Virus record (IMG/VR): IMGVR_UViG_3300035180_004104
Span: 1 to 44,234 of that record
DNA length: 44,234 nt
Source: a virus
Strand: one strand, 5' to 3'
This document shows, in pieces, positions 1-44,234 of this stretch (position 1 is the first letter of the stretch; each line of letters opens with the position of its first letter). Under the pieces are notes generated by a model that worked only from the letters and a program-made list of their open reading frames with translations, made no database searches and was not told where the DNA came from. Position numbers and translations under genes: made by a program.

Positions 1-180
1 ATGAAAACCGTCAGCAAGACTGAATTTGAAGCCTTTGTCGCCGCGCGATCGACTCGTATCGAGACAGAGCGCGATGTCGAGTACAGCTATGAGACTTATT
101 TCGACAAAGCGACCGACGAAGAGATTGCTTTCATCAGCTATCATTCATCCGAACAAACCACCTATCACATTGCAAAATAA
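1..180 (+). CDS. Small acidic hypothetical protein (59 aa), first gene of an edge cassette
   Basis: An ATG at base 1 opens a 59-codon frame ending TAA; this stop overlaps the ATG of the next gene (TAATG), so the two are translationally coupled. The product is soluble and acidic (many Glu and Asp, few Lys and Arg) with aromatic residues in the middle (Tyr-Ser-Tyr-Glu-Thr-Tyr-Phe). I recognise no family. The codon use is less GC-rich than in the late genes. Position and partner (a small HTH protein directly downstream, at the prophage edge, convergent with the lysis genes) suggest a moron, possibly an anti-CRISPR-like or toxin-antitoxin-like gene. The sequence could begin further upstream, outside the window. 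Confidence 0.6.
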   Translation: MKTVSKTEFEAFVAARSTRIETERDVEYSYETYFDKATDEEIAFISYHSSEQTTYHIAK

Positions 181-617
181 TGAAAACAACCTTCTCCCTG
201 CTTTGCGATCGCTGCGGCCTCTCGCAACCGGCCGCAGCTGATTTCCTCAAGACGCGGCTTGATACAGTCAAATCCTGGTCATCCGGCCGCAACGAGGCCA
301 AGGTTAGCGTGCTCGACGAACTTCGCGACCTTTACGCGCGGATCGAGGAAGCCGCCGAGGCCGCGTCTGAGCAGATCGAGGCGCTGCTGGATGCGCGGAT
401 CGATGCGCCCGATGAAATCGAAATTGGCCTGGCCAGCGACGATCATGAGGCGCGTCAGCTTGGCCTGCCCTGCGTCGGCGCCCATGAGGCCCTGATCGGC
501 CTGGTGGTCGCCGGCTTCCCGGGCCAGCGCTTCAAGATCGTGCCGCGCGGGTCAACCGCCGGCACGGCGGCGGCGATCGCGGCGGCGGAAGACGCCGGGA
601 CGGAAGACGGCGACTGA
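180..617 (+). CDS. Small helix-turn-helix protein, possible Aca-like autoregulator
   Basis: 145 aa. Residues 1-60 resemble the XRE/YdiL-type HTH: a Leu-Ser-Gln-Pro-Ala-Ala-Ala-Asp-Phe-Leu helix, a turn, then a recognition helix Asp-Thr-Val-Lys-Ser-Trp-Ser-Ser-Gly-Arg. An amphipathic Ala/Glu-rich helix follows (residues 50-75), then an unrecognised C-terminal region ending in an Ala-rich tail. Anti-CRISPR-associated (Aca) regulators have this size and order and sit directly downstream of small acr genes; that comparison is architectural only. Alternative: an ordinary phage or toxin-antitoxin repressor. It is coupled to the gene before it and convergent with the last late gene, with 47 bp between stops. 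Confidence 0.7.
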   Translation: MKTTFSLLCDRCGLSQPAAADFLKTRLDTVKSWSSGRNEAKVSVLDELRDLYARIEEAAEAASEQIEALLDARIDAPDEIEIGLASDDHEARQLGLPCVGAHEALIGLVVAGFPGQRFKIVPRGSTAGTAAAIAAAEDAGTEDGD

Positions 618-664
618 CACCCGCGCCGGCTCGGTCTATTATCGCGGCATCGTGCTGCGCAAGA

Positions 665-1006
665 TCACAGCAGCGTCAGACTGACGCCGATCGCGGCGCC
701 GAGCAGCAAGGCCGCGATCACCGCCAGCGCCGCCCAGCCCAGCAGGATCTTCGATCCCCGCTGGCCGGGCGAGCCGGCCGGGTCGAAGCGCGTCCATTCG
801 CTGGTGACGTTCTTCAGCGCCTCGAAGGTGACATGCAGCCCCCGCGCCACCTCGACCCGGCGCCAGTGCTCATCCATCGCCGGATCATGCCAGCCCCAGC
901 TGTTTGCCTGGCGCTGCTGGTCCTGGGTATTGGAGATCGGCAGCAGCAGCCAGCGCAGGCCACCGATGGCCTGGGCCGCCACGGCGGCCAGGATCGAGCG
1001 TTTCAT
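665..1006 (-). CDS. Small membrane protein, last gene of the late operon
   Basis: 113 aa with a weakly hydrophobic N-terminus, a polar middle with Trp-rich motifs (Ser-Trp-Gly-Trp-His, Glu-His-Trp-Arg-Arg) and a clear C-terminal membrane span (about residues 87-112, Leu/Ala/Ile-rich) followed by almost nothing, so it is probably tail-anchored. The ATG has a G-rich ribosome site 5 bases upstream. It follows the spanins and a tiny lipoprotein, so it belongs to the lysis end of the late transcript. I do not recognise a family; an antiholin, superinfection-exclusion or lysis accessory role is possible but unproved. Confidence 0.65.
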   Translation of the reverse strand: MKRSILAAVAAQAIGGLRWLLLPISNTQDQQRQANSWGWHDPAMDEHWRRVEVARGLHVTFEALKNVTSEWTRFDPAGSPGQRGSKILLGWAALAVIAALLLGAAIGVSLTLL

Positions 1007-1027
1007 GTGAGCCCCCTGATATTGAGA

Positions 1028-1141
1028 TCAGAATTTGACGGTGACGACCTTCATCTCGAAGCTGTGGTCCTGGTGCTGCACCAGCTGCAGGGCGCAGCCG
1101 GTCAGCAGCATCGCGGCGGCGACCGCCAACAGCCGGATCAT
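1028..1141 (-). CDS. Tiny predicted lipoprotein (37 aa)
   Basis: A 37-codon frame with a classic type II signal peptide: Met-Ile-Arg, a hydrophobic stretch and the lipobox Leu-Leu-Thr-Gly-Cys with Cys16. The mature lipopeptide would be 22 residues, polar and without an obvious fold. Its ATG overlaps the stop of the o-spanin gene (ATGA), so it is coupled to it. Possible roles are a second o-spanin-like lipoprotein or a short lipoprotein blocking superinfection; neither can be decided here. Confidence 0.6.
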   Translation of the reverse strand: MIRLLAVAAAMLLTGCALQLVQHQDHSFEMKVVTVKF

Positions 1142-1425
1142 TCCGGTGCCCCTCGATACAGCCGCTCGATCGCGCGCAGCTTGCTGGCATTGCAATCGCC
1201 GCGCGCCACTTCCTGGTGATAGAGGCCGGCCAGGTCGACATCGGTGACGATCTCCGCCGGGTCGAATCGTACCGGGTCGCAGGGCTTCATCATCGCCGCC
1301 GGCAGCGGCCGATAGACATAGACGGTCTTAGTGACCGGCGGCAGCGGCTGCAGGACCTCCCGGGGTCCAGGACAGGCTGCCAACAGCAAGAGGCCCAAGG
1401 GGGCGAACCTGGTCAGGATGCGCAT
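1138..1425 (-). CDS. o-spanin (Rz1-like outer-membrane lipoprotein)
   Basis: 95 aa. Signal peptide with lipobox Leu-Leu-Ala-Ala-Cys (Cys18) and a proline-rich start of the mature chain (Gln-Pro-Leu-Pro-Pro-Val-Thr-Lys-Thr-Val) typical of Rz1 proteins. The gene starts inside the i-spanin gene in another frame and overlaps it by 98 bp, the classical overlapping Rz/Rz1 arrangement. Role by family: with the i-spanin it bridges the periplasm and fuses inner and outer membranes at the last step of lysis. At 78 mature residues it is somewhat longer than lambda Rz1. Confidence 0.88.
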   Translation of the reverse strand: MRILTRFAPLGLLLLAACPGPREVLQPLPPVTKTVYVYRPLPAAMMKPCDPVRFDPAEIVTDVDLAGLYHQEVARGDCNASKLRAIERLYRGAPE

Positions 1426-1831
1426 GCGCTTGCTCCTTCAACTGGCGAAGTTTGGCGGTGAGATCGGCGATCTGTTGCTGATGAGCGTCTTCCAGATCGG
1501 CTTCCGCCAGATCGGCCTTGATGGAATCGGCGATACGCTGCGACAGCTGGCGATTGAGCGAGTCAATCTCCTGCTGCTGTTGGGCACTGCGGTCCTGCCA
1601 TTGCACCGATGATTGCCGGGCCAGGTCGAGATCATGCCGGGCGACGGTCAGGGCGGCCGATGATTGGGCGGCCGTCGCCTCGACGCTGTGCAGTTTCCAC
1701 TTCAACACACCGATCGTGGCGGAGAGCGCCAAGGCGGTGACACCAGCAATGATCCACACCCGGTACTTCCACAGCCTTTGCACCCAGCCCAAGGCCGCGA
1801 ACCCGCCCCACAGGGCCGTGAGGCTCAACAT
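1328..1831 (-). CDS. i-spanin (Rz-like inner-membrane protein)
   Basis: 167 aa from the ATG at 1831. A single N-terminal membrane span (about residues 24-46, from Val-Trp-Ile-Ile-Ala-Gly) is followed by a long Gln/Ala/Glu-rich periplasmic coiled coil (about 55-145) with repeated Gln-Gln-Gln stretches, then a Gly/Pro/Ala tail. This is the signature of Rz. The frame stays open upstream to 2014, but those codons lie inside the gene before it and the ATG begins just before that gene's stop (7-bp overlap). It forms a complex with the o-spanin nested in its 3' end. Confidence 0.88.
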   Translation of the reverse strand: MLSLTALWGGFAALGWVQRLWKYRVWIIAGVTALALSATIGVLKWKLHSVEATAAQSSAALTVARHDLDLARQSSVQWQDRSAQQQQEIDSLNRQLSQRIADSIKADLAEADLEDAHQQQIADLTAKLRQLKEQAHAHPDQVRPLGPLAVGSLSWTPGGPAAAAAGH

Positions 1832-2169
1832 GGCACCCACTCCCCTTCCGTCAGATAGCCGTGCCAGCCGCAACCGCCCTGGCAATTGATCGACGGCGTC
1901 AAGCTCGGCGCCAGCACATTGCCATCCCATTGCCAGGACGGCGCGCCACGCGCCGGCTTGAAGCCCTTGCCGATGATGATGCCGCCGCAGGCTTTGCCGG
2001 TGCGTGGACAGCAATATTCCAGGCGCAACTGGCCATCCGCCGGCACATCGGCAAAGCCGTCGATCGGCTGATATGCCATGTCCTGGAACTGGAATCGGCC
2101 AGGCTGCGCCACATCGTCGATATCGATACCGGCGCCGACATGGACGCCGCGGATCTTTGTGTCAGTCAT
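1825..2169 (-). CDS. DUF6527-like phage protein
   Basis: 114 aa, starting at the ATG at 2169, which overlaps the stop of the transglycosylase gene. The C-terminal half has the pattern I associate with DUF6527: a Trp-Asp-Gly-Asn/Pro-Ser-Leu-Thr-Pro-Ser-Ile-Asn motif followed by Cys-Gly-Trp-His-Gly-Tyr-Leu and Gly-Glu-Trp. Cys residues (Cys-Cys-Pro, Lys-Ala-Cys-Gly, Asn-Cys, Gly-Cys-Gly-Trp-His) could bind a metal. The family occurs in phages and its function is unknown. Here it sits inside the lysis cassette, between endolysin and spanins. Confidence 0.7.
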   Translation of the reverse strand: MTDTKIRGVHVGAGIDIDDVAQPGRFQFQDMAYQPIDGFADVPADGQLRLEYCCPRTGKACGGIIIGKGFKPARGAPSWQWDGNVLAPSLTPSINCQGGCGWHGYLTEGEWVPC

Positions 2170-2756
2170 CGCACATTCCCCAACTGTCGCTGCCAGATCG
2201 CGATGCGATCGACATAATTGATGGTTTCGGCCGCGTGGCTGCCGGTCACCGCCGGCAGGCAGGTGATCACCACCGACCAGGTCAGCGCGCCACCGCAGAG
2301 CCGCGAGGCACTGCGGATCGAGCCCGGCCCGGCGTTGTAGCTGCCTTGCGCCAGCCGGTGCCGGTCGGGGTCGACCGCCGCCCGCCAGAACCGCCGCAGC
2401 GACGCCATATAGGCGGCGCCGACATCGATCGCGGCATCGGCATCGAAGGCCGAGGCATCGGCATGGCCGGCCTTGGGCGCTTCCTCCGACCAGGTGCCGT
2501 CCATGAACTGCGCCAGCCCCTTGGCACCGACCGGCGATTTGGCCGTGGGATCGAGCCTGCTTTCCTGGCAGAGCTGCGCTTTCCAGGCATGGACGGCCGT
2601 GCGCGGATCGACATCCCGCCACCATTTCGCAACGGCGGCGGCGATGCGGATATCGTACTCAGGTGAGGAACAGGATCGCGGCGCCGAATAGGAAGATGCC
2701 GAAAATCCGCAAACCGAGATACAGAGCCACAGCAATATTGCCATCGCGAATCGCAT
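2166..2756 (-). CDS. Exported lytic transglycosylase (SLT-type endolysin)
   Basis: 196 aa. N-terminal signal peptide (hydrophobic to about residue 22), then an SLT/lysozyme-like domain: catalytic Glu65 in Cys-Gln-Glu-Ser-Arg, Ala-Lys-Gly-Leu-Ala-Gln-Phe-Met at about 78-85, and Ser-Tyr-Asn-Ala-Gly-Pro-Gly at about 139-145. These are the three hallmark SLT motifs. It cleaves the peptidoglycan glycan strand with 1,6-anhydro product. The ribosome site AAGGAGG lies 8 bases before the ATG. The 5' end overlaps the 3' end of the upstream membrane protein by 98 bp. Export by signal peptide means the neighbouring holin may time lysis by depolarising the membrane rather than by releasing the enzyme. Confidence 0.88.
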   Translation of the reverse strand: MRFAMAILLWLCISVCGFSASSYSAPRSCSSPEYDIRIAAAVAKWWRDVDPRTAVHAWKAQLCQESRLDPTAKSPVGAKGLAQFMDGTWSEEAPKAGHADASAFDADAAIDVGAAYMASLRRFWRAAVDPDRHRLAQGSYNAGPGSIRSASRLCGGALTWSVVITCLPAVTGSHAAETINYVDRIAIWQRQLGNVR

Positions 2757-2973
2757 GCCATTCCTCCTTGAAGTTGATACCGGCGCGCCGGTCCATCCAG
2801 CGCGACAGCAGAAGCAGCCCGTAAATGACGATCACCGCCAGCAGCAGCCGGGTGGCATCGCGCTGCAGATTGGCGTCCAGGTAATCGCGCGCATTGCCGA
2901 GCAACAGAATGACCGCGCCAATGGCGAGCAGAAAGGCGATCGGCCAGATCACGGTCTTGATGAAGTTCAACAT
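2659..2973 (-). CDS. Three-span membrane protein, holin candidate
   Basis: 104 aa with three predicted membrane segments (about residues 7-26, 43-58 and 79-103) separated by short charged loops and with a very short C-terminus. Size, topology and position immediately upstream of the transglycosylase fit a class I holin. No family motif is recognisable, so the call rests on topology and context. The adjacent 99-aa one-span protein could be the holin or antiholin instead. Confidence 0.6.
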   Translation of the reverse strand: MLNFIKTVIWPIAFLLAIGAVILLLGNARDYLDANLQRDATRLLLAVIVIYGLLLLSRWMDRRAGINFKEEWHAIRDGNIAVALYLGLRIFGIFLFGAAILFLT

Positions 2974-3009
2974 GGTTTCCTCTCGATTGAAGTGATGGAC
3001 ATAACCTCG

Positions 3010-3309
3010 TCATCGAACGTCGACATCGGCCGCGAGGACCTTGTCGACCTTGCTTTCCAGGCGGTCGAAGCGCCCGAAGATCTCCGATTTCAATTCGCTG
3101 ATGCGGGTGTCGCTGACATAGCGACGCTCGGAATCCACCTGATGCTGGGCCAGCGCTTTCTTCAGGTCGTTGATCTGCGACCAGACCTGATTGGATACCT
3201 CATCGCCGCGCCGTTCGATCTCGCGCAACTGCCGCCAGATCAGCCCGAAGGCCCCCAAGGTCAACGGCATCAACAGCAGCGTGATCAATTGCCAGAGATC
3301 GACCTGCAT
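3010..3309 (-). CDS. One-span membrane protein with coiled coil, lysis cassette
   Basis: 99 aa: an N-terminal membrane segment (about residues 6-26, Leu/Ile/Met-rich) followed by a charged heptad-like helix (about 28-95) with Arg/Glu and Lys/Asp alternation. Proteins of this size and plan are often found beside holins in phages of Gram-negative bacteria, but a specific function cannot be assigned. It lies between the last tail gene and the holin candidate. Confidence 0.6.
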   Translation of the reverse strand: MQVDLWQLITLLLMPLTLGAFGLIWRQLREIERRGDEVSNQVWSQINDLKKALAQHQVDSERRYVSDTRISELKSEIFGRFDRLESKVDKVLAADVDVR

Positions 3310-3322
3310 TCCTTTTCCCCTC

Positions 3323-4105
3323 CTAAAGTCGTTCTTTGATCTTGTAGGAACGCGAGCGCCCGTTGACGAAGGCGCGGCTGGTCGGACCCAGCTCCGTCAC
3401 CCGGCCGATCATCGCCTGGTTGTTCAGATAGCTGCCGGCTGGGTCAGGCACCCACAGCACGTTGCGCGCGGTGCCGGCGATGGCATCGATCTGGTCGACG
3501 CCGCTGTAATAGTCCGCATCGGTCAGGAAATTGAAGGTGACCTGCTCCTGGCGGTATTTCTCGCGCACATTCGTGTAATCCTGGCCGCCGATGCTGGTCG
3601 CGGTGTCGCTGACATCCTGCAGGCCCAATTGCGCTCCCCAGCTGAAATTGAATTTCGGCTGCCACAGATCGCCCAGCCACAACAGCCCGACATCGAAATA
3701 GCCTTGCGTCGCGCCGCTGTCGTTGAAGGTGATCTTGGCGTAACGCGCGCTGTAGAGCTGCGATAGCACCAGGCAGGCCTGCGATCTTTTATTGGCGATC
3801 AGGGCGCGGTTCATCGCCAACGTGCCGCTGTCATAGATATCGCCCGTATGCGCCGCCGTGGTCGATAGCTGCAGGCGCCAGGTCGCGCTGCTGGAAAAGC
3901 TCGCCGCCGCCACCATCAATACCTTGATCGGCTTCGCGGCCGCCAGATCCAGGGTGACGGTGACACCGGTCGCCGCCGTGGTGCGCCAGATACTGGCGCC
4001 GTGCTGGTCCTGCACATTGGCCAGCGGCAAGGTCGCCACCTCCGACGAGGCCGCGATGGCGCCGCTCTCGACGTGATTGATCCATGAGAAACCGGCGATC
4101 GCCAT
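3323..4105 (-). CDS. Tail tip or baseplate-associated protein
   Basis: 260 aa, no signal or membrane segment. The first half is Ser/Thr/Ala-rich and beta-prone with a discoidin-like feel: Ser-Ile-Trp-Arg-Thr-Thr-Ala near residue 40, Leu-Asp-Leu-Ala-Ala-Ala-Lys-Pro-Ile at about 52-60, Ala-Arg-Tyr-Ala-Lys-Ile-Thr-Phe-Asn. The C-terminal half ends in a conserved-looking Arg-Ser-Tyr-Lys-Ile-Lys-Glu-Arg. Its position after tape measure, fibre and the 511-aa tail protein makes it a minor tail component; the F5/8-like part might bind a surface glycan, which is inference. Confidence 0.65.
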   Translation of the reverse strand: MAIAGFSWINHVESGAIAASSEVATLPLANVQDQHGASIWRTTAATGVTVTLDLAAAKPIKVLMVAAASFSSSATWRLQLSTTAAHTGDIYDSGTLAMNRALIANKRSQACLVLSQLYSARYAKITFNDSGATQGYFDVGLLWLGDLWQPKFNFSWGAQLGLQDVSDTATSIGGQDYTNVREKYRQEQVTFNFLTDADYYSGVDQIDAIAGTARNVLWVPDPAGSYLNNQAMIGRVTELGPTSRAFVNGRSRSYKIKERL

Positions 4106-4115
4106 GTGTCATCCC

Positions 4116-5651
4116 TTACCAGAATAAATCCAGAAAACACTGATTGGCGCCGGTATCGATCTTCTGGCCGACCACCACCATGTTGCGGCCACCATCCAGC
4201 CCGCCGACCGGCAGGTTGAGATTGACCGTCTCGCCCATCCGCCGCAGATAGCCCTGCAACCGCGTCTCGATGCGGATCAGGCTGCGCTGCTGGCTGTAGA
4301 GGCCGCCCAGCCGCGTCGCCTCGTCCAGGGCATCCGAGGCCTGCGCGAACAGCCCCGGCACCACCAGATCCTGCGATCGCAGATTGCGGATCTGCACATT
4401 GCTGTCCGACCAGGTCTGATAGCGAAAGCCGTTGGCCAGGAACAATTTTCGGTCGGCGGTGACGCTGAAGGCCAGATCGCTGTCCTGGATCGTCCAGTTC
4501 GGCTGCGCGCCGACCGCGAAGCGCCAGGCCGGCGGGTCGATCGCATCGGGCAGCGGCACGAAGCTGTAATCCAGCACATCCTTGACCGTCAGATAGGCGC
4601 CGGCGGTTGGCAGTGGCGCATCCAGCCGGCCGCATTCGACGATGCCGAGGCGGTTCGGCCCCCACCAGCCGTTGATGCCGCCGAACAATTGATTGAGGAC
4701 ATCGGTCAGCGAGCGCGCCGCCGTCCCGATCCAGATGCCGACCGGCGCCGGCTGCAAGCCGTTCAGCACGGCGAAGCTCAGCGCGTCAATCCGCGCATCC
4801 AGGAAGCCGCCCCGGTCGCGGATCAGGCGATAGGCGATCTCGCCGGTCTTCGCCACGAACAAGCCGTAACTGGCATCGCCCGCCACATCGGCGGTGACCA
4901 GCCCGGCCGGATTGGCGCCCAGCCGGAAATAGCCGCCGGAGAGCTGCGTCACGAAGGTGCCGGCTGCGGGTGACGCCGTGGTGATATCCGCGACATCGCC
5001 GGCCGGGCTCAGCACGGCGCCCCGGTCCATCACCGCGCTGATCGCGCCGATCTGCCCGTCATGCACCTGATAGATCAGCCGCGCCGCATCGACCAGCGTC
5101 GCCGAAATGTTGTAGACATAGCCGAAGCTCAGCGGCTTCGGCTTGCCGGCGAGATCGCCGCCGCCTTCAAGGGCGCCAGATCCGGCATAGAGGTTGCGCT
5201 GCACAGGGATATCCAGCTCCCAGGTGGCATCGCGCAGCTCGAAGCTGACCTGCGTGCGGCTCGCCTGTTTGCGCCCCCGCGCCGTGCCCTTGAACAAGGT
5301 ATCGTATCCGCCATAAGCCGATCCGCTGCGCCCGATCTTGACCTCGATCGCCCGACCATCCACCGCGTAATCGCGAATGAATTCATCCAGCTCGCCATCG
5401 GCATTGGCCAGCACCGTCTCGCCCAACTGCAAGGTCGTGCGCGAATCGGTGCCCGGCGCCAGCGGCAGGCTGCGATCGACGCTCAGCGCCGACATCACGC
5501 GCGGCGCGAAGGCGGTGTTCGGCAGATCCGGATCGGTCGCATCGGTGATGAAGCGCCGGTCGGCGAAGCGGAACTTGACCGGCCCGCTGATCCCCGTCGC
5601 CGGATAGACGGCGGTGATCGGCAGCGATGCGATGGGCGAAAAAGCTGTCAA
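4116..5651 (-). CDS. Large tail tip or hub-type structural protein
   Basis: 511 aa, soluble, mixed alpha/beta, with no catalytic motif I can name. The best start is a TTG at 5651: GGAG lies 8 bases upstream and no in-frame ATG or GTG is better placed. Motifs such as Asn-Gly-Trp-Trp-Gly-Pro-Asn-Arg at about residue 325 and a long central Asp-Arg-Gly-Gly-Phe-Leu-Asp-Ala stretch look like tail-protein domains found near the baseplate in siphophages of Proteobacteria. It is separated from the fibre gene by two strong hairpins (5671-5749). Confidence 0.65.
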   Translation of the reverse strand: MTAFSPIASLPITAVYPATGISGPVKFRFADRRFITDATDPDLPNTAFAPRVMSALSVDRSLPLAPGTDSRTTLQLGETVLANADGELDEFIRDYAVDGRAIEVKIGRSGSAYGGYDTLFKGTARGRKQASRTQVSFELRDATWELDIPVQRNLYAGSGALEGGGDLAGKPKPLSFGYVYNISATLVDAARLIYQVHDGQIGAISAVMDRGAVLSPAGDVADITTASPAAGTFVTQLSGGYFRLGANPAGLVTADVAGDASYGLFVAKTGEIAYRLIRDRGGFLDARIDALSFAVLNGLQPAPVGIWIGTAARSLTDVLNQLFGGINGWWGPNRLGIVECGRLDAPLPTAGAYLTVKDVLDYSFVPLPDAIDPPAWRFAVGAQPNWTIQDSDLAFSVTADRKLFLANGFRYQTWSDSNVQIRNLRSQDLVVPGLFAQASDALDEATRLGGLYSQQRSLIRIETRLQGYLRRMGETVNLNLPVGGLDGGRNMVVVGQKIDTGANQCFLDLFW

Positions 5652-5670
5652 ATGACAAACTCCAACAAGA

Positions 5671-5711
5671 CCCGCGTAACAGTGGGTTGGCGGGCGGCGA
5701 TGTTACGCGGG
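5671..5711 (-). other. Inverted repeat in the intergenic gap
   Basis: Perfect 11-bp arms CCCGCGTAACA (5671-5681) and TGTTACGCGGG (5701-5711) separated by 19 bases. It lies just upstream of the TTG start and ribosome site of the 511-aa tail gene and just downstream of a second hairpin. It could be an attenuator, an RNase processing site or a translational control element. Confidence 0.6.
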
Positions 5712-5726
5712 GCTCTTTAAAACGCT

Positions 5727-5749
5727 CCGCGTCAACTACGTTGACGCGG
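5727..5749 (-). terminator. Hairpin at the end of the 52-aa gene, terminator-like
   Basis: Perfect 10-bp stem CCGCGTCAAC/GTTGACGCGG with a 3-base loop that contains part of the TAG stop of the 52-aa gene. On the minus strand it is followed after a few bases by a short TTTT run, so it could act as a weak intrinsic terminator. Because the late genes continue beyond it, read-through or antitermination would be needed. Confidence 0.55.
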
Positions 5750-5894
5750 AAGGCACAAACGGCGTGATCTCGACCAGATAGACGACATCGATATCCGCCT
5801 TGTCCTGATAGAGCACCAGCGGCGGCGTCGCCGGCGGCACATAAGCCGGCGCATCGCTGACCGGCAGGCTTGAGACGGGTGCTGTCGCACTCAC
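5736..5894 (-). CDS. Small Pro-rich protein downstream of the fibre gene
   Basis: 52 aa from a GTG at 5894 that overlaps the stop of the previous gene (GTGA) with AAGGA about 10 bases upstream; a longer frame from a TTG at 5927 (63 aa) has no comparable ribosome site. The chain has a Pro-rich centre (Tyr-Val-Pro-Pro-Ala-Thr-Pro-Pro) and a hydrophobic/acidic C-terminus. I recognise no family. Small genes here often encode tail fibre accessory proteins. Confidence 0.5.
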   Translation of the reverse strand: MSATAPVSSLPVSDAPAYVPPATPPLVLYQDKADIDVVYLVEITPFVPSAST

Positions 5895-7531
5895 CGCCTG
5901 AAATCCTTCCAGCCGCGCGTCACGCAATTGACAGCGCCATTGGTGCCGCTGGCCCGGATACCGATCTGCCCCGACGTATTGGTCAACAGAAAGGGTGATG
6001 GGTTGCCGCCGATATAGCTGGCGGAATATACCATCGTGTGGTCGGTATCCGTCGCGGTGACGGTAACGGTGACATCCGGCTCGTCCGGGCTGGTCGCCAG
6101 CATCGAGAGGTTGCTGGAAGTCGCGACACAGCTCAGCCGCACCATCGGCGCATGCTTGGCGCCGCTGGGAATCGACAGCGGATAGAGCGTGCGATTGGCG
6201 GAGGTCGGCGTGGCGCCATTCACATCCACTGGATGCGAACCGGAGAGCAGGCAGATCAGCGATCCGCCTTCCGCCTCGATCGCGGTATAGGCGATCAGCG
6301 CGCCGCTGGCATTCGTCTGGATCGAGAAGATCCGCCGGTAATAGCTGGCATAGCCGCTCGGCGGGGTCGGCGTCAGCGAGGTGCTGGCGAAGATGCAGGT
6401 GCCGCTGGTGCCGGCGCAGATGAAGAAATGGATCGTGCTGCTATTGGGCAGCGTGGTTCCGCCCTGATAGCCGTTGGCGGCATTGCCGTTGCTGACCGCC
6501 CAGGCCTGGCTGGCGCTCAATCCCAGGATGGTCGCGTTGGTGCTGTCCGAGGCCGAACCTGCGGTCACCGTCAGGCTGGCGGTGGTATTGGTGCCGGCGA
6601 TGCTGGTCGGCAACAAGCCGCCGATCGCCGAGGGCGCGAAGGCGCCGCTCTTTTGCGTCGCGTAATTGCTGCTGTCGGAACAGATATGCGCGCCATTGCC
6701 GCCGGCCAGCACCAGGATGGCGGCGCCGTCGATGGTCGAGGTCGTCGGCACCACCACCACCGTGCCGCCGCCGGCCACCATGTCGACGAAGAACGGTGCC
6801 GCGAAACTGCCGGTGGCCGTCGCCTGCGGCAGGGTGACCAGGCAGCCGGCCGCGTTGGTGAAGCGCAGCAGCGTCGCGTAATCCTCCGCCAGCACCGTAT
6901 AGGTGGCGGTGGAGACTGTCTTGACCCCGGCGGCATCCGGCGCGTTGGTCCAGATCACCACGTCATCGGTGGCGTCATAGCGGTATTCCAGGCCATAGCC
7001 GATCTTCCAGGCGCCGGAAATCACATTGGCACCCAGCGGCGTCTTGATGGACTTCGCCACCAGCGTCCCGGCCGGGCTGACCAGCGTCAGGGTGGCGGCG
7101 CCGGTCGGCGCCGCGTTCATCCGGCACTTGCCGCGCAAGCCGTTGATCCAGGCCGGCACATCGACATCATAGGTGGCGGTGAAGGCATTGCCGCTATTGG
7201 TCGTGGTGACCGTGTTCAAGCGACCCAGCAGCGGCCCCAGCAGCTCCGCCGGCTCGCAGGCGAAGATCTGCTTCGCGGCGCCGCTGAGGCTGATGATGCT
7301 GCCGGAGGATGACTTGATCAGCCGGCCGCGCGACACCGTCCAACTCGGGACGCCGCTGGTCAGGACCCCCTCGAACACCTCCCAATTGGCGCCGTCCATG
7401 ACGCAACAATAGACGCTCTTGCCGCTGGCATAGGCGCTGCTGAACGGCTGATAGCCGGTAACCGTGCCGTCGAGCGTCAGCGGGCCGGTGCCGGATGTCG
7501 TGGTCGTCTGTTGAACGCGATCTTTGATCAT
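5891..7531 (-). CDS. Tail fibre or tail tip structural protein
   Basis: 546 aa starting Met-Ile-Lys-Asp-Arg-Val-Gln-Gln-Thr-Thr-Thr-Thr-Ser-Gly-Thr-Gly. This start, followed by a Thr/Gly-rich beta segment with Asp-Gly-Thr-Val-Thr-Gly-Tyr, is a familiar opening of phage tail proteins (residues about 1-100). The rest is low in charged residues and rich in Gly, Ser, Thr and Ala, as in trimeric fibres. It lies directly after the tape measure gene with a clear ATG. A receptor-binding role is likely but not demonstrated. Confidence 0.7.
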   Translation of the reverse strand: MIKDRVQQTTTTSGTGPLTLDGTVTGYQPFSSAYASGKSVYCCVMDGANWEVFEGVLTSGVPSWTVSRGRLIKSSSGSIISLSGAAKQIFACEPAELLGPLLGRLNTVTTTNSGNAFTATYDVDVPAWINGLRGKCRMNAAPTGAATLTLVSPAGTLVAKSIKTPLGANVISGAWKIGYGLEYRYDATDDVVIWTNAPDAAGVKTVSTATYTVLAEDYATLLRFTNAAGCLVTLPQATATGSFAAPFFVDMVAGGGTVVVVPTTSTIDGAAILVLAGGNGAHICSDSSNYATQKSGAFAPSAIGGLLPTSIAGTNTTASLTVTAGSASDSTNATILGLSASQAWAVSNGNAANGYQGGTTLPNSSTIHFFICAGTSGTCIFASTSLTPTPPSGYASYYRRIFSIQTNASGALIAYTAIEAEGGSLICLLSGSHPVDVNGATPTSANRTLYPLSIPSGAKHAPMVRLSCVATSSNLSMLATSPDEPDVTVTVTATDTDHTMVYSASYIGGNPSPFLLTNTSGQIGIRASGTNGAVNCVTRGWKDFRR

Positions 7532-7546
7532 GATGTCTCCTGTCGG

Positions 7547-10500
7547 TTACTTGCGGCCGAAACGATAGATGTCGCTGTTGCGGTCATAGGCATTGCGCAG
7601 CTCGCGCATGCCGATGCCGAGGTCATTGATGCGGTCATGCAGCGCGCCGAGCAGGCTGCGCATGCCCGGATCGGCGATCTGATCCAGCATCTGGCGCGGC
7701 GATGCATTGGAATTCGCCGCCCGGCCGGCGAGGATTTGTTGCGTGGTCGCCGCATCGAAGAAGCGCGCCGGACCGGTCGCCATCAGCTCCGCGCCGCGCT
7801 CACCCACCATGGCGATGCCGCCGCCGAAATCGCCGCCAGTGGCGAAGCCCGGAATGCCGAAGCCCTTCAACTGCCCCAGCACATCCTGGAAGCCGGCGGC
7901 GTATTGCGTGCCGGAGCCATAGAAGCCGCGCAGGATATTGAGGTAATTGGTCGCCGCGTCCTGAAAGCCGGCTTTGTTGCCGCTGGCCACCACCGCCTGA
8001 TATTGCTTGGTCGCCTGGCTCAGCTGGTCGGTCGGCGACAGGGCGGAGAGATCGCCCAGCGTCAGCTGGTTGAAGAACGACTGCAAACTGTCATTCATCG
8101 AATTGAGGCCGGATTCCAGGATCTGCTGGCGCTTCAAGCCATAGAGTTCCTCGACCGCCGCCAGGTCGCCGCCGAGCTTCTGCGCCTGCGCCACCTCCGC
8201 CGCGTGGTCGAGGTCCAATTGCTTCAGGGCATAGGCCTGGGCATCCTTCAATTGCAGGATCTGGTCCTGGATGCCCTGGTTGAAATTGTCGGTGAAGATC
8301 TGCGTGACCTTCTCGACCGAGACGCCGTACAGCTCCGCCGCCCGCTGCTGCTTGTTCATCTCGATCGCCAGGTCGCGCAGCGCCTTCGCCGCCGCATCGG
8401 TCGGCGTGCGGATCGTGTCGATCTGGGCGTAGAACTTGGCGAAGTCGGTCAGCTTGGTCAGGTCGTCCTGGCTGGTGACGACGCCGTTCTTGGCATAGGC
8501 GGATTTGAACACCTCGCCCATGCCCGGCGCCAGGCCCTGGATGGTGCCCTGGGTGGCACCGATGCCCAGCGCCCCGGACAGCAGCGCCGCCATCGCCTCG
8601 TCCGAGGTCGCGAACTTGCCGAAATTGGTGCCGCCGAAATTGCTCTCGAACCAGGACTTCTTCTTCTTGCCCTTCGATTTGGTGATTGAGGTCATATAGA
8701 CCAGCTGGCCCGGATCGAAGGTGACGCCGAGCTCATCGGTCAGGCCGCCGAAGGCATCGCTGAGGCCGGAGCCGATCGCCTGCGCGTCGCTGAGGCTGGC
8801 GCGCTTGGTCTTGTAATGGTCCAGCGTCAAGCCGCCATAGTCCCCTGTCATCATATAGGCCGAGGCCTGCGACTTGATCCATTTCGGCTTGTTGAACAAG
8901 CCGCCGAACACATTGCCGAGCAAGCCACCCACCAGCCCGCCGATCGGCCCACCCACCAGCGTCCCGATCCCGGCAAGCCCGCCGCTCAGCAAGCCCCCGG
9001 CGATATTGCCGTTCAGCAATTGCGGCAACGCCGCCAAGCCGGCCGCGATGCCGGCACCGCCCCAGTTGAGGTTGGAGAAGACGGAGGTTTGATTGGCAAC
9101 CGCATAATCCGCCGTCGTCGCATTGCCGGCGCCAGCCAGCGAATTCGAATTCGACATCCAATTGCCGAGAATGCTGCCCTTCGGGACCAGGCTGCCCAGC
9201 AAGGACGACGCGGACCCGCCGCTGAACATATCGCCGCGCGTGATACCGGCGGCGGCGCTGCTGATGGTTGAATTGCCGCTAGAACTGGTGCCGCTGGAGC
9301 CGGAGCCACCGCCAACCACATCGCCAAAGGTCGGCAGAGAGGTACTACCCATCGCCCAATTCTTGAACGGGTTGATCAATGACAGCTTGATCCCTTCCTG
9401 GATGAATTCCGACAACATGGCGTTGCCGATGTTTCGAACATCCGACAGCGCATTGCCGCCCTGCACGGCGAATTGCGTGATCGCCGAACCGATGCGGTCA
9501 AAGGCCTGGTCGAAGAAGTTGGGCAACTCCTGCGCTATCGCCTGCTGACGCTGCAGCTCCAAGGTCATTCTCGCCATGCTATCGGCGTTCTGCAGATATT
9601 GCTGACCCTGCTTGCTGAGCGGATCAATCATCTGCTGCTCAAGGTACAAAAGCGCCTGGGCATGCGCGATCGCGATCGATCGCTCGTCGTTGCCCGCATG
9701 GACCAAACCCATCTGGACTTGAAGCAGATTTATCTGATCTTTCTGTTGGTTGATCACATGATCCAGGTCGATTTCCCGCGCGCCCTGGGCCAGCTCCGTC
9801 ATGCTCTTGCCCGTCGCCTGGATCTCGATGTTCAGCTGGCGGATACGATCCGGGTCGGTGGTCTTCTGCAGCGCCAGTTGCAGGTCCTTGGTCTTCTCGG
9901 CGATCTGGTTATCCAGCAGCGCCTGGGCCTCGGCCTGGCGTCCCTTCGCGGCGGCATCGACCACCTTTTGTTGCGCCGCCACCTGCTGATCCAGCTGCCG
10001 CACCTGCTTGGCGCCGGATTCCGCCGCGTCGGCCGCCTGTTGCTGCAGGATCTGCGCCTTGCGGGTGGTGACATCCATCCCGTCATTCAGCGATTGCAGC
10101 ACCGCTTCCCGCTGCGCGTCGGCCGCCTGCCCGGCGGATTCCGATTTCAGCCAGGCATCCGTCGCGGCGCCGGTCAAGGTGATGCCGGTGTTCAGCTGCG
10201 TGTTGCGGTCGCGCAAGGCAGCACTTTGCTGCTCGATCGCCTGCGCCGTGGCGATGGCGGCCAGCTTGTCGGCATCGGCCGCCCGCTGCGGGTCGGCCAG
10301 GGCCGCATTCTTGGCCGATATGCCGGCCTGCAAGGCGGCGCGCTGATAGGGCGGCGCGGCGCTGATCCGCTGCTGGTCCATCAGCGCCTGCTGCGCCTGG
10401 TCGAGTGGCGATTTCAGGGCATTCAAAGCGCGCTGCGCGCCATCGCGGGCGGCGATCGCCTGCTTCTCGGCTTGCTGATACTGCTGGATGGTGGTGTCGT

Positions 10501-11752
10501 TTTCACCCGTCAGCGCCGCCTGGTGGAACTTCTGCCGCGCGGCATCCCATTTGATGATCTCGTTGCGCAAATCGCGCTGCTTGTCGGCGAAGGTGGCGAA
10601 TTTGCCGGCGGCGGAATCAGCCTGTTTGCCGAGATCCTGCAGGTCGGCGGCCTGCTGTGCCAGGTCCCTGTCCAGGTCCTGTCCCTTCTTCTCCGCCGTC
10701 AATTCCGTGCGCTTTTTCAGCAGGGCCGGCAGATCTGCCCCGGCATAGACGGAACCGGTGTTTTCACGCGCCGCCAGGGCCTTGGCGATGGCGGCCTCGT
10801 TATCGGCGATCTGTTCCTCGATCGACTTGGTGCGTCCGATGCCGAGCGCCGCGTCGTAATAGTGATCCCAGGCCTTGCCGAGCGCATAGATGGTCTTGCC
10901 GAGCAAGCCCATGCCATCGGTCGCCAGATGATTGATGCGCTCGTTCAGCGAATCCGCCAGCACGATCTGCGCCTGGGTCTGATCGCCCTGCGCCACCAGA
11001 TCCTGGATATGCCGGCGCTCCGCCGCGCTCAACAGGTTATAGGCGTCGTCCAGCTGCTTCATGCCCTTCAGCGGGTCGCTGAAGATCTGCCCCAGGGCCT
11101 TGCCGGCGGTTTCCGCGTCGGTCTTGGTGGCGGCGGCATAATCGCCGGACATGGACGTCAATTTGGCGATCACATCCGCCGACAGCTTGCCCGTCGCCGT
11201 CAGTTCGGTGGCGATGGCGCGCGCCGCGCCAGGACCGACTTTCCCAAAGGCGATGGCTGATTTCGCGATCTCATCCATCCGGCCGGCGGTCATCCCGGCG
11301 GCATTGGCGCTGATCCTCAGCGCCTCATTGAAGGCTGCGGTTTGCGCCGCGCCCTTTTCATAGGCGAAACCGACAGCGGTGACGGCGGCAATGGCGGCCG
11401 TCGCGACACCGCCGATGCCGAGAAGTGCCGCGCGGCTGAGCCCGGCCTTGGCCGCCAATTCGCCGAAGGCAGGCGCCGTCTGCGCCAGCTGCGTTGTCAA
11501 CACCTGGATGGGGTCCATGCCGGCGACCAGCGACTGGAAGGTGTTGATCACCCCGGAGCGCAGGATCTCGACATTGGTGTAGCTCAGCTTCGCGCTCTTA
11601 CCGAGATCGTCGAGCGCCTTGCTGAGCTGCGGTGTGGCGGCCGCCAGGCGATCGAAGGACGCCTTGGCCTGGGGACCGATCGCCTCCAGATCCCGGCGCA
11701 GCTGGTCGAGGCCTTCGCTGGTGATACTGACGCTGAAACTGTTCTTGGGCAT
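7547..11752 (-). CDS. Tail length tape measure protein
   Basis: 1401 aa, the longest gene of the window. Order: an N-terminal segment with Gly-Leu-Asp-Gln-Leu-Arg-Arg-Asp-Leu, a hydrophobic span around residues 110-135 and long Gln/Ala-rich coiled coils (about 330-760). A second Gly/Leu/Ile-rich hydrophobic region lies at about 895-960, followed by a helical C-terminus with Gly-Glu-Arg-Gly-Ala-Glu-Leu. The region after residue 90 resembles the lambda gpH-type tail-length domain. It sets tail length and is ejected at infection, when the hydrophobic parts may form a membrane channel. It follows the DUF6441 gene and precedes the fibre, as expected for a siphophage. Confidence 0.92.
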   Translation of the reverse strand: MPKNSFSVSITSEGLDQLRRDLEAIGPQAKASFDRLAAATPQLSKALDDLGKSAKLSYTNVEILRSGVINTFQSLVAGMDPIQVLTTQLAQTAPAFGELAAKAGLSRAALLGIGGVATAAIAAVTAVGFAYEKGAAQTAAFNEALRISANAAGMTAGRMDEIAKSAIAFGKVGPGAARAIATELTATGKLSADVIAKLTSMSGDYAAATKTDAETAGKALGQIFSDPLKGMKQLDDAYNLLSAAERRHIQDLVAQGDQTQAQIVLADSLNERINHLATDGMGLLGKTIYALGKAWDHYYDAALGIGRTKSIEEQIADNEAAIAKALAARENTGSVYAGADLPALLKKRTELTAEKKGQDLDRDLAQQAADLQDLGKQADSAAGKFATFADKQRDLRNEIIKWDAARQKFHQAALTGENDTTIQQYQQAEKQAIAARDGAQRALNALKSPLDQAQQALMDQQRISAAPPYQRAALQAGISAKNAALADPQRAADADKLAAIATAQAIEQQSAALRDRNTQLNTGITLTGAATDAWLKSESAGQAADAQREAVLQSLNDGMDVTTRKAQILQQQAADAAESGAKQVRQLDQQVAAQQKVVDAAAKGRQAEAQALLDNQIAEKTKDLQLALQKTTDPDRIRQLNIEIQATGKSMTELAQGAREIDLDHVINQQKDQINLLQVQMGLVHAGNDERSIAIAHAQALLYLEQQMIDPLSKQGQQYLQNADSMARMTLELQRQQAIAQELPNFFDQAFDRIGSAITQFAVQGGNALSDVRNIGNAMLSEFIQEGIKLSLINPFKNWAMGSTSLPTFGDVVGGGSGSSGTSSSGNSTISSAAAGITRGDMFSGGSASSLLGSLVPKGSILGNWMSNSNSLAGAGNATTADYAVANQTSVFSNLNWGGAGIAAGLAALPQLLNGNIAGGLLSGGLAGIGTLVGGPIGGLVGGLLGNVFGGLFNKPKWIKSQASAYMMTGDYGGLTLDHYKTKRASLSDAQAIGSGLSDAFGGLTDELGVTFDPGQLVYMTSITKSKGKKKKSWFESNFGGTNFGKFATSDEAMAALLSGALGIGATQGTIQGLAPGMGEVFKSAYAKNGVVTSQDDLTKLTDFAKFYAQIDTIRTPTDAAAKALRDLAIEMNKQQRAAELYGVSVEKVTQIFTDNFNQGIQDQILQLKDAQAYALKQLDLDHAAEVAQAQKLGGDLAAVEELYGLKRQQILESGLNSMNDSLQSFFNQLTLGDLSALSPTDQLSQATKQYQAVVASGNKAGFQDAATNYLNILRGFYGSGTQYAAGFQDVLGQLKGFGIPGFATGGDFGGGIAMVGERGAELMATGPARFFDAATTQQILAGRAANSNASPRQMLDQIADPGMRSLLGALHDRINDLGIGMRELRNAYDRNSDIYRFGRK

Positions 11753-11756
11753 GGGG

Positions 11757-12434
11757 TCAGTCCTGCTGAGAGAACGACTGGTTGATCAGGAACGGGGCCC
11801 TTGCCGCCCATTTCTCGGCGATCGGCGCCGGCGCCAGGCGCGCCCGCAAGCCGACTTGACGCACCAGGGTGAACATCAGCACCAGCTTGACGAGGCGGCC
11901 CTGGGCGAGGCGCTTCACCGTGCCGCGCCGATAGCCCTTCTTGTTGCTCGACTGCACGACCCGGGCATAGAGCTGCAGCACATTCGGCCGGCGCGTCGGC
12001 AACAGCACCAGGTCGCCATTGAAGCTTTCTTCCATTTGCTGCGGCGTCATGCGGCGACGACCGCCCTTCTTGCCGCCGACCAGCGGCACATTGTCCGACG
12101 GGATCGCCAGCCAGTTGCCGTTGCGACCGCGAATCGTGACGCCCTCGGTGAAGGCGCTGAAGATGCTGGTGGCCTGGCCGTCCTTCGGCTGGATCAGGCC
12201 CTTCACCTCATCCCGGTTCCTGCCGGCATCGGTGTAGACCGTCGATCGCAGGGCGTTCGGCAGGCGCCGGCCAAGGCCTGCCGCCGTCATCTGCTGACGC
12301 ATGTCCAGCAAGGCGCCGCGCGTGGCCTTGGTGATGCCGGCCGTGACAGCTTCGCGTGCCACGGCGGCATTGCCCTTGGCCCAAGTCTGAAAGGAACCGC
12401 CCGGCGCCTTGACTGTCACGCGGATAGATACCAT
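11757..12434 (-). CDS. DUF6441-like tail morphogenesis protein
   Basis: 225 aa. Start chosen at the ATG at 12434 (GGAG eight bases upstream); a GTG at 12437 would add one residue. The N-terminal motif Gly-Ala-Leu-Leu-Asp-Met-Arg-Gln-Gln then Gly-Leu-Gly-Arg-Arg-Leu-Pro-Asn-Ala, with Phe-Thr-Glu-Gly-Val-Thr-Ile-Arg and Trp-Leu-Ala-Ile-Pro in the centre, matches my memory of DUF6441. The protein is very basic. In many alphaproteobacterial prophages it sits between tail chaperone and tape measure as here; the exact function is unknown. The start overlaps the stop of the frameshifted chaperone extension (TGATG). Confidence 0.75.
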   Translation of the reverse strand: MVSIRVTVKAPGGSFQTWAKGNAAVAREAVTAGITKATRGALLDMRQQMTAAGLGRRLPNALRSTVYTDAGRNRDEVKGLIQPKDGQATSIFSAFTEGVTIRGRNGNWLAIPSDNVPLVGGKKGGRRRMTPQQMEESFNGDLVLLPTRRPNVLQLYARVVQSSNKKGYRRGTVKRLAQGRLVKLVLMFTLVRQVGLRARLAPAPIAEKWAARAPFLINQSFSQQD

Positions 12435-13296
12435 CACGGTTTCTCCTTCAGATCGGCAACGGCGGCGGCGATGATGTTGAAGGCGTCCATCAACCAGGCT
12501 GACTGGTCGTTGACGCCCCCGTCATCCGGCAGCCGCGCATAGCCGCCCATGGAATCGCGGCAGTACTGCCAGAGGCCCAGCACGTCGAAATAGTCGGGGT
12601 CGAGGTCTAGCTTTGGGTTGCGCTCGTATCGCTCGCCGAAGATGACCCAGGCGCTGCCGTCTGGGGCGAATTCAGGGGTTCTTCCGCCGAAACTGTAGGC
12701 GCCTGGCTGGTCGGCGATAGCGCAGGCGATGCGGAGTTTTTTTCATCGGCCCGGCTCGGCGCCATCAGCACCAGGATCTTGAGCCAGATTTCGGCGAGGT
12801 CACCATCCTCGATCTGTTCCAGCAGATCGCCGGGGACCAGGCCATCCAATCCGCGCCTGAAGGCGAATGGCAGGTTTTCCCAGCCGGTCAGGAAGAAGCT
12901 GGCCGCCACCAGCGGCGCCATCGCGTTGTAATAGTTGTTATCGGCCAGCATGCGCGCCACATCCGGGGATACCTTGCCGATCGACTGCGCCAGTTCCGAC
13001 CAGTTCTTGCCGTCAATCGCGTCCATGTTCAAACCGTTATCGGCCGCGACACGATCGCAGAGCGCCAACAGGCTGTCGGCCTCGCTCGGCTGCACCAGGT
13101 CGATGACGCCGCGCACCGCATCGACGATCTCGCCGATCGGATGCACGAAAATGCCCGCCGAGGTGATGGCGCGCCGAAACGCCGCCCGACGCTGCCGGGT
13201 CGGCGTGTTGATGAAATAGGTGCGTGGATTCGGTAGCTCGGCCTGGCTCGACGGAATCACCGTCTCGACATGCTTCGCGGATTGGACAATGGCCAT
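12434..13296 (-). CDS. Tail assembly chaperone, -1 frameshift fusion product (G-T type)
   Basis: Predicted 287-aa product: 187 residues in frame 0, a slip at the heptamer A AAA AAC (12736-12742), then 100 residues in the -1 frame to a TGA at 12434. The -1 frame is closed by a TGA immediately before the heptamer and then open to the exact start of the next gene, so it has no independent start and makes sense only through frameshifting. The extension contains Ile-Ala-Asp-Gln-Pro-Gly-Ala-Tyr-Ser-Phe-Gly-Gly, a Trp-Val-Ile-Phe-Gly-Glu-Arg-Tyr segment and Leu-Gly-Leu-Trp-Gln-Tyr-Cys. By analogy with lambda gpG/gpGT, the long form recruits the tail tube protein to the tape measure. Confidence 0.85.
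12607..13296 (-). CDS. Tail assembly chaperone, short (frame 0) product
   Basis: 229 aa if no frameshift occurs. The first 180 residues are helical; after the slippery site the frame-0 tail is low-complexity Ser/Ala/Pro/Thr, as often seen in the unfrozen frame behind a slip site. It lies between the major tail protein and the tape measure region, the universal position of tail chaperones. ATG start at 13296. The short and long forms are normally made at a fixed ratio. Confidence 0.82.
   Translation of the reverse strand: MAIVQSAKHVETVIPSSQAELPNPRTYFINTPTRQRRAAFRRAITSAGIFVHPIGEIVDAVRGVIDLVQPSEADSLLALCDRVAADNGLNMDAIDGKNWSELAQSIGKVSPDVARMLADNNYYNAMAPLVAASFFLTGWENLPFAFRRGLDGLVPGDLLEQIEDGDLAEIWLKILVLMAPSRADEKNSASPALSPTSQAPTVSAEEPLNSPQTAAPGSSSASDTSATQS
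12736..12742 (-). other. Programmed -1 ribosomal frameshift site A AAA AAC
   Basis: On the minus strand the frame-0 codons read GAA AAA AAC; the heptamer X XXY YYZ is A AAA AAC, one of the most slippery bacterial sites. After a one-base backward slip the next codon is CTC and the -1 frame stays open for 100 codons. I did not find an unambiguous downstream stimulatory stem by eye. Confidence 0.85.
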
Positions 13297-13334
13297 TTCA
13301 GGTCTCCTATCAGGGTGAGGGTTGGCAGATAAGT

Positions 13335-13364
13335 GGGGCGGCGGGACCTGACCCCCGCCGCCCC
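13335..13364. other. Strong GC hairpin upstream of the chaperone gene
   Basis: Arms GGGGCGGCGGG (13335-13345) and CCCGCCGCCCC (13354-13364) with an 8-base loop. No T-run follows on either strand, so it is not a standard intrinsic terminator; it could stall RNA polymerase or protect the upstream tail-tube mRNA from 3' decay. Confidence 0.55.
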
Positions 13365-13492
13365 CATCGCGCGCGATGTTCCGTCAGGTGAATTCGTGGC
13401 GGGCCGGTTCGCACATCAACCGGCTATTCTTGGTGCTCAGGGTCGTCGCCGACCCTCCGCCACTCCCCTTGCAGGGAAGGCTGATCGCGGGA

Positions 13493-13532
13493 CCCGTGAA
13501 GCGAGGGTTGGCGTGGCGGCTCGCTTCACGGG
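13493..13532. other. 13-bp inverted repeat after the major tail protein gene
   Basis: Arms CCCGTGAAGCGAG (13493-13505) and CTCGCTTCACGGG (13520-13532), perfect, loop 14 bases, starting 14 bases after the stop of the major tail gene. No T-run follows. With the hairpin at 13335-13364 it fills the 249-base gap (13297-13545), in which I see no gene. Likely function: mRNA 3'-end protection or partial termination that lowers chaperone expression relative to tail tube. Confidence 0.6.
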
Positions 13533-13545
13533 ATAAACAAGTCCG

Positions 13546-14940
13546 TCACCAGAAGCAGATGCTGAAACCGGCATCCGGGCCGTAGGGGAAGAAGCCGACC
13601 GGCTCCTTCGACAACCCATCGGCCGGGTCGAGCCCGTAATCGGTATAGACCGCGAGCGGTACGGTGACGGCGACGCGGTTGCCATGTTTCGCCGCGTTGC
13701 TGCCCAGCACGCGGCCATGCACGATCTTCTGGTTGCCGGCGCGGAAATCGGTCATCAGGCTGCGGGTCGCTTCCAGTTGGGTATAGGGGTCCATCTGGCC
13801 GGACATGCTGCGGCTGACTATCTGCGGCGCGCCGAAGCCTTCCGAGGCATTCGGATCATCTGGCCAGACCAGCTGGTTGCCGGTCTTCAGTGTGATCGCA
13901 CCAAGCGCCGTCACCAGTCGATCGACCAGCATGACCGAGTTGCGGAAGGTTCCCGGGCGCGTGGCGTCATAGGTGACGCTCGGCACCGCCGCATCGGCCA
14001 CCGCCTGGAACATCCCCATCAGTCGGAAGCTGGCCTTGCAGGCGCCGGCCGCGTCGAAGGTGAAATCGACATCCCCCCTGCAGCCTTTGAAGCTCCAGAC
14101 CTTGCCATCCATGTAGAACATGATCGAGGCCGAGGGGATGGCATTGCTGATCGGCTGGTACAGCACATTGGCCATCAGCGACGCCTTGGTGGTGGCGCTC
14201 AGCGCGGTGCCGAACAGGTCGGTCAGCGTCGCCACCCGCCCGACGGTGTAATCGCTGATGAAGGCATAGGCGCCGGCGGCTGGATTGGTGCTGAGCGCCA
14301 CCGGCATGCCGCGATAGGCCTGCGCTGTCGCCGCCCAGGGGGCCTGCATGGTCAGGCTGGTATTGGTGCCGGCGGTCGCGGCGGTGCCGGCGAGGCCATA
14401 TTCCATCGTCCAGGTGCCACCGGCCGCTTCATTGGTGAGGCCCGGCGCCGAGCCGTCCAGCTTGGTGACGGTCAGCGAGCCGGCCGCCGAGGCGGTGACC
14501 AGCAATTCGGCATAGGGATTGGCCGGCGAACTCAGATAGAGCAAGGTGCCGACCGTCAACGTCGCCAAGCCATTGGCGCTGTCGGTGATGGTGTTGGTGC
14601 CGGTCACCGCGAAGGTGGTGCCGGTTTTCGGGGTCTGTGTCGCCGTCTCGCCCCAGCCGCAGATGCGCAGGCTTTCCGACAGTTCCGGCGGCGTGCCGGG
14701 TATGCCCATGCCCTTCAGATAGACATCGAAGCTGATGTCGCATTGCGTGCCGCCGATGATCGGCCCGCGACCGTCGAGCGAGGCCGCTACCTCATTGGTG
14801 TTCACGTTCTGCGGATTGAAACCGATCTTCGGATTCTCCACCAGCACGCCATCCATGGTGTTGGACGGCGCGGTGAACACCGCTTCCGTCGGTTCGATCT
14901 TGATCAACATCGCCGCGTTACGGCTGCGAATGAAAGGCAT
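13546..14940 (-). CDS. Major tail (tube) protein
   Basis: 464 aa, ATG at 14940. Beta-rich with many Thr/Gly/Ala repeats. N-terminal part: Glu-Pro-Thr-Glu-Ala-Val-Phe-Thr near residue 17, then Pro-Lys-Ile-Gly-Phe-Asn-Pro-Gln and Gly-Gly-Thr-Gln-Cys-Asp-Ile-Ser-Phe-Asp-Val-Tyr. A Gly/Thr-rich central insert (about 110-200) may be an Ig-like or surface domain. It is longer than lambda gpV, which fits a decorated tube protein. Position between the tail completion genes and the chaperone with frameshift supports the call. It is isolated by intergenic gaps with strong hairpins behind it, as expected for a highly expressed gene. Confidence 0.78.
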   Translation of the reverse strand: MPFIRSRNAAMLIKIEPTEAVFTAPSNTMDGVLVENPKIGFNPQNVNTNEVAASLDGRGPIIGGTQCDISFDVYLKGMGIPGTPPELSESLRICGWGETATQTPKTGTTFAVTGTNTITDSANGLATLTVGTLLYLSSPANPYAELLVTASAAGSLTVTKLDGSAPGLTNEAAGGTWTMEYGLAGTAATAGTNTSLTMQAPWAATAQAYRGMPVALSTNPAAGAYAFISDYTVGRVATLTDLFGTALSATTKASLMANVLYQPISNAIPSASIMFYMDGKVWSFKGCRGDVDFTFDAAGACKASFRLMGMFQAVADAAVPSVTYDATRPGTFRNSVMLVDRLVTALGAITLKTGNQLVWPDDPNASEGFGAPQIVSRSMSGQMDPYTQLEATRSLMTDFRAGNQKIVHGRVLGSNAAKHGNRVAVTVPLAVYTDYGLDPADGLSKEPVGFFPYGPDAGFSICFW

Positions 14941-14982
14941 CGCCGATCTCCTTTAGAGCCAGAATGAAATTGATTGATTGAC

Positions 14983-15435
14983 TTACGGCCCGACCGTGTA
15001 GGGGTCGCCGTATTTTGTTGAGAAGGTGATCTCCAGGACCAGGACACCGCAGCGCGCCGGCTGCATACCCTCGGCACCGGTCAGGGTCTGGACATTCTTC
15101 AGTCCCAGCTGCTTGACATCCACGGCATTGCCGTTCAGCGAGGTGTCGCTGGCCGCCGCCTTGGAGATCGCCCCGAAGACCTGATCGAAGCTCGCCTGCA
15201 GCACGTCATCTGTTTTGGCGCTGGCATAAATCTCCAGATCGCATTCCATCACATGCTCTTCGAAGCCGAGACTCGAGCTATCCGTGTCATGGTCGCCGTC
15301 GATGACATTTACCGTGGGGAATTCTGTCACCCCGGCATCCCGGTTGCGCTCCACCTTCAGGCCGGGGATGACGCTGATCTGCTGCAGCAGCCAGATCAGG
15401 CGCAAAACGCATTTCTCGCGGATCGTTTCTGTCAT
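14983..15435 (-). CDS. Tail completion/terminator-like minor tail protein
   Basis: 150 aa from the ATG at 15435 (the open frame continues upstream inside the previous gene). Pattern: helical start with Ile-Arg-Glu-Lys-Cys-Val-Leu-Arg-Leu-Ile-Trp-Leu-Leu, then Pro-Thr-Val-Asn-Val-Ile-Asp-Gly-Asp-His and a beta C-terminus (Val-Leu-Val-Leu-Glu-Ile-Thr-Phe-Ser-Thr). Size and location between head-tail joining protein and tail tube fit the tail terminator (lambda gpU position). Recognition of the family is indirect. Confidence 0.65.
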   Translation of the reverse strand: MTETIREKCVLRLIWLLQQISVIPGLKVERNRDAGVTEFPTVNVIDGDHDTDSSSLGFEEHVMECDLEIYASAKTDDVLQASFDQVFGAISKAAASDTSLNGNAVDVKQLGLKNVQTLTGAEGMQPARCGVLVLEITFSTKYGDPYTVGP

Positions 15436-15436
15436 C

Positions 15437-15751
15437 TCACACCAGCCGATCGCAATCGAGCATCCAGATCTGCCCGCTGATATCGCGGCTCGGCACCCGC
15501 ACCCGGAAGATCTTGCCGCCGATCGTGACGGTGTCGTTTTCCTTGGGCTGTGCCACGTCACTCACCCGCGCTTGAATACGATAGGCACTCAAGGCGACGC
15601 CGACGGCACCCAAATCGTGCTGGTTCTGGCCCTGATCGAGAATGACCGGAAAGGTCGATTGCGCGCCGGCCAAGGTCGTGTAGACGGCCGACACGGCGAA
15701 CACATCCGTGTCGAAATAGGCCGCCATTTCCGCATCATCCTCGATCGCCAT
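15437..15751 (-). CDS. Head-tail joining protein (lambda gpFII-like)
   Basis: 104 aa, beta-rich, with an Asp-Gln-Gly-Gln-Asn loop, Asp-Thr-Val-Thr-Ile-Gly-Gly-Lys-Ile-Phe-Arg-Val-Arg, and a C-terminal Leu-Asp-Cys-Asp-Arg. A rigid barrel with a Gly-rich hairpin (gene-order position FII) is expected for the head-tail joining family. ATG at 15751; ends one base before the next start. Confidence 0.65.
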   Translation of the reverse strand: MAIEDDAEMAAYFDTDVFAVSAVYTTLAGAQSTFPVILDQGQNQHDLGAVGVALSAYRIQARVSDVAQPKENDTVTIGGKIFRVRVPSRDISGQIWMLDCDRLV

Positions 15752-15762
15752 CTGGGCTGACC

Positions 15763-15981
15763 TCAGGCTGCCGGCGGCGTTTCGGTGCCGCCGGTGCCTT
15801 CGCCTGCTTCCCCGGCAGCGGCGTCTTCGGTTGGGGCCGGTGCATCCGGATCAGCAATGGCACCAACGCGCAGCAAGGCGGTGGCGGCATCGTCATCCAG
15901 CTTGATCTTCTTACCCGGGACATAGGTCTTCTGGTCGTGCTCGACGGGCGACAGCACGACGTAGTTTTTCTGATCAGCCAT
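15763..15981 (-). CDS. Small acidic capsid-region protein
   Basis: 72 aa from the ATG at 15981, chosen because GGAGG lies 5 bases upstream; an ATG at 15993 is also in frame. Residues 1-45 carry the pattern Tyr-Val-Val-Leu-Ser-Pro-Val-Glu-His, Tyr-Val-Pro-Gly-Lys-Lys-Ile and Ala-Leu-Leu-Arg-Val-Gly-Ala-Ile, which I know from small phage head proteins encoded next to the capsid gene. The tail is disordered (Pro/Ala/Glu/Thr). Function unknown. Confidence 0.6.
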   Translation of the reverse strand: MADQKNYVVLSPVEHDQKTYVPGKKIKLDDDAATALLRVGAIADPDAPAPTEDAAAGEAGEGTGGTETPPAA

Positions 15982-16001
15982 ATCGGCCTCCATGTTTCAT
16001 G

Positions 16002-16023
16002 AAAACGGCGCCGATCGGCGCCG
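16002..16023 (-). terminator. Intrinsic terminator after the major capsid gene
   Basis: An 18-bp perfect palindrome CGGCGCCGATCGGCGCCG (16006-16023) followed on the minus strand by TTTT. It lies about 30 bases past the capsid stop and before the 72-aa gene, so it should cap most capsid transcripts unless antiterminated. Confidence 0.72.
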
Positions 16024-16052
16024 CTCTCACAGGTCAGGGTTATGCCGATGCC

Positions 16053-16991
16053 TCAGGCGACGGCGTTTTCGATGTAATAGGCGACTTCGGCGCCAGAGAT
16101 GACCTCCTGCACCGATTCACCGACCCGCACCCGCGTCGCACCGCGCAGGCCGACCTTGGGCTCGTCGATCTGGCCGGCGACGCGCTGGCCATATTGCGCG
16201 GTGTAGCCAAAGGTGACTGTGTTGGTCTCATTGCGCGCCAGCGGGTTCCGCTTGAACAGCAGCATGCTCTTGCCCCAGCAGCGGGCCACGGTCGGAGTCT
16301 GGCCCTTTTTCGCCGTGTTCACGAAGCTTTCGCCCACCAGCACCTCATCCAACTCGAAGAGTTGCGCCAGGAAGCTGCGCGGCACCACGCCGGAATCGCC
16401 GGCATTGCCGAAATAGGCTTTTACGATCTTTGGGTGTTGGGCGAGCTTGGTATAGACCGCGCGGCCCATCACCGCGACGTTCGGGCGCATGATGGTGGCA
16501 TCGAGGCCGGTTAGGATGTCGGAGATCGGGTTGCTGTTGGTGAAATCCGACCATTGCGAGGTACCCGACAAGGTCACCTTGTTGGCGGCGGCATAGAGCG
16601 CGTTCTGGAAGACCAGATTGGCGACCCGGCGCTCGCGGTCCAGGGCGATCAATTCCGCCAGCTGCTCTGTCGCGAATGAGATCGGGTCGTAACCGAGCGG
16701 CGCATTGCGGTTGTCGTTATAGGGGATCAGGTCATCGAGGCCATAATCCTGGGTGCGACCCGTCTGGCGCGTCGCACTGAATTCGACCTCGGAGGGCGCG
16801 CTCTTGCGGCCGACCTTGGTGTCGGGGATGGTATATTCCTCACCAAGCGCGAATTTCAGCCAGGTGAATTCCTCTTTCTCCAACGGCGGATCGAGACGCG
16901 GCAAAACGGAATCCGCGATCAGCGCGTTGTTCTCATAGGCGAGGGCAATCCCGGTTAAGACTGGATCGACGGGAAACGGTGCGGTCGACAT
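16053..16991 (-). CDS. Major capsid protein
   Basis: 312 aa, close to lambda gpE in length. ATG at 16991. Features: N-terminal Asp-Pro-Val-Leu-Thr-Gly-Ile-Ala, Ala-Asp-Ser-Val-Leu-Pro-Arg, an Arg-Gln-Thr-Gly-Arg-Thr-Gln-Asp-Tyr-Gly segment (about 74-83), Leu-Asp-Arg-Glu-Arg-Arg-Val-Ala at about 115, and a C-terminal strand pattern Val-Arg-Val-Gly-Glu-Ser-Val-Gln-Glu. It probably has the HK97 fold. It follows the decoration gene by 58 bp and is itself followed by a strong terminator, consistent with very high expression. Confidence 0.85.
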   Translation of the reverse strand: MSTAPFPVDPVLTGIALAYENNALIADSVLPRLDPPLEKEEFTWLKFALGEEYTIPDTKVGRKSAPSEVEFSATRQTGRTQDYGLDDLIPYNDNRNAPLGYDPISFATEQLAELIALDRERRVANLVFQNALYAAANKVTLSGTSQWSDFTNSNPISDILTGLDATIMRPNVAVMGRAVYTKLAQHPKIVKAYFGNAGDSGVVPRSFLAQLFELDEVLVGESFVNTAKKGQTPTVARCWGKSMLLFKRNPLARNETNTVTFGYTAQYGQRVAGQIDEPKVGLRGATRVRVGESVQEVISGAEVAYYIENAVA

Positions 16992-17048
16992 GAAGTGTCT
17001 CCTTTAAAACGGATGTCGAATGAATGGAACGGCGGCGATGCGGCCGGA

Positions 17049-17426
17049 TCAGCCCTGCATCACGCCGAGGGCAAGCTTGACCCGGAACAGATCGCCGGCG
17101 GCGGCGGATACCTCGGCAAAGCCGATGATGCGGTTGTTGCTGCCGGCCGACGGCGCCGCCGTGACCGCCTTGCCATTGGCATCGGAGGTGATCGGATCGC
17201 CGCGGCTGACCGTGCCGCCGGCATAGATCTCGGCAACGCCGTCCGTCTGCACGTCGGTGCGGTCGCCGGAGGCAACGCCGCCCGGCGTGATGCAAACGCC
17301 CATCAGTTTGTCGGTCGCGGCGGCGGCCTGCAGGATGCCGCCGTCATTGGCACCGACTTTGACAATCAGGTTGGCGCCGATCGCCGCTTCGGCCGTATAG
17401 CTCTTGGCGAGCATGAATGTGCTCAT
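17049..17426 (-). CDS. Head decoration protein
   Basis: 125 aa, low in charge, rich in Gly/Ala, with Ala-Gly-Gly-Thr-Val-Ser-Arg-Gly-Asp-Pro-Ile-Thr-Ser-Asp-Ala-Asn-Gly (about 69-85) and Arg-Ile-Ile-Gly-Phe-Ala. This capsid stabilising/decoration pattern (DUF2190-like) and its position immediately before the capsid gene fit a lambda gpD-type role: trimers on the capsid surface that reinforce the expanded shell. Confidence 0.75.
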   Translation of the reverse strand: MSTFMLAKSYTAEAAIGANLIVKVGANDGGILQAAAATDKLMGVCITPGGVASGDRTDVQTDGVAEIYAGGTVSRGDPITSDANGKAVTAAPSAGSNNRIIGFAEVSAAAGDLFRVKLALGVMQG

Positions 17427-17440
17427 TGCTGTTTCCTCTC

Positions 17441-17466
17441 AAAAGAAAAGGCCGCCACCGGCGACC
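17441..17466 (-). terminator. Intrinsic terminator between scaffold and decoration genes
   Basis: Minus-strand stem GGTCGCC/GGCGGCC (7 bp with one G-U pair) with a 3-base loop (17450-17466), followed by TTTTCTTTT (17441-17449). It sits between the protease/scaffold gene and the decoration protein and would separate early head-assembly genes from the high-abundance shell genes. Confidence 0.7.
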
Positions 17467-17491
17467 TGCATTGCGGTTGATGATGGATGGT

Positions 17492-17980
17492 TCAGCGGCT
17501 GCTGAAGCCCAGCCGATGCGCCGCCTGGGCCAGCGACAGCGCCTTGCCCTTCTTCGCCGCCTCGGCACGCAGATCGCGGATCTTCTCGGCGACCGTGGCG
17601 GCATCCGCCTTCGCCTCCTTGCCGACAGGGTCCGACTTGGCATCGGTCGGTGCCGTCGCGGCATTGAGATCCGATTTCATATTGTCGAGGGTCGCCTGGC
17701 GCTTGCCCTTCTCGGCCTCGGCCAGCTGTAGGGCGGCGCGTTCCACGCTGCATTCGCCATTGGCCTTGCAATCGGCCAGCAGCTTGTCATGGCCCGGGAA
17801 ACTGCCGGCCAGCGCTTCAATGCCGAGAATGCGGCTGCGCTCCGCCGCGACGGCGACACTCACCGCCTCCTTGCGGGCTTTCTCGGCTTCCGCCGTGGCT
17901 GCGCGCACGCCCTCATCGCGGAAGTGATTGGCGATGCTCGCATGGTCGCGGGCAACCGCTTCGGCTGTCAGATTGTCCAT
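17492..17980 (-). CDS. Internal scaffold protein nested in the protease gene (Nu3-like)
   Basis: An in-frame ATG at 17980 inside the S49 gene is preceded by AAAGGA with a 6-base spacing. It gives a 162-aa helical, highly charged protein (Ala/Glu/Lys-rich, two long helices at about 20-50 and 85-150) with no trace of the protease fold. This is the arrangement of lambda C/Nu3, where the scaffold is made from an internal start and later removed by the protease. Confidence 0.75.
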   Translation of the reverse strand: MDNLTAEAVARDHASIANHFRDEGVRAATAEAEKARKEAVSVAVAAERSRILGIEALAGSFPGHDKLLADCKANGECSVERAALQLAEAEKGKRQATLDNMKSDLNAATAPTDAKSDPVGKEAKADAATVAEKIRDLRAEAAKKGKALSLAQAAHRLGFSSR

Positions 17981-18889
17981 GATCTGTCCTTTCGGTGTCT
18001 GTGTTGCTGCCGCCGCAGCCCGATTTGACTTGAATCCGCCGGCGCCGGCGGCGGCCAGCTCCGTCAGAACGTGTTCGAATGTGGTGACGCCATCGGCCAT
18101 GCCGGCGGCGACGGCATCACTGCCGATCTTCAACCCGCCTTGCCCGAAATCCTTCATCACGGTCGCCTCGGTGGCGCCGCGATATTTGGCGACATCGCCG
18201 ATGAATTCCTGCGCCAGGCGGTCGACATAGGCCTGGATCTTTGCCTTGCCATCCGGCGTCGCCGGATCGATGCGCTTATCCGGCGACTGGCTGGAGACGA
18301 TCTCGCGCCGCTGCACACCGTTCTTGGCATCGCGCTCGCGGGTGTCGGTCATGGTGGCGACCACGCCGATCGACCCGACCGAGGCGGTACGGTCCAGCAC
18401 CACCTTATCGGCGGCGGCGGCGATCCAGTACCCGGCCGAGGCGCATAACCCGCCGACATAGGCGGTGATCGGCTTGCTGCCGCGCGCGGCATAAACCTGC
18501 GCGGCGAATTGCGCGACGCCATTGGCCTCGCCGCCGGGCGTGTCGCAATCCAGCAGGATGGCGCGGACGGACGGGCTGTCGACCACGGCCTGGAAGTCCT
18601 GCGCAAGCTTCTGGATCGAGGTGGCGCCACTGAATTCGGTGAACAGATTGGCATAGCGGAAGATCGGCCCGGCGACCGGCACGATCGCGACGCCGTCGCG
18701 CATGGTGACACTGCTGCCCTCGCGGAAGGGCTTCCCCTGCCGCGTCGCCACGGCCTGCATCTTGCCTTTCCAATCGGCCAGGGTTTCCGCATCCGGCGTC
18801 TCGCGGCCGGCGATCTCGATAATCGTCTCCAGCGCAGGCTCATAGATCGCCCAAGGCAGCCCGGCGGCGATGTCAGCGATACGGGTCAT
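17492..18889 (-). CDS. Prohead protease-scaffold polyprotein (S49 family, lambda gpC-like)
   Basis: 465 aa from the ATG at 18889, which overlaps the portal stop (ATGA). Residues 60-290 form an S49/SppA domain: Asp-Thr-Pro-Gly-Gly-Glu (about 117-121), nucleophile Ser151 in Cys-Ala-Ser-Ala-Gly-Tyr and the likely general base Lys205 in Ser-Pro-Asp-Lys-Arg-Ile-Asp-Pro. Residues 304-465 are the scaffold domain with its own start. The enzyme matures the prohead by cleaving scaffold and itself. The frame is open upstream into the portal gene, but that part is a shadow. Confidence 0.9.
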   Translation of the reverse strand: MTRIADIAAGLPWAIYEPALETIIEIAGRETPDAETLADWKGKMQAVATRQGKPFREGSSVTMRDGVAIVPVAGPIFRYANLFTEFSGATSIQKLAQDFQAVVDSPSVRAILLDCDTPGGEANGVAQFAAQVYAARGSKPITAYVGGLCASAGYWIAAAADKVVLDRTASVGSIGVVATMTDTRERDAKNGVQRREIVSSQSPDKRIDPATPDGKAKIQAYVDRLAQEFIGDVAKYRGATEATVMKDFGQGGLKIGSDAVAAGMADGVTTFEHVLTELAAAGAGGFKSNRAAAAATQTPKGQIMDNLTAEAVARDHASIANHFRDEGVRAATAEAEKARKEAVSVAVAAERSRILGIEALAGSFPGHDKLLADCKANGECSVERAALQLAEAEKGKRQATLDNMKSDLNAATAPTDAKSDPVGKEAKADAATVAEKIRDLRAEAAKKGKALSLAQAAHRLGFSSR

Positions 18890-20475
18890 CAGGCGGCATC
18901 CTTCTGATCGGGTCCATCCAGCTGCTTCGCTGGCGTGTTCGGATTTGGCTGGTTCTGCAGCGGGACCTGCGACTGGTTCAGGCCGCCTTGCTCGCGCAGC
19001 TGGTTTTCGCGAATCCGCTGTTCGATGATCGATTCCCAATCGCCGTTGCCGAGCGCCGCCGTCTCGATCTCCAAGCTGGAAAGCCCGGCATTGACCCGCA
19101 TGACGGCGGCATCTGTTTCGTCTTTCTCGTTCAGCTGGCCCTTCGATGGCCCGATCCATTGCGCCCCGCACCACGCCTTCATCAGCACCGGGTCGGTGAA
19201 GAAGCCCGGCGCCTGCAACATGCCGCGCGCGATGGCTTCCGTCAGCACATCCTCATAGATCGGCTGGCAGAAGGAATCGGCGAACCACTTGCGCCGCGCC
19301 ATGAAGAACTTCCAGGCTTCCAACATCGCCGCCCGCGCCGCCGAATAGGACGCCGTGAAATGCTTGACCAGCACCTCGAAGGGCAGTTCCAGGGCGACGC
19401 CGACCTGGCGCATGATCGCCATCACGAAGGTATCGAAGCCGGTATTCGGCCGTTCAGGCGAGAAGGATTCAACCGTCTCATTCAAGCCCAGATCGACGAA
19501 CTGGCCGGGCTCGGTGATGTTGATCGGCTGGCCGGCGCTGTCGGTCGTCGTCGTCGCTGCGATGTCGCCACCGCCCTGGTCGCTCTTGGTGACGATGGCG
19601 AAGCAGGCATTCAGCACCGCCGCCATGATCTCCGCCTCGGTATAGCGCGAGATCTGCTTGATCGCCTCCACCACCGGCGCGAGGTAAGGCACGCCGCGCA
19701 CCGCGCCGACCCGGGTCATCTTGTAAACATGCAGCACGTTACGCCGGCCGCTCTTGGCGCCGAAGGCCTCCAGCCGTGTCCAGGTCGAGGCGCGGCCGCC
19801 GATATCGCCGGGATGCCGGTCCATGCAGTGATAGGCGACCGGGGCGCCAGTGACCTGGTCGACCTCGACACCACCCATGATCACCGGTGTATCGGCGACA
19901 TTGCCGGGATTGCGCAGACGGTCGCCCTCGATCAGCTGGATTTTCAGGCCGAAGGGACTGCCGGGCCGTTCAATGAAGCGCTTGGCGCCCAGCACGTCGC
20001 CATTCTCCAGGCAGGACCGCAGCGCCAGATCCTGCATTGCCGGGAAAGTCATCACCCGCGATAGGTCGCATTCGGCGCTTTCCGCCCACAGGTTGAAGAT
20101 CACCAGGGCGCGGCGCTGCCAGGCATTCGCCTCCTCGACACTGAGGCCCAGGACCTGCCGGTTGATCGTCGGCTTCACCAGCAAGCCGGCGCCGACCACA
20201 TTGGTCACCACCGTGTTGATGGCACCGGCCGCCAGGGGCGCATTGCGCACCAGGTCGCGCGAGCGGCGGCGGATCTTGTCCAGTTCCGGCAACAGATCGC
20301 GATTCCCCGAACCAGCAGACGTGCCCCACAGCATCATCGACGACCGGTCGCTGCGCGAGGCCACATAGGCACCGCTGGCCGACAGCACATTGCGCGCGCG
20401 ATAGCGCTCCAGCGCCGTTTGCGGCGCGAAATAGGCAATCACCCGATCGAGCCGGGTGAACGTCGGTTTGCTCAT
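18889..20475 (-). CDS. Portal protein (lambda gpB family)
   Basis: 528 aa. Lambda-type portal motifs: Arg-Ser-Arg-Asp-Leu-Val-Arg-Asn and Gly-Ala-Ile-Asn-Thr-Val-Val-Thr-Asn-Val-Val-Gly near residues 70-95, then Asn-Gly-Asp-Val-Leu-Gly and Glu-Gly-Asp-Arg-Leu-Arg-Asn-Pro, and a Phe-Thr-Ala-Ser-Tyr-Ser-Ala-Ala-Arg-Ala-Ala helix at about 368-380. The C-terminus is a Gln/Asn/Pro-rich flexible tail. The dodecameric portal is the DNA entry vertex to which terminase docks. Its start overlaps the gpW stop by 4 bp. Confidence 0.93.
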   Translation of the reverse strand: MSKPTFTRLDRVIAYFAPQTALERYRARNVLSASGAYVASRSDRSSMMLWGTSAGSGNRDLLPELDKIRRRSRDLVRNAPLAAGAINTVVTNVVGAGLLVKPTINRQVLGLSVEEANAWQRRALVIFNLWAESAECDLSRVMTFPAMQDLALRSCLENGDVLGAKRFIERPGSPFGLKIQLIEGDRLRNPGNVADTPVIMGGVEVDQVTGAPVAYHCMDRHPGDIGGRASTWTRLEAFGAKSGRRNVLHVYKMTRVGAVRGVPYLAPVVEAIKQISRYTEAEIMAAVLNACFAIVTKSDQGGGDIAATTTTDSAGQPINITEPGQFVDLGLNETVESFSPERPNTGFDTFVMAIMRQVGVALELPFEVLVKHFTASYSAARAAMLEAWKFFMARRKWFADSFCQPIYEDVLTEAIARGMLQAPGFFTDPVLMKAWCGAQWIGPSKGQLNEKDETDAAVMRVNAGLSSLEIETAALGNGDWESIIEQRIRENQLREQGGLNQSQVPLQNQPNPNTPAKQLDGPDQKDAA

Positions 20476-20675
20476 AGCGGGATCCCCCGCGAGACGCGCA
20501 AGCCGCCGCGCTTCTGTTTGTTGACGAGATTGCGCAACATGGTCTCCCGCTGGCGCAGTTCCACCAGGTCACCGCGCCAATATTCCCGGTCGCCGATGCG
20601 GAAGTGCTGGCCCTTGGTCAGCACCGCCGTGATCGCGGCGGTCACTTCATCGAGCTGTGCCTGATAATCCGCCAT
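20472..20675 (-). CDS. gpW-like head-tail joining protein
   Basis: 67 aa, nearly the exact length of lambda gpW (68 aa). Two helices flank a beta hairpin: Gln-Leu-Asp-Glu-Val-Thr-Ala-Ala-Ile, then Gly-Gln-His-Phe-Arg-Ile-Gly-Asp-Arg-Glu-Tyr, then Leu-Arg-Gln-Arg-Glu-Thr-Met-Leu-Arg, ending in a basic tail. Position between large terminase and portal is canonical. It closes the filled head and makes the tail docking site. Confidence 0.82.
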   Translation of the reverse strand: MADYQAQLDEVTAAITAVLTKGQHFRIGDREYWRGDLVELRQRETMLRNLVNKQKRGGLRVSRGIPL

Positions 20676-20686
20676 TCAACTCTCCA

Positions 20687-22783
20687 CTATCGTGCGACGC
20701 TGCCGCGAAGGCCACGCGTCCGGACTGCGCCTTGCGGCGGTGCCGCAGGCGCCGGTGACGGCCCGTTGCCGGCCAGCCGCACCAGGCTGTTCTTGTCATG
20801 GCTCTGGGCGAAGGATTGCGGCGCGGCCCAATTGATCCGGCCCCACCACCAGGGCGCCCGCAGCAAACCGGCGCGGCTATAGACCATGTGATCCAGCGCC
20901 TCGTTGCGGTTCATGCCGGGTCGCTTGATCCAGCCCTTCTCCGTCCTCTGTTCCGCCGTCACCTGGTCGAACCATTCGGCCTGCAGGTTATGCGGCGTAT
21001 GCACATAGCCGGCGCCGGGGCTTTCCCGGCGCAGCGCGCCCGCGACATCGTCTTTCAGATCGTCGCTGCCGACCAGCAACAGCTTCAATCCCCGGGCCAT
21101 CACCTTGCCGTCAACATTCCAGTCGACCTTGGTCATGTAGACGCGCTTGGCACCGACCTTGGCATCGCCCTTCAGGATCATCAGGCGACCCTCGCCGATC
21201 CCCGCCTTGCGCGCCTTGACCGCGAAGCCATAGGCATTACCCGTGACACCTGGCGCACCGCCGGAATCGATCATCACGCAAAGCGGCGCCATTTCCCGGC
21301 TGGGATCCGCCGCCAATGGCCAGGCCCGCGTCAGCAGCGGCCACAGCAGGTTCCAATCCTCCGGATACGACCCCGGATCGACCAGGCGCCCATCCTCCGC
21401 CGATTGCGAGATCTGGAAGCGATCGACAATCCAGCATTCGAAATCGACGCCATAGCCGGTCACCTGGACATCGAAATACCGGCCTTGCACGTCGACCGTC
21501 ACCACCAGCGCCCGCACGCCCGCCGGTACTGTACCCAGCGACCAATCGGCCTCCGCCCGCGCCTTCAGTTCCTCTTTGTCGATCACCTCACCCAAGGCCT
21601 CGGCCGGCACCAGGAACGGCTCGCCATGGTCGACATTGACCACGGTCTTGAGCGTCTGATAGTCGCGCGTGCGCTCGTAGCTCTCGAGCGCCTGCAGGTA
21701 ATTGCCGGTCAGGCTGGACCAGGACTGAAACGATGCCGCTGGACCCTTCAGCCAGAAGCTGGCGATCGATGATTTGCGTGGCACGCCCGTAATCTGCCGA
21801 TCGGCATCGATCTGCTGCCCTTCCCGCAGCCACACGCCGTTGCTGTTCATCCAGCCCTTGCGCTGTTCCGTCAGTCGGCAGCCGCAATGCGGACAAACCA
21901 TCACCACCGATGCCGCCGCTTCCTCGATCGGTATCGGCGGCTGTCCCTTCTCCGCCTTCAGATAATCCATCTGGCTGAACTTTGGTTCAAAGAACTCATC
22001 GCATTCCGGGCAGGGCCAGTAATACAGGCGCCTGTCGCCCTGGTTGAACAGTTCCAGGATCCCGGTCGTCGGCGGTGCCTCATGGCCCCGCGGCGTCCAT
22101 TTCTCCATGGCTTCCGGTATGATGTCGCGCGATGGCGAGCACTCCACCACCAGCTTGCCCAGGCTGCCGAAAGTCTGCGTGCGCTTGCGTTCCAGATTGA
22201 ACAGCGAGCCCTCGCCGCCGATATCCTCCGGTTTGCGGTCGTACTCGGTATCGAGAATGACCTGGTAATCCTTGCCCGCCACCTGGTCGACGGTCGGCCA
22301 GCCGAAATACACGCTCATCCCCTGATAGCGCTTGTCGTAGATGTTATCTTCGTCCGCGTTCTTGCTGAGACGCAGATTGACATCCGGACACATCCGATTC
22401 ATGCGGTCGATATGCTCGCGCGAGAACTGCCGCGCGCTGTTCTGGCTGGTCTGGCAAATGAAGATGTCGCACGGATCGCACATGATCCGATGCACCAATG
22501 TGTTCATCACCAGCGCCGCCGTCTTTGACGATCGCGCCGGCCCGGCGAACACCACCGCCTGATACTCCCGATCCGACGTGCAATCCATCGGCTCGACCAT
22601 GTAAGGCGCCGATGCGTTCCGCCATGGCCCAACCGAACCGCCCGTATCTAGGAAACGGTATTTCTCCGCCGCCTCGCTGGGCTTCATCCGCTTGCGGGGC
22701 AGCAGCACCGCCGAGGCGCGCTGATAGCCTTCCTCTGGGTCACAGAACGGTGGCAACCCGCTGATCGCACCATCATCAGTCAA
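20687..22783 (-). CDS. Large terminase subunit (lambda gpA family)
   Basis: 698 aa. The ATPase P-loop variant lies at about residues 79-89 (Phe-Ala-Gly-Pro-Ala-Arg-Ser-Ser-Lys-Thr). A zinc-like cluster Cys-Pro-Glu-Cys/Cys-Pro-His-Cys-Gly-Cys is at about 250-310, followed by a nuclease half with Val-Thr-Val-Asp-Val-Gln-Gly and Asp-Ser-Gly-Gly-Ala. The best start is a TTG at 22783 with GGAGGAG 7 bases upstream; no ATG in frame is available nearby. It overlaps the small subunit by 8 bp. It cuts concatemers and pumps DNA into the prohead. Confidence 0.93.
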   Translation of the reverse strand: MTDDGAISGLPPFCDPEEGYQRASAVLLPRKRMKPSEAAEKYRFLDTGGSVGPWRNASAPYMVEPMDCTSDREYQAVVFAGPARSSKTAALVMNTLVHRIMCDPCDIFICQTSQNSARQFSREHIDRMNRMCPDVNLRLSKNADEDNIYDKRYQGMSVYFGWPTVDQVAGKDYQVILDTEYDRKPEDIGGEGSLFNLERKRTQTFGSLGKLVVECSPSRDIIPEAMEKWTPRGHEAPPTTGILELFNQGDRRLYYWPCPECDEFFEPKFSQMDYLKAEKGQPPIPIEEAAASVVMVCPHCGCRLTEQRKGWMNSNGVWLREGQQIDADRQITGVPRKSSIASFWLKGPAASFQSWSSLTGNYLQALESYERTRDYQTLKTVVNVDHGEPFLVPAEALGEVIDKEELKARAEADWSLGTVPAGVRALVVTVDVQGRYFDVQVTGYGVDFECWIVDRFQISQSAEDGRLVDPGSYPEDWNLLWPLLTRAWPLAADPSREMAPLCVMIDSGGAPGVTGNAYGFAVKARKAGIGEGRLMILKGDAKVGAKRVYMTKVDWNVDGKVMARGLKLLLVGSDDLKDDVAGALRRESPGAGYVHTPHNLQAEWFDQVTAEQRTEKGWIKRPGMNRNEALDHMVYSRAGLLRAPWWWGRINWAAPQSFAQSHDKNSLVRLAGNGPSPAPAAPPQGAVRTRGLRGSVAR

Positions 22784-23336
22784 GGAAACGCTCCTCCATC
22801 AGCGTCCGCGCCAACCGTTCCTGCAGGCCTTCGATCTGTTCCGCGCAGGCCTTGGTCGTGTTAGGGTCCCAGCTCATGCGCCGCGCCAGCACATCCGGCA
22901 GGCCGCGCAGGAAATCCGCCACCAGCTTCAGCCGGGTTTCATGCGCCAGTTCCGCCCGGCTGGCTTCCACCAGCTCGCCACGCTCCCGGCGCACCTTGTG
23001 GTGCAGCAGCTGCTCGTTCAGCAGCTTGATCCGATGATCCGCCGTCAGGCCGCCGGATTCACCTGGCGAGACGGCGCCGCCGGTGAATTGGATCTCCAGC
23101 TGGTTCAGCAGCTCGCGGCGTTTCTCCTCCGCCTTTTCTTCCTCGATCACCCGACCGTCGCGCCAGGCCTTCAGCTTCTCGGCATTGATCCGGTAGGGCC
23201 TGCCATTACCGCCGAATTCCTCGACAAAGGCGGTGCCGTCGTCCCGGATCCACTTATCGATCGTCGGCAGCGATACGCCCATCACCCGGGCGGCTTCCTC
23301 ACGCGACAGGATCAGCGGTTCGCTCACATCCGCCAT
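22776..23336 (-). CDS. Small terminase subunit (Nu1-like)
   Basis: 186 aa from the ATG at 23336 (GAGG 7 bases upstream; a GTG at 23342 lacks spacing). The N-terminal winged helix-turn-helix (about residues 10-60) carries Leu-Ser-Arg-Glu-Glu-Ala-Ala-Arg-Val-Met-Gly-Val, Thr-Ile-Asp-Lys-Trp and Arg-Pro-Tyr-Arg-Ile. A long charged helix and a C-terminal assembly domain follow. It recognises the packaging site and delivers DNA to the large subunit; the partner gene lies directly downstream. Confidence 0.85.
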   Translation of the reverse strand: MADVSEPLILSREEAARVMGVSLPTIDKWIRDDGTAFVEEFGGNGRPYRINAEKLKAWRDGRVIEEEKAEEKRRELLNQLEIQFTGGAVSPGESGGLTADHRIKLLNEQLLHHKVRRERGELVEASRAELAHETRLKLVADFLRGLPDVLARRMSWDPNTTKACAEQIEGLQERLARTLMEERFLD

Positions 23337-23458
23337 CGCCACGCCTCAACAACAGCAACATCAACCTAAGCAACTGAAAAAATTGAAATCTAGTTTTCCC
23401 CCGCGCTCGTTTTGCCCGTATTTGCTCGGCGGACACGGAAGGACCCAAGGGGGTCGGA
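23337..23458. other. Gap upstream of the small terminase, candidate packaging (cos) region
   Basis: 122 bases without a gene, with an A/T-rich stretch (23371-23397) next to a GC-rich part and a short GACCC/GGGTC inverted repeat at 23442-23455. In lambda-like phages cos lies just before nu1, so this is the expected place. No cohesive-end motif can be proved by eye. Confidence 0.35.
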
Positions 23459-23776
23459 TCAAGGATCAATGCAGGGCAGCGTGCCCCAGAGATTTGTGAC
23501 CTCGGTCGGGTTGGTCAGATTGGCCTTGAAGTTGACTGCATAGGTAACGCCGCTCACCAAGCCATTCAGCCGTTGCGACACCGTGAAACCATCCGCCGAT
23601 ACAGAAGCGGCCCCAATCACATGGCTGGAAGCCGCTGGGTCTATGCCTGCCAGCACCTTCAATGTGACAACGGCAGACTGCACCGTTTGACCAGCAAGCA
23701 ATTCACCGAAGAATCCCATGCCCCAGGATTTATCATCGGCGGATTGCGCCGGCGTATAGTTTCCCGCCCAAGACAT
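23459..23776 (-). CDS. Fibre-associated or structural protein
   Basis: 105 aa, beta-type: Trp-Gly-Met-Gly-Phe-Phe near the start, then Ala-Gly-Ile-Asp-Pro-Ala-Ala-Ser-Ser, Gly-Phe-Thr-Val-Ser-Gln-Arg and Gly-Val-Thr-Tyr-Ala-Val-Asn-Phe-Lys-Ala. This is the pattern of small phage proteins with a fibronectin-like strand order. ATG at 23776. It is the last of four genes between the DUF6362-like gene and terminase; function inferred only from composition. Confidence 0.55.
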   Translation of the reverse strand: MSWAGNYTPAQSADDKSWGMGFFGELLAGQTVQSAVVTLKVLAGIDPAASSHVIGAASVSADGFTVSQRLNGLVSGVTYAVNFKANLTNPTEVTNLWGTLPCIDP

Positions 23777-23777
23777 T

Positions 23778-24893
23778 TCACGAACCTCTCAAGACGCGAA
23801 CCGAAGGCAGCAGCGTCAAACTCCGCGACGATGGCACTGGCATCAGCACTCGCCGTGATCCTTTCGGTAGCAGTGTGTCCTCGGCCGCCGCAGGTGGCGA
23901 TGGTTGCGCGCCGGATATCGTCAGCACAACCTGCTTGCCGACTGCAATCGCACTGCCTGCAGCAACGGCGATAGCCTGGCGCAGTGTTACAACCTTGCCT
24001 GTTGCCTGCACAGCGGCAGCGCCGATCTTGATCACCTGCTGCAGCGCGACGACCTTGCCGATTGCTGTCGCCACGGCATTGGCGATGCGGATCGCCAGAC
24101 CCAGCTTGACCTGCTGACCAGCACTCACAGCCCCGCCTGCGTTGACCGCGACTGACAGCGCCATTTTCACCTGTTGGCCGGTCGCCACGGCTGCGCCCGG
24201 ATCGACCGTGATGGTCTGGTTGCCAGCAACCGCCGGGTTGAACACGGCAACGGCGATGGCATGCACATAATTCGTGCCGGCCGTGTATGAGAAGACACCT
24301 GTCGGCGTTGCCGTAACCTGTATGGCATCGGCAAGAGCCATCGCCACATCGGCGCCAGCGAAGCTGCCGACATCAAAGAATTCGGTCCAGTTTGCTGCGG
24401 TCGGGTCGATCGCCGCCGTCTCACCGCTGGCCGTCGTGTTGTTCGCCATGGCGGCGAGCATGAACAGCAGCGCGCCATTCCTGGCAGGCGTGACACCTGT
24501 CGAGGTGGATGGCGTAGTGGTCTTCACGCCATCGAGCGCAACATACTGATCAAACGGCGTCGTCGGATCAACGCCGCGATATGCAGCCATCGCACCGATC
24601 GCCGCATTGCCCAAGGTTCGGGCGAAGACGATGCCTGTTTCAGCGCTTGGGCCGCGCATCTTGTAAGCCAGGGCCAACGAACTGCGCGAACTGCCGGTAT
24701 TTGCGACCGTGTTGCCGTTCGGCAATTGAACGATCAGGTTCCAAGTGCCCGGGATGGTGAAGGCCGGGGTATCTCGAAAGCTGATCGGAACAATCAGCAG
24801 ATCTTTATCTGCACAGCCGGTCGGCTCGGACACCGAGACGTCGCCGGCCGACACAATCACCGAGGACGAAACACCAACGCGCGTGATCGCCAT
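23778..24893 (-). CDS. Two-part fibre-like protein with 20-residue tandem repeats
   Basis: 371 aa from the ATG at 24893, whose A overlaps the TAA of the gene before it; the open frame reaches further upstream only by a TTG. Residues 1-225 form a Ser/Thr/Ala-rich beta domain with Ala-Ala-Tyr-Arg-Gly-Val-Asp-Pro-Thr-Thr-Pro-Phe at about 103-114 and Asn-Tyr-Val-His-Ala-Ile at about 208-213. Residues 233-328 are five 20-residue repeats. The C-terminal 40 residues are basic and Ser/Leu-rich. The plan suggests a surface or adhesion protein of the virion; no enzyme motif is visible. Confidence 0.6.
   Translation of the reverse strand: MAITRVGVSSSVIVSAGDVSVSEPTGCADKDLLIVPISFRDTPAFTIPGTWNLIVQLPNGNTVANTGSSRSSLALAYKMRGPSAETGIVFARTLGNAAIGAMAAYRGVDPTTPFDQYVALDGVKTTTPSTSTGVTPARNGALLFMLAAMANNTTASGETAAIDPTAANWTEFFDVGSFAGADVAMALADAIQVTATPTGVFSYTAGTNYVHAIAVAVFNPAVAGNQTITVDPGAAVATGQQVKMALSVAVNAGGAVSAGQQVKLGLAIRIANAVATAIGKVVALQQVIKIGAAAVQATGKVVTLRQAIAVAAGSAIAVGKQVVLTISGAQPSPPAAAEDTLLPKGSRRVLMPVPSSRSLTLLPSVRVLRGS
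23910..24197 (-). repeat. Coding tandem repeat, five 20-residue units
   Basis: The encoded units follow the pattern Gly-Ala-Ala-Val-Ala-Thr-Gly-Lys/Gln-x-Val-x-Leu-x-x-Ala-Ile-x-Val-Ala-Ala, in register for nearly 100 residues. Each has a Gly-Lys/Gln turn between two hydrophobic strands. The DNA repeats are diverged, so the duplication is old or under selection. Confidence 0.7.
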
Positions 24894-25069
24894 TAGGCCC
24901 GGTATTCCCAAACGGTAATCGAGATCAGCGAGTCGTAGCCGGCTTCAGCCATCACCCACTGTCCGCCAAGATAATACCCCTCGACGCCACCTTCCCAGCC
25001 GTCGCCAAAGATCAACACGACCAGATTTGCCGGCTCCGGTATCTCATCCGGCGTATGTCGTTGCGTCAT
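24893..25069 (-). CDS. Small hypothetical protein
   Basis: 58 aa from the ATG at 25069 (an upstream extension to 25123 runs into the previous gene). Contains Val-Val-Leu-Ile-Phe-Gly-Asp-Gly-Trp-Glu-Gly-Gly, Gly-Tyr-Tyr-Leu-Gly-Gly-Gln-Trp and a terminal Val-Trp-Glu-Tyr, reminiscent of small DUF551-type proteins with paired Trp motifs. The stop overlaps the next start. Confidence 0.5.
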   Translation of the reverse strand: MTQRHTPDEIPEPANLVVLIFGDGWEGGVEGYYLGGQWVMAEAGYDSLISITVWEYRA

Positions 25070-25079
25070 CTGCGCGGCC

Positions 25080-25523
25080 TTACGGCGTGGTGCTTTCCTG
25101 GAACAGCCCGGCCGCTTGCACATCGACCGTCAGCGTATTGCCGTCGGTGATGGTGATCGCGGCGCTGTAATCCAGGAAGCCGATCAGCGGCTTCAAGGGC
25201 GAGGTCGGCGTATCGTCATAGAAGACGACATACTGGAACGGCCCGATCGACCCGCCCGAGGCTGTCACCACGAAATCGGCGCAGGTGAATTGCCAGATAT
25301 TGGTGCCGGCGCCGGTTTCCAGGAAGGTGACGCCGGTCAGCGCGATCGGACCGCCATAGCCGTTGCCGGCGCCAAGCTGCGTGATATCCGCCAGCACCAG
25401 GCTGTTGGCCTTGCTGGGTGCCACATTGCTCAACACCGCCTTGAAGCTGTCGCTGCCGACATTGATCTTGCCGTTCCACAAGTAATTCGGCAGCTCACCG
25501 AACCGCGTGAAGGTTGTCGTCAT
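25080..25523 (-). CDS. Phage structural protein with an Asn-Tyr-Leu-Trp-Asn-Gly-Lys-Ile motif
   Basis: 147 aa. The start Phe-Gly-Glu-Leu-Pro-Asn-Tyr-Leu-Trp-Asn-Gly-Lys-Ile-Asn-Val then Phe-Lys-Ala-Val-Leu-Ser-Asn belongs to a widespread phage family of unknown but probably structural role. A Thr/Gly-rich beta chain with Asp-Phe-Val-Val-Thr-Ala-Ser-Gly-Gly and a Tyr-Val-Val-Phe-Tyr-Asp-Asp strand follows. It is transcribed just after a terminator-like hairpin and heads the small structural block before terminase. Confidence 0.6.
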   Translation of the reverse strand: MTTTFTRFGELPNYLWNGKINVGSDSFKAVLSNVAPSKANSLVLADITQLGAGNGYGGPIALTGVTFLETGAGTNIWQFTCADFVVTASGGSIGPFQYVVFYDDTPTSPLKPLIGFLDYSAAITITDGNTLTVDVQAAGLFQESTTP

Positions 25524-25542
25524 GGCGAAGCCCCAAATGAAA

Positions 25543-25573
25543 CGCCCGCCGACTCAGTGAAGAGCGGCGGGCG
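25543..25573 (-). terminator. Intrinsic terminator-like hairpin
   Basis: Perfect 9-bp arms CGCCCGCCG (25543-25551) and CGGCGGGCG (25565-25573), loop 13, followed on the minus strand by TTTCATTT. It lies between the DUF6362-like gene and the first structural gene, so it marks the border between regulatory and late transcription. Confidence 0.65.
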
Positions 25574-25603
25574 CAGAAATTCCAAGATTGACGCTGAAAG
25601 TAG

Positions 25604-26203
25604 TTAATTCTGTCTCGTTTGTCCAGGCGCTTGTGAAAAAACTTCGGCGAGCGATTGCAGCCCCTGCCGATACATGCGTCGCACACGCTCATGTCCGTAG
25701 TGCAACTCCTTGGCCAGCTTGCGAAAACTGCGGCCGGACGCATGCAGCATCAGCACCTTGCGGATGGTGCCGTCGGGAATCGCCAGCACGGCATTCAGCA
25801 TGCGTTCCATCAGCGCGATATCCCGGGTCGAGGGAATGAGACGCGGTGATTCGGCCGGTGCCGCGCCGTAGCCGCTCCATTCGCGCAGCACGCTGGGCCA
25901 GCCGCCGGCGCTGCTGGCCGCCATGACGCGCCCCGAGGGCAGTTGGCGCAGCGTCCGCATCGCGTCCCGCAACTGCGCATCCAGCTGCGCCAGATCGGCA
26001 TCCAGCGCGTCGTCATTGTCATTGGCCTTGCTCACGGGCCGCTGCGCATCACGGCGCTTGGAGAGGTCGCGCAGCTTGCGGCTCAGCGCTTCCAGATTGG
26101 CGGGGTCCGGCGCCGGCTTGTCGAGATAGCGATCGATCTCATCGGCCAGCTGCTGCAACCGCTGATCGGCGATGGTGTCCAGTCGTGCCCGCAATTTTGC
26201 CAT
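25604..26203 (-). CDS. DUF6362-like HTH protein, possible late regulator
   Basis: 199 aa. Residues 1-95 are charged helices. The C-terminal half has Gly-Gly-Trp-Pro-Ser-Val-Leu-Arg-Glu-Trp, Arg-Leu-Ile-Pro-Ser-Thr-Arg-Asp-Ile and then a helix-turn-helix: Arg-Lys-Val-Leu-Met-Leu-His-Ala, Ser-Phe-Arg-Lys-Leu-Ala-Lys-Glu, Gly-His-Glu-Arg-Val-Arg-Arg-Met-Tyr. This is the layout of DUF6362 proteins, with sigma-region-4-like spacing. Its place between replication and late genes fits a late-gene activator or antiterminator. ATG at 26203. Confidence 0.65.
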   Translation of the reverse strand: MAKLRARLDTIADQRLQQLADEIDRYLDKPAPDPANLEALSRKLRDLSKRRDAQRPVSKANDNDDALDADLAQLDAQLRDAMRTLRQLPSGRVMAASSAGGWPSVLREWSGYGAAPAESPRLIPSTRDIALMERMLNAVLAIPDGTIRKVLMLHASGRSFRKLAKELHYGHERVRRMYRQGLQSLAEVFSQAPGQTRQN

Positions 26204-26224
26204 GGTGTTTTCTCTCAGTGGAGC

Positions 26225-26461
26225 GTTTGGACGGTTGGATGGTTTGGATAGTTATTTCTATAGTGATATACAGGCGCTCACATATGCGTTTCCCAACAAA
26301 CGGTCCAACCGTCCAAACCCTCCAAGGACCAATTCAATCAGTCACTTGCGCATGGACGCCGCTGGACTGTTGGACGGTTCAGCCGCTTTGATCCGGCATT
26401 CCGCCATCATCCGGCCTGGGGTCGCGGCCCGATCCGCTCCCGGAACTCTCCAACTGTCCAA
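26225..26461. repeat. Array of four TTGGACGGTT-type repeats, candidate replication origin
   Basis: Copies at 26227-26239 (forward), 26304-26316 (reverse), 26370-26382 (forward, three mismatches at its end) and 26449-26461 (reverse, one mismatch) alternate in orientation at 77, 66 and 79 bases. The first pair is a 15-bp perfect inverted repeat (26225-26239/26304-26318) around an A/T-rich stretch (26250-26290). The last two lie in the 3' end of the helicase gene. Between 26204 and 26378 there is no gene. Confidence 0.55.
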
Positions 26462-27992
26462 TCTCTTCCTCGACCAAGGCGAGGTCGGTATAGAAGTAGA
26501 CGCCGACCTTTTCCTTCTCGTAATGCAGGTCGGAGAGACGCCGCCCGAAGGCCGTCCGGCTGGTCGGCTGCAGGCCGTTGATGCCGGCCCATTTGGTGAA
26601 GATGTCGAACAGCCGATTGGCCTGCACCTTCTGGCCCTTCTCGCGGCGCGTCACCACGCGCATGAATTCGCCGACCGTGTCGCTCTCCGATCGGTACTCA
26701 TCGGTGGCGTGCAGCACGCTCTCCGGCGCCACCAGGCCGCGTTCGCGCCAGATCAGGTATCCATCCAGCATCCAGTTCAGGATGCCGGCAGCTTCAAGCT
26801 TCAGCCGCTTGGGCAGCATCTTGTCGCGCTTGTTCTTCTGGATGAATTCCAGGAACGGCACCAGCAGGATGCGCCGCCAGATGCCCTCATCCTGGCCCCG
26901 CACCCGCGGCTTCTTGTTGAAGGCCAGCACCAGCTTGAAGCAGGGCATGAACTCGAAGAACGGCTGGTGCAGGTTGCGGGCGGTCATTTCCTCGCCGCCG
27001 GTGACCTGCTTGGTCATGCTCTCCGACAACGCCCGTGCGCCTTCCGGCTCGCTGGCGGTGATCAGCCGGGCGCCCGGCACCCGCGCCAGATCCGGTGTCG
27101 CATCGCCGCCGCGCCGCTTCTCATCGCTGAGGAAGGTCTCGATCGGCAGCACGATGGCATAGTCACCCATGATGTATTTGATGACATCCAACAGCGTCGA
27201 TTTGCCATTGGCCCCGGCGCCATGGGCCATCACCAGCTGCTGCTCGCTGATATCGCCGGTCAGGACATAGCCGAACCAGGTCTGCAGGAACACCTGCGTG
27301 TCCTTATCCGGCACGATCTGATCGAGAAACGTCAGCCATTGCGGGCAGCGCGCCGCCGGGTCATAGACGACATTGCAGATCCGGGTGATCAGGTCGTCAT
27401 GGCGATGCGGTCGCAGCTTGATCTCGCCATCGACGAGCTCCGGCAAGCCGTCTTCGCCGGTCGTCAGCTCGGTCGGCAGCTCAAGCGTGCCATTGGCCAC
27501 GTTCAACAGGAACGGCCTGTCATCCAATTCCCGCGCCAGGCGGCGGCGATAGGGCATGGCTGTCCGCAACATGGCATCCACCTTGGCGGCATTGCCGCTC
27601 GATCCTCGCCATTTGCCATGGTCCTCGATCCGCTTCAGCCACTCGCCGGGCGAAAATCCCTCCGGCGGATCGGCGCGCAGGCGCTTGAACTCCGCATCCA
27701 GGGCCTTGACCTCGCCGGCCATGGCATCGGCCACCAGATGCGCCCGTTTCATCGCCTCCGGCTCGCCACCCTGCGCCGACCAGCGCCGCCCGTCCCAGAT
27801 CAGCCATTCGGTGCCGTCGACATAGATCATGTCCTGGCCATGACGCGCGATCAGTCGGCGCGCATTGCCGATATCGTTGCGCGGTTCCAGGGCCAGCTTC
27901 AATTCGTCGACCGGCGCCTCGGCTTCCGCCACGGCGGCGGCGATCGCCGCGATCCCGGTGCCGGGTCCCTGTTGTTCACCCTGATCGCTCAC
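26379..27992 (-). CDS. SF3 helicase / P4-type primase-helicase (D5-like)
   Basis: 537 aa. GTG start overlapping the primase stop (GTGA). An N-terminal helical region (about 1-200) is followed by a superfamily 3 ATPase: Walker A Gly-Ala-Gly-Ala-Asn-Gly-Lys-Ser-Thr (258-266), an acidic Walker B region at about 305-320 and the C motif near Lys-Leu-Val-Leu-Ala-Phe-Asn-Lys-Lys-Pro (about 362-371). A winged-helix end follows. No primase active site of its own is obvious, so it works with the primase encoded next to it. It loads at the origin and unwinds phage DNA. The C-terminus is Gly/Ser/Asp-rich. Confidence 0.88.
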   Translation of the reverse strand: MSDQGEQQGPGTGIAAIAAAVAEAEAPVDELKLALEPRNDIGNARRLIARHGQDMIYVDGTEWLIWDGRRWSAQGGEPEAMKRAHLVADAMAGEVKALDAEFKRLRADPPEGFSPGEWLKRIEDHGKWRGSSGNAAKVDAMLRTAMPYRRRLARELDDRPFLLNVANGTLELPTELTTGEDGLPELVDGEIKLRPHRHDDLITRICNVVYDPAARCPQWLTFLDQIVPDKDTQVFLQTWFGYVLTGDISEQQLVMAHGAGANGKSTLLDVIKYIMGDYAIVLPIETFLSDEKRRGGDATPDLARVPGARLITASEPEGARALSESMTKQVTGGEEMTARNLHQPFFEFMPCFKLVLAFNKKPRVRGQDEGIWRRILLVPFLEFIQKNKRDKMLPKRLKLEAAGILNWMLDGYLIWRERGLVAPESVLHATDEYRSESDTVGEFMRVVTRREKGQKVQANRLFDIFTKWAGINGLQPTSRTAFGRRLSDLHYEKEKVGVYFYTDLALVEEEIGQLESSGSGSGRDPRPDDGGMPDQSG

Positions 27993-29113
27993 GCCACCCT
28001 CATGTCACGCTGAATCATATCGTTGAAATCCTTGCCCGGTTCCGCCCAGGCGACGCGCACCTCCAACCCCATCCGCTGAAACCGCAGCGTGGCGCAGTTG
28101 ATCAGCGCCCGCGTGATATGCGGGTCGCTGTCGCCATCACCCAGGATGATCAACCGCTTGACCGTGGCCGGCGGCAGGAAGCCGGGCCGGTCCAGATCCG
28201 GCCAGGGCGCCGGGATGCGGACACCGGGCCGGGTCGGATGCTCGACTTCGCTCTTGCGCCGCCGCCGCCATTCCTCGCCCCGTCCTGCGATATTGCCAAG
28301 GCTGAGGGCGGCCCAGACCGGCACCGTGCTGCCATGCTGGCGCAGGGCCTGCAGGACCGACAGCGAGGTTTCAATCCCCTCGCCGATCGCCAGCACGTCA
28401 TCGACCGGCGCAAGGCGCGTGGCGCCACCCCAACAGACACCCAGCATCTTCTTCGCCTGCTTGCCCAGCGGCGCCTTCGCGTCCCCATTGCGCGCGAGGA
28501 AGGTGCGGTGAATGCCGGTGATGCGACCCTCGTCGTTCTGCACCGCCGCCACCATGGCCGGGTAATGCGGCGCGCCAGGCGCCTTGTCGCTGGGCAGGTC
28601 GGGATGGAATCGCAAGGAGGGCGGTAAGCCGCCGATCGCAACCGGGTCAATGCCACGGCGGATCAGATAACGCTCGACCAGCGATCCCGGCGCCGGCCGC
28701 GAGACGCGCCAGATATCGCGTGACCAATCGATCGTGGCGGCGCGATAACGTTCTTCTTCCTGCTTGGAATAGGTCGCCGCCATCGGCGTCGCGAAGCGCT
28801 GGCGTGGCGCGATCCTGGCCGCTTCGTCTTCCGGCATCAGGCCGGCACGCGCCGCCAGCTCGGCAATCGCCGTCTTGTCGTCCAGGCGATGGATATCGCG
28901 ATAGAAGCCGATCACATCGCCTTTGGCGCCGCAGCCATAGCAGAGATAGACGCCCTTCCCCGGATTGACATAGAAGCTGGGCGTGCGCTCGCCATGGAAC
29001 GGACACAGCCCGACCAGCTCCCGGCCGGCCTTTTTGAGCACGACGCTGCCGGCGACCACTTCCATCAGGCTGATCTTGGCCTTAATGGCGTCGATGGAAT
29101 AGCGCGCCGTCAT
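27989..29113 (-). CDS. DNA primase, CHC2 zinc finger plus Toprim
   Basis: 374 aa. Zinc finger Cys37-x2-His40 and Cys58-x2-Cys61 at the N-terminus, then a Toprim domain with Glu245 in Ile-Gly-Glu-Gly-Ile-Glu-Thr-Ser and the Asp motif Ile-Leu-Gly-Asp-Gly-Asp-Ser-Asp near 330. It synthesises primers for phage replication. It starts with ATGA overlap after the methyltransferase gene and is followed by the SF3 helicase, the typical pair. No helicase domain is present, so the functions are split between two genes. Confidence 0.9.
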   Translation of the reverse strand: MTARYSIDAIKAKISLMEVVAGSVVLKKAGRELVGLCPFHGERTPSFYVNPGKGVYLCYGCGAKGDVIGFYRDIHRLDDKTAIAELAARAGLMPEDEAARIAPRQRFATPMAATYSKQEEERYRAATIDWSRDIWRVSRPAPGSLVERYLIRRGIDPVAIGGLPPSLRFHPDLPSDKAPGAPHYPAMVAAVQNDEGRITGIHRTFLARNGDAKAPLGKQAKKMLGVCWGGATRLAPVDDVLAIGEGIETSLSVLQALRQHGSTVPVWAALSLGNIAGRGEEWRRRRKSEVEHPTRPGVRIPAPWPDLDRPGFLPPATVKRLIILGDGDSDPHITRALINCATLRFQRMGLEVRVAWAEPGKDFNDMIQRDMRVA

Positions 29114-30363
29114 GCGACCTCAAGCGAATTAAATCCGGTCAGCAGCGACCCCTGCCGCAACATCGGCTCGATGCGGCGCCGGGCGATCGCGATCGATTGC
29201 TCGTTCAACTCGATCAGCACCGCATCGCGCTGCAGCTCGGCACAGACCAGGCCGGTTGTGCCGGCACCGCCGAAGGGGTCCAGTATAATCGCCGGCACCG
29301 GCGACTGCCGAGGACAAGGGCAACTTGGTTCCCATCCAACTGTGGCATGGGACACCGAGCCACGCTGTGATCCCGACCAGCGTGAACTCTCATCCAACTG
29401 CTCTTTAGTTCTCAAAGCAGCATCGGCCGATACATCTGCATGGGGGTGAAACGACTTCTCGGTAATCCGTCGCCATTGCGCCCCGCAATTCGGACAACAG
29501 CCTTTTTCCGATGTACCGGCTAAAATGCAGGGTCGCGCCAGATCGGGCGGAAAGGTCGCAAAATGCGCTTCCTTGAACGGCTTGGTGGCGATGCTCCAGA
29601 CGTTCTTGAGGTTTGCCGATCCTCGATCGGTCGCGTCAAGACGTGTGTGATTGATATGACCCTCATGGCGGGGCGTCAGGCCTCGCACCGCCTTCATTGG
29701 CCGATCGGCTCGATCGCCACCGTTGGCGCGCTGGCTGCCGACTTGATTGTCTATATCCTGTTGCCAACGAGCCTTGGAAGTCGGAGCGGCATCGGTCCGC
29801 ACAGCGACCGCGTCATAGAAATAGCGCTCGCTTTTGGAGAACAGAAACACCTTCTCATGCGCCGTCGCCGGCCGGTCGGTGATGCTCTCCGGCATCGGAT
29901 TGGGCTTGTGCCAGATGATTTCGCTCCTGACCCACCAACCAGCATCCTGCATGGCGATGGCGAAGCGGTTCGGCACCATGCAGAGATCCTTGGGCTTCAT
30001 CACGCCCTGGATGGTCGAAAACGGCTTGTCCCGAAACGTCCTGTCATCCGTGCCAAGGCGCTTCACCTCATCCGCGCGGCGGCCATTGGGCGATGTTGCA
30101 TAGCAATCGCCGTAATTGACCCAGCAGGTGCCATCAGGCCGCAGCACGCGCCGCACTTCGGCGAAGACCTCATTGACCATGACATCCAGATGTGCCGCCA
30201 GGGTTGGCTCGCAACCGATTTCCTTGGACTTCTCCGCGTGCGTATCGGGCAGATAAGAGCGCAGCCCCCAATAGGGCGGCGACGTGACCACGCAATGCAC
30301 GCTGCTATCCGGCAGGCCACGCAGCCGCTCGATGACATCGCCGTGCAGGATGCGGATCGTCAT
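29110..30363 (-). CDS. Orphan beta-class DNA methyltransferase (N4-cytosine or N6-adenine)
   Basis: 417 aa. Catalytic motif IV Thr-Ser-Pro-Pro-Tyr-Trp (27-32) precedes the AdoMet motif I Asp-Pro-Phe-Gly-Gly-Ala-Gly-Thr-Thr (362-370), the beta-class order. A Ser at the second position is common in m4C enzymes, but m6A enzymes also use it. A likely zinc ribbon (Cys-Cys-Pro-Asn-Cys ... Cys-Pro-Cys-Pro) precedes motif I. No restriction gene is nearby. It lies in the replication operon and may protect phage DNA or alter host methylation. Its ATGA-type overlaps show coupling with both neighbours. Confidence 0.88.
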   Translation of the reverse strand: MTIRILHGDVIERLRGLPDSSVHCVVTSPPYWGLRSYLPDTHAEKSKEIGCEPTLAAHLDVMVNEVFAEVRRVLRPDGTCWVNYGDCYATSPNGRRADEVKRLGTDDRTFRDKPFSTIQGVMKPKDLCMVPNRFAIAMQDAGWWVRSEIIWHKPNPMPESITDRPATAHEKVFLFSKSERYFYDAVAVRTDAAPTSKARWQQDIDNQVGSQRANGGDRADRPMKAVRGLTPRHEGHINHTRLDATDRGSANLKNVWSIATKPFKEAHFATFPPDLARPCILAGTSEKGCCPNCGAQWRRITEKSFHPHADVSADAALRTKEQLDESSRWSGSQRGSVSHATVGWEPSCPCPRQSPVPAIILDPFGGAGTTGLVCAELQRDAVLIELNEQSIAIARRRIEPMLRQGSLLTGFNSLEVA

Positions 30364-30677
30364 GCCGCCACCTTCTCATGCCGCCGGCGGCGCGACAGCT
30401 TGGCGCGCACCGCCTGATGGGTGCGGTTCAGCACCAGCTCGATGACCCGGCCGGGAACGCCGGCATCGGTCAGGATCTGCAGGCGCGCGATTTCATCCTT
30501 GCGCCATTCATCCCGTGTTTCACGGGAAACTGTGACACCGTTAAGACCGGCCAGCCAGCACATGCCCTCGGCCGATTTCGGCGCGAACGGGCAATCATCC
30601 GCCCGCTGTTTCAACCGCGCGGCGATGCGACCGCGATAGATCAGCTTGTCCCATTGTGTAGGTATCACGCGCGGCAT
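30360..30677 (-). CDS. Small basic DNA-binding-like protein
   Basis: 105 aa, basic. The C-terminal part (about 60-97) reads like a Myb/GcrA-type HTH: Trp-Arg-Lys-Asp-Glu-Ile-Ala-Arg-Leu, Gly-Val-Pro-Gly-Arg-Val-Ile, Asn-Arg-Thr-His-Gln-Ala-Val-Arg-Ala-Lys-Leu. The N-terminus has Cys residues (Asp-Asp-Cys-Pro-Phe, Met-Cys-Trp-Leu). Lies between the methyltransferase and two small genes, all coupled. Function unknown. Confidence 0.5.
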   Translation of the reverse strand: MPRVIPTQWDKLIYRGRIAARLKQRADDCPFAPKSAEGMCWLAGLNGVTVSRETRDEWRKDEIARLQILTDAGVPGRVIELVLNRTHQAVRAKLSRRRRHEKVAA

Positions 30678-30875
30678 CTAGATCAGGCTCCCCTGTTTCG
30701 GCGCATCGCCCGGCGCTTGCGCCTGCGCCCGGCTCTGTTCCAACTCGGCCCGATGCGTGGCGCAGGACCACACACCGGCCACGCCGCGCCGCATGTCGAC
30801 GCCATAGCCAAACAAAGCCACCTCACGGCACCCCTGATGGAAACAGGCATGCTCGAAGCGATCGAAGGTCGTCAT
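30678..30875 (-). CDS. Small hypothetical protein with Cys motifs
   Basis: 65 aa with His-Ala-Cys-Phe-His-Gln-Gly-Cys-Arg near the start and Trp-Ser-Cys-Ala-Thr-His-Arg in the middle, four potential metal ligands (Cys/His), then a polar tail. ATG at 30875. Coupled to both neighbours by overlaps. No family recognised. Confidence 0.5.
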   Translation of the reverse strand: MTTFDRFEHACFHQGCREVALFGYGVDMRRGVAGVWSCATHRAELEQSRAQAQAPGDAPKQGSLI

Positions 30876-31162
30876 CGGCCACCGCCCTGGCGCGTGGCGC
30901 CGCGCTCGATCCCCGGCAGGGCGCAGAGGCTGCGGCGGTTGCCGTCGCCCATATTGCTGGCGACGGCGCGGGTCAGGTCGGCGGCGATATCCAGCGCCAG
31001 CCGGTCGCCGACCGCGACCACGGATCGTTTGCCACCGATCACCAGCGCGATCTCGATCGCATCGCCGGGCACCGCATGCACCACATAGGCCATGCTGGGC
31101 GCCTGCATCCTGGCACCGCGCAGCGCGCCGGGCTGTGGCATCTTCGCGTTTCGACAGGTCAT
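30872..31162 (-). CDS. Small hypothetical protein
   Basis: 96 aa from the ATG at 31162 (a G-rich ribosome site about 6 bases upstream); an open frame continues further upstream but has no supported start. The centre is beta-like (Val-Val-His-Ala-Val-Pro-Gly-Asp-Ala-Ile-Glu-Ile-Ala-Leu-Val-Ile-Gly-Gly-Lys). The product is basic. No family recognised. It is the first gene after a 398-base non-coding stretch. Confidence 0.5.
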   Translation of the reverse strand: MTCRNAKMPQPGALRGARMQAPSMAYVVHAVPGDAIEIALVIGGKRSVVAVGDRLALDIAADLTRAVASNMGDGNRRSLCALPGIERGATRQGGGR

Positions 31163-31560
31163 GAAGCCCCCGCTGCGGATGGAAGGATGGGATATTTGAC
31201 GATGGACCAGGCGGCCCTTACACTGCCCGGCCCATCGCTGTTGTGCAGGAACGGCGCTGCACATTGCCCCGGGTCGCGGCTCCCTCGCTATCCTCCCCGG
31301 GCATCTGTCATGGCCCGGCTACCTTCGCGAGATCGACACCCCTTCCCAGCTCAGGTGTCCGTGGGGCTATCCGATTAACCTGCCCCGTGGCGATTTCTTC
31401 GTCGGACTCTGCGTGCGTGTTCCGCTCCCGTTGTCACGCCCCAGGCCAATCACTCCACCGCTGCAGCGGCTTCATTGTGAGAGAGCACCTGTCAAAACTG
31501 TTGCCGGCTTCTCGGGCCACGGCCGGCGCGTGGGGATCACGCCTTGCGGCGCACCCGAAT
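31163..31560 (-). other. 398-base non-coding stretch with clustered stem-loops
   Basis: No credible gene on either strand. Four short stems lie between 31242 and 31386: TGTGCAG/CTGCACA (31242-31263), CCGGGC/GCCCGG (31297-31318), GACACC/GGTGTC (31335-31359) and GGGGC/GCCCC (31363-31386). A 12-bp palindrome is at 31458-31469. On the minus strand this is the leader of the replication operon after the CII-like gene. GC content makes short stems likely by chance, so a structured RNA is only a candidate. Confidence 0.4.
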
Positions 31561-32025
31561 CTATTTCGTCGCCTTGCGCACCGCCGCCTCGACATCGTCC
31601 AGCTCGCGCCGCGCCGCGCGCAGGCGGGCCAGCAGGCTGCTGGCTTCATTGGCGCTGATCTTGCGCCCACCCTCGCTCTTGGCATCGGTGACCCGCACCA
31701 CCGCCTCGATCAGGTCGCCGATCGCCTTGGGCAGCGCCAGGGATTCGGTCAGCGCATCGCCGACCTCGCGGCTGAAACCGGCTTCGCGCAGCCGCGCCAC
31801 ATAGGCTTCCAGGATCGGCGCCCGTCCGTTGAACTTGGCGGCATGGGCGATATCCAGCTTGATCGCCTGATGCAAGGTCGGGCGGCCGTCCTGGTCGGGG
31901 TTCGACCACATGCGAATCGTGCTGTCGCCGCGCTCCACCAGATACGCGCATTCCTTGGTGCCGATACCGGCGGCGATCTGCGCGATCGCCTCTTCGAAGG
32001 TTTCGGGGGTCCGCAATTTGGTCAT
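31561..32025 (-). CDS. CII-like regulatory protein
   Basis: 154 aa from the ATG at 32025. The N-terminal half has the plan of phage CII-type regulators: Thr-Phe-Glu-Glu-Ala-Ile-Ala-Gln-Ile-Ala, then Cys-Ala-Tyr-Leu-Val-Glu-Arg-Gly-Asp-Ser-Thr-Ile-Arg-Met-Trp-Ser (a recognition-helix-like element), then Leu-His-Gln-Ala-Ile-Lys-Leu-Asp. The C-terminal half is a helical, charged oligomerisation region. It follows Cro by 2 bp. Family assignment is by pattern and position. Confidence 0.6.
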   Translation of the reverse strand: MTKLRTPETFEEAIAQIAAGIGTKECAYLVERGDSTIRMWSNPDQDGRPTLHQAIKLDIAHAAKFNGRAPILEAYVARLREAGFSREVGDALTESLALPKAIGDLIEAVVRVTDAKSEGGRKISANEASSLLARLRAARRELDDVEAAVRKATK

Positions 32026-32027
32026 GC

Positions 32028-32411
32028 TCAGGCCTCTGCTGTCAGGTCGGGGGCGATGGCGGTGGCGCCGACTTGACGTTCGGCGCCGGGATGGCAATTC
32101 ACATCGACATCACCCGCCACCATGTTGTTGAGGGCGGATGACGCGTTGTCGTTCACGGCCATCAGATCGGCCGGGTCGAAGAAATCGGCGGGCATCAGCG
32201 CGATGCCACTGGCCCGGGCGCAAGCCAGAATGGTGCCCTGCCGCCAGGACGGGATATGGCCACCGGTGCCGCCCTTTTCCTTCGGGTAGGTCCATTTGTA
32301 GACGGCGACTGGAAGCAACCCGGTCCAGGCGCAGATCAGCGCGACGCCGCGGGCGAAACCGGATTCGCCGCCACCACCAATCTTGGATATGACATGGATT
32401 GCAATGTTCAT
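32028..32411 (-). CDS. Cro-like repressor
   Basis: 127 aa from the ATG at 32411. Residues 1-60 contain an HTH: Ala-Ile-His-Val-Ile-Ser-Lys-Ile-Gly-Gly-Gly, Phe-Ala-Arg-Gly-Val-Ala-Leu, Leu-Pro-Val-Ala-Val-Tyr-Lys-Trp. The rest is an unrecognised acidic tail. An ATG at 32429 lies inside the promoter -10, so it cannot be the usual start; the 32411 ATG is about 2 bases after the predicted transcription start, so the mRNA would be nearly leaderless. First gene of the minus early operon. Confidence 0.65.
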   Translation of the reverse strand: MNIAIHVISKIGGGGESGFARGVALICAWTGLLPVAVYKWTYPKEKGGTGGHIPSWRQGTILACARASGIALMPADFFDPADLMAVNDNASSALNNMVAGDVDVNCHPGAERQVGATAIAPDLTAEA

Positions 32412-32419
32412 GACGACCA

Positions 32420-32448
32420 ATACTTCCATTTTGGAAGCACCCGGTCAA
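32420..32448 (-). promoter_or_regulatory. Early minus-strand promoter with embedded operator
   Basis: TTGACC (32448-32443), 17-base spacer, AAGTAT (32425-32420). The palindrome CTTCCATTTTGGAAG (32423-32437) starts 5 bases after the -35 and ends 3 bases inside the -10. The same geometry is seen at the plus-strand early promoter (34250-34278). Expected to be repressed by CI and by Cro. Confidence 0.7.
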
Positions 32449-32457
32449 GATCAAAAG

Positions 32458-32472
32458 TTTCCGAAAAGGAAG
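32458..32472. promoter_or_regulatory. Operator-like palindrome upstream of the CI gene
   Basis: TTTCCGAAAAGGAAG, matching the CTTCC-5-GGAAG operator in both halves with changed centre. Lies 10 bp beyond the -35 of the minus promoter and 35 bp before the CI start, so it could mediate autoregulation of CI. Confidence 0.6.
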
Positions 32473-32507
32473 GTGTAAATCGGTCTTCGCAGCCGCATCA
32501 TTTCCAT

Positions 32508-33221
32508 ATGAGAAACAAGTGGCTACAGGACCGGATTAAAGAACTGGGTAAAACCCAGGCGGCGCTAGGGCGCCTGCTAGGCTTGTCCTCCGCCAGCATG
32601 ACCAAAATGGTCAGCGGTGATCGGCGGATCGCCGCCCGCGAAGTTCCGATCGTGGCACAGTTCCTGGAATGGCCGGAATCCACGCTGTTGCGCATGATCG
32701 GCGAGACTGACGCCGCTGGCATTACGCCCAACATAGCGCCAGGCGAGATGTCCGTCGTGAAGATCAAGGTAATCGGCGCAGTGGAAGCCGGCGTCTTCAA
32801 GGATGCGTTGGAGTATCCGCCGGACAAGCAATTCTACATCGACGCCCTCCCCGATGATCGCTATCGCGGCGTTGTTCGGCGCGCCCTGCAGGTGCGCGGT
32901 CCGTCGATGAACATGCTTTATCCAGATGGCAGCTGCGTGATCGTTGTCTCAGTGCTGGATCTTGGCGAGGGCTGGACCCCGCGCTCGGGCATGCGGGTAG
33001 TGGTTCAGCGCACCACCAATGAAGGCGTCGAGGCGACGATCAAGGAACTGGTGTTCGACGATGATGGGCATCCCTGGCTGTGGCCACGCTCGAACCACCC
33101 GGAATTCCAGCAGCCCTGGCGCGTGCCCGATTACTGGGATGGCAATGGCGATTTCGACGAGCATAGCGATAACCTGCGCATCACCGCTTTGGTGATTGGG
33201 AGCTATCGGCAAGAGGGCTGA
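32508..33221 (+). CDS. CI-type repressor (HTH plus S24 peptidase-like domain)
   Basis: 237 aa from the ATG at 32508 (frame open further upstream; no Shine-Dalgarno sequence before the ATG). N-terminal HTH at about 12-40 (Lys-Thr-Gln-Ala-Ala-Leu-Gly-Arg-Leu-Leu-Gly-Leu-Ser-Ser-Ala). LexA-like C-terminal domain with Ala94-Gly95 in Val-Glu-Ala-Gly-Val as cleavage site, nucleophile Ser133 in Gly-Pro-Ser-Met-Asn, and Lys179 in Thr-Ile-Lys-Glu-Leu as base. Order and spacing are as in CI/LexA. It maintains lysogeny and should be inactivated by RecA after DNA damage. Confidence 0.88.
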   Translation: MRNKWLQDRIKELGKTQAALGRLLGLSSASMTKMVSGDRRIAAREVPIVAQFLEWPESTLLRMIGETDAAGITPNIAPGEMSVVKIKVIGAVEAGVFKDALEYPPDKQFYIDALPDDRYRGVVRRALQVRGPSMNMLYPDGSCVIVVSVLDLGEGWTPRSGMRVVVQRTTNEGVEATIKELVFDDDGHPWLWPRSNHPEFQQPWRVPDYWDGNGDFDEHSDNLRITALVIGSYRQEG

Positions 33222-33223
33222 CG

Positions 33224-33700
33224 TTAGAAGCCCTTTTCGCGCGGCGCGTATATCAGCATGGCATCAGTGACAAGCAGCAAGCGAATGGAGTTGTCCTTCG
33301 CCTCGTCGTTCCATGATCTTGTTGCGATCGGCCCGCTGGCCTCTTGGACCGGTTGGCCGAACTGGCTTCTTAAGGCCCGGTCAAGCTCATAGAACGACTT
33401 GCCATCGGATTCCAGGATTACCAGCGATAGTTTTCCGGCATCGTCGAAACAGTATTTCAACTCGCGAAACTGGTACCCTGCCAACGAGGCATTAGGGACG
33501 TGCAACCGGCAATGGGCACCGGTTTGCGGTGAATTAAAGGCGACCTCCGAATCGGGGTATTGCTTGGCGTCGGCACGAACGGCCGTTCGCACAGCCGAAA
33601 AATCGTCGCCCCATTTTGTATTCTCAAAACCGGCCCAGGCGGCAGATGGCGACAACGCCGAGAGGACGAGCGCCGAGGCTAGAATGCATCGCTGCAACAT
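33224..33700 (-). CDS. Exported protein (158 aa), probable lysogenic-conversion gene
   Basis: Start at the ATG at 33700, where GGGGGTGAAG directly precedes it; an ATG at 33721 in frame is the alternative. Sec signal peptide: Met-Leu-Gln-Arg-Cys-Ile-Leu-Ala-Ser then hydrophobic residues to Ala-Trp-Ala. The mature part has Phe-Glu-Asn-Thr-Lys-Trp-Gly-Asp near its start and Arg-Ser-Trp-Asn-Asp-Glu near its end, with two Cys for a possible disulfide. Lower GC than the phage core. Convergent with CI, so expressed in the prophage independently of the lytic operons. Function not recognised. Confidence 0.72.
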   Translation of the reverse strand: MLQRCILASALVLSALSPSAAWAGFENTKWGDDFSAVRTAVRADAKQYPDSEVAFNSPQTGAHCRLHVPNASLAGYQFRELKYCFDDAGKLSLVILESDGKSFYELDRALRSQFGQPVQEASGPIATRSWNDEAKDNSIRLLLVTDAMLIYAPREKGF

Positions 33701-33728
33701 CTTCACCCCCGTCAGCCCCATCTCGCCC

Positions 33729-34136
33729 TCACTCGATTTCCAGCAACAGCCGGTCGCACATCTCGTCGATCTTGCGCTTCGGTGTGTCGATGCGGTTCTC
33801 ATAGGCGATTTTCAGCTCGCCGTCGGTCGGCGTCAGCCCGCTCACGCTGGACAATGAATACGCGTAGATGTCCTTGACCATGCTCTTGGCCTTGTCATTC
33901 GGCGACGACTTCAGCGCCTTGTCATAGTAAGGCCGCGTGTCCTTCGGGAATCGCGCCTGGCAATCATCAGGATTGGCCTTGCCGCCTTCCGCGACCAATT
34001 GTGCTTCTAAGCTGCAAAGATTCCAGTGATGGATCAAGGCGCCGCAGAACTGTCGAGAAGGCTGTGCTTGATCGGCTGTCGCCGCAGGGCTCGTACCGAT
34101 CACGATGCAGGTGAGTAAAAACAAACGGCGCCACAT
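33729..34136 (-). CDS. Exported Cys-rich protein (135 aa), probable lysogenic-conversion gene
   Basis: Start at the ATG at 34136, preceded by GGGGGTGGAG, the same leader as the neighbour; ATG 34166 is the in-frame alternative. Signal peptide Met-Trp-Arg-Arg-Leu-Phe-Leu-Leu-Thr-Cys with a cleavage region near Ala-Thr-Ala. The mature chain has four Cys (Phe-Cys-Gly, Leu-Cys-Ser, Asp-Cys-Gln, Met-Cys-Asp) in spacing that permits two disulfides, and helix-rich segments. No family recognised. Together with the gene after it this forms a two-gene unit of exported proteins. Confidence 0.72.
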   Translation of the reverse strand: MWRRLFLLTCIVIGTSPAATADQAQPSRQFCGALIHHWNLCSLEAQLVAEGGKANPDDCQARFPKDTRPYYDKALKSSPNDKAKSMVKDIYAYSLSSVSGLTPTDGELKIAYENRIDTPKRKIDEMCDRLLLEIE

Positions 34137-34225
34137 CTCCACCCCCGCCAGTCGCAGACTCGCCATCAATTATCGAGCCAAAATTTGCGCAGGAATTCAA
34201 TCATTTAATTGAAATGTTCCGAAAG

Positions 34226-34243
34226 CTTCCATTTTGGAAGCTT
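34226..34243. promoter_or_regulatory. Operator palindrome upstream of the plus early promoter
   Basis: CTTCCATTTTGGAAG (34226-34240), identical to the operator at 32423-32437. The inverted repeat extends to 9-bp arms AAGCTTCCA/TGGAAGCTT (34223-34243) and is followed by TTTTTT, so it might also terminate plus-strand transcripts; its identity with the other operator argues for a repressor site. It ends just before the -35. Confidence 0.72.
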
Positions 34244-34249
34244 TTTTGA

Positions 34250-34278
34250 TTGACATCATGCTTCTATTTTGGAAACAT
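34250..34278 (+). promoter_or_regulatory. Early plus-strand promoter with embedded operator
   Basis: Consensus -35 TTGACA (34250-34255), 17-base spacer, weak -10 AAACAT (34273-34278). The operator CTTCTATTTTGGAAA (34261-34275) starts 5 bases after the -35 and overlaps the first 3 bases of the -10, exactly as in the minus promoter. Drives the 10-kb plus operon ending in the integrase. The -10 matches only half of the consensus, so activity is predicted, not proved. Confidence 0.68.
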
Positions 34279-34291
34279 CCGCCTCACCGAC

Positions 34292-34307
34292 GTTCCCTTT
34301 TCGGAAC
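34292..34307. promoter_or_regulatory. Third operator-like palindrome near the plus start site
   Basis: GTTCCCTTTTCGGAAC, a perfect 5-bp inverted repeat with a 6-base centre, one base wider than the other operators. It lies at about +10 to +20 relative to the predicted start and completes a three-site cluster (34226, 34261, 34292). Confidence 0.5.
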
Positions 34308-34332
34308 CGGTTCATGCTTCCCAGATGACTGC

Positions 34333-34379
34333 CCGGCCGGGGTTGCGGTACCCCCAAGTCACGAGCCCCGGCCGGCCCC
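34333..34379 (+). terminator. Terminator-like hairpin in the plus early leader
   Basis: Arms CCGGCCGGGG (34333-34342) and CCCCGGCCGG (34366-34375), loop 23, followed by CCCCTTTT. It lies about 45 bases after the predicted start of the plus early transcript and before any gene, as expected for an attenuator or for a site passed with antitermination. The GC-only stem can form alternative pairs, so a simple mRNA leader structure remains possible. Confidence 0.5.
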
Positions 34380-34456
34380 TTTTGGTGAGGATTGCGGGAG
34401 ACGGGTCAGGCAATGACGACACATCAGGCAACGCAATTGACGGCAAGGCGGCAATC

Positions 34457-34939
34457 ATGAACCGCGTCGATTGGATTTTTGCCCTTGGCATCGCCATGTC
34501 CTCGATGGCCGCGATCGCCGCAACATTGCGCGAATTGCGCGATCGACGCCGGCGTGGCCGGCGTCGCGGGTCAGGGCTTCAGTTTATCGATGCGCCGGTG
34601 GCTTGGCCTATTTCGCAAGATCTTCTATCCGTCCCGACGTCGCTCGTTTATCGCGTTCATGACGGATCATGCCCAGCGATCGATGCGGCACCCGACGCGG
34701 TGATCGCCGAAGCGGGCGAGGTGTTCGACCTGCGCAGGTGCAATTGGTCTATTGAGGTCGCGCCGGCCCTTGCTGCAGATGCGCATTCGCGCGGCAGACT
34801 GTCTGCCGCTCCATGTCCAGACATCAAACGGTCTCCTGCTGCTAACGGGGTTTCAGGGGGCTGGGCGTCGACGACTCACGATCGTCGACGCCACACATTC
34901 TACCGCCCGCAATCTGAGGAGTGCAAGCATGCCGCGTAA
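34457..34939 (+). CDS. Possible small membrane protein (coding status uncertain)
   Basis: A 160-codon frame. The first 45 residues look real: ATG preceded by AAGGCGG, a membrane span (about 5-24) and then an Arg-rich cytoplasmic stretch. The second half (beyond about residue 60) has a composition unlike its neighbours and overlaps two perfect hairpins (34791-34892), so the gene may be shorter, frameshifted or decayed. Nothing can be said about function. Confidence 0.35.
   Translation: MNRVDWIFALGIAMSSMAAIAATLRELRDRRRRGRRRGSGLQFIDAPVAWPISQDLLSVPTSLVYRVHDGSCPAIDAAPDAVIAEAGEVFDLRRCNWSIEVAPALAADAHSRGRLSAAPCPDIKRSPAANGVSGGWASTTHDRRRHTFYRPQSEECKHAA
34791..34892 (+). other. Two perfect hairpins before the 98-aa gene
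   Basis: GCGGCAGAC/GTCTGCCGC around a single central base (34791-34809) and GGCGTCGACGA/TCGTCGACGCC with a 7-base loop (34864-34892). They are followed by the ribosome site of the gene at 34929. They may be leader structures controlling that gene or remnants of a decayed element. Confidence 0.5.
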
Positions 34940-35225
34940 TCTGCGTCCCGCATCGCAACCGGCCTCATCGCTCTACGCCCAGCCGATCGACCGCATCTCG
35001 CCGACCCGCGAACCGATCTCGCTGCAGATGGCCAAGGCGATGATCCGCCTCCGTCAGCAGCTGGGCGCCGCCACCGATGCGGGCCTGCTGGCGATGGGTT
35101 TCACGCGGCTCGATCTCGCCGCCCATGGCGACGAGGCCCGCATGCGCGCCGCCAAGCTGCGTCCCGACCTCGCCAGTCCCGCCGACCGCCGCCATGCGCG
35201 AAGCTTTGGCGCGCGGGTGGAATAG
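34929..35225 (+). CDS. Small hypothetical protein
   Basis: 98 aa with GAGGAG upstream of the ATG. Arg/Pro-rich N-terminus (Met-Pro-Arg-Asn-Leu-Arg-Pro-Ala-Ser), then helices with Met-Ala-Lys-Ala-Met-Ile-Arg-Leu-Arg-Gln-Gln-Leu and Gly-Phe-Thr-Arg-Leu-Asp-Leu. Codon use fits the phage. No family recognised; the basic N-terminus suggests nucleic-acid binding. Confidence 0.6.
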   Translation: MPRNLRPASQPASSLYAQPIDRISPTREPISLQMAKAMIRLRQQLGAATDAGLLAMGFTRLDLAAHGDEARMRAAKLRPDLASPADRRHARSFGARVE

Positions 35226-35270
35226 CCATCAACCACCGATCAGCACCACCACCTTCAGAGGACAGCCACA

Positions 35271-35522
35271 ATGAAAATTGATCTTGGTAACACCGTCCGC
35301 GACGTCGTGACCGGCCTGACCGGAATCGTCACCGCCGAAGTCCGATACCTCACCGGCTGCACGCAGTTTTGCGTTCTGCCACCCATGCGCGGCGACAAAT
35401 ATCCGGAAGGTCAATACATCGACGCACAGCGCCTGGAATTCGTCGATGCCGGAGTCATGGTCACGGCGACCGAGACGGGTGGCGTCATGAGCGACACGCC
35501 GCCGGCAACCTATCGCGGCTAG
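35271..35522 (+). CDS. Small beta protein (phage accessory family)
   Basis: 83 aa. The start Leu-Gly-Asn-Thr-Val-Arg-Asp-Val-Val-Thr-Gly-Leu-Thr-Gly-Ile-Val-Thr, then Tyr-Leu-Thr-Gly-Cys-Thr-Gln-Phe-Cys-Val and Pro-Glu-Gly-Gln-Tyr-Ile-Asp, is a pattern repeated in many phage accessory regions (a small SH3-like domain, by my judgement). Function unknown. Confidence 0.65.
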   Translation: MKIDLGNTVRDVVTGLTGIVTAEVRYLTGCTQFCVLPPMRGDKYPEGQYIDAQRLEFVDAGVMVTATETGGVMSDTPPATYRG

Positions 35523-35587
35523 GCCGACCACAGCGATCCCTTCCCCAACCGCCCCATCCCCAACCGCCAGTGAAAGGACCTGACATC

Positions 35588-35956
35588 ATGGCGACACCCA
35601 AGCGTAAGCCCGCCCCCAAACGGCCGCAATCTCGGTTGCTGCTGAAAATGGAATCCGCCCTCGCCGTCAAACCGGCCGCGCGGCTGGAGGTTACCCAACG
35701 CGGCCAGCAACAACTGGCGGACAGCCGCCGCGCCACCGATGCCGAGCTGACGGCTGTCTTGCATGCCGCAGCCAAGGATTTCAATCGCGCATTGACCAAT
35801 GCGGTCAAGGCCGGCCTCATCGTCCTGGCCGAGCTGACGCCACCGCAGGCATCCAACGACGACGCGCCGCAGGATGGCGTTTTGCTTCAGGAGCCCGTCC
35901 AGATCGTGCAGCCGCCCTTGGTGCGGCTCGATCACATCGGCCGGAAATATCTCTGA
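35588..35956 (+). CDS. Small basic-acidic helical protein
   Basis: 122 aa. N-terminus rich in Lys/Pro/Arg (Pro-Lys-Arg-Lys-Pro-Ala-Pro-Lys-Arg), a helical middle (Ala-Val-Leu-His-Ala-Ala-Ala-Lys-Asp-Phe), then an acidic and hydrophobic end (Val-Leu-Leu-Gln-Glu-Pro-Val-Gln-Ile). The frame extends upstream but the ATG at 35588 has AAAGGA about 8 bases before it. Stop overlaps the next start (TGATG). No family recognised. Confidence 0.6.
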   Translation: MATPKRKPAPKRPQSRLLLKMESALAVKPAARLEVTQRGQQQLADSRRATDAELTAVLHAAAKDFNRALTNAVKAGLIVLAELTPPQASNDDAPQDGVLLQEPVQIVQPPLVRLDHIGRKYL

Positions 35957-36099
35957 TGCAGCCCGGCGGCGATGATCCGGCAGCGGGTGAGCGGCTGTGC
36001 TGGCAGGGCATCGCCCTCTTCGCCCTGGGCTGGGTCATCGCCGCCGCGCTGATTGTTGCCGCTGCCCGTGCGGCCCGCATGCTGTTTGAGGCCCTATGA
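35956..36099 (+). CDS. Single-span membrane microprotein
   Basis: 47 aa: polar N-terminus with Gly-Gly-Asp-Asp, a membrane span (about residues 18-38, Gly-Ile-Ala-Leu-Phe-Ala-Leu-Gly-Trp-Val-Ile), then Arg-Ala-Ala-Arg-Met-Leu. Overlaps both neighbours (TGATG and ATGATGA). Function unknown. Confidence 0.55.
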   Translation: MQPGGDDPAAGERLCWQGIALFALGWVIAAALIVAAARAARMLFEAL

Positions 36100-36359
36100 T
36101 GAGCGCCACCATCATCGACCTGCCCCGCACCGCCGATCTCTACCGGGCCGCCAAGGCAACGGGCCAGACCGCGCGAATCGCGCCCGCCGAAATCCGCGTC
36201 CGCATCGGCGACCAGGTGCATGACGCCACCCGCAACATGAGCGGCCATGTCACCCATTTCTGGCATCACGACGGCAACACCATGGCCGTGGTGCGCCATT
36301 GGGGTTGCTGCTTCACCGCCAGCCTGATCGACCTTGTTCCACTTAACCAACAGCATTGA
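36096..36359 (+). CDS. Small hypothetical protein
   Basis: 87 aa; ATG at 36096 or 36099. Beta-rich: Glu-Ile-Arg-Val-Arg-Ile-Gly-Asp-Gln-Val-His-Asp, then a His-rich part (His-Val-Thr-His-Phe-Trp-His-His) and a Cys-Cys pair. It could bind metal. Translationally coupled to the microprotein before it. Confidence 0.55.
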   Translation: MMSATIIDLPRTADLYRAAKATGQTARIAPAEIRVRIGDQVHDATRNMSGHVTHFWHHDGNTMAVVRHWGCCFTASLIDLVPLNQQH

Positions 36360-36369
36360 CGGAGTCATC

Positions 36370-36756
36370 ATGTCAGATCCGGAAAACCTGCCGAAGGCGC
36401 GCACCTTTTCTGAATTCGTCGCCGGCTTGGAATACGGCGAGCTTAATCAGCAACTGAGCGAGAAGCTGCGCGACATCGCCGCCTTCCTGCAAAACCATTT
36501 GCATGACACGGGTGGCGGCAAGGCCAAGGCCAAGTTGACTGTCACCTTCGATTTTGTCTTGAAGGATGGTCTTTTCGAGATCGTCTGCGATCACAAGACC
36601 AAGTTGCCGGAAGTGGCGAGGCCACGCTCTGTGGCCTGGGCAACACCGGACAATTTCTTCGCCTGGCAGGATCCGCGTCAGCTCACCATGTTCGGCACGC
36701 CGCGCCCCGTCACCAATGCCATGGGTGGCGATAGCAAGCCGGCACATACCGCTTAA
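36370..36756 (+). CDS. Hypothetical protein paired with DUF2303
   Basis: 128 aa: helical N-terminus (Ala-Arg-Thr-Phe-Ser-Glu-Phe-Val-Ala-Gly-Leu), then a beta part with Leu-Thr-Val-Thr-Phe-Asp-Phe-Val-Leu and Phe-Glu-Ile-Val-Cys-Asp-His-Lys-Thr. The end has Asp-Asn-Phe-Phe-Ala-Trp-Gln-Asp-Pro-Arg-Gln. From memory, such proteins often precede DUF2303 genes in prophages, which suggests a shared function in replication or recombination. ATG at 36370 with GGAG upstream. Confidence 0.6.
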   Translation: MSDPENLPKARTFSEFVAGLEYGELNQQLSEKLRDIAAFLQNHLHDTGGGKAKAKLTVTFDFVLKDGLFEIVCDHKTKLPEVARPRSVAWATPDNFFAWQDPRQLTMFGTPRPVTNAMGGDSKPAHTA

Positions 36757-36794
36757 CCCAGCCGCGCCACCAATCCTTTTTCCGGGAGATCCTG

Positions 36795-37787
36795 ATGAAC
36801 GAGTTGAAAAGCCGCACCGAAGCCGATTCCTTGATCGAGGCGCTGAAGGGCAATTTTGCCCCTAGCATTGCGAAGATTGGCAGACGCCCAGATGGAACTG
36901 ACATCGAAGTGCTGATTGCGCCAAAGGGCCAAGAGGTAACCAGCCTGAAGAAGCTGCAGGATGAATTTCGCGATCGGCCATACCGGCGCGTCGGCGTCAT
37001 CACCATCAAGTCGTTGAATAGCTTTATCGACATCACCAACCGGTTCAAGGATGCGCATTCCGCGATCTTCGCCGATAACCAGGCGACGGAACCCAGCCTG
37101 ACAACTGTCTTCAATTACAATGAGGCAGGCGGGGAACTGGGGGCTGCCCAGAATCTTGCGCGCTTCAATGATCACCGCGCGGTCTACAACTTCCCGCTTT
37201 CCAAGGAATGGATGATCTGGCGCAAATTTGACGGCAAGCCCATGTCGCAGGCCGATTTCGCCGCCTTTCTGGAAGAGCGCATCGCCGATGTCATGCCACC
37301 CGATCCGGTGCTGTTGGGCGACATCAGCGAGGCTGCCGCCGGTGGCGATTTCGGTGATCTGACGCCGACGGAACAGCTTGCCCGGCTAGCGCGCCTCCTG
37401 AAGGGCGAATTCGCCATGCCGCAACGTCTCATGGAATTGTCGCGCGGCCTGTCGGTCAATGACAGCCAGCAGGCGACCCAGAGCATCAATCTCAGCACTG
37501 GCGAGGCAACCTTGCGCTTCACCAGCACCCACACGGACCAGAACAATGAACCGATCAAGGTGCCCAACCTGTTCTTGATCAGCATCCCGGTCTTCAATCT
37601 GGATGACATGTATCTCATCGCGGCGCGGCTGCGCTACCGCTTGAATGCCGGCTCCCTGACATGGTTCTACCAGCTCTATCGGCTGGAACAGACGTTTGAT
37701 CACGCTTTCGATCGGGCCGTGAAGAAAGCCGCCGAACAGACAGGGCTGCCCTCTTTTATTGGGCAGCCTGAACGCGTCACTGCGTAA
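36795..37787 (+). CDS. DUF2303 (YfdQ-like) protein
   Basis: 330 aa. Characteristic parts: Ile-Glu-Val-Leu-Ile-Ala-Pro-Lys-Gly-Gln, Leu-Asn-Ser-Phe-Ile-Asp-Ile-Thr-Asn-Arg-Phe-Lys, Phe-Asn-Asp-His-Arg-Ala-Val-Tyr-Asn-Phe-Pro (about 116-126), and a C-terminal region with Val-Pro-Asn-Leu-Phe-Leu-Ile-Ser-Ile-Pro-Val-Phe. The DUF2303/YfdQ family is widespread in prophages and has no proven function. ATG with GGGAG upstream. Confidence 0.82.
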   Translation: MNELKSRTEADSLIEALKGNFAPSIAKIGRRPDGTDIEVLIAPKGQEVTSLKKLQDEFRDRPYRRVGVITIKSLNSFIDITNRFKDAHSAIFADNQATEPSLTTVFNYNEAGGELGAAQNLARFNDHRAVYNFPLSKEWMIWRKFDGKPMSQADFAAFLEERIADVMPPDPVLLGDISEAAAGGDFGDLTPTEQLARLARLLKGEFAMPQRLMELSRGLSVNDSQQATQSINLSTGEATLRFTSTHTDQNNEPIKVPNLFLISIPVFNLDDMYLIAARLRYRLNAGSLTWFYQLYRLEQTFDHAFDRAVKKAAEQTGLPSFIGQPERVTA

Positions 37788-37794
37788 TTCGCCC

Positions 37795-37992
37795 ATGCAG
37801 ACCCGCCGCGCGCTCTCGCCCAAGGAAACCGGTATCGCCAACCTGACCTACATGTTGGACCGGGCCGCCTTGTGCAAGCGCGCGGCGTTGCAATCCGGTG
37901 ATCCACAGATCGCCGAGCAGATCGCCAGTGACATCGCCGCCATCGAGCGCACCCGCGAGCTGATCAATCTTTATGGAGATCCAAATTCATGA
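37795..37992 (+). CDS. Small helical hypothetical protein
   Basis: 65 aa, starting 7 bases after the DUF2303 stop. Leu-Ser-Pro-Lys-Glu-Thr-Gly-Ile-Ala-Asn-Leu, Leu-Cys-Lys-Arg-Ala-Ala-Leu-Gln-Ser-Gly, Ile-Glu-Arg-Thr-Arg-Glu-Leu-Ile: likely a helical hairpin. The stop overlaps the next start (ATGA). No family recognised. Confidence 0.55.
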   Translation: MQTRRALSPKETGIANLTYMLDRAALCKRAALQSGDPQIAEQIASDIAAIERTRELINLYGDPNS

Positions 37993-38138
37993 GCCATCAC
38001 AGGGCCTCTCGCCGCCCCACGCGGGCGCAACTGATCTGGCGCCGCCTGACGCCCCTGGGCTGGATGACCCTCGGCCTGACGATTGCCCTGGCCGCCCGCG
38101 CCTTCATCGCCGGCCTTGATCTGGCGGCGAGGCTGTGA
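37989..38138 (+). CDS. Single-span basic membrane microprotein
   Basis: 49 aa: Arg-rich N-terminus (His-His-Arg-Ala-Ser-Arg-Arg-Pro-Thr-Arg) then a span (about 25-46, Leu-Gly-Trp-Met-Thr-Leu-Gly-Leu-Thr-Ile-Ala). Coupled to both neighbours by overlapping codons. Function unknown. Confidence 0.5.
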   Translation: MSHHRASRRPTRAQLIWRRLTPLGWMTLGLTIALAARAFIAGLDLAARL

Positions 38139-38638
38139 TGACGCAATCGCATCCCTTGCAATCGATCGGCGACAAGATCCGCACCGACCACATCATGGCC
38201 GCCGCCCGTCAGCGCCAGCCGGATTTCATCGTCAAGCGCGCCGATGGCGATTATCTGCGGCGCTGGTGGGTGATCCCGCGCAACGATGACTTCAACGTCT
38301 ATCTGCATCAATTCGTGCAGGATGACGACGACCGCGCCTTGCACGATCACCCCTGGCACAGCGTCTCGCTGATTCTGGCGGGCGGGTATATCGAGCACCT
38401 GCCGTCCGGCCTGCAGGTCCTGCGCCTGCCCGGCGAGCTGGTCTATCGCCGGCCGGAGGATGCGCACCGCGTCAGCCTGCACCGCGATGCCTTCGGCAAG
38501 CCGATCGAGGCCTGGTCGTTGTTCATCACGGGGGCGCGCATCCGCGACTGGGGCTTCCTCTGCCCTCAGGGCTGGGTGCGCTGGGAGCAATTTACGTCCG
38601 CCAATGACCCCGGCGCCGTCGGCCGTGGGTGTGATTAG
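38138..38638 (+). CDS. Cupin-like phage protein
   Basis: 166 aa. Histidine cluster Ala-Leu-His-Asp-His-Pro-Trp-His-Ser (about 68-76) followed by Leu-Ile-Leu-Ala-Gly-Gly-Tyr-Ile-Glu-His and Pro-Glu-Asp-Ala-His-Arg-Val-Ser-Leu-His is the cupin metal-site layout. It recurs in phages of Proteobacteria with unknown substrate. Possible roles are modification of small metabolites or of host factors; no evidence here favours one. ATG (38138) overlaps the previous stop. Confidence 0.75.
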   Translation: MTQSHPLQSIGDKIRTDHIMAAARQRQPDFIVKRADGDYLRRWWVIPRNDDFNVYLHQFVQDDDDRALHDHPWHSVSLILAGGYIEHLPSGLQVLRLPGELVYRRPEDAHRVSLHRDAFGKPIEAWSLFITGARIRDWGFLCPQGWVRWEQFTSANDPGAVGRGCD

Positions 38639-38682
38639 AGGCGGCCGCGCCCCGTCATCGAGTTCAGAACCGGAGATCAATC

Positions 38683-38922
38683 ATGACCACACGTTACGAC
38701 GTGACCGAAGTCGCCACCGTCAACAGCCAGCCGAAATTCCGCGTCCAGGCAGTCGATGACGCGACCGGCGCCATCACCGATTGCTGCCCGCATGAACACG
38801 AATCCGAGCAGGCGGCGCTGGACTGCACGATCGGCCGCCAGGCGCGCGGCCTCGATCCCCTGCTGCCGACCCCGCCGGCGCCGGCGCCCGCCGGCCTGGA
38901 GCCGCAGGTTCAGCAGGCCTGA
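38683..38922 (+). CDS. Small hypothetical protein with Pro-rich tail
   Basis: 79 aa: beta start (Val-Asn-Ser-Gln-Pro-Lys-Phe-Arg-Val), Cys-Cys-Pro-His-Glu-His, a Cys-x-Ile-Gly element and a Pro-rich C-terminus (Pro-Pro-Ala-Pro-Ala-Pro). Three Cys and two His could form a metal site. Ends two bases before the GcrA-like gene. Confidence 0.55.
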   Translation: MTTRYDVTEVATVNSQPKFRVQAVDDATGAITDCCPHEHESEQAALDCTIGRQARGLDPLLPTPPAPAPAGLEPQVQQA

Positions 38923-38924
38923 TC

Positions 38925-39662
38925 ATGGGCAAGCGACATCCCAGCATCCGGGAATTCAGATGGACGGACCGCGCGATCGCCGAGCTGCGGCGGCTGTGGG
39001 ACAAGGATATCAGCGCCAATGACATCGCCGCCCGGCTTGGTGCCCCCAGCCGCAATGCGGTGATCGGCAAGGCGCATCGCCTCGGCCTGCCGAAGCGCCA
39101 GGAACCGGAAATGCTGGCCCGCGCCCGTGCCGACCGCGCGGCGACCCGTCAGGCGTCCGTCAAGAAGCCGCGCAAGGTGCCGCTGGGTCATATCGCCTGG
39201 ACCGACGACCTGGTGGCACGATTGCGCCTGCTCTGGGCCGAACGCAAGACGTCGACCGAGATCGCCCGCGATCTTGGCGGCTATGCCACCGCCGATCGCG
39301 TCAACGCCAAGGCGAATGCGCTGGGTCTGCCATGCCGCAGGTTCAAGCCCGGCCCCCGCACAACGCGCCGCCCGAAACCCAGCAAGCGCCTTGCCTATAA
39401 CGAGCATCCTGGCCACGCGACCGGCACCTTTGCGCCACCAATGCCGCCGCTGGATGAGCCCATCCTGGCGCCCGACAGCCAGGCGGTGCCGCTGGTCGAC
39501 CTGGCGAAGAGCGCCTGCCATTACGCCGTGCGCGACGACAGCGCCGGCCGGCATCTGTTCTGCGCCGCGCCGGTCACGCCCGGCTCGTCCTATTGCGCCT
39601 ATCACCACGCCCGCGCGCACACGCGGCGCGACCCCGCCGAAACCCAGGAGGATGCCGCATGA
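38925..39662 (+). CDS. GcrA-family protein with two N-terminal domains
   Basis: 245 aa. Two consecutive GcrA HTH domains: residues 12-58 (Arg-Trp-Thr-Asp-Arg-Ala-Ile ... Ala-Arg-Leu-Gly-Ala-Pro-Ser-Arg-Asn-Ala-Val-Ile-Gly-Lys-Ala-His-Arg-Leu-Gly-Leu) and residues 91-139 (Ala-Trp-Thr-Asp-Asp-Leu ... Arg-Asp-Leu-Gly-Gly-Tyr-Ala-Thr-Ala). A C-terminal GcrA module at about 190-231 has Ala-Cys-His-Tyr-Ala-Val and Cys-Ala-Tyr-His-His-Ala. Cellular GcrA has one such domain and acts with RNA polymerase at methylated GANTC promoters. A double-headed phage form could bind two sites or alter host control. Confidence 0.85.
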   Translation: MGKRHPSIREFRWTDRAIAELRRLWDKDISANDIAARLGAPSRNAVIGKAHRLGLPKRQEPEMLARARADRAATRQASVKKPRKVPLGHIAWTDDLVARLRLLWAERKTSTEIARDLGGYATADRVNAKANALGLPCRRFKPGPRTTRRPKPSKRLAYNEHPGHATGTFAPPMPPLDEPILAPDSQAVPLVDLAKSACHYAVRDDSAGRHLFCAAPVTPGSSYCAYHHARAHTRRDPAETQEDAA

Positions 39663-39808
39663 ACAAGTTCCAGCGCTGGCTGCGCAGCGGCCAGAAACCC
39701 GGCGCCACCATCTCGCAGGGCCTGCCGGCCATCCGGGGCGAGAAGCCGAAACCGTCATCGCCCGCCCTGAAGGACAACGCCAAGCCGGCGAAGATCAAGG
39801 ATTACTGA
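39659..39808 (+). CDS. Small basic hypothetical protein
   Basis: 49 aa, Lys/Pro/Ala-rich and without a predicted fold. ATG overlaps the GcrA stop (ATGA), so the two are coupled. Position suggests it acts with the GcrA-like protein, but nothing in its sequence tells how. Confidence 0.45.
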   Translation: MNKFQRWLRSGQKPGATISQGLPAIRGEKPKPSSPALKDNAKPAKIKDY

Positions 39809-39809
39809 G

Positions 39810-40157
39810 ATGAGTGATCGGTTGATTATCGAAAGCGCACGACGTTGGCGCCATGAGATCGAAAATGGCGAGCGCCCGGTACCGGACGAACTCGACCGGC
39901 GCTTCATTGCCGTCTGCGACGCCTTGTTGGCGGAGCCGCAGCCGGTGCGGCCGATTCTGACCAGGCGCGAACGGCAGGTTCTGCGGGCGATCGAGACATA
40001 CACCGATCAATATGAGACGCCGCCCAGCTATGCCGAAATCGGCAATATCATCGGCGTGAGGTCACGCGCCCATGTCGGCCGCTTGGCCCATCAGTTGATC
40101 GCCAAGGGATACTTGGCTAGCGAGCCCGGCAAGATGCGCAATCTGCGGATTATTTGA
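39810..40157 (+). CDS. LexA-type winged-helix DNA-binding protein without peptidase domain
   Basis: 115 aa. The C-terminal half (49-113) matches the LexA N-terminal DNA-binding domain: Leu-Thr-Arg-Arg-Glu-Arg-Gln-Val-Leu-Arg-Ala-Ile, Pro-Pro-Ser-Tyr-Ala-Glu-Ile-Gly, Val-Arg-Ser-Arg-Ala-His-Val-Gly-Arg-Leu and Lys-Gly-Tyr-Leu. The first 45 residues are a helical extension. It lacks the cleavage and catalytic domain, so it may act as a stable regulator of SOS or phage promoters. Confidence 0.78.
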   Translation: MSDRLIIESARRWRHEIENGERPVPDELDRRFIAVCDALLAEPQPVRPILTRRERQVLRAIETYTDQYETPPSYAEIGNIIGVRSRAHVGRLAHQLIAKGYLASEPGKMRNLRII

Positions 40158-40167
40158 GGGGAAGACG

Positions 40168-40350
40168 ATGCGAATTCCTTATCCACTGCGTGCCGCGAGA
40201 CTTTCAGTTTGCGTCAATCCTTTTGGGTTCTGGTGGAAGCCATATTTTTATCATGCGCGCGGGCTAAGCGAACGCGCGAGGGCCGATGGCGGCACCATCT
40301 GGTGGGCGCGGTGGGCATGGTTACAGATCAGTTATTCGCGATGGGTGTGA
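40168..40350 (+). CDS. Small Trp/Tyr-rich protein
   Basis: 60 aa with Phe-Gly-Phe-Trp-Trp-Lys-Pro-Tyr-Phe-Tyr and Trp-Trp-Ala-Arg-Trp-Ala-Trp-Leu-Gln-Ile-Ser. Such tiny aromatic proteins recur in prophage accessory operons; function unknown. A GAGGGGAAG ribosome site lies before the ATG. Confidence 0.5.
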   Translation: MRIPYPLRAARLSVCVNPFGFWWKPYFYHARGLSERARADGGTIWWARWAWLQISYSRWV

Positions 40351-40351
40351 C

Positions 40352-40951
40352 ATGACCGAGACGAGAGAGCACATGATGCAACATGGCATCAACGCCTGCA
40401 TCAGCGTCATTGATGTTCAGCGGCGATGTGCTGAAATGGGAGAACGGCCTGGCGATTCCTACCTGGCCCTCGCCTTGGTGCACACACTGAAAATGCTGCG
40501 CAATCTTAGACCAGCCGCGCTGATGAAAGGCGAGCCATGGTACACGGCTGAACTGACGAAAGTGGCGGAAGTATTTCTACCAATGCCGTCGGCATTGGTG
40601 GATATGGCGACGGGCCATTGGATCACCGATGACGGCGCGGAAATGGCGCGCGAATACCTGTCGAAGAGCCGGAGCGATCTGGCAATGCATTGGCTAAGCG
40701 ATTTTGAGCTGGCTAATGCCCAATACCTCGTTGATCGCAACCATCTCGATCGGATCTCTTTTCAGACGGCAGCGAAAGAGCGCATTCGCTGGCTGAGCGC
40801 CCAGCTTGCCGCCGCCCTCCGCCAATCCCGCGCGCCTCAACCCGCGCAGATCCCAAGCACCGGCCTCTGCCCGCATTGCAAGCGCGATGTCGCGAAGGTC
40901 ACCGGCAAGGGCTGCGCCATCGCCGGCTGCCCGCTTGGGGAGGATCAATGA
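40352..40951 (+). CDS. Hypothetical protein with C-terminal zinc-ribbon-like tail
   Basis: 199 aa. Residues 1-150 are helical and acidic (Trp-Tyr-Thr-Ala-Glu-Leu-Thr-Lys-Val-Ala). The end has Leu-Cys-Pro-His-Cys-Lys-Arg-Asp, then Gly-Cys-Ala-Ile-Ala-Gly-Cys-Pro-Leu-Gly-Glu-Asp: four metal ligands. The same tail occurs in the 78-aa gene at 42629-42865 (Cys-Ile-His-Cys and Gly-Cys-Trp-Val-Gly-Gly-Cys-Pro-Ser-Gly-Glu-Asp). The stop overlaps the next start. Function unknown. Confidence 0.65.
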   Translation: MTETREHMMQHGINACISVIDVQRRCAEMGERPGDSYLALALVHTLKMLRNLRPAALMKGEPWYTAELTKVAEVFLPMPSALVDMATGHWITDDGAEMAREYLSKSRSDLAMHWLSDFELANAQYLVDRNHLDRISFQTAAKERIRWLSAQLAAALRQSRAPQPAQIPSTGLCPHCKRDVAKVTGKGCAIAGCPLGEDQ

Positions 40952-41622
40952 TCAAAGGTCTTGTCGTCGACAATTTCGCGGGCGGCGGCGGCGCCTCGAC
41001 CGGCATCAAATGGGCGATCGGCCGTGATCTGCTGCCCTATCGGACGGCCGCCGATTGCATCGACTGGTCGATACCCTGCCCCTCCATCTTCGAGCGCAAA
41101 AAGCCGCTGGTCGACAATACTCAACGGCGCATCGCCGCCGGACTTCGGAAATATGTGTTTGATACTACGACGCCTTTCATAATCCCGGTGACCCATCATG
41201 GTGACAGCAGGTCGCATTCCGTCGACGAGCCGCTGCGCACCATCACCACGGCCAAGCGCGGCGAGATGGCGCTGGTGACACCGACGCTGATTCAGACCGG
41301 CTATGGTGAGCGCAAAGGGCAGGCGCCGCGATCCCTCGATATCCATAAGCCATTGGGAACGATCGTTGCGGGAGGTGCCAAGCATGCCCTGGTCGCGGCC
41401 TTCCTGGAGCAACACAATACAGGCGTCATTGGCCGCGCAGCAGATCAGCCGCTCTCGACAACGACGACGCGCGGCACGCAACAGGGATTGGTGACCAGTC
41501 ATCTGATCAAGCTGCGCAATAACCAGTTCGGCCAAAGCGTCACCGAGCCGGCGCCGACGACATTCTCCAGGCGCTCGACGGGAGGAAGGAATGAAGATTT
41601 TACACTGGATGATTTTCTTTAA
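40948..41622 (+). pseudogene. C5-cytosine methyltransferase remnant, internally deleted and truncated
   Basis: 224 codons. N-terminal motif I is intact: Asp-Asn-Phe-Ala-Gly-Gly-Gly-Gly-Ala-Ser-Thr-Gly. After Ala-Ile-Gly-Arg-Asp (about residue 28) the sequence jumps to Leu-Leu-Pro-Tyr-Arg-Thr-Ala-Ala-Asp-Cys-Ile-Asp-Trp, which in full-length phage C5-methyltransferases lies far downstream. The missing part contains the catalytic Pro-Cys and Glu-Asn-Val motifs. The Pro-Cys-Pro-Ser at about 48-51 is not the catalytic loop. The C-terminal repeat region (Pro-Leu-x-Thr-Ile modules) ends abruptly after a Ser-Thr-Gly-Gly, where a new small gene with a strong ribosome site begins. In-frame but probably inactive as an enzyme. 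Confidence 0.72.
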
Positions 41623-41779
41623 AACCGATCTAGCAAAAAACTGGATGCCCATCGATGGAACGAACGCATCGACACGCAAGGTGTGCAAGAAAAATTTTGA
41701 AGCAGACACCAATTGCAGATGGGACCAATTAAACCATGGGTATGCGTGTAAGCGAATTGTAGTTGAGATAGACCAATGA
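41591..41779 (+). CDS. Small low-GC hypothetical protein
   Basis: 62 aa. GGGAGGAAGGA directly before the ATG is one of the strongest ribosome sites in the window. The product is basic with three Cys (Val-Cys-Lys-Lys, Asn-Cys-Arg, Ala-Cys-Lys) and low-GC codon use unlike its neighbours. The first 32 bases overlap the end of the methyltransferase remnant, so this gene seems to have replaced its C-terminus. No family recognised. Confidence 0.5.
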   Translation: MKILHWMIFFKTDLAKNWMPIDGTNASTRKVCKKNFEADTNCRWDQLNHGYACKRIVVEIDQ

Positions 41780-42006
41780 CCATAATCGAGGTAAACGGCC
41801 AGCGGTTCGCGGTGGTGCAGATCGATCCTGCCGATGCATCCCCGTTCCCGGTGGATGCGCTGGTCGAGCGGGTGGCGAAGGCTCTTAGCTATGCGATGAA
41901 AAGTGGCATCGGCATTGATACATGGGAACTAGCAACGCCTAATCACAAACAACAGAAACGCGATTATGCCCGCGCCGTGCTCGCGGAACTGTTCAAGGAG
42001 GGGTGA
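41776..42006 (+). CDS. Small hypothetical protein
   Basis: 76 aa. Val-Asn-Gly-Gln-Arg-Phe-Ala-Val-Val-Gln-Ile, Pro-Val-Asp-Ala-Leu-Val-Glu-Arg-Val-Ala-Lys-Ala-Leu, then a helix with Arg-Asp-Tyr-Ala-Arg-Ala-Val-Leu-Ala-Glu-Leu. ATG overlaps the previous stop (ATGA). No family recognised. Confidence 0.55.
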   Translation: MTIIEVNGQRFAVVQIDPADASPFPVDALVERVAKALSYAMKSGIGIDTWELATPNHKQQKRDYARAVLAELFKEG

Positions 42007-42009
42007 TGG

Positions 42010-42156
42010 ATGAAGATCTGCAAATCTTGTCGTGGCTCGGGCAGCAAGACTCGTATTGTGAAAGGCAAGATCGTGTGGCGCGCTTGCTCAAAATGTACTT
42101 CCGCTGGCTCTTATCCGAAGCCCGCAAACTGGCGAGTGGAGCGCGCTAAGCAATGA
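42010..42156 (+). CDS. DnaJ-type zinc-ribbon microprotein
   Basis: 48 aa with Cys-x-x-Cys-x-Gly-x-Gly at residues 4-11 and Cys-x-x-Cys at about 26-29, the DnaJ zinc-binding pattern. Another frame starting at 42006 (47 codons) overlaps it, but lacks any motif. GGAGG lies upstream of both starts. The product may bind metal and nucleic acid or protein. Confidence 0.6.
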   Translation: MKICKSCRGSGSKTRIVKGKIVWRACSKCTSAGSYPKPANWRVERAKQ

Positions 42157-42175
42157 CCCGGGTGCTCTACAGTTT

Positions 42176-42256
42176 ATGAAGCGACGAGACGGCGATAAAG
42201 CTGGCCTCGAATACGCTGATGCTATCCGCGCCCTGACAACGGAGGATCTGAAATGA
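42176..42256 (+). CDS. Very short possible gene (26 aa)
   Basis: ATG to TGA with the stop overlapping the next ATG (ATGA), so it may be a coupled leader peptide. Charged start Met-Lys-Arg-Arg-Asp-Gly-Asp-Lys and an Ala/Leu-rich end. Too short for confidence. Confidence 0.28.
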   Translation: MKRRDGDKAGLEYADAIRALTTEDLK

Positions 42257-42468
42257 GAGACACAGCCTTAGATAGCGTGATGGCAGCAGGAATCGGCATG
42301 AACAAAGATCGATGCCCTTGCGGGAGATGTTGCGAGAAGCATGGTCCGATCGCGTGGATGGTTCTTTGTCCGAACTGCGGTAACAAGCGCTGTCCTCACG
42401 CGACTGATCATCGCCTTGGTTGCACGCAGAGTAACGAGCCAGGACAGAAGGGGAGCGTCTACGAATGA
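42253..42468 (+). CDS. Small zinc-binding protein, phage accessory family
   Basis: 71 aa. Cys-Pro-Cys-Gly-Arg-Cys-Cys-Glu-Lys-His near residue 21 and Leu-Cys-Pro-Asn-Cys-Gly-Asn-Lys-Arg-Cys-Pro-His-Ala-Thr-Asp-His-Arg-Leu at about 38-55, ending Ser-Asn-Glu-Pro-Gly-Gln. This is a family I recognise from phages, without known function. Two zinc sites are likely. Confidence 0.7.
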   Translation: MRDTALDSVMAAGIGMNKDRCPCGRCCEKHGPIAWMVLCPNCGNKRCPHATDHRLGCTQSNEPGQKGSVYE

Positions 42469-42632
42469 CCCCAGCTGAATTCGCCGCCCGCGTGGAGGCT
42501 ATCACAGCGCTGCGCAGCGGCGACCCGCAAGTGAACCGTAACCAGGTGCTTGAGCTATGCTGCGAGTGCCTGCGTTCGGTCGGGTATGGCGGGGGGGCGG
42601 GGGTCGATGTTATCCAGCCAGGGGTCGGATGA
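42465..42632 (+). CDS. Small hypothetical protein
   Basis: 55 aa. Helix-rich with Pro-Ala-Glu-Phe-Ala-Ala-Arg-Val-Glu-Ala, Asn-Gln-Val-Leu-Glu-Leu-Cys-Cys-Glu-Cys, then a Gly-rich tail. ATG overlaps the previous stop and its TGA overlaps the next ATG. No family recognised. Confidence 0.5.
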   Translation: MTPAEFAARVEAITALRSGDPQVNRNQVLELCCECLRSVGYGGGAGVDVIQPGVG

Positions 42633-42865
42633 TGAGTGACCCCAACGGCACATTGAGGCCAGCGATCGCAGAGATCATCCGCAAGAATGTCGGCAAGGAA
42701 GACAATGTTGATGCCATCGTTGATCAGATCATGGAAACCATGGCCAAGCCCGAGCATAGATATTGGCAACCAGCGCCTGGAAAGGCGTGCATCCACTGCC
42801 ATCGTGTCATCGGGACATTTGCCGGTTGTTGGGTCGGCGGCTGCCCTTCTGGAGAGGATATGTGA
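42629..42865 (+). CDS. Small protein with zinc-ribbon-like C-terminus
   Basis: 78 aa (ATG at 42629 or 42632). The first half is helical (Ile-Arg-Lys-Asn-Val-Gly-Lys-Glu-Asp-Asn); the end is Cys-Ile-His-Cys-His, Gly-Cys-Trp-Val-Gly-Gly-Cys-Pro-Ser-Gly-Glu-Asp. That tail is almost the same as in the 199-aa protein at 40352-40951, so a short module has been duplicated or shuffled. Confidence 0.6.
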   Translation: MMSDPNGTLRPAIAEIIRKNVGKEDNVDAIVDQIMETMAKPEHRYWQPAPGKACIHCHRVIGTFAGCWVGGCPSGEDM

Positions 42866-43110
42866 TGAGCGCACCTAGGCGCAAAGCCGACGTCTTGCCG
42901 GCATCACTGCCACCGCGCGGCTTGTCGCGTATTGAGTCAGCAGCATATGTTGGCGTTTCCCCAACGCTCTTTGATGAGATGGTCGGCGATGGTCGTATGC
43001 CGGGTTCTAAAAGAGTTAACAGCCGGGTAATCTGGGACCGGGTTGCGCTTGACGTTGCGTTCGTGGCTCTGCCGGGATCAGACGACGTCAATGAATGGGA
43101 TACCTGGTGA
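42865..43110 (+). CDS. Excisionase or AlpA-like HTH protein
   Basis: 81 aa from the ATG at 42865. Winged-helix core: Gly-Leu-Ser-Arg-Ile-Glu-Ser-Ala-Ala-Tyr-Val-Gly-Val-Ser-Pro-Thr-Leu-Phe, then Gly-Arg-Met-Pro, Val-Asn-Ser-Arg-Val-Ile-Trp-Asp. Immediately precedes the integrase with a GTGA overlap, which fits an excisionase. It would turn the recombination direction towards excision after induction. Confidence 0.75.
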   Translation: MSAPRRKADVLPASLPPRGLSRIESAAYVGVSPTLFDEMVGDGRMPGSKRVNSRVIWDRVALDVAFVALPGSDDVNEWDTW

Positions 43111-44234
43111 CCCGGATTGTCCTGCCCTATCTTTCCATCGAGACGGACCGCCATGGCAATGACCGCTACTATGTCCGCCGGGGCGGCAAGCGAAAGCGCA
43201 TTCGCGAGACGCCGGGAACGCCCGCGTTCCTGGCGGCCTATCAGGCGCTCCTGAGTACCGATAGTGATCCGACGCCGCAGAAGGCCATCGCGGCAACCAA
43301 GCGCCTACCAGGCAGCCTTGGATGGCTTTGTCAGGAGTATTTCAAGGCCGCAGAGTTCACGACCCTTGGCCCGACCACGCGGCATGCCAGGCGGTTGATC
43401 CTGGACCGTGTCTGCGAGACGGCCGGCGAAAAGCGGTATAGGATGCTTGAGTCCAAGCACATCAGATCGGCCCGCGACAAGATGGCCGACCGGCCGGAGG
43501 CGGCCAATTCCCAGATCAAGGCGCTGCGGCAGCTGTTCAAGTGGGCGATCAACGCGCAATTGACGGCAGCCAATCCAGCCGAGAAGGTTCCTTACCTCAA
43601 AAGCAAGAACCCCGATGGATTCCATACCTGGACGCTAGATGAGGTTGCCGCCTTCGAGGCGCGGCACCCTGTCGGCACCAAGGCCAGGCTGGCATTGACG
43701 CTGCTGCTCTATACCGGCGTGCGGCGATCAGACGTGATCCATCTTGGCCCACAGATGATCAAGGACGGCTGGCTGAGCTTCACCGAGGCCAAGGGCCGCG
43801 CCCGGAAGGTCAAACACCGTCAGCTGCCCGTCCTGGCGCCGCTAAAGGCCATCATCGACGCAACGCCTGTGGGTCATTTGAATTTTCTGGTCACCGAACA
43901 CGGCAAACCCTATTCCCACGGCGGCTTCGGAAATTGGTTTGGCCGACAGTGTCGGTTGGCTGGACTGAAGGATTGTTCGGCGCACGGCCTGCGCAAGGCG
44001 GGCGCGACCATCGCCGCCGACAATGGCGCAACCGAGTTCCAGCTGATGGCAATCTATGGCTGGGAATCCGCCAAGCAAGCGGCGGTCTATACCCGCCGCG
44101 CAAACCGTAGAAAGCTAGCTGGCGAGGGCATGCATTTCATCTCGATTGAGGAACAAGCCGGGAATACCACTGTCTCACCACAGATCGAAAAAACTGAAAG
44201 TGAGACAAAATCTGACGAAAACATCAACGAATAG
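43107..44234 (+). CDS. int: Tyrosine integrase
   Basis: 375 aa from a GTG at 43107 overlapping the excisionase stop (GTGA); the ATG at 43095 would add four residues but has no ribosome site. Core-binding domain (about 70-160), then the catalytic domain with Arg206 (Thr-Gly-Val-Arg), Lys229 (Glu-Ala-Lys-Gly), His293 and Arg296 (His-Gly-Leu-Arg), Trp319 and nucleophile Tyr328. All six canonical positions are present, so it should be active. The tail is acidic and Ser/Thr/Lys-rich. The last base of the stop is the last base of the window, so attP/attR must lie just outside. Confidence 0.95.
   Translation: MTRIVLPYLSIETDRHGNDRYYVRRGGKRKRIRETPGTPAFLAAYQALLSTDSDPTPQKAIAATKRLPGSLGWLCQEYFKAAEFTTLGPTTRHARRLILDRVCETAGEKRYRMLESKHIRSARDKMADRPEAANSQIKALRQLFKWAINAQLTAANPAEKVPYLKSKNPDGFHTWTLDEVAAFEARHPVGTKARLALTLLLYTGVRRSDVIHLGPQMIKDGWLSFTEAKGRARKVKHRQLPVLAPLKAIIDATPVGHLNFLVTEHGKPYSHGGFGNWFGRQCRLAGLKDCSAHGLRKAGATIAADNGATEFQLMAIYGWESAKQAAVYTRRANRRKLAGEGMHFISIEEQAGNTTVSPQIEKTESETKSDENINE

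What the first reader, a model, noticed from the sequence alone, without database searches (positions are those of the whole stretch)
1..617. Edge cassette: small acidic protein plus HTH protein, acr/aca-like layout
A 59-aa acidic gene overlaps the start of a 145-aa HTH gene at the prophage edge, on the strand opposite to the late genes. Anti-CRISPR loci show this order (small unknown protein, then Aca regulator), and the HTH protein's size and domain order resemble Aca2-type regulators. This is layout-based; I see no known Acr sequence.
Basis: partly seen in the sequence, partly recalled or inferred. Interest (0 to 1): 0.65.

Follow-up and report, generated by a model that had tools for sequence, protein, structure and literature searches.

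The report
Aca2-like switch with small anti-defence gene
At the end of this bacterial virus genome a tiny acidic gene is followed by its probable off-switch, a DNA-binding protein whose relatives in other phages sit behind more than 20 unrelated tiny genes and appear to shut each one down twice, at the DNA and at the RNA, as the anti-CRISPR regulator Aca2 does.

Summary
The layout is real: a 59-aa acidic ORF (1-180) whose stop codon overlaps the start of a 145-aa HTH gene (180-617), opposite in strand to the late genes. The record is cut exactly at the 59-aa ATG, so this copy's promoter is missing. Relatives show what it is. The HTH family (30 loci, alphaproteobacterial phages and prophages) follows at least 21 unrelated small ORF families. 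In 27 loci a single operator, (A/G)TACAC-N5-GTGTA(T/C), lies just downstream of a -35-like TTGAC. About 20-40 nt further on come two covarying RNA hairpins: an 8-bp stem with an AU(U)GG-type loop, then a short one whose loop usually holds the Shine-Dalgarno sequence (95% of cells paired; 0/500 shuffles). The modelled fold matches Aca2 over HTH and C-terminal domain. The only fully paired 8-bp ATGG/ATTGG-loop hairpin in the Aca2 phage ZF40 lies directly upstream of acrIF8-aca2. The best reading is a divergent Aca2-like autorepressor controlling small accessory, probably anti-defence, genes. That the 59-aa protein blocks CRISPR is untested: no known Acr occurs in any locus, and Cas1 was found in only 2 of 7 genomes carrying the family. 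One distant relative of the 59-aa protein lies upstream of a different HTH gene in a Mu-like prophage.

The parts
1..180 (+). 59-aa acidic protein, putative anti-defence (candidate Acr-like) cargo gene, first gene of the operon; record begins at its ATG
   Evidence: ORF; pI 4.8 and GC 46%; relative WP_094462609 in a Mu-like prophage in front of a different HTH gene
178..182 (+). TAATG stop/start overlap, expected to couple translation of the HTH gene to that of the cargo
   Evidence: sequence; 15 of 30 operons overlap and 8 more have a gap of 1-10 nt
180..617 (+). 145-aa Aca2-like HTH regulator: HTH residues 1-55 (recognition helix around RLDTVKSW, invariant), long helix 42-72, beta-alpha-alpha-beta C-terminal domain 80-122, C-terminal helix 127-143
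   Evidence: alignment A1/A2; AlphaFold2 model pLDDT 89.8; Aca2 fold match; profile comparison
665..1006 (-). first gene of the convergent late/lysis strand; marks the downstream limit of the cassette
   Evidence: ORF; no PHROG match
43095..44234 (+). tyrosine-type integrase at the opposite edge of the record; cassette and integrase occupy the two ends of the provirus
   Evidence: PHROG_1 integrase, E = 5e-39

Best explanation
The cassette is a phage accessory operon: a small cargo gene (59 aa) followed by its own Aca2-like repressor (145 aa). On entry the operon is transcribed from a strong sigma-70-type promoter. The HTH protein then accumulates and shuts it down in two ways: (1) as a dimer it binds a palindrome (A/G)TACAC-N5-GTGTA(T/C) that lies between the -35 and -10 regions and blocks RNA polymerase; (2) it binds the leader RNA, which folds into an 8-bp hairpin with an AU(U)GG-type loop next to a small hairpin exposing the Shine-Dalgarno sequence, and so blocks ribosomes. 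The cargo is most likely an anti-defence protein needed early and harmful or costly later. Shown here: the two genes, conservation of the regulator, its Aca2 fold, swapping of unrelated cargo, the operator and the two covarying hairpins in relatives. Inferred: that the window's own copy has the same promoter and leader (cut off by the record's edge), that the protein binds both sites, and that the 59-aa protein counters a host defence.
For: Regulator: AF2 model (pLDDT 89.8) matches 2ox6 (Z 13.3) and Aca2 7ezy/7vjo/7vjq/7b5j (Z 10.8-11.3 over 110-116 residues, both domains). Aca2 7ezy is the best full-domain sequence-profile hit in the PDB (E 0.0024; E 0.049 with the closer alignment). hhalign against Aca2: probability 95.8, E 8e-9, 108 columns. 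14 of 25 members hit PF08965, best E 5e-4. Cargo swapping: 29 operons, at least 21 unrelated small-protein families, none in Pfam and none with a credible NCBIfam match. Operator: present once, never twice, in 24 of 30 loci fetched by protein alone; 0.1 expected in all 275 kb; outer bases co-vary A..T 18, G..C 7. RNA: 12 pairs, 95.4% of cells paired vs 76.6% shuffled, covariation 0.486 vs 0.152 (0/500), slid versions at most 0.087. Pattern searches without protein: all hits with a nearly complete hairpin stem carry the HTH gene downstream; 18 hits with 0-4 of 8 pairs carry none. L007 and L008 keep the hairpins without a clear operator. ZF40: the only fully paired 8-bp ATGG/ATTGG hairpin in 48 kb lies directly upstream of acrIF8-aca2. 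Papers: Aca1/Aca2 bind inverted repeats over -35/-10 (PMC8434428, PMC9410906); an Aca2-RNA complex exists (PMC11239489).
Against: The window's own operator and leader are not in the record. No binding was measured. No known Acr occurs in any family locus, and 5 of 7 genomes carrying the family showed no Cas1 (several are draft MAGs), so the cargo may counter other defences or do something else. The 59-aa protein has one weak relative, and its single-sequence model is poor (pLDDT 56). Sequence similarity to Aca2 is about 13-19%, and the window protein itself does not hit Pfam Aca2_YdiL. L012 and L031 show no clear leader.
Confidence: 0.78

Rival explanations
1. The pair is a true anti-CRISPR operon: the 59-aa protein inhibits a CRISPR-Cas system of the host and the HTH protein is its Aca.
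For: acr-aca gene order, translational overlap, Aca2 fold, ZF40-like leader. Small acidic, GC-poor gene. Its only relative lies in a small-gene run ending in another, 68-aa HTH gene between baseplate genes of a Mu-like prophage, so the same small protein occurs with two different regulators.
Against: No known Acr in the family's loci. Cas1 in only 2 of 7 genomes carrying the family. The relative has E = 0.02 only. Per PMC9410906 only 3% of Aca2-like genes in bacterial genomes sit with recognised acr genes.
Confidence: 0.33
2. Type II toxin-antitoxin module: the small first gene is a toxin and the HTH protein the antitoxin/autorepressor (HigBA- or MqsRA-like order).
For: Toxin-first order and autoregulation are shared. 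MqsA, HigA2 and NatRT structures appear among fold hits, mostly over the HTH only.
Against: At least 21 unrelated partners, none matching a toxin family in Pfam, and none with a credible match in NCBIfam. Full-length fold matches are Aca2/YdiL/SO3848, not antitoxins. PADLOC gives no hit for either window protein.
Confidence: 0.07
3. The leader hairpin is a second DNA operator half-site or a transcription pausing/termination element rather than a protein-binding RNA.
For: It is GC-rich and lies downstream of the promoter; no RNA was assayed.
Against: Pairs include many G-U and A-C oppositions, which suit RNA rather than a symmetric DNA site. The loop is conserved and not palindromic. A second hairpin whose loop usually holds the Shine-Dalgarno sequence covaries too. 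L007 and L008 keep the hairpins without the operator. The loop equals that of ZF40.
Confidence: 0.12

Closest known systems
Aca2 of Pectobacterium phage ZF40 (acrIF8-aca2; PDB 7b5j, 7vjq, 8w35)
   Same: HTH plus C-terminal dimerisation-type domain with matching fold; follows a small gene; palindrome between -35 and -10; leader with an 8-bp hairpin, AUGG loop and nearby Shine-Dalgarno sequence.
   Different: Only 14-19% sequence identity, with an extra C-terminal helix; different operator sequence (ZF40 GTTCGCGATTGCGAAC, here ATACAC-N5-GTGTAT); different cargo; alphaproteobacterial hosts; second hairpin usually presents the Shine-Dalgarno sequence in its loop rather than in its stem.
YdiL (1s4k) and SO3848 (2ox6), Aca2_YdiL-like regulators
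   Same: Same fold over nearly the whole protein; SO3848 is the best structural match (Z 13.3).
   Different: The Aca2 paper (PMC8434428) describes structural homologues outside acr loci; the present family sits in phages behind small genes.
Aca1, Aca10 and other single-domain Aca proteins
   Same: HTH fold (Z 6.8-7.8 over residues 1-59) and gene order.
   Different: Lack the C-terminal domain.

Membership tests
Aca (anti-CRISPR-associated regulators, functional class) | HTH protein encoded directly downstream of small phage genes in one operon | tested here: met
   Window and 29 other operons
Aca (anti-CRISPR-associated regulators, functional class) | Association with an experimentally known acr gene | tested here: inconclusive
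   30 cargo proteins scanned against Pfam, NCBIfam and PHROGs gave no Acr; no complete Acr sequence set was available
Aca (anti-CRISPR-associated regulators, functional class) | Inverted repeat overlapping the core promoter of the operon | tested here: met
   27 related loci; the window copy is truncated, so met for the family, not testable for this copy
Aca (anti-CRISPR-associated regulators, functional class) | Represses the operon's promoter | not testable with these tools
   needs a reporter or binding assay
Aca2/YdiL family (PF08965) | N-terminal HTH plus C-terminal Aca2-type domain fold | tested here: met
   Full-length structural matches Z 10-13, hhalign probability 95.8
Aca2/YdiL family (PF08965) | Passes the Pfam curated score (23.8 bits) | tested here: not met
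   The window protein does not hit PF08965; 14 of 25 members hit weakly, best E 5e-4. Hence filed as Aca2-like, not as Aca2
Aca2 RNA regulation | Conserved RNA stem-loop near the Shine-Dalgarno sequence of the first gene | tested here: met
   Two covarying hairpins in 27 distinct leaders; same loop in ZF40. Met for the family; the window copy is truncated. Protein binding not testable
Type II toxin-antitoxin | First gene belongs to a toxin family | tested here: not met
   No toxin family in Pfam and no credible match in NCBIfam for any cargo; no PADLOC hit for the window pair
Anti-CRISPR protein (59-aa) | Inhibits a CRISPR-Cas system | not testable with these tools
   needs a plasmid or phage challenge assay

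The most novel reading that the evidence does not exclude
A previously undescribed alphaproteobacterial branch of Aca2-like regulators keeps an ancestral RNA-loop recognition (AU(U)GG) while its DNA operator has completely changed, and it marks more than 20 new families of small anti-defence proteins, including the 59-aa one, that can be collected by searching for the operator-plus-hairpin signature alone.
Probability: 0.5. Interest if true: 0.75.

Novelty: new variant of a known kind. Interest (0 to 1): 0.62.

Why it matters
Anti-CRISPR and other anti-defence proteins are tiny and share no sequence, so they are found through their regulators. This family gives a new bait for Alphaproteobacteria (rhizobia, acetic acid bacteria, sphingomonads, rhodobacters), where few are known, and a protein-independent DNA/RNA signature that points straight at the first cargo gene. 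It also offers a test of how one HTH protein reads DNA and RNA: between ZF40 Aca2 and this family the RNA loop stayed the same while the DNA site changed.

Tried and rejected
59-aa relatives: none in viral contigs, 397 genomes of one family, 391 genomes of an order or phage records; a hit at E 0.006 in one of 397 genomes lies inside a 582-aa open frame and was not pursued. The 145-aa protein alone has no real Pfam match (T3SSipB at E 0.08 is noise). Operator not found inside the window; ATTGG-type hairpin sequence no commoner than chance there, as expected if it lies upstream of base 1. One search's second match (516-584 vs 27885-27951, 76%) was taken as GC-rich low complexity. MAFFT misplaced 4-nt against 5-nt loops (A5), so leaders were re-aligned with N padding (A6); the padding rests on hairpins picked by a stem score, a bias that the slid controls address only in part. 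The alignment query A1 found no more viral loci than the single protein. Five repeated pattern hits (L043, L045, L047, L048, L050) plus L053 and L054 are unrelated sequences without the HTH gene. No Rfam family in the leaders of four loci. No close relative of the phage at DNA level. The 2024 Nature paper on Aca2 and RNA is not held; its citation was seen but its details here are from memory.

Full report
OBSERVATION. The window is an entire virus record of 44,234 bases. Base 1 is the ATG of a 59-aa ORF (1-180); its stop TAA shares a base with the ATG of a 145-aa ORF (180-617). The small protein is acidic (pI 4.8) and its gene is GC-poor (about 46% against 62.9%). The following genes on the - strand include an endolysin-like protein, and an integrase lies at the other edge. 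The description is right, with one limit: the record stops at the ATG, so the promoter and leader of this copy cannot be read.

THE REGULATOR FAMILY. Twenty viral and ten genome loci encode relatives of the 145-aa protein, in phages and prophages whose named hosts include Acetobacteraceae, Roseomonas, Bradyrhizobium, Novosphingobium and Gemmobacter. A deposited member is WAX24372 of Bradyrhizobium phage ppBeUSDA76-1, which lies near the end of its record, behind a 98-aa gene that begins at the last base. The stretch RLDTVKSW, in the predicted recognition helix, is invariant in 25 sequences.

FOLD. AlphaFold2 on 15 family members gives pLDDT 89.8. Solved structures that match over nearly the full length are SO3848 (2ox6, Z 13.3), Aca2 (7ezy Z 11.3; 7vjo, 7vjq, 7b5j Z 10.8-11.0; 7vjp Z 10.6) and YdiL (1s4k, Z 10.0). 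Single-domain Aca1/Aca10 and antitoxins match mostly over the HTH only. By sequence profile Aca2 7ezy is the best full-domain hit (E 0.0024; E 0.049). hhalign of the family against four Aca2 sequences gives probability 95.8 and E 8e-9 over 108 columns. Pfam Aca2_YdiL is hit weakly by 14 of 25 members, but not by the window protein. So it is a distant relative of Aca2, not an Aca2 by Pfam's criterion.

CARGO. Between leader and regulator, 29 operons carry at least 21 unrelated small-protein families (20 linkage clusters, one of which merges two families through a fusion protein). None has a Pfam match; the two isolated NCBIfam matches (sec-independent translocase and a phosphatase, E 0.003-0.006) look spurious; one PHROG of unknown function (8020) covers three. 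Fifteen of 30 operons, the window's included, have cargo and regulator overlapping and eight more have a gap of 1-10 nt. [quoted passage not shown]

OPERATOR. Twenty-four of the 30 loci fetched by protein alone hold TACAC-N5-GTGTA, always once, with about 0.1 expected in all 275 kb. In 27 loci its first base lies 7-11 nt after the start of a TTGAC-like -35 wherever one was recognised, and the flanking bases change symmetrically (A..T in 18, G..C in 7), as a dimer-binding site should. Published Aca1 and Aca2 operators likewise overlap -35/-10 (PMC8434428, PMC9410906).

RNA LEADER. Downstream of the operator comes an 8-bp hairpin with loop ATTGG or ATGG (rarer ATAG, ACGG, ATGAG and the like), then a 3-5 bp hairpin whose loop usually holds the Shine-Dalgarno sequence, then the start codon. 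On 27 distinct leaders, 95.4% of cells pair (76.6% when shuffled), nine pairs show changes on both sides, and the covariation score is 0.486 against 0.152 shuffled (0 of 500) and at most 0.087 when slid. One position alternates between G-C, G-U and A-C, which suits RNA. No Rfam family matches these leaders in four loci tested. L007 and L008 keep the hairpins without a recognisable operator.

INDEPENDENT CHECK. Scanning viral contigs for operator plus hairpin sequence, without any protein, returned loci that carry the regulator downstream whenever the stem is complete or nearly so, including four not found by protein (L041, L051, L052, L056). A looser pattern gave 18 further stretches with only 0-4 of 8 stem pairs; none has the regulator.

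COMPARISON WITH ZF40. In the genome of phage ZF40 the only fully paired 8-bp hairpin with an ATGG or ATTGG loop, of 48 kb on both strands, is GGTTCGAG-ATGG-CTCGAATC, directly upstream of acrIF8-aca2 and close to its Shine-Dalgarno sequence. The operator there (GTTCGCGATTGCGAAC) is unrelated to the one here. [quoted passage not shown] its contents are recalled from memory, not read, so I could not check whether it already mentions this branch. A Pasteurella phage Aca2 locus (L061) shows, by eye, GAAACGGC-AAGGG-GTCGTTTC at the same place.

THE 59-AA PROTEIN. Its single convincing relative, WP_094462609 (69 aa, 40% identity over 57 aa, E 0.02, same start and a shared ISYHS motif), lies in a Mu-like prophage on a Pannonibacter plasmid, in a run of small genes between baseplate genes that ends with a different 68-aa HTH gene. 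The same small protein in two unrelated phages, each time upstream of an HTH gene but of a different one, is what an anti-defence cargo gene should look like. The E-value is weak, and the single-sequence model (helix plus three strands, pLDDT 56) does not help.

WHAT IS AND IS NOT SHOWN. Shown: gene layout, family, fold, cargo swapping, operator and covarying hairpins in relatives. Inferred: binding to DNA and RNA, the presence of the same leader at this copy, and the cargo's role. Cas1 was found in 2 of 7 genomes that carry the family, so the cargo as a class may act on several defences; I give the 59-aa protein about one chance in three of being an anti-CRISPR proper and somewhat better than even odds of being anti-defence of some kind.

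Noticed in passing
L058:3764-4795 (Pannonibacter phragmitetus plasmid p.BB_1, record 125610-126641): Small-gene run inside a Mu-like prophage between baseplate genes: 70 aa, 69 aa (relative of the 59-aa protein), 126 aa, then a 68-aa HTH gene; looks like a separate anti-defence cassette.
   Followed up: partly
L016, L018, L022, L027 (Bradyrhizobium-type members): The regulator is 247-279 aa, with an added C-terminal part that matches a solved protein of unknown function (2jtv, E 7e-4) and possibly Pfam DUF3860-like; all carry the same 95-98 aa cargo family.
   Followed up: no
L007:4240-4310 and L008:4200-4250: Both leader hairpins are kept but no operator is recognisable, suggesting RNA-only control.
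   Followed up: partly
L033:4710-5195 and L015:460-1107: Fusions of two cargo families into one ORF; the same families occur as separate neighbouring genes in L023, L025 and L011/L013.
   Followed up: partly
L019, L020, L029, L032 (sphingomonad-type members): HTH part conserved but the C-terminal domain is shorter and different; the leader hairpins are still present.
   Followed up: no
L061 (Pasteurella phage vB_PmuM_CFP3), upstream of 1208: Aca2 homologue whose leader can fold into GAAACGGC-AAGGG-GTCGTTTC; L062/L063 have a similar AAGGG loop, hinting at a general A-N-(N)-G-G loop for Aca2-type leaders.
   Followed up: partly
window 29110-30363 (-): 417-aa DNA methyltransferase ORF (PHROG_67, E 4e-63), another possible anti-restriction function in the same phage.
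   Followed up: no
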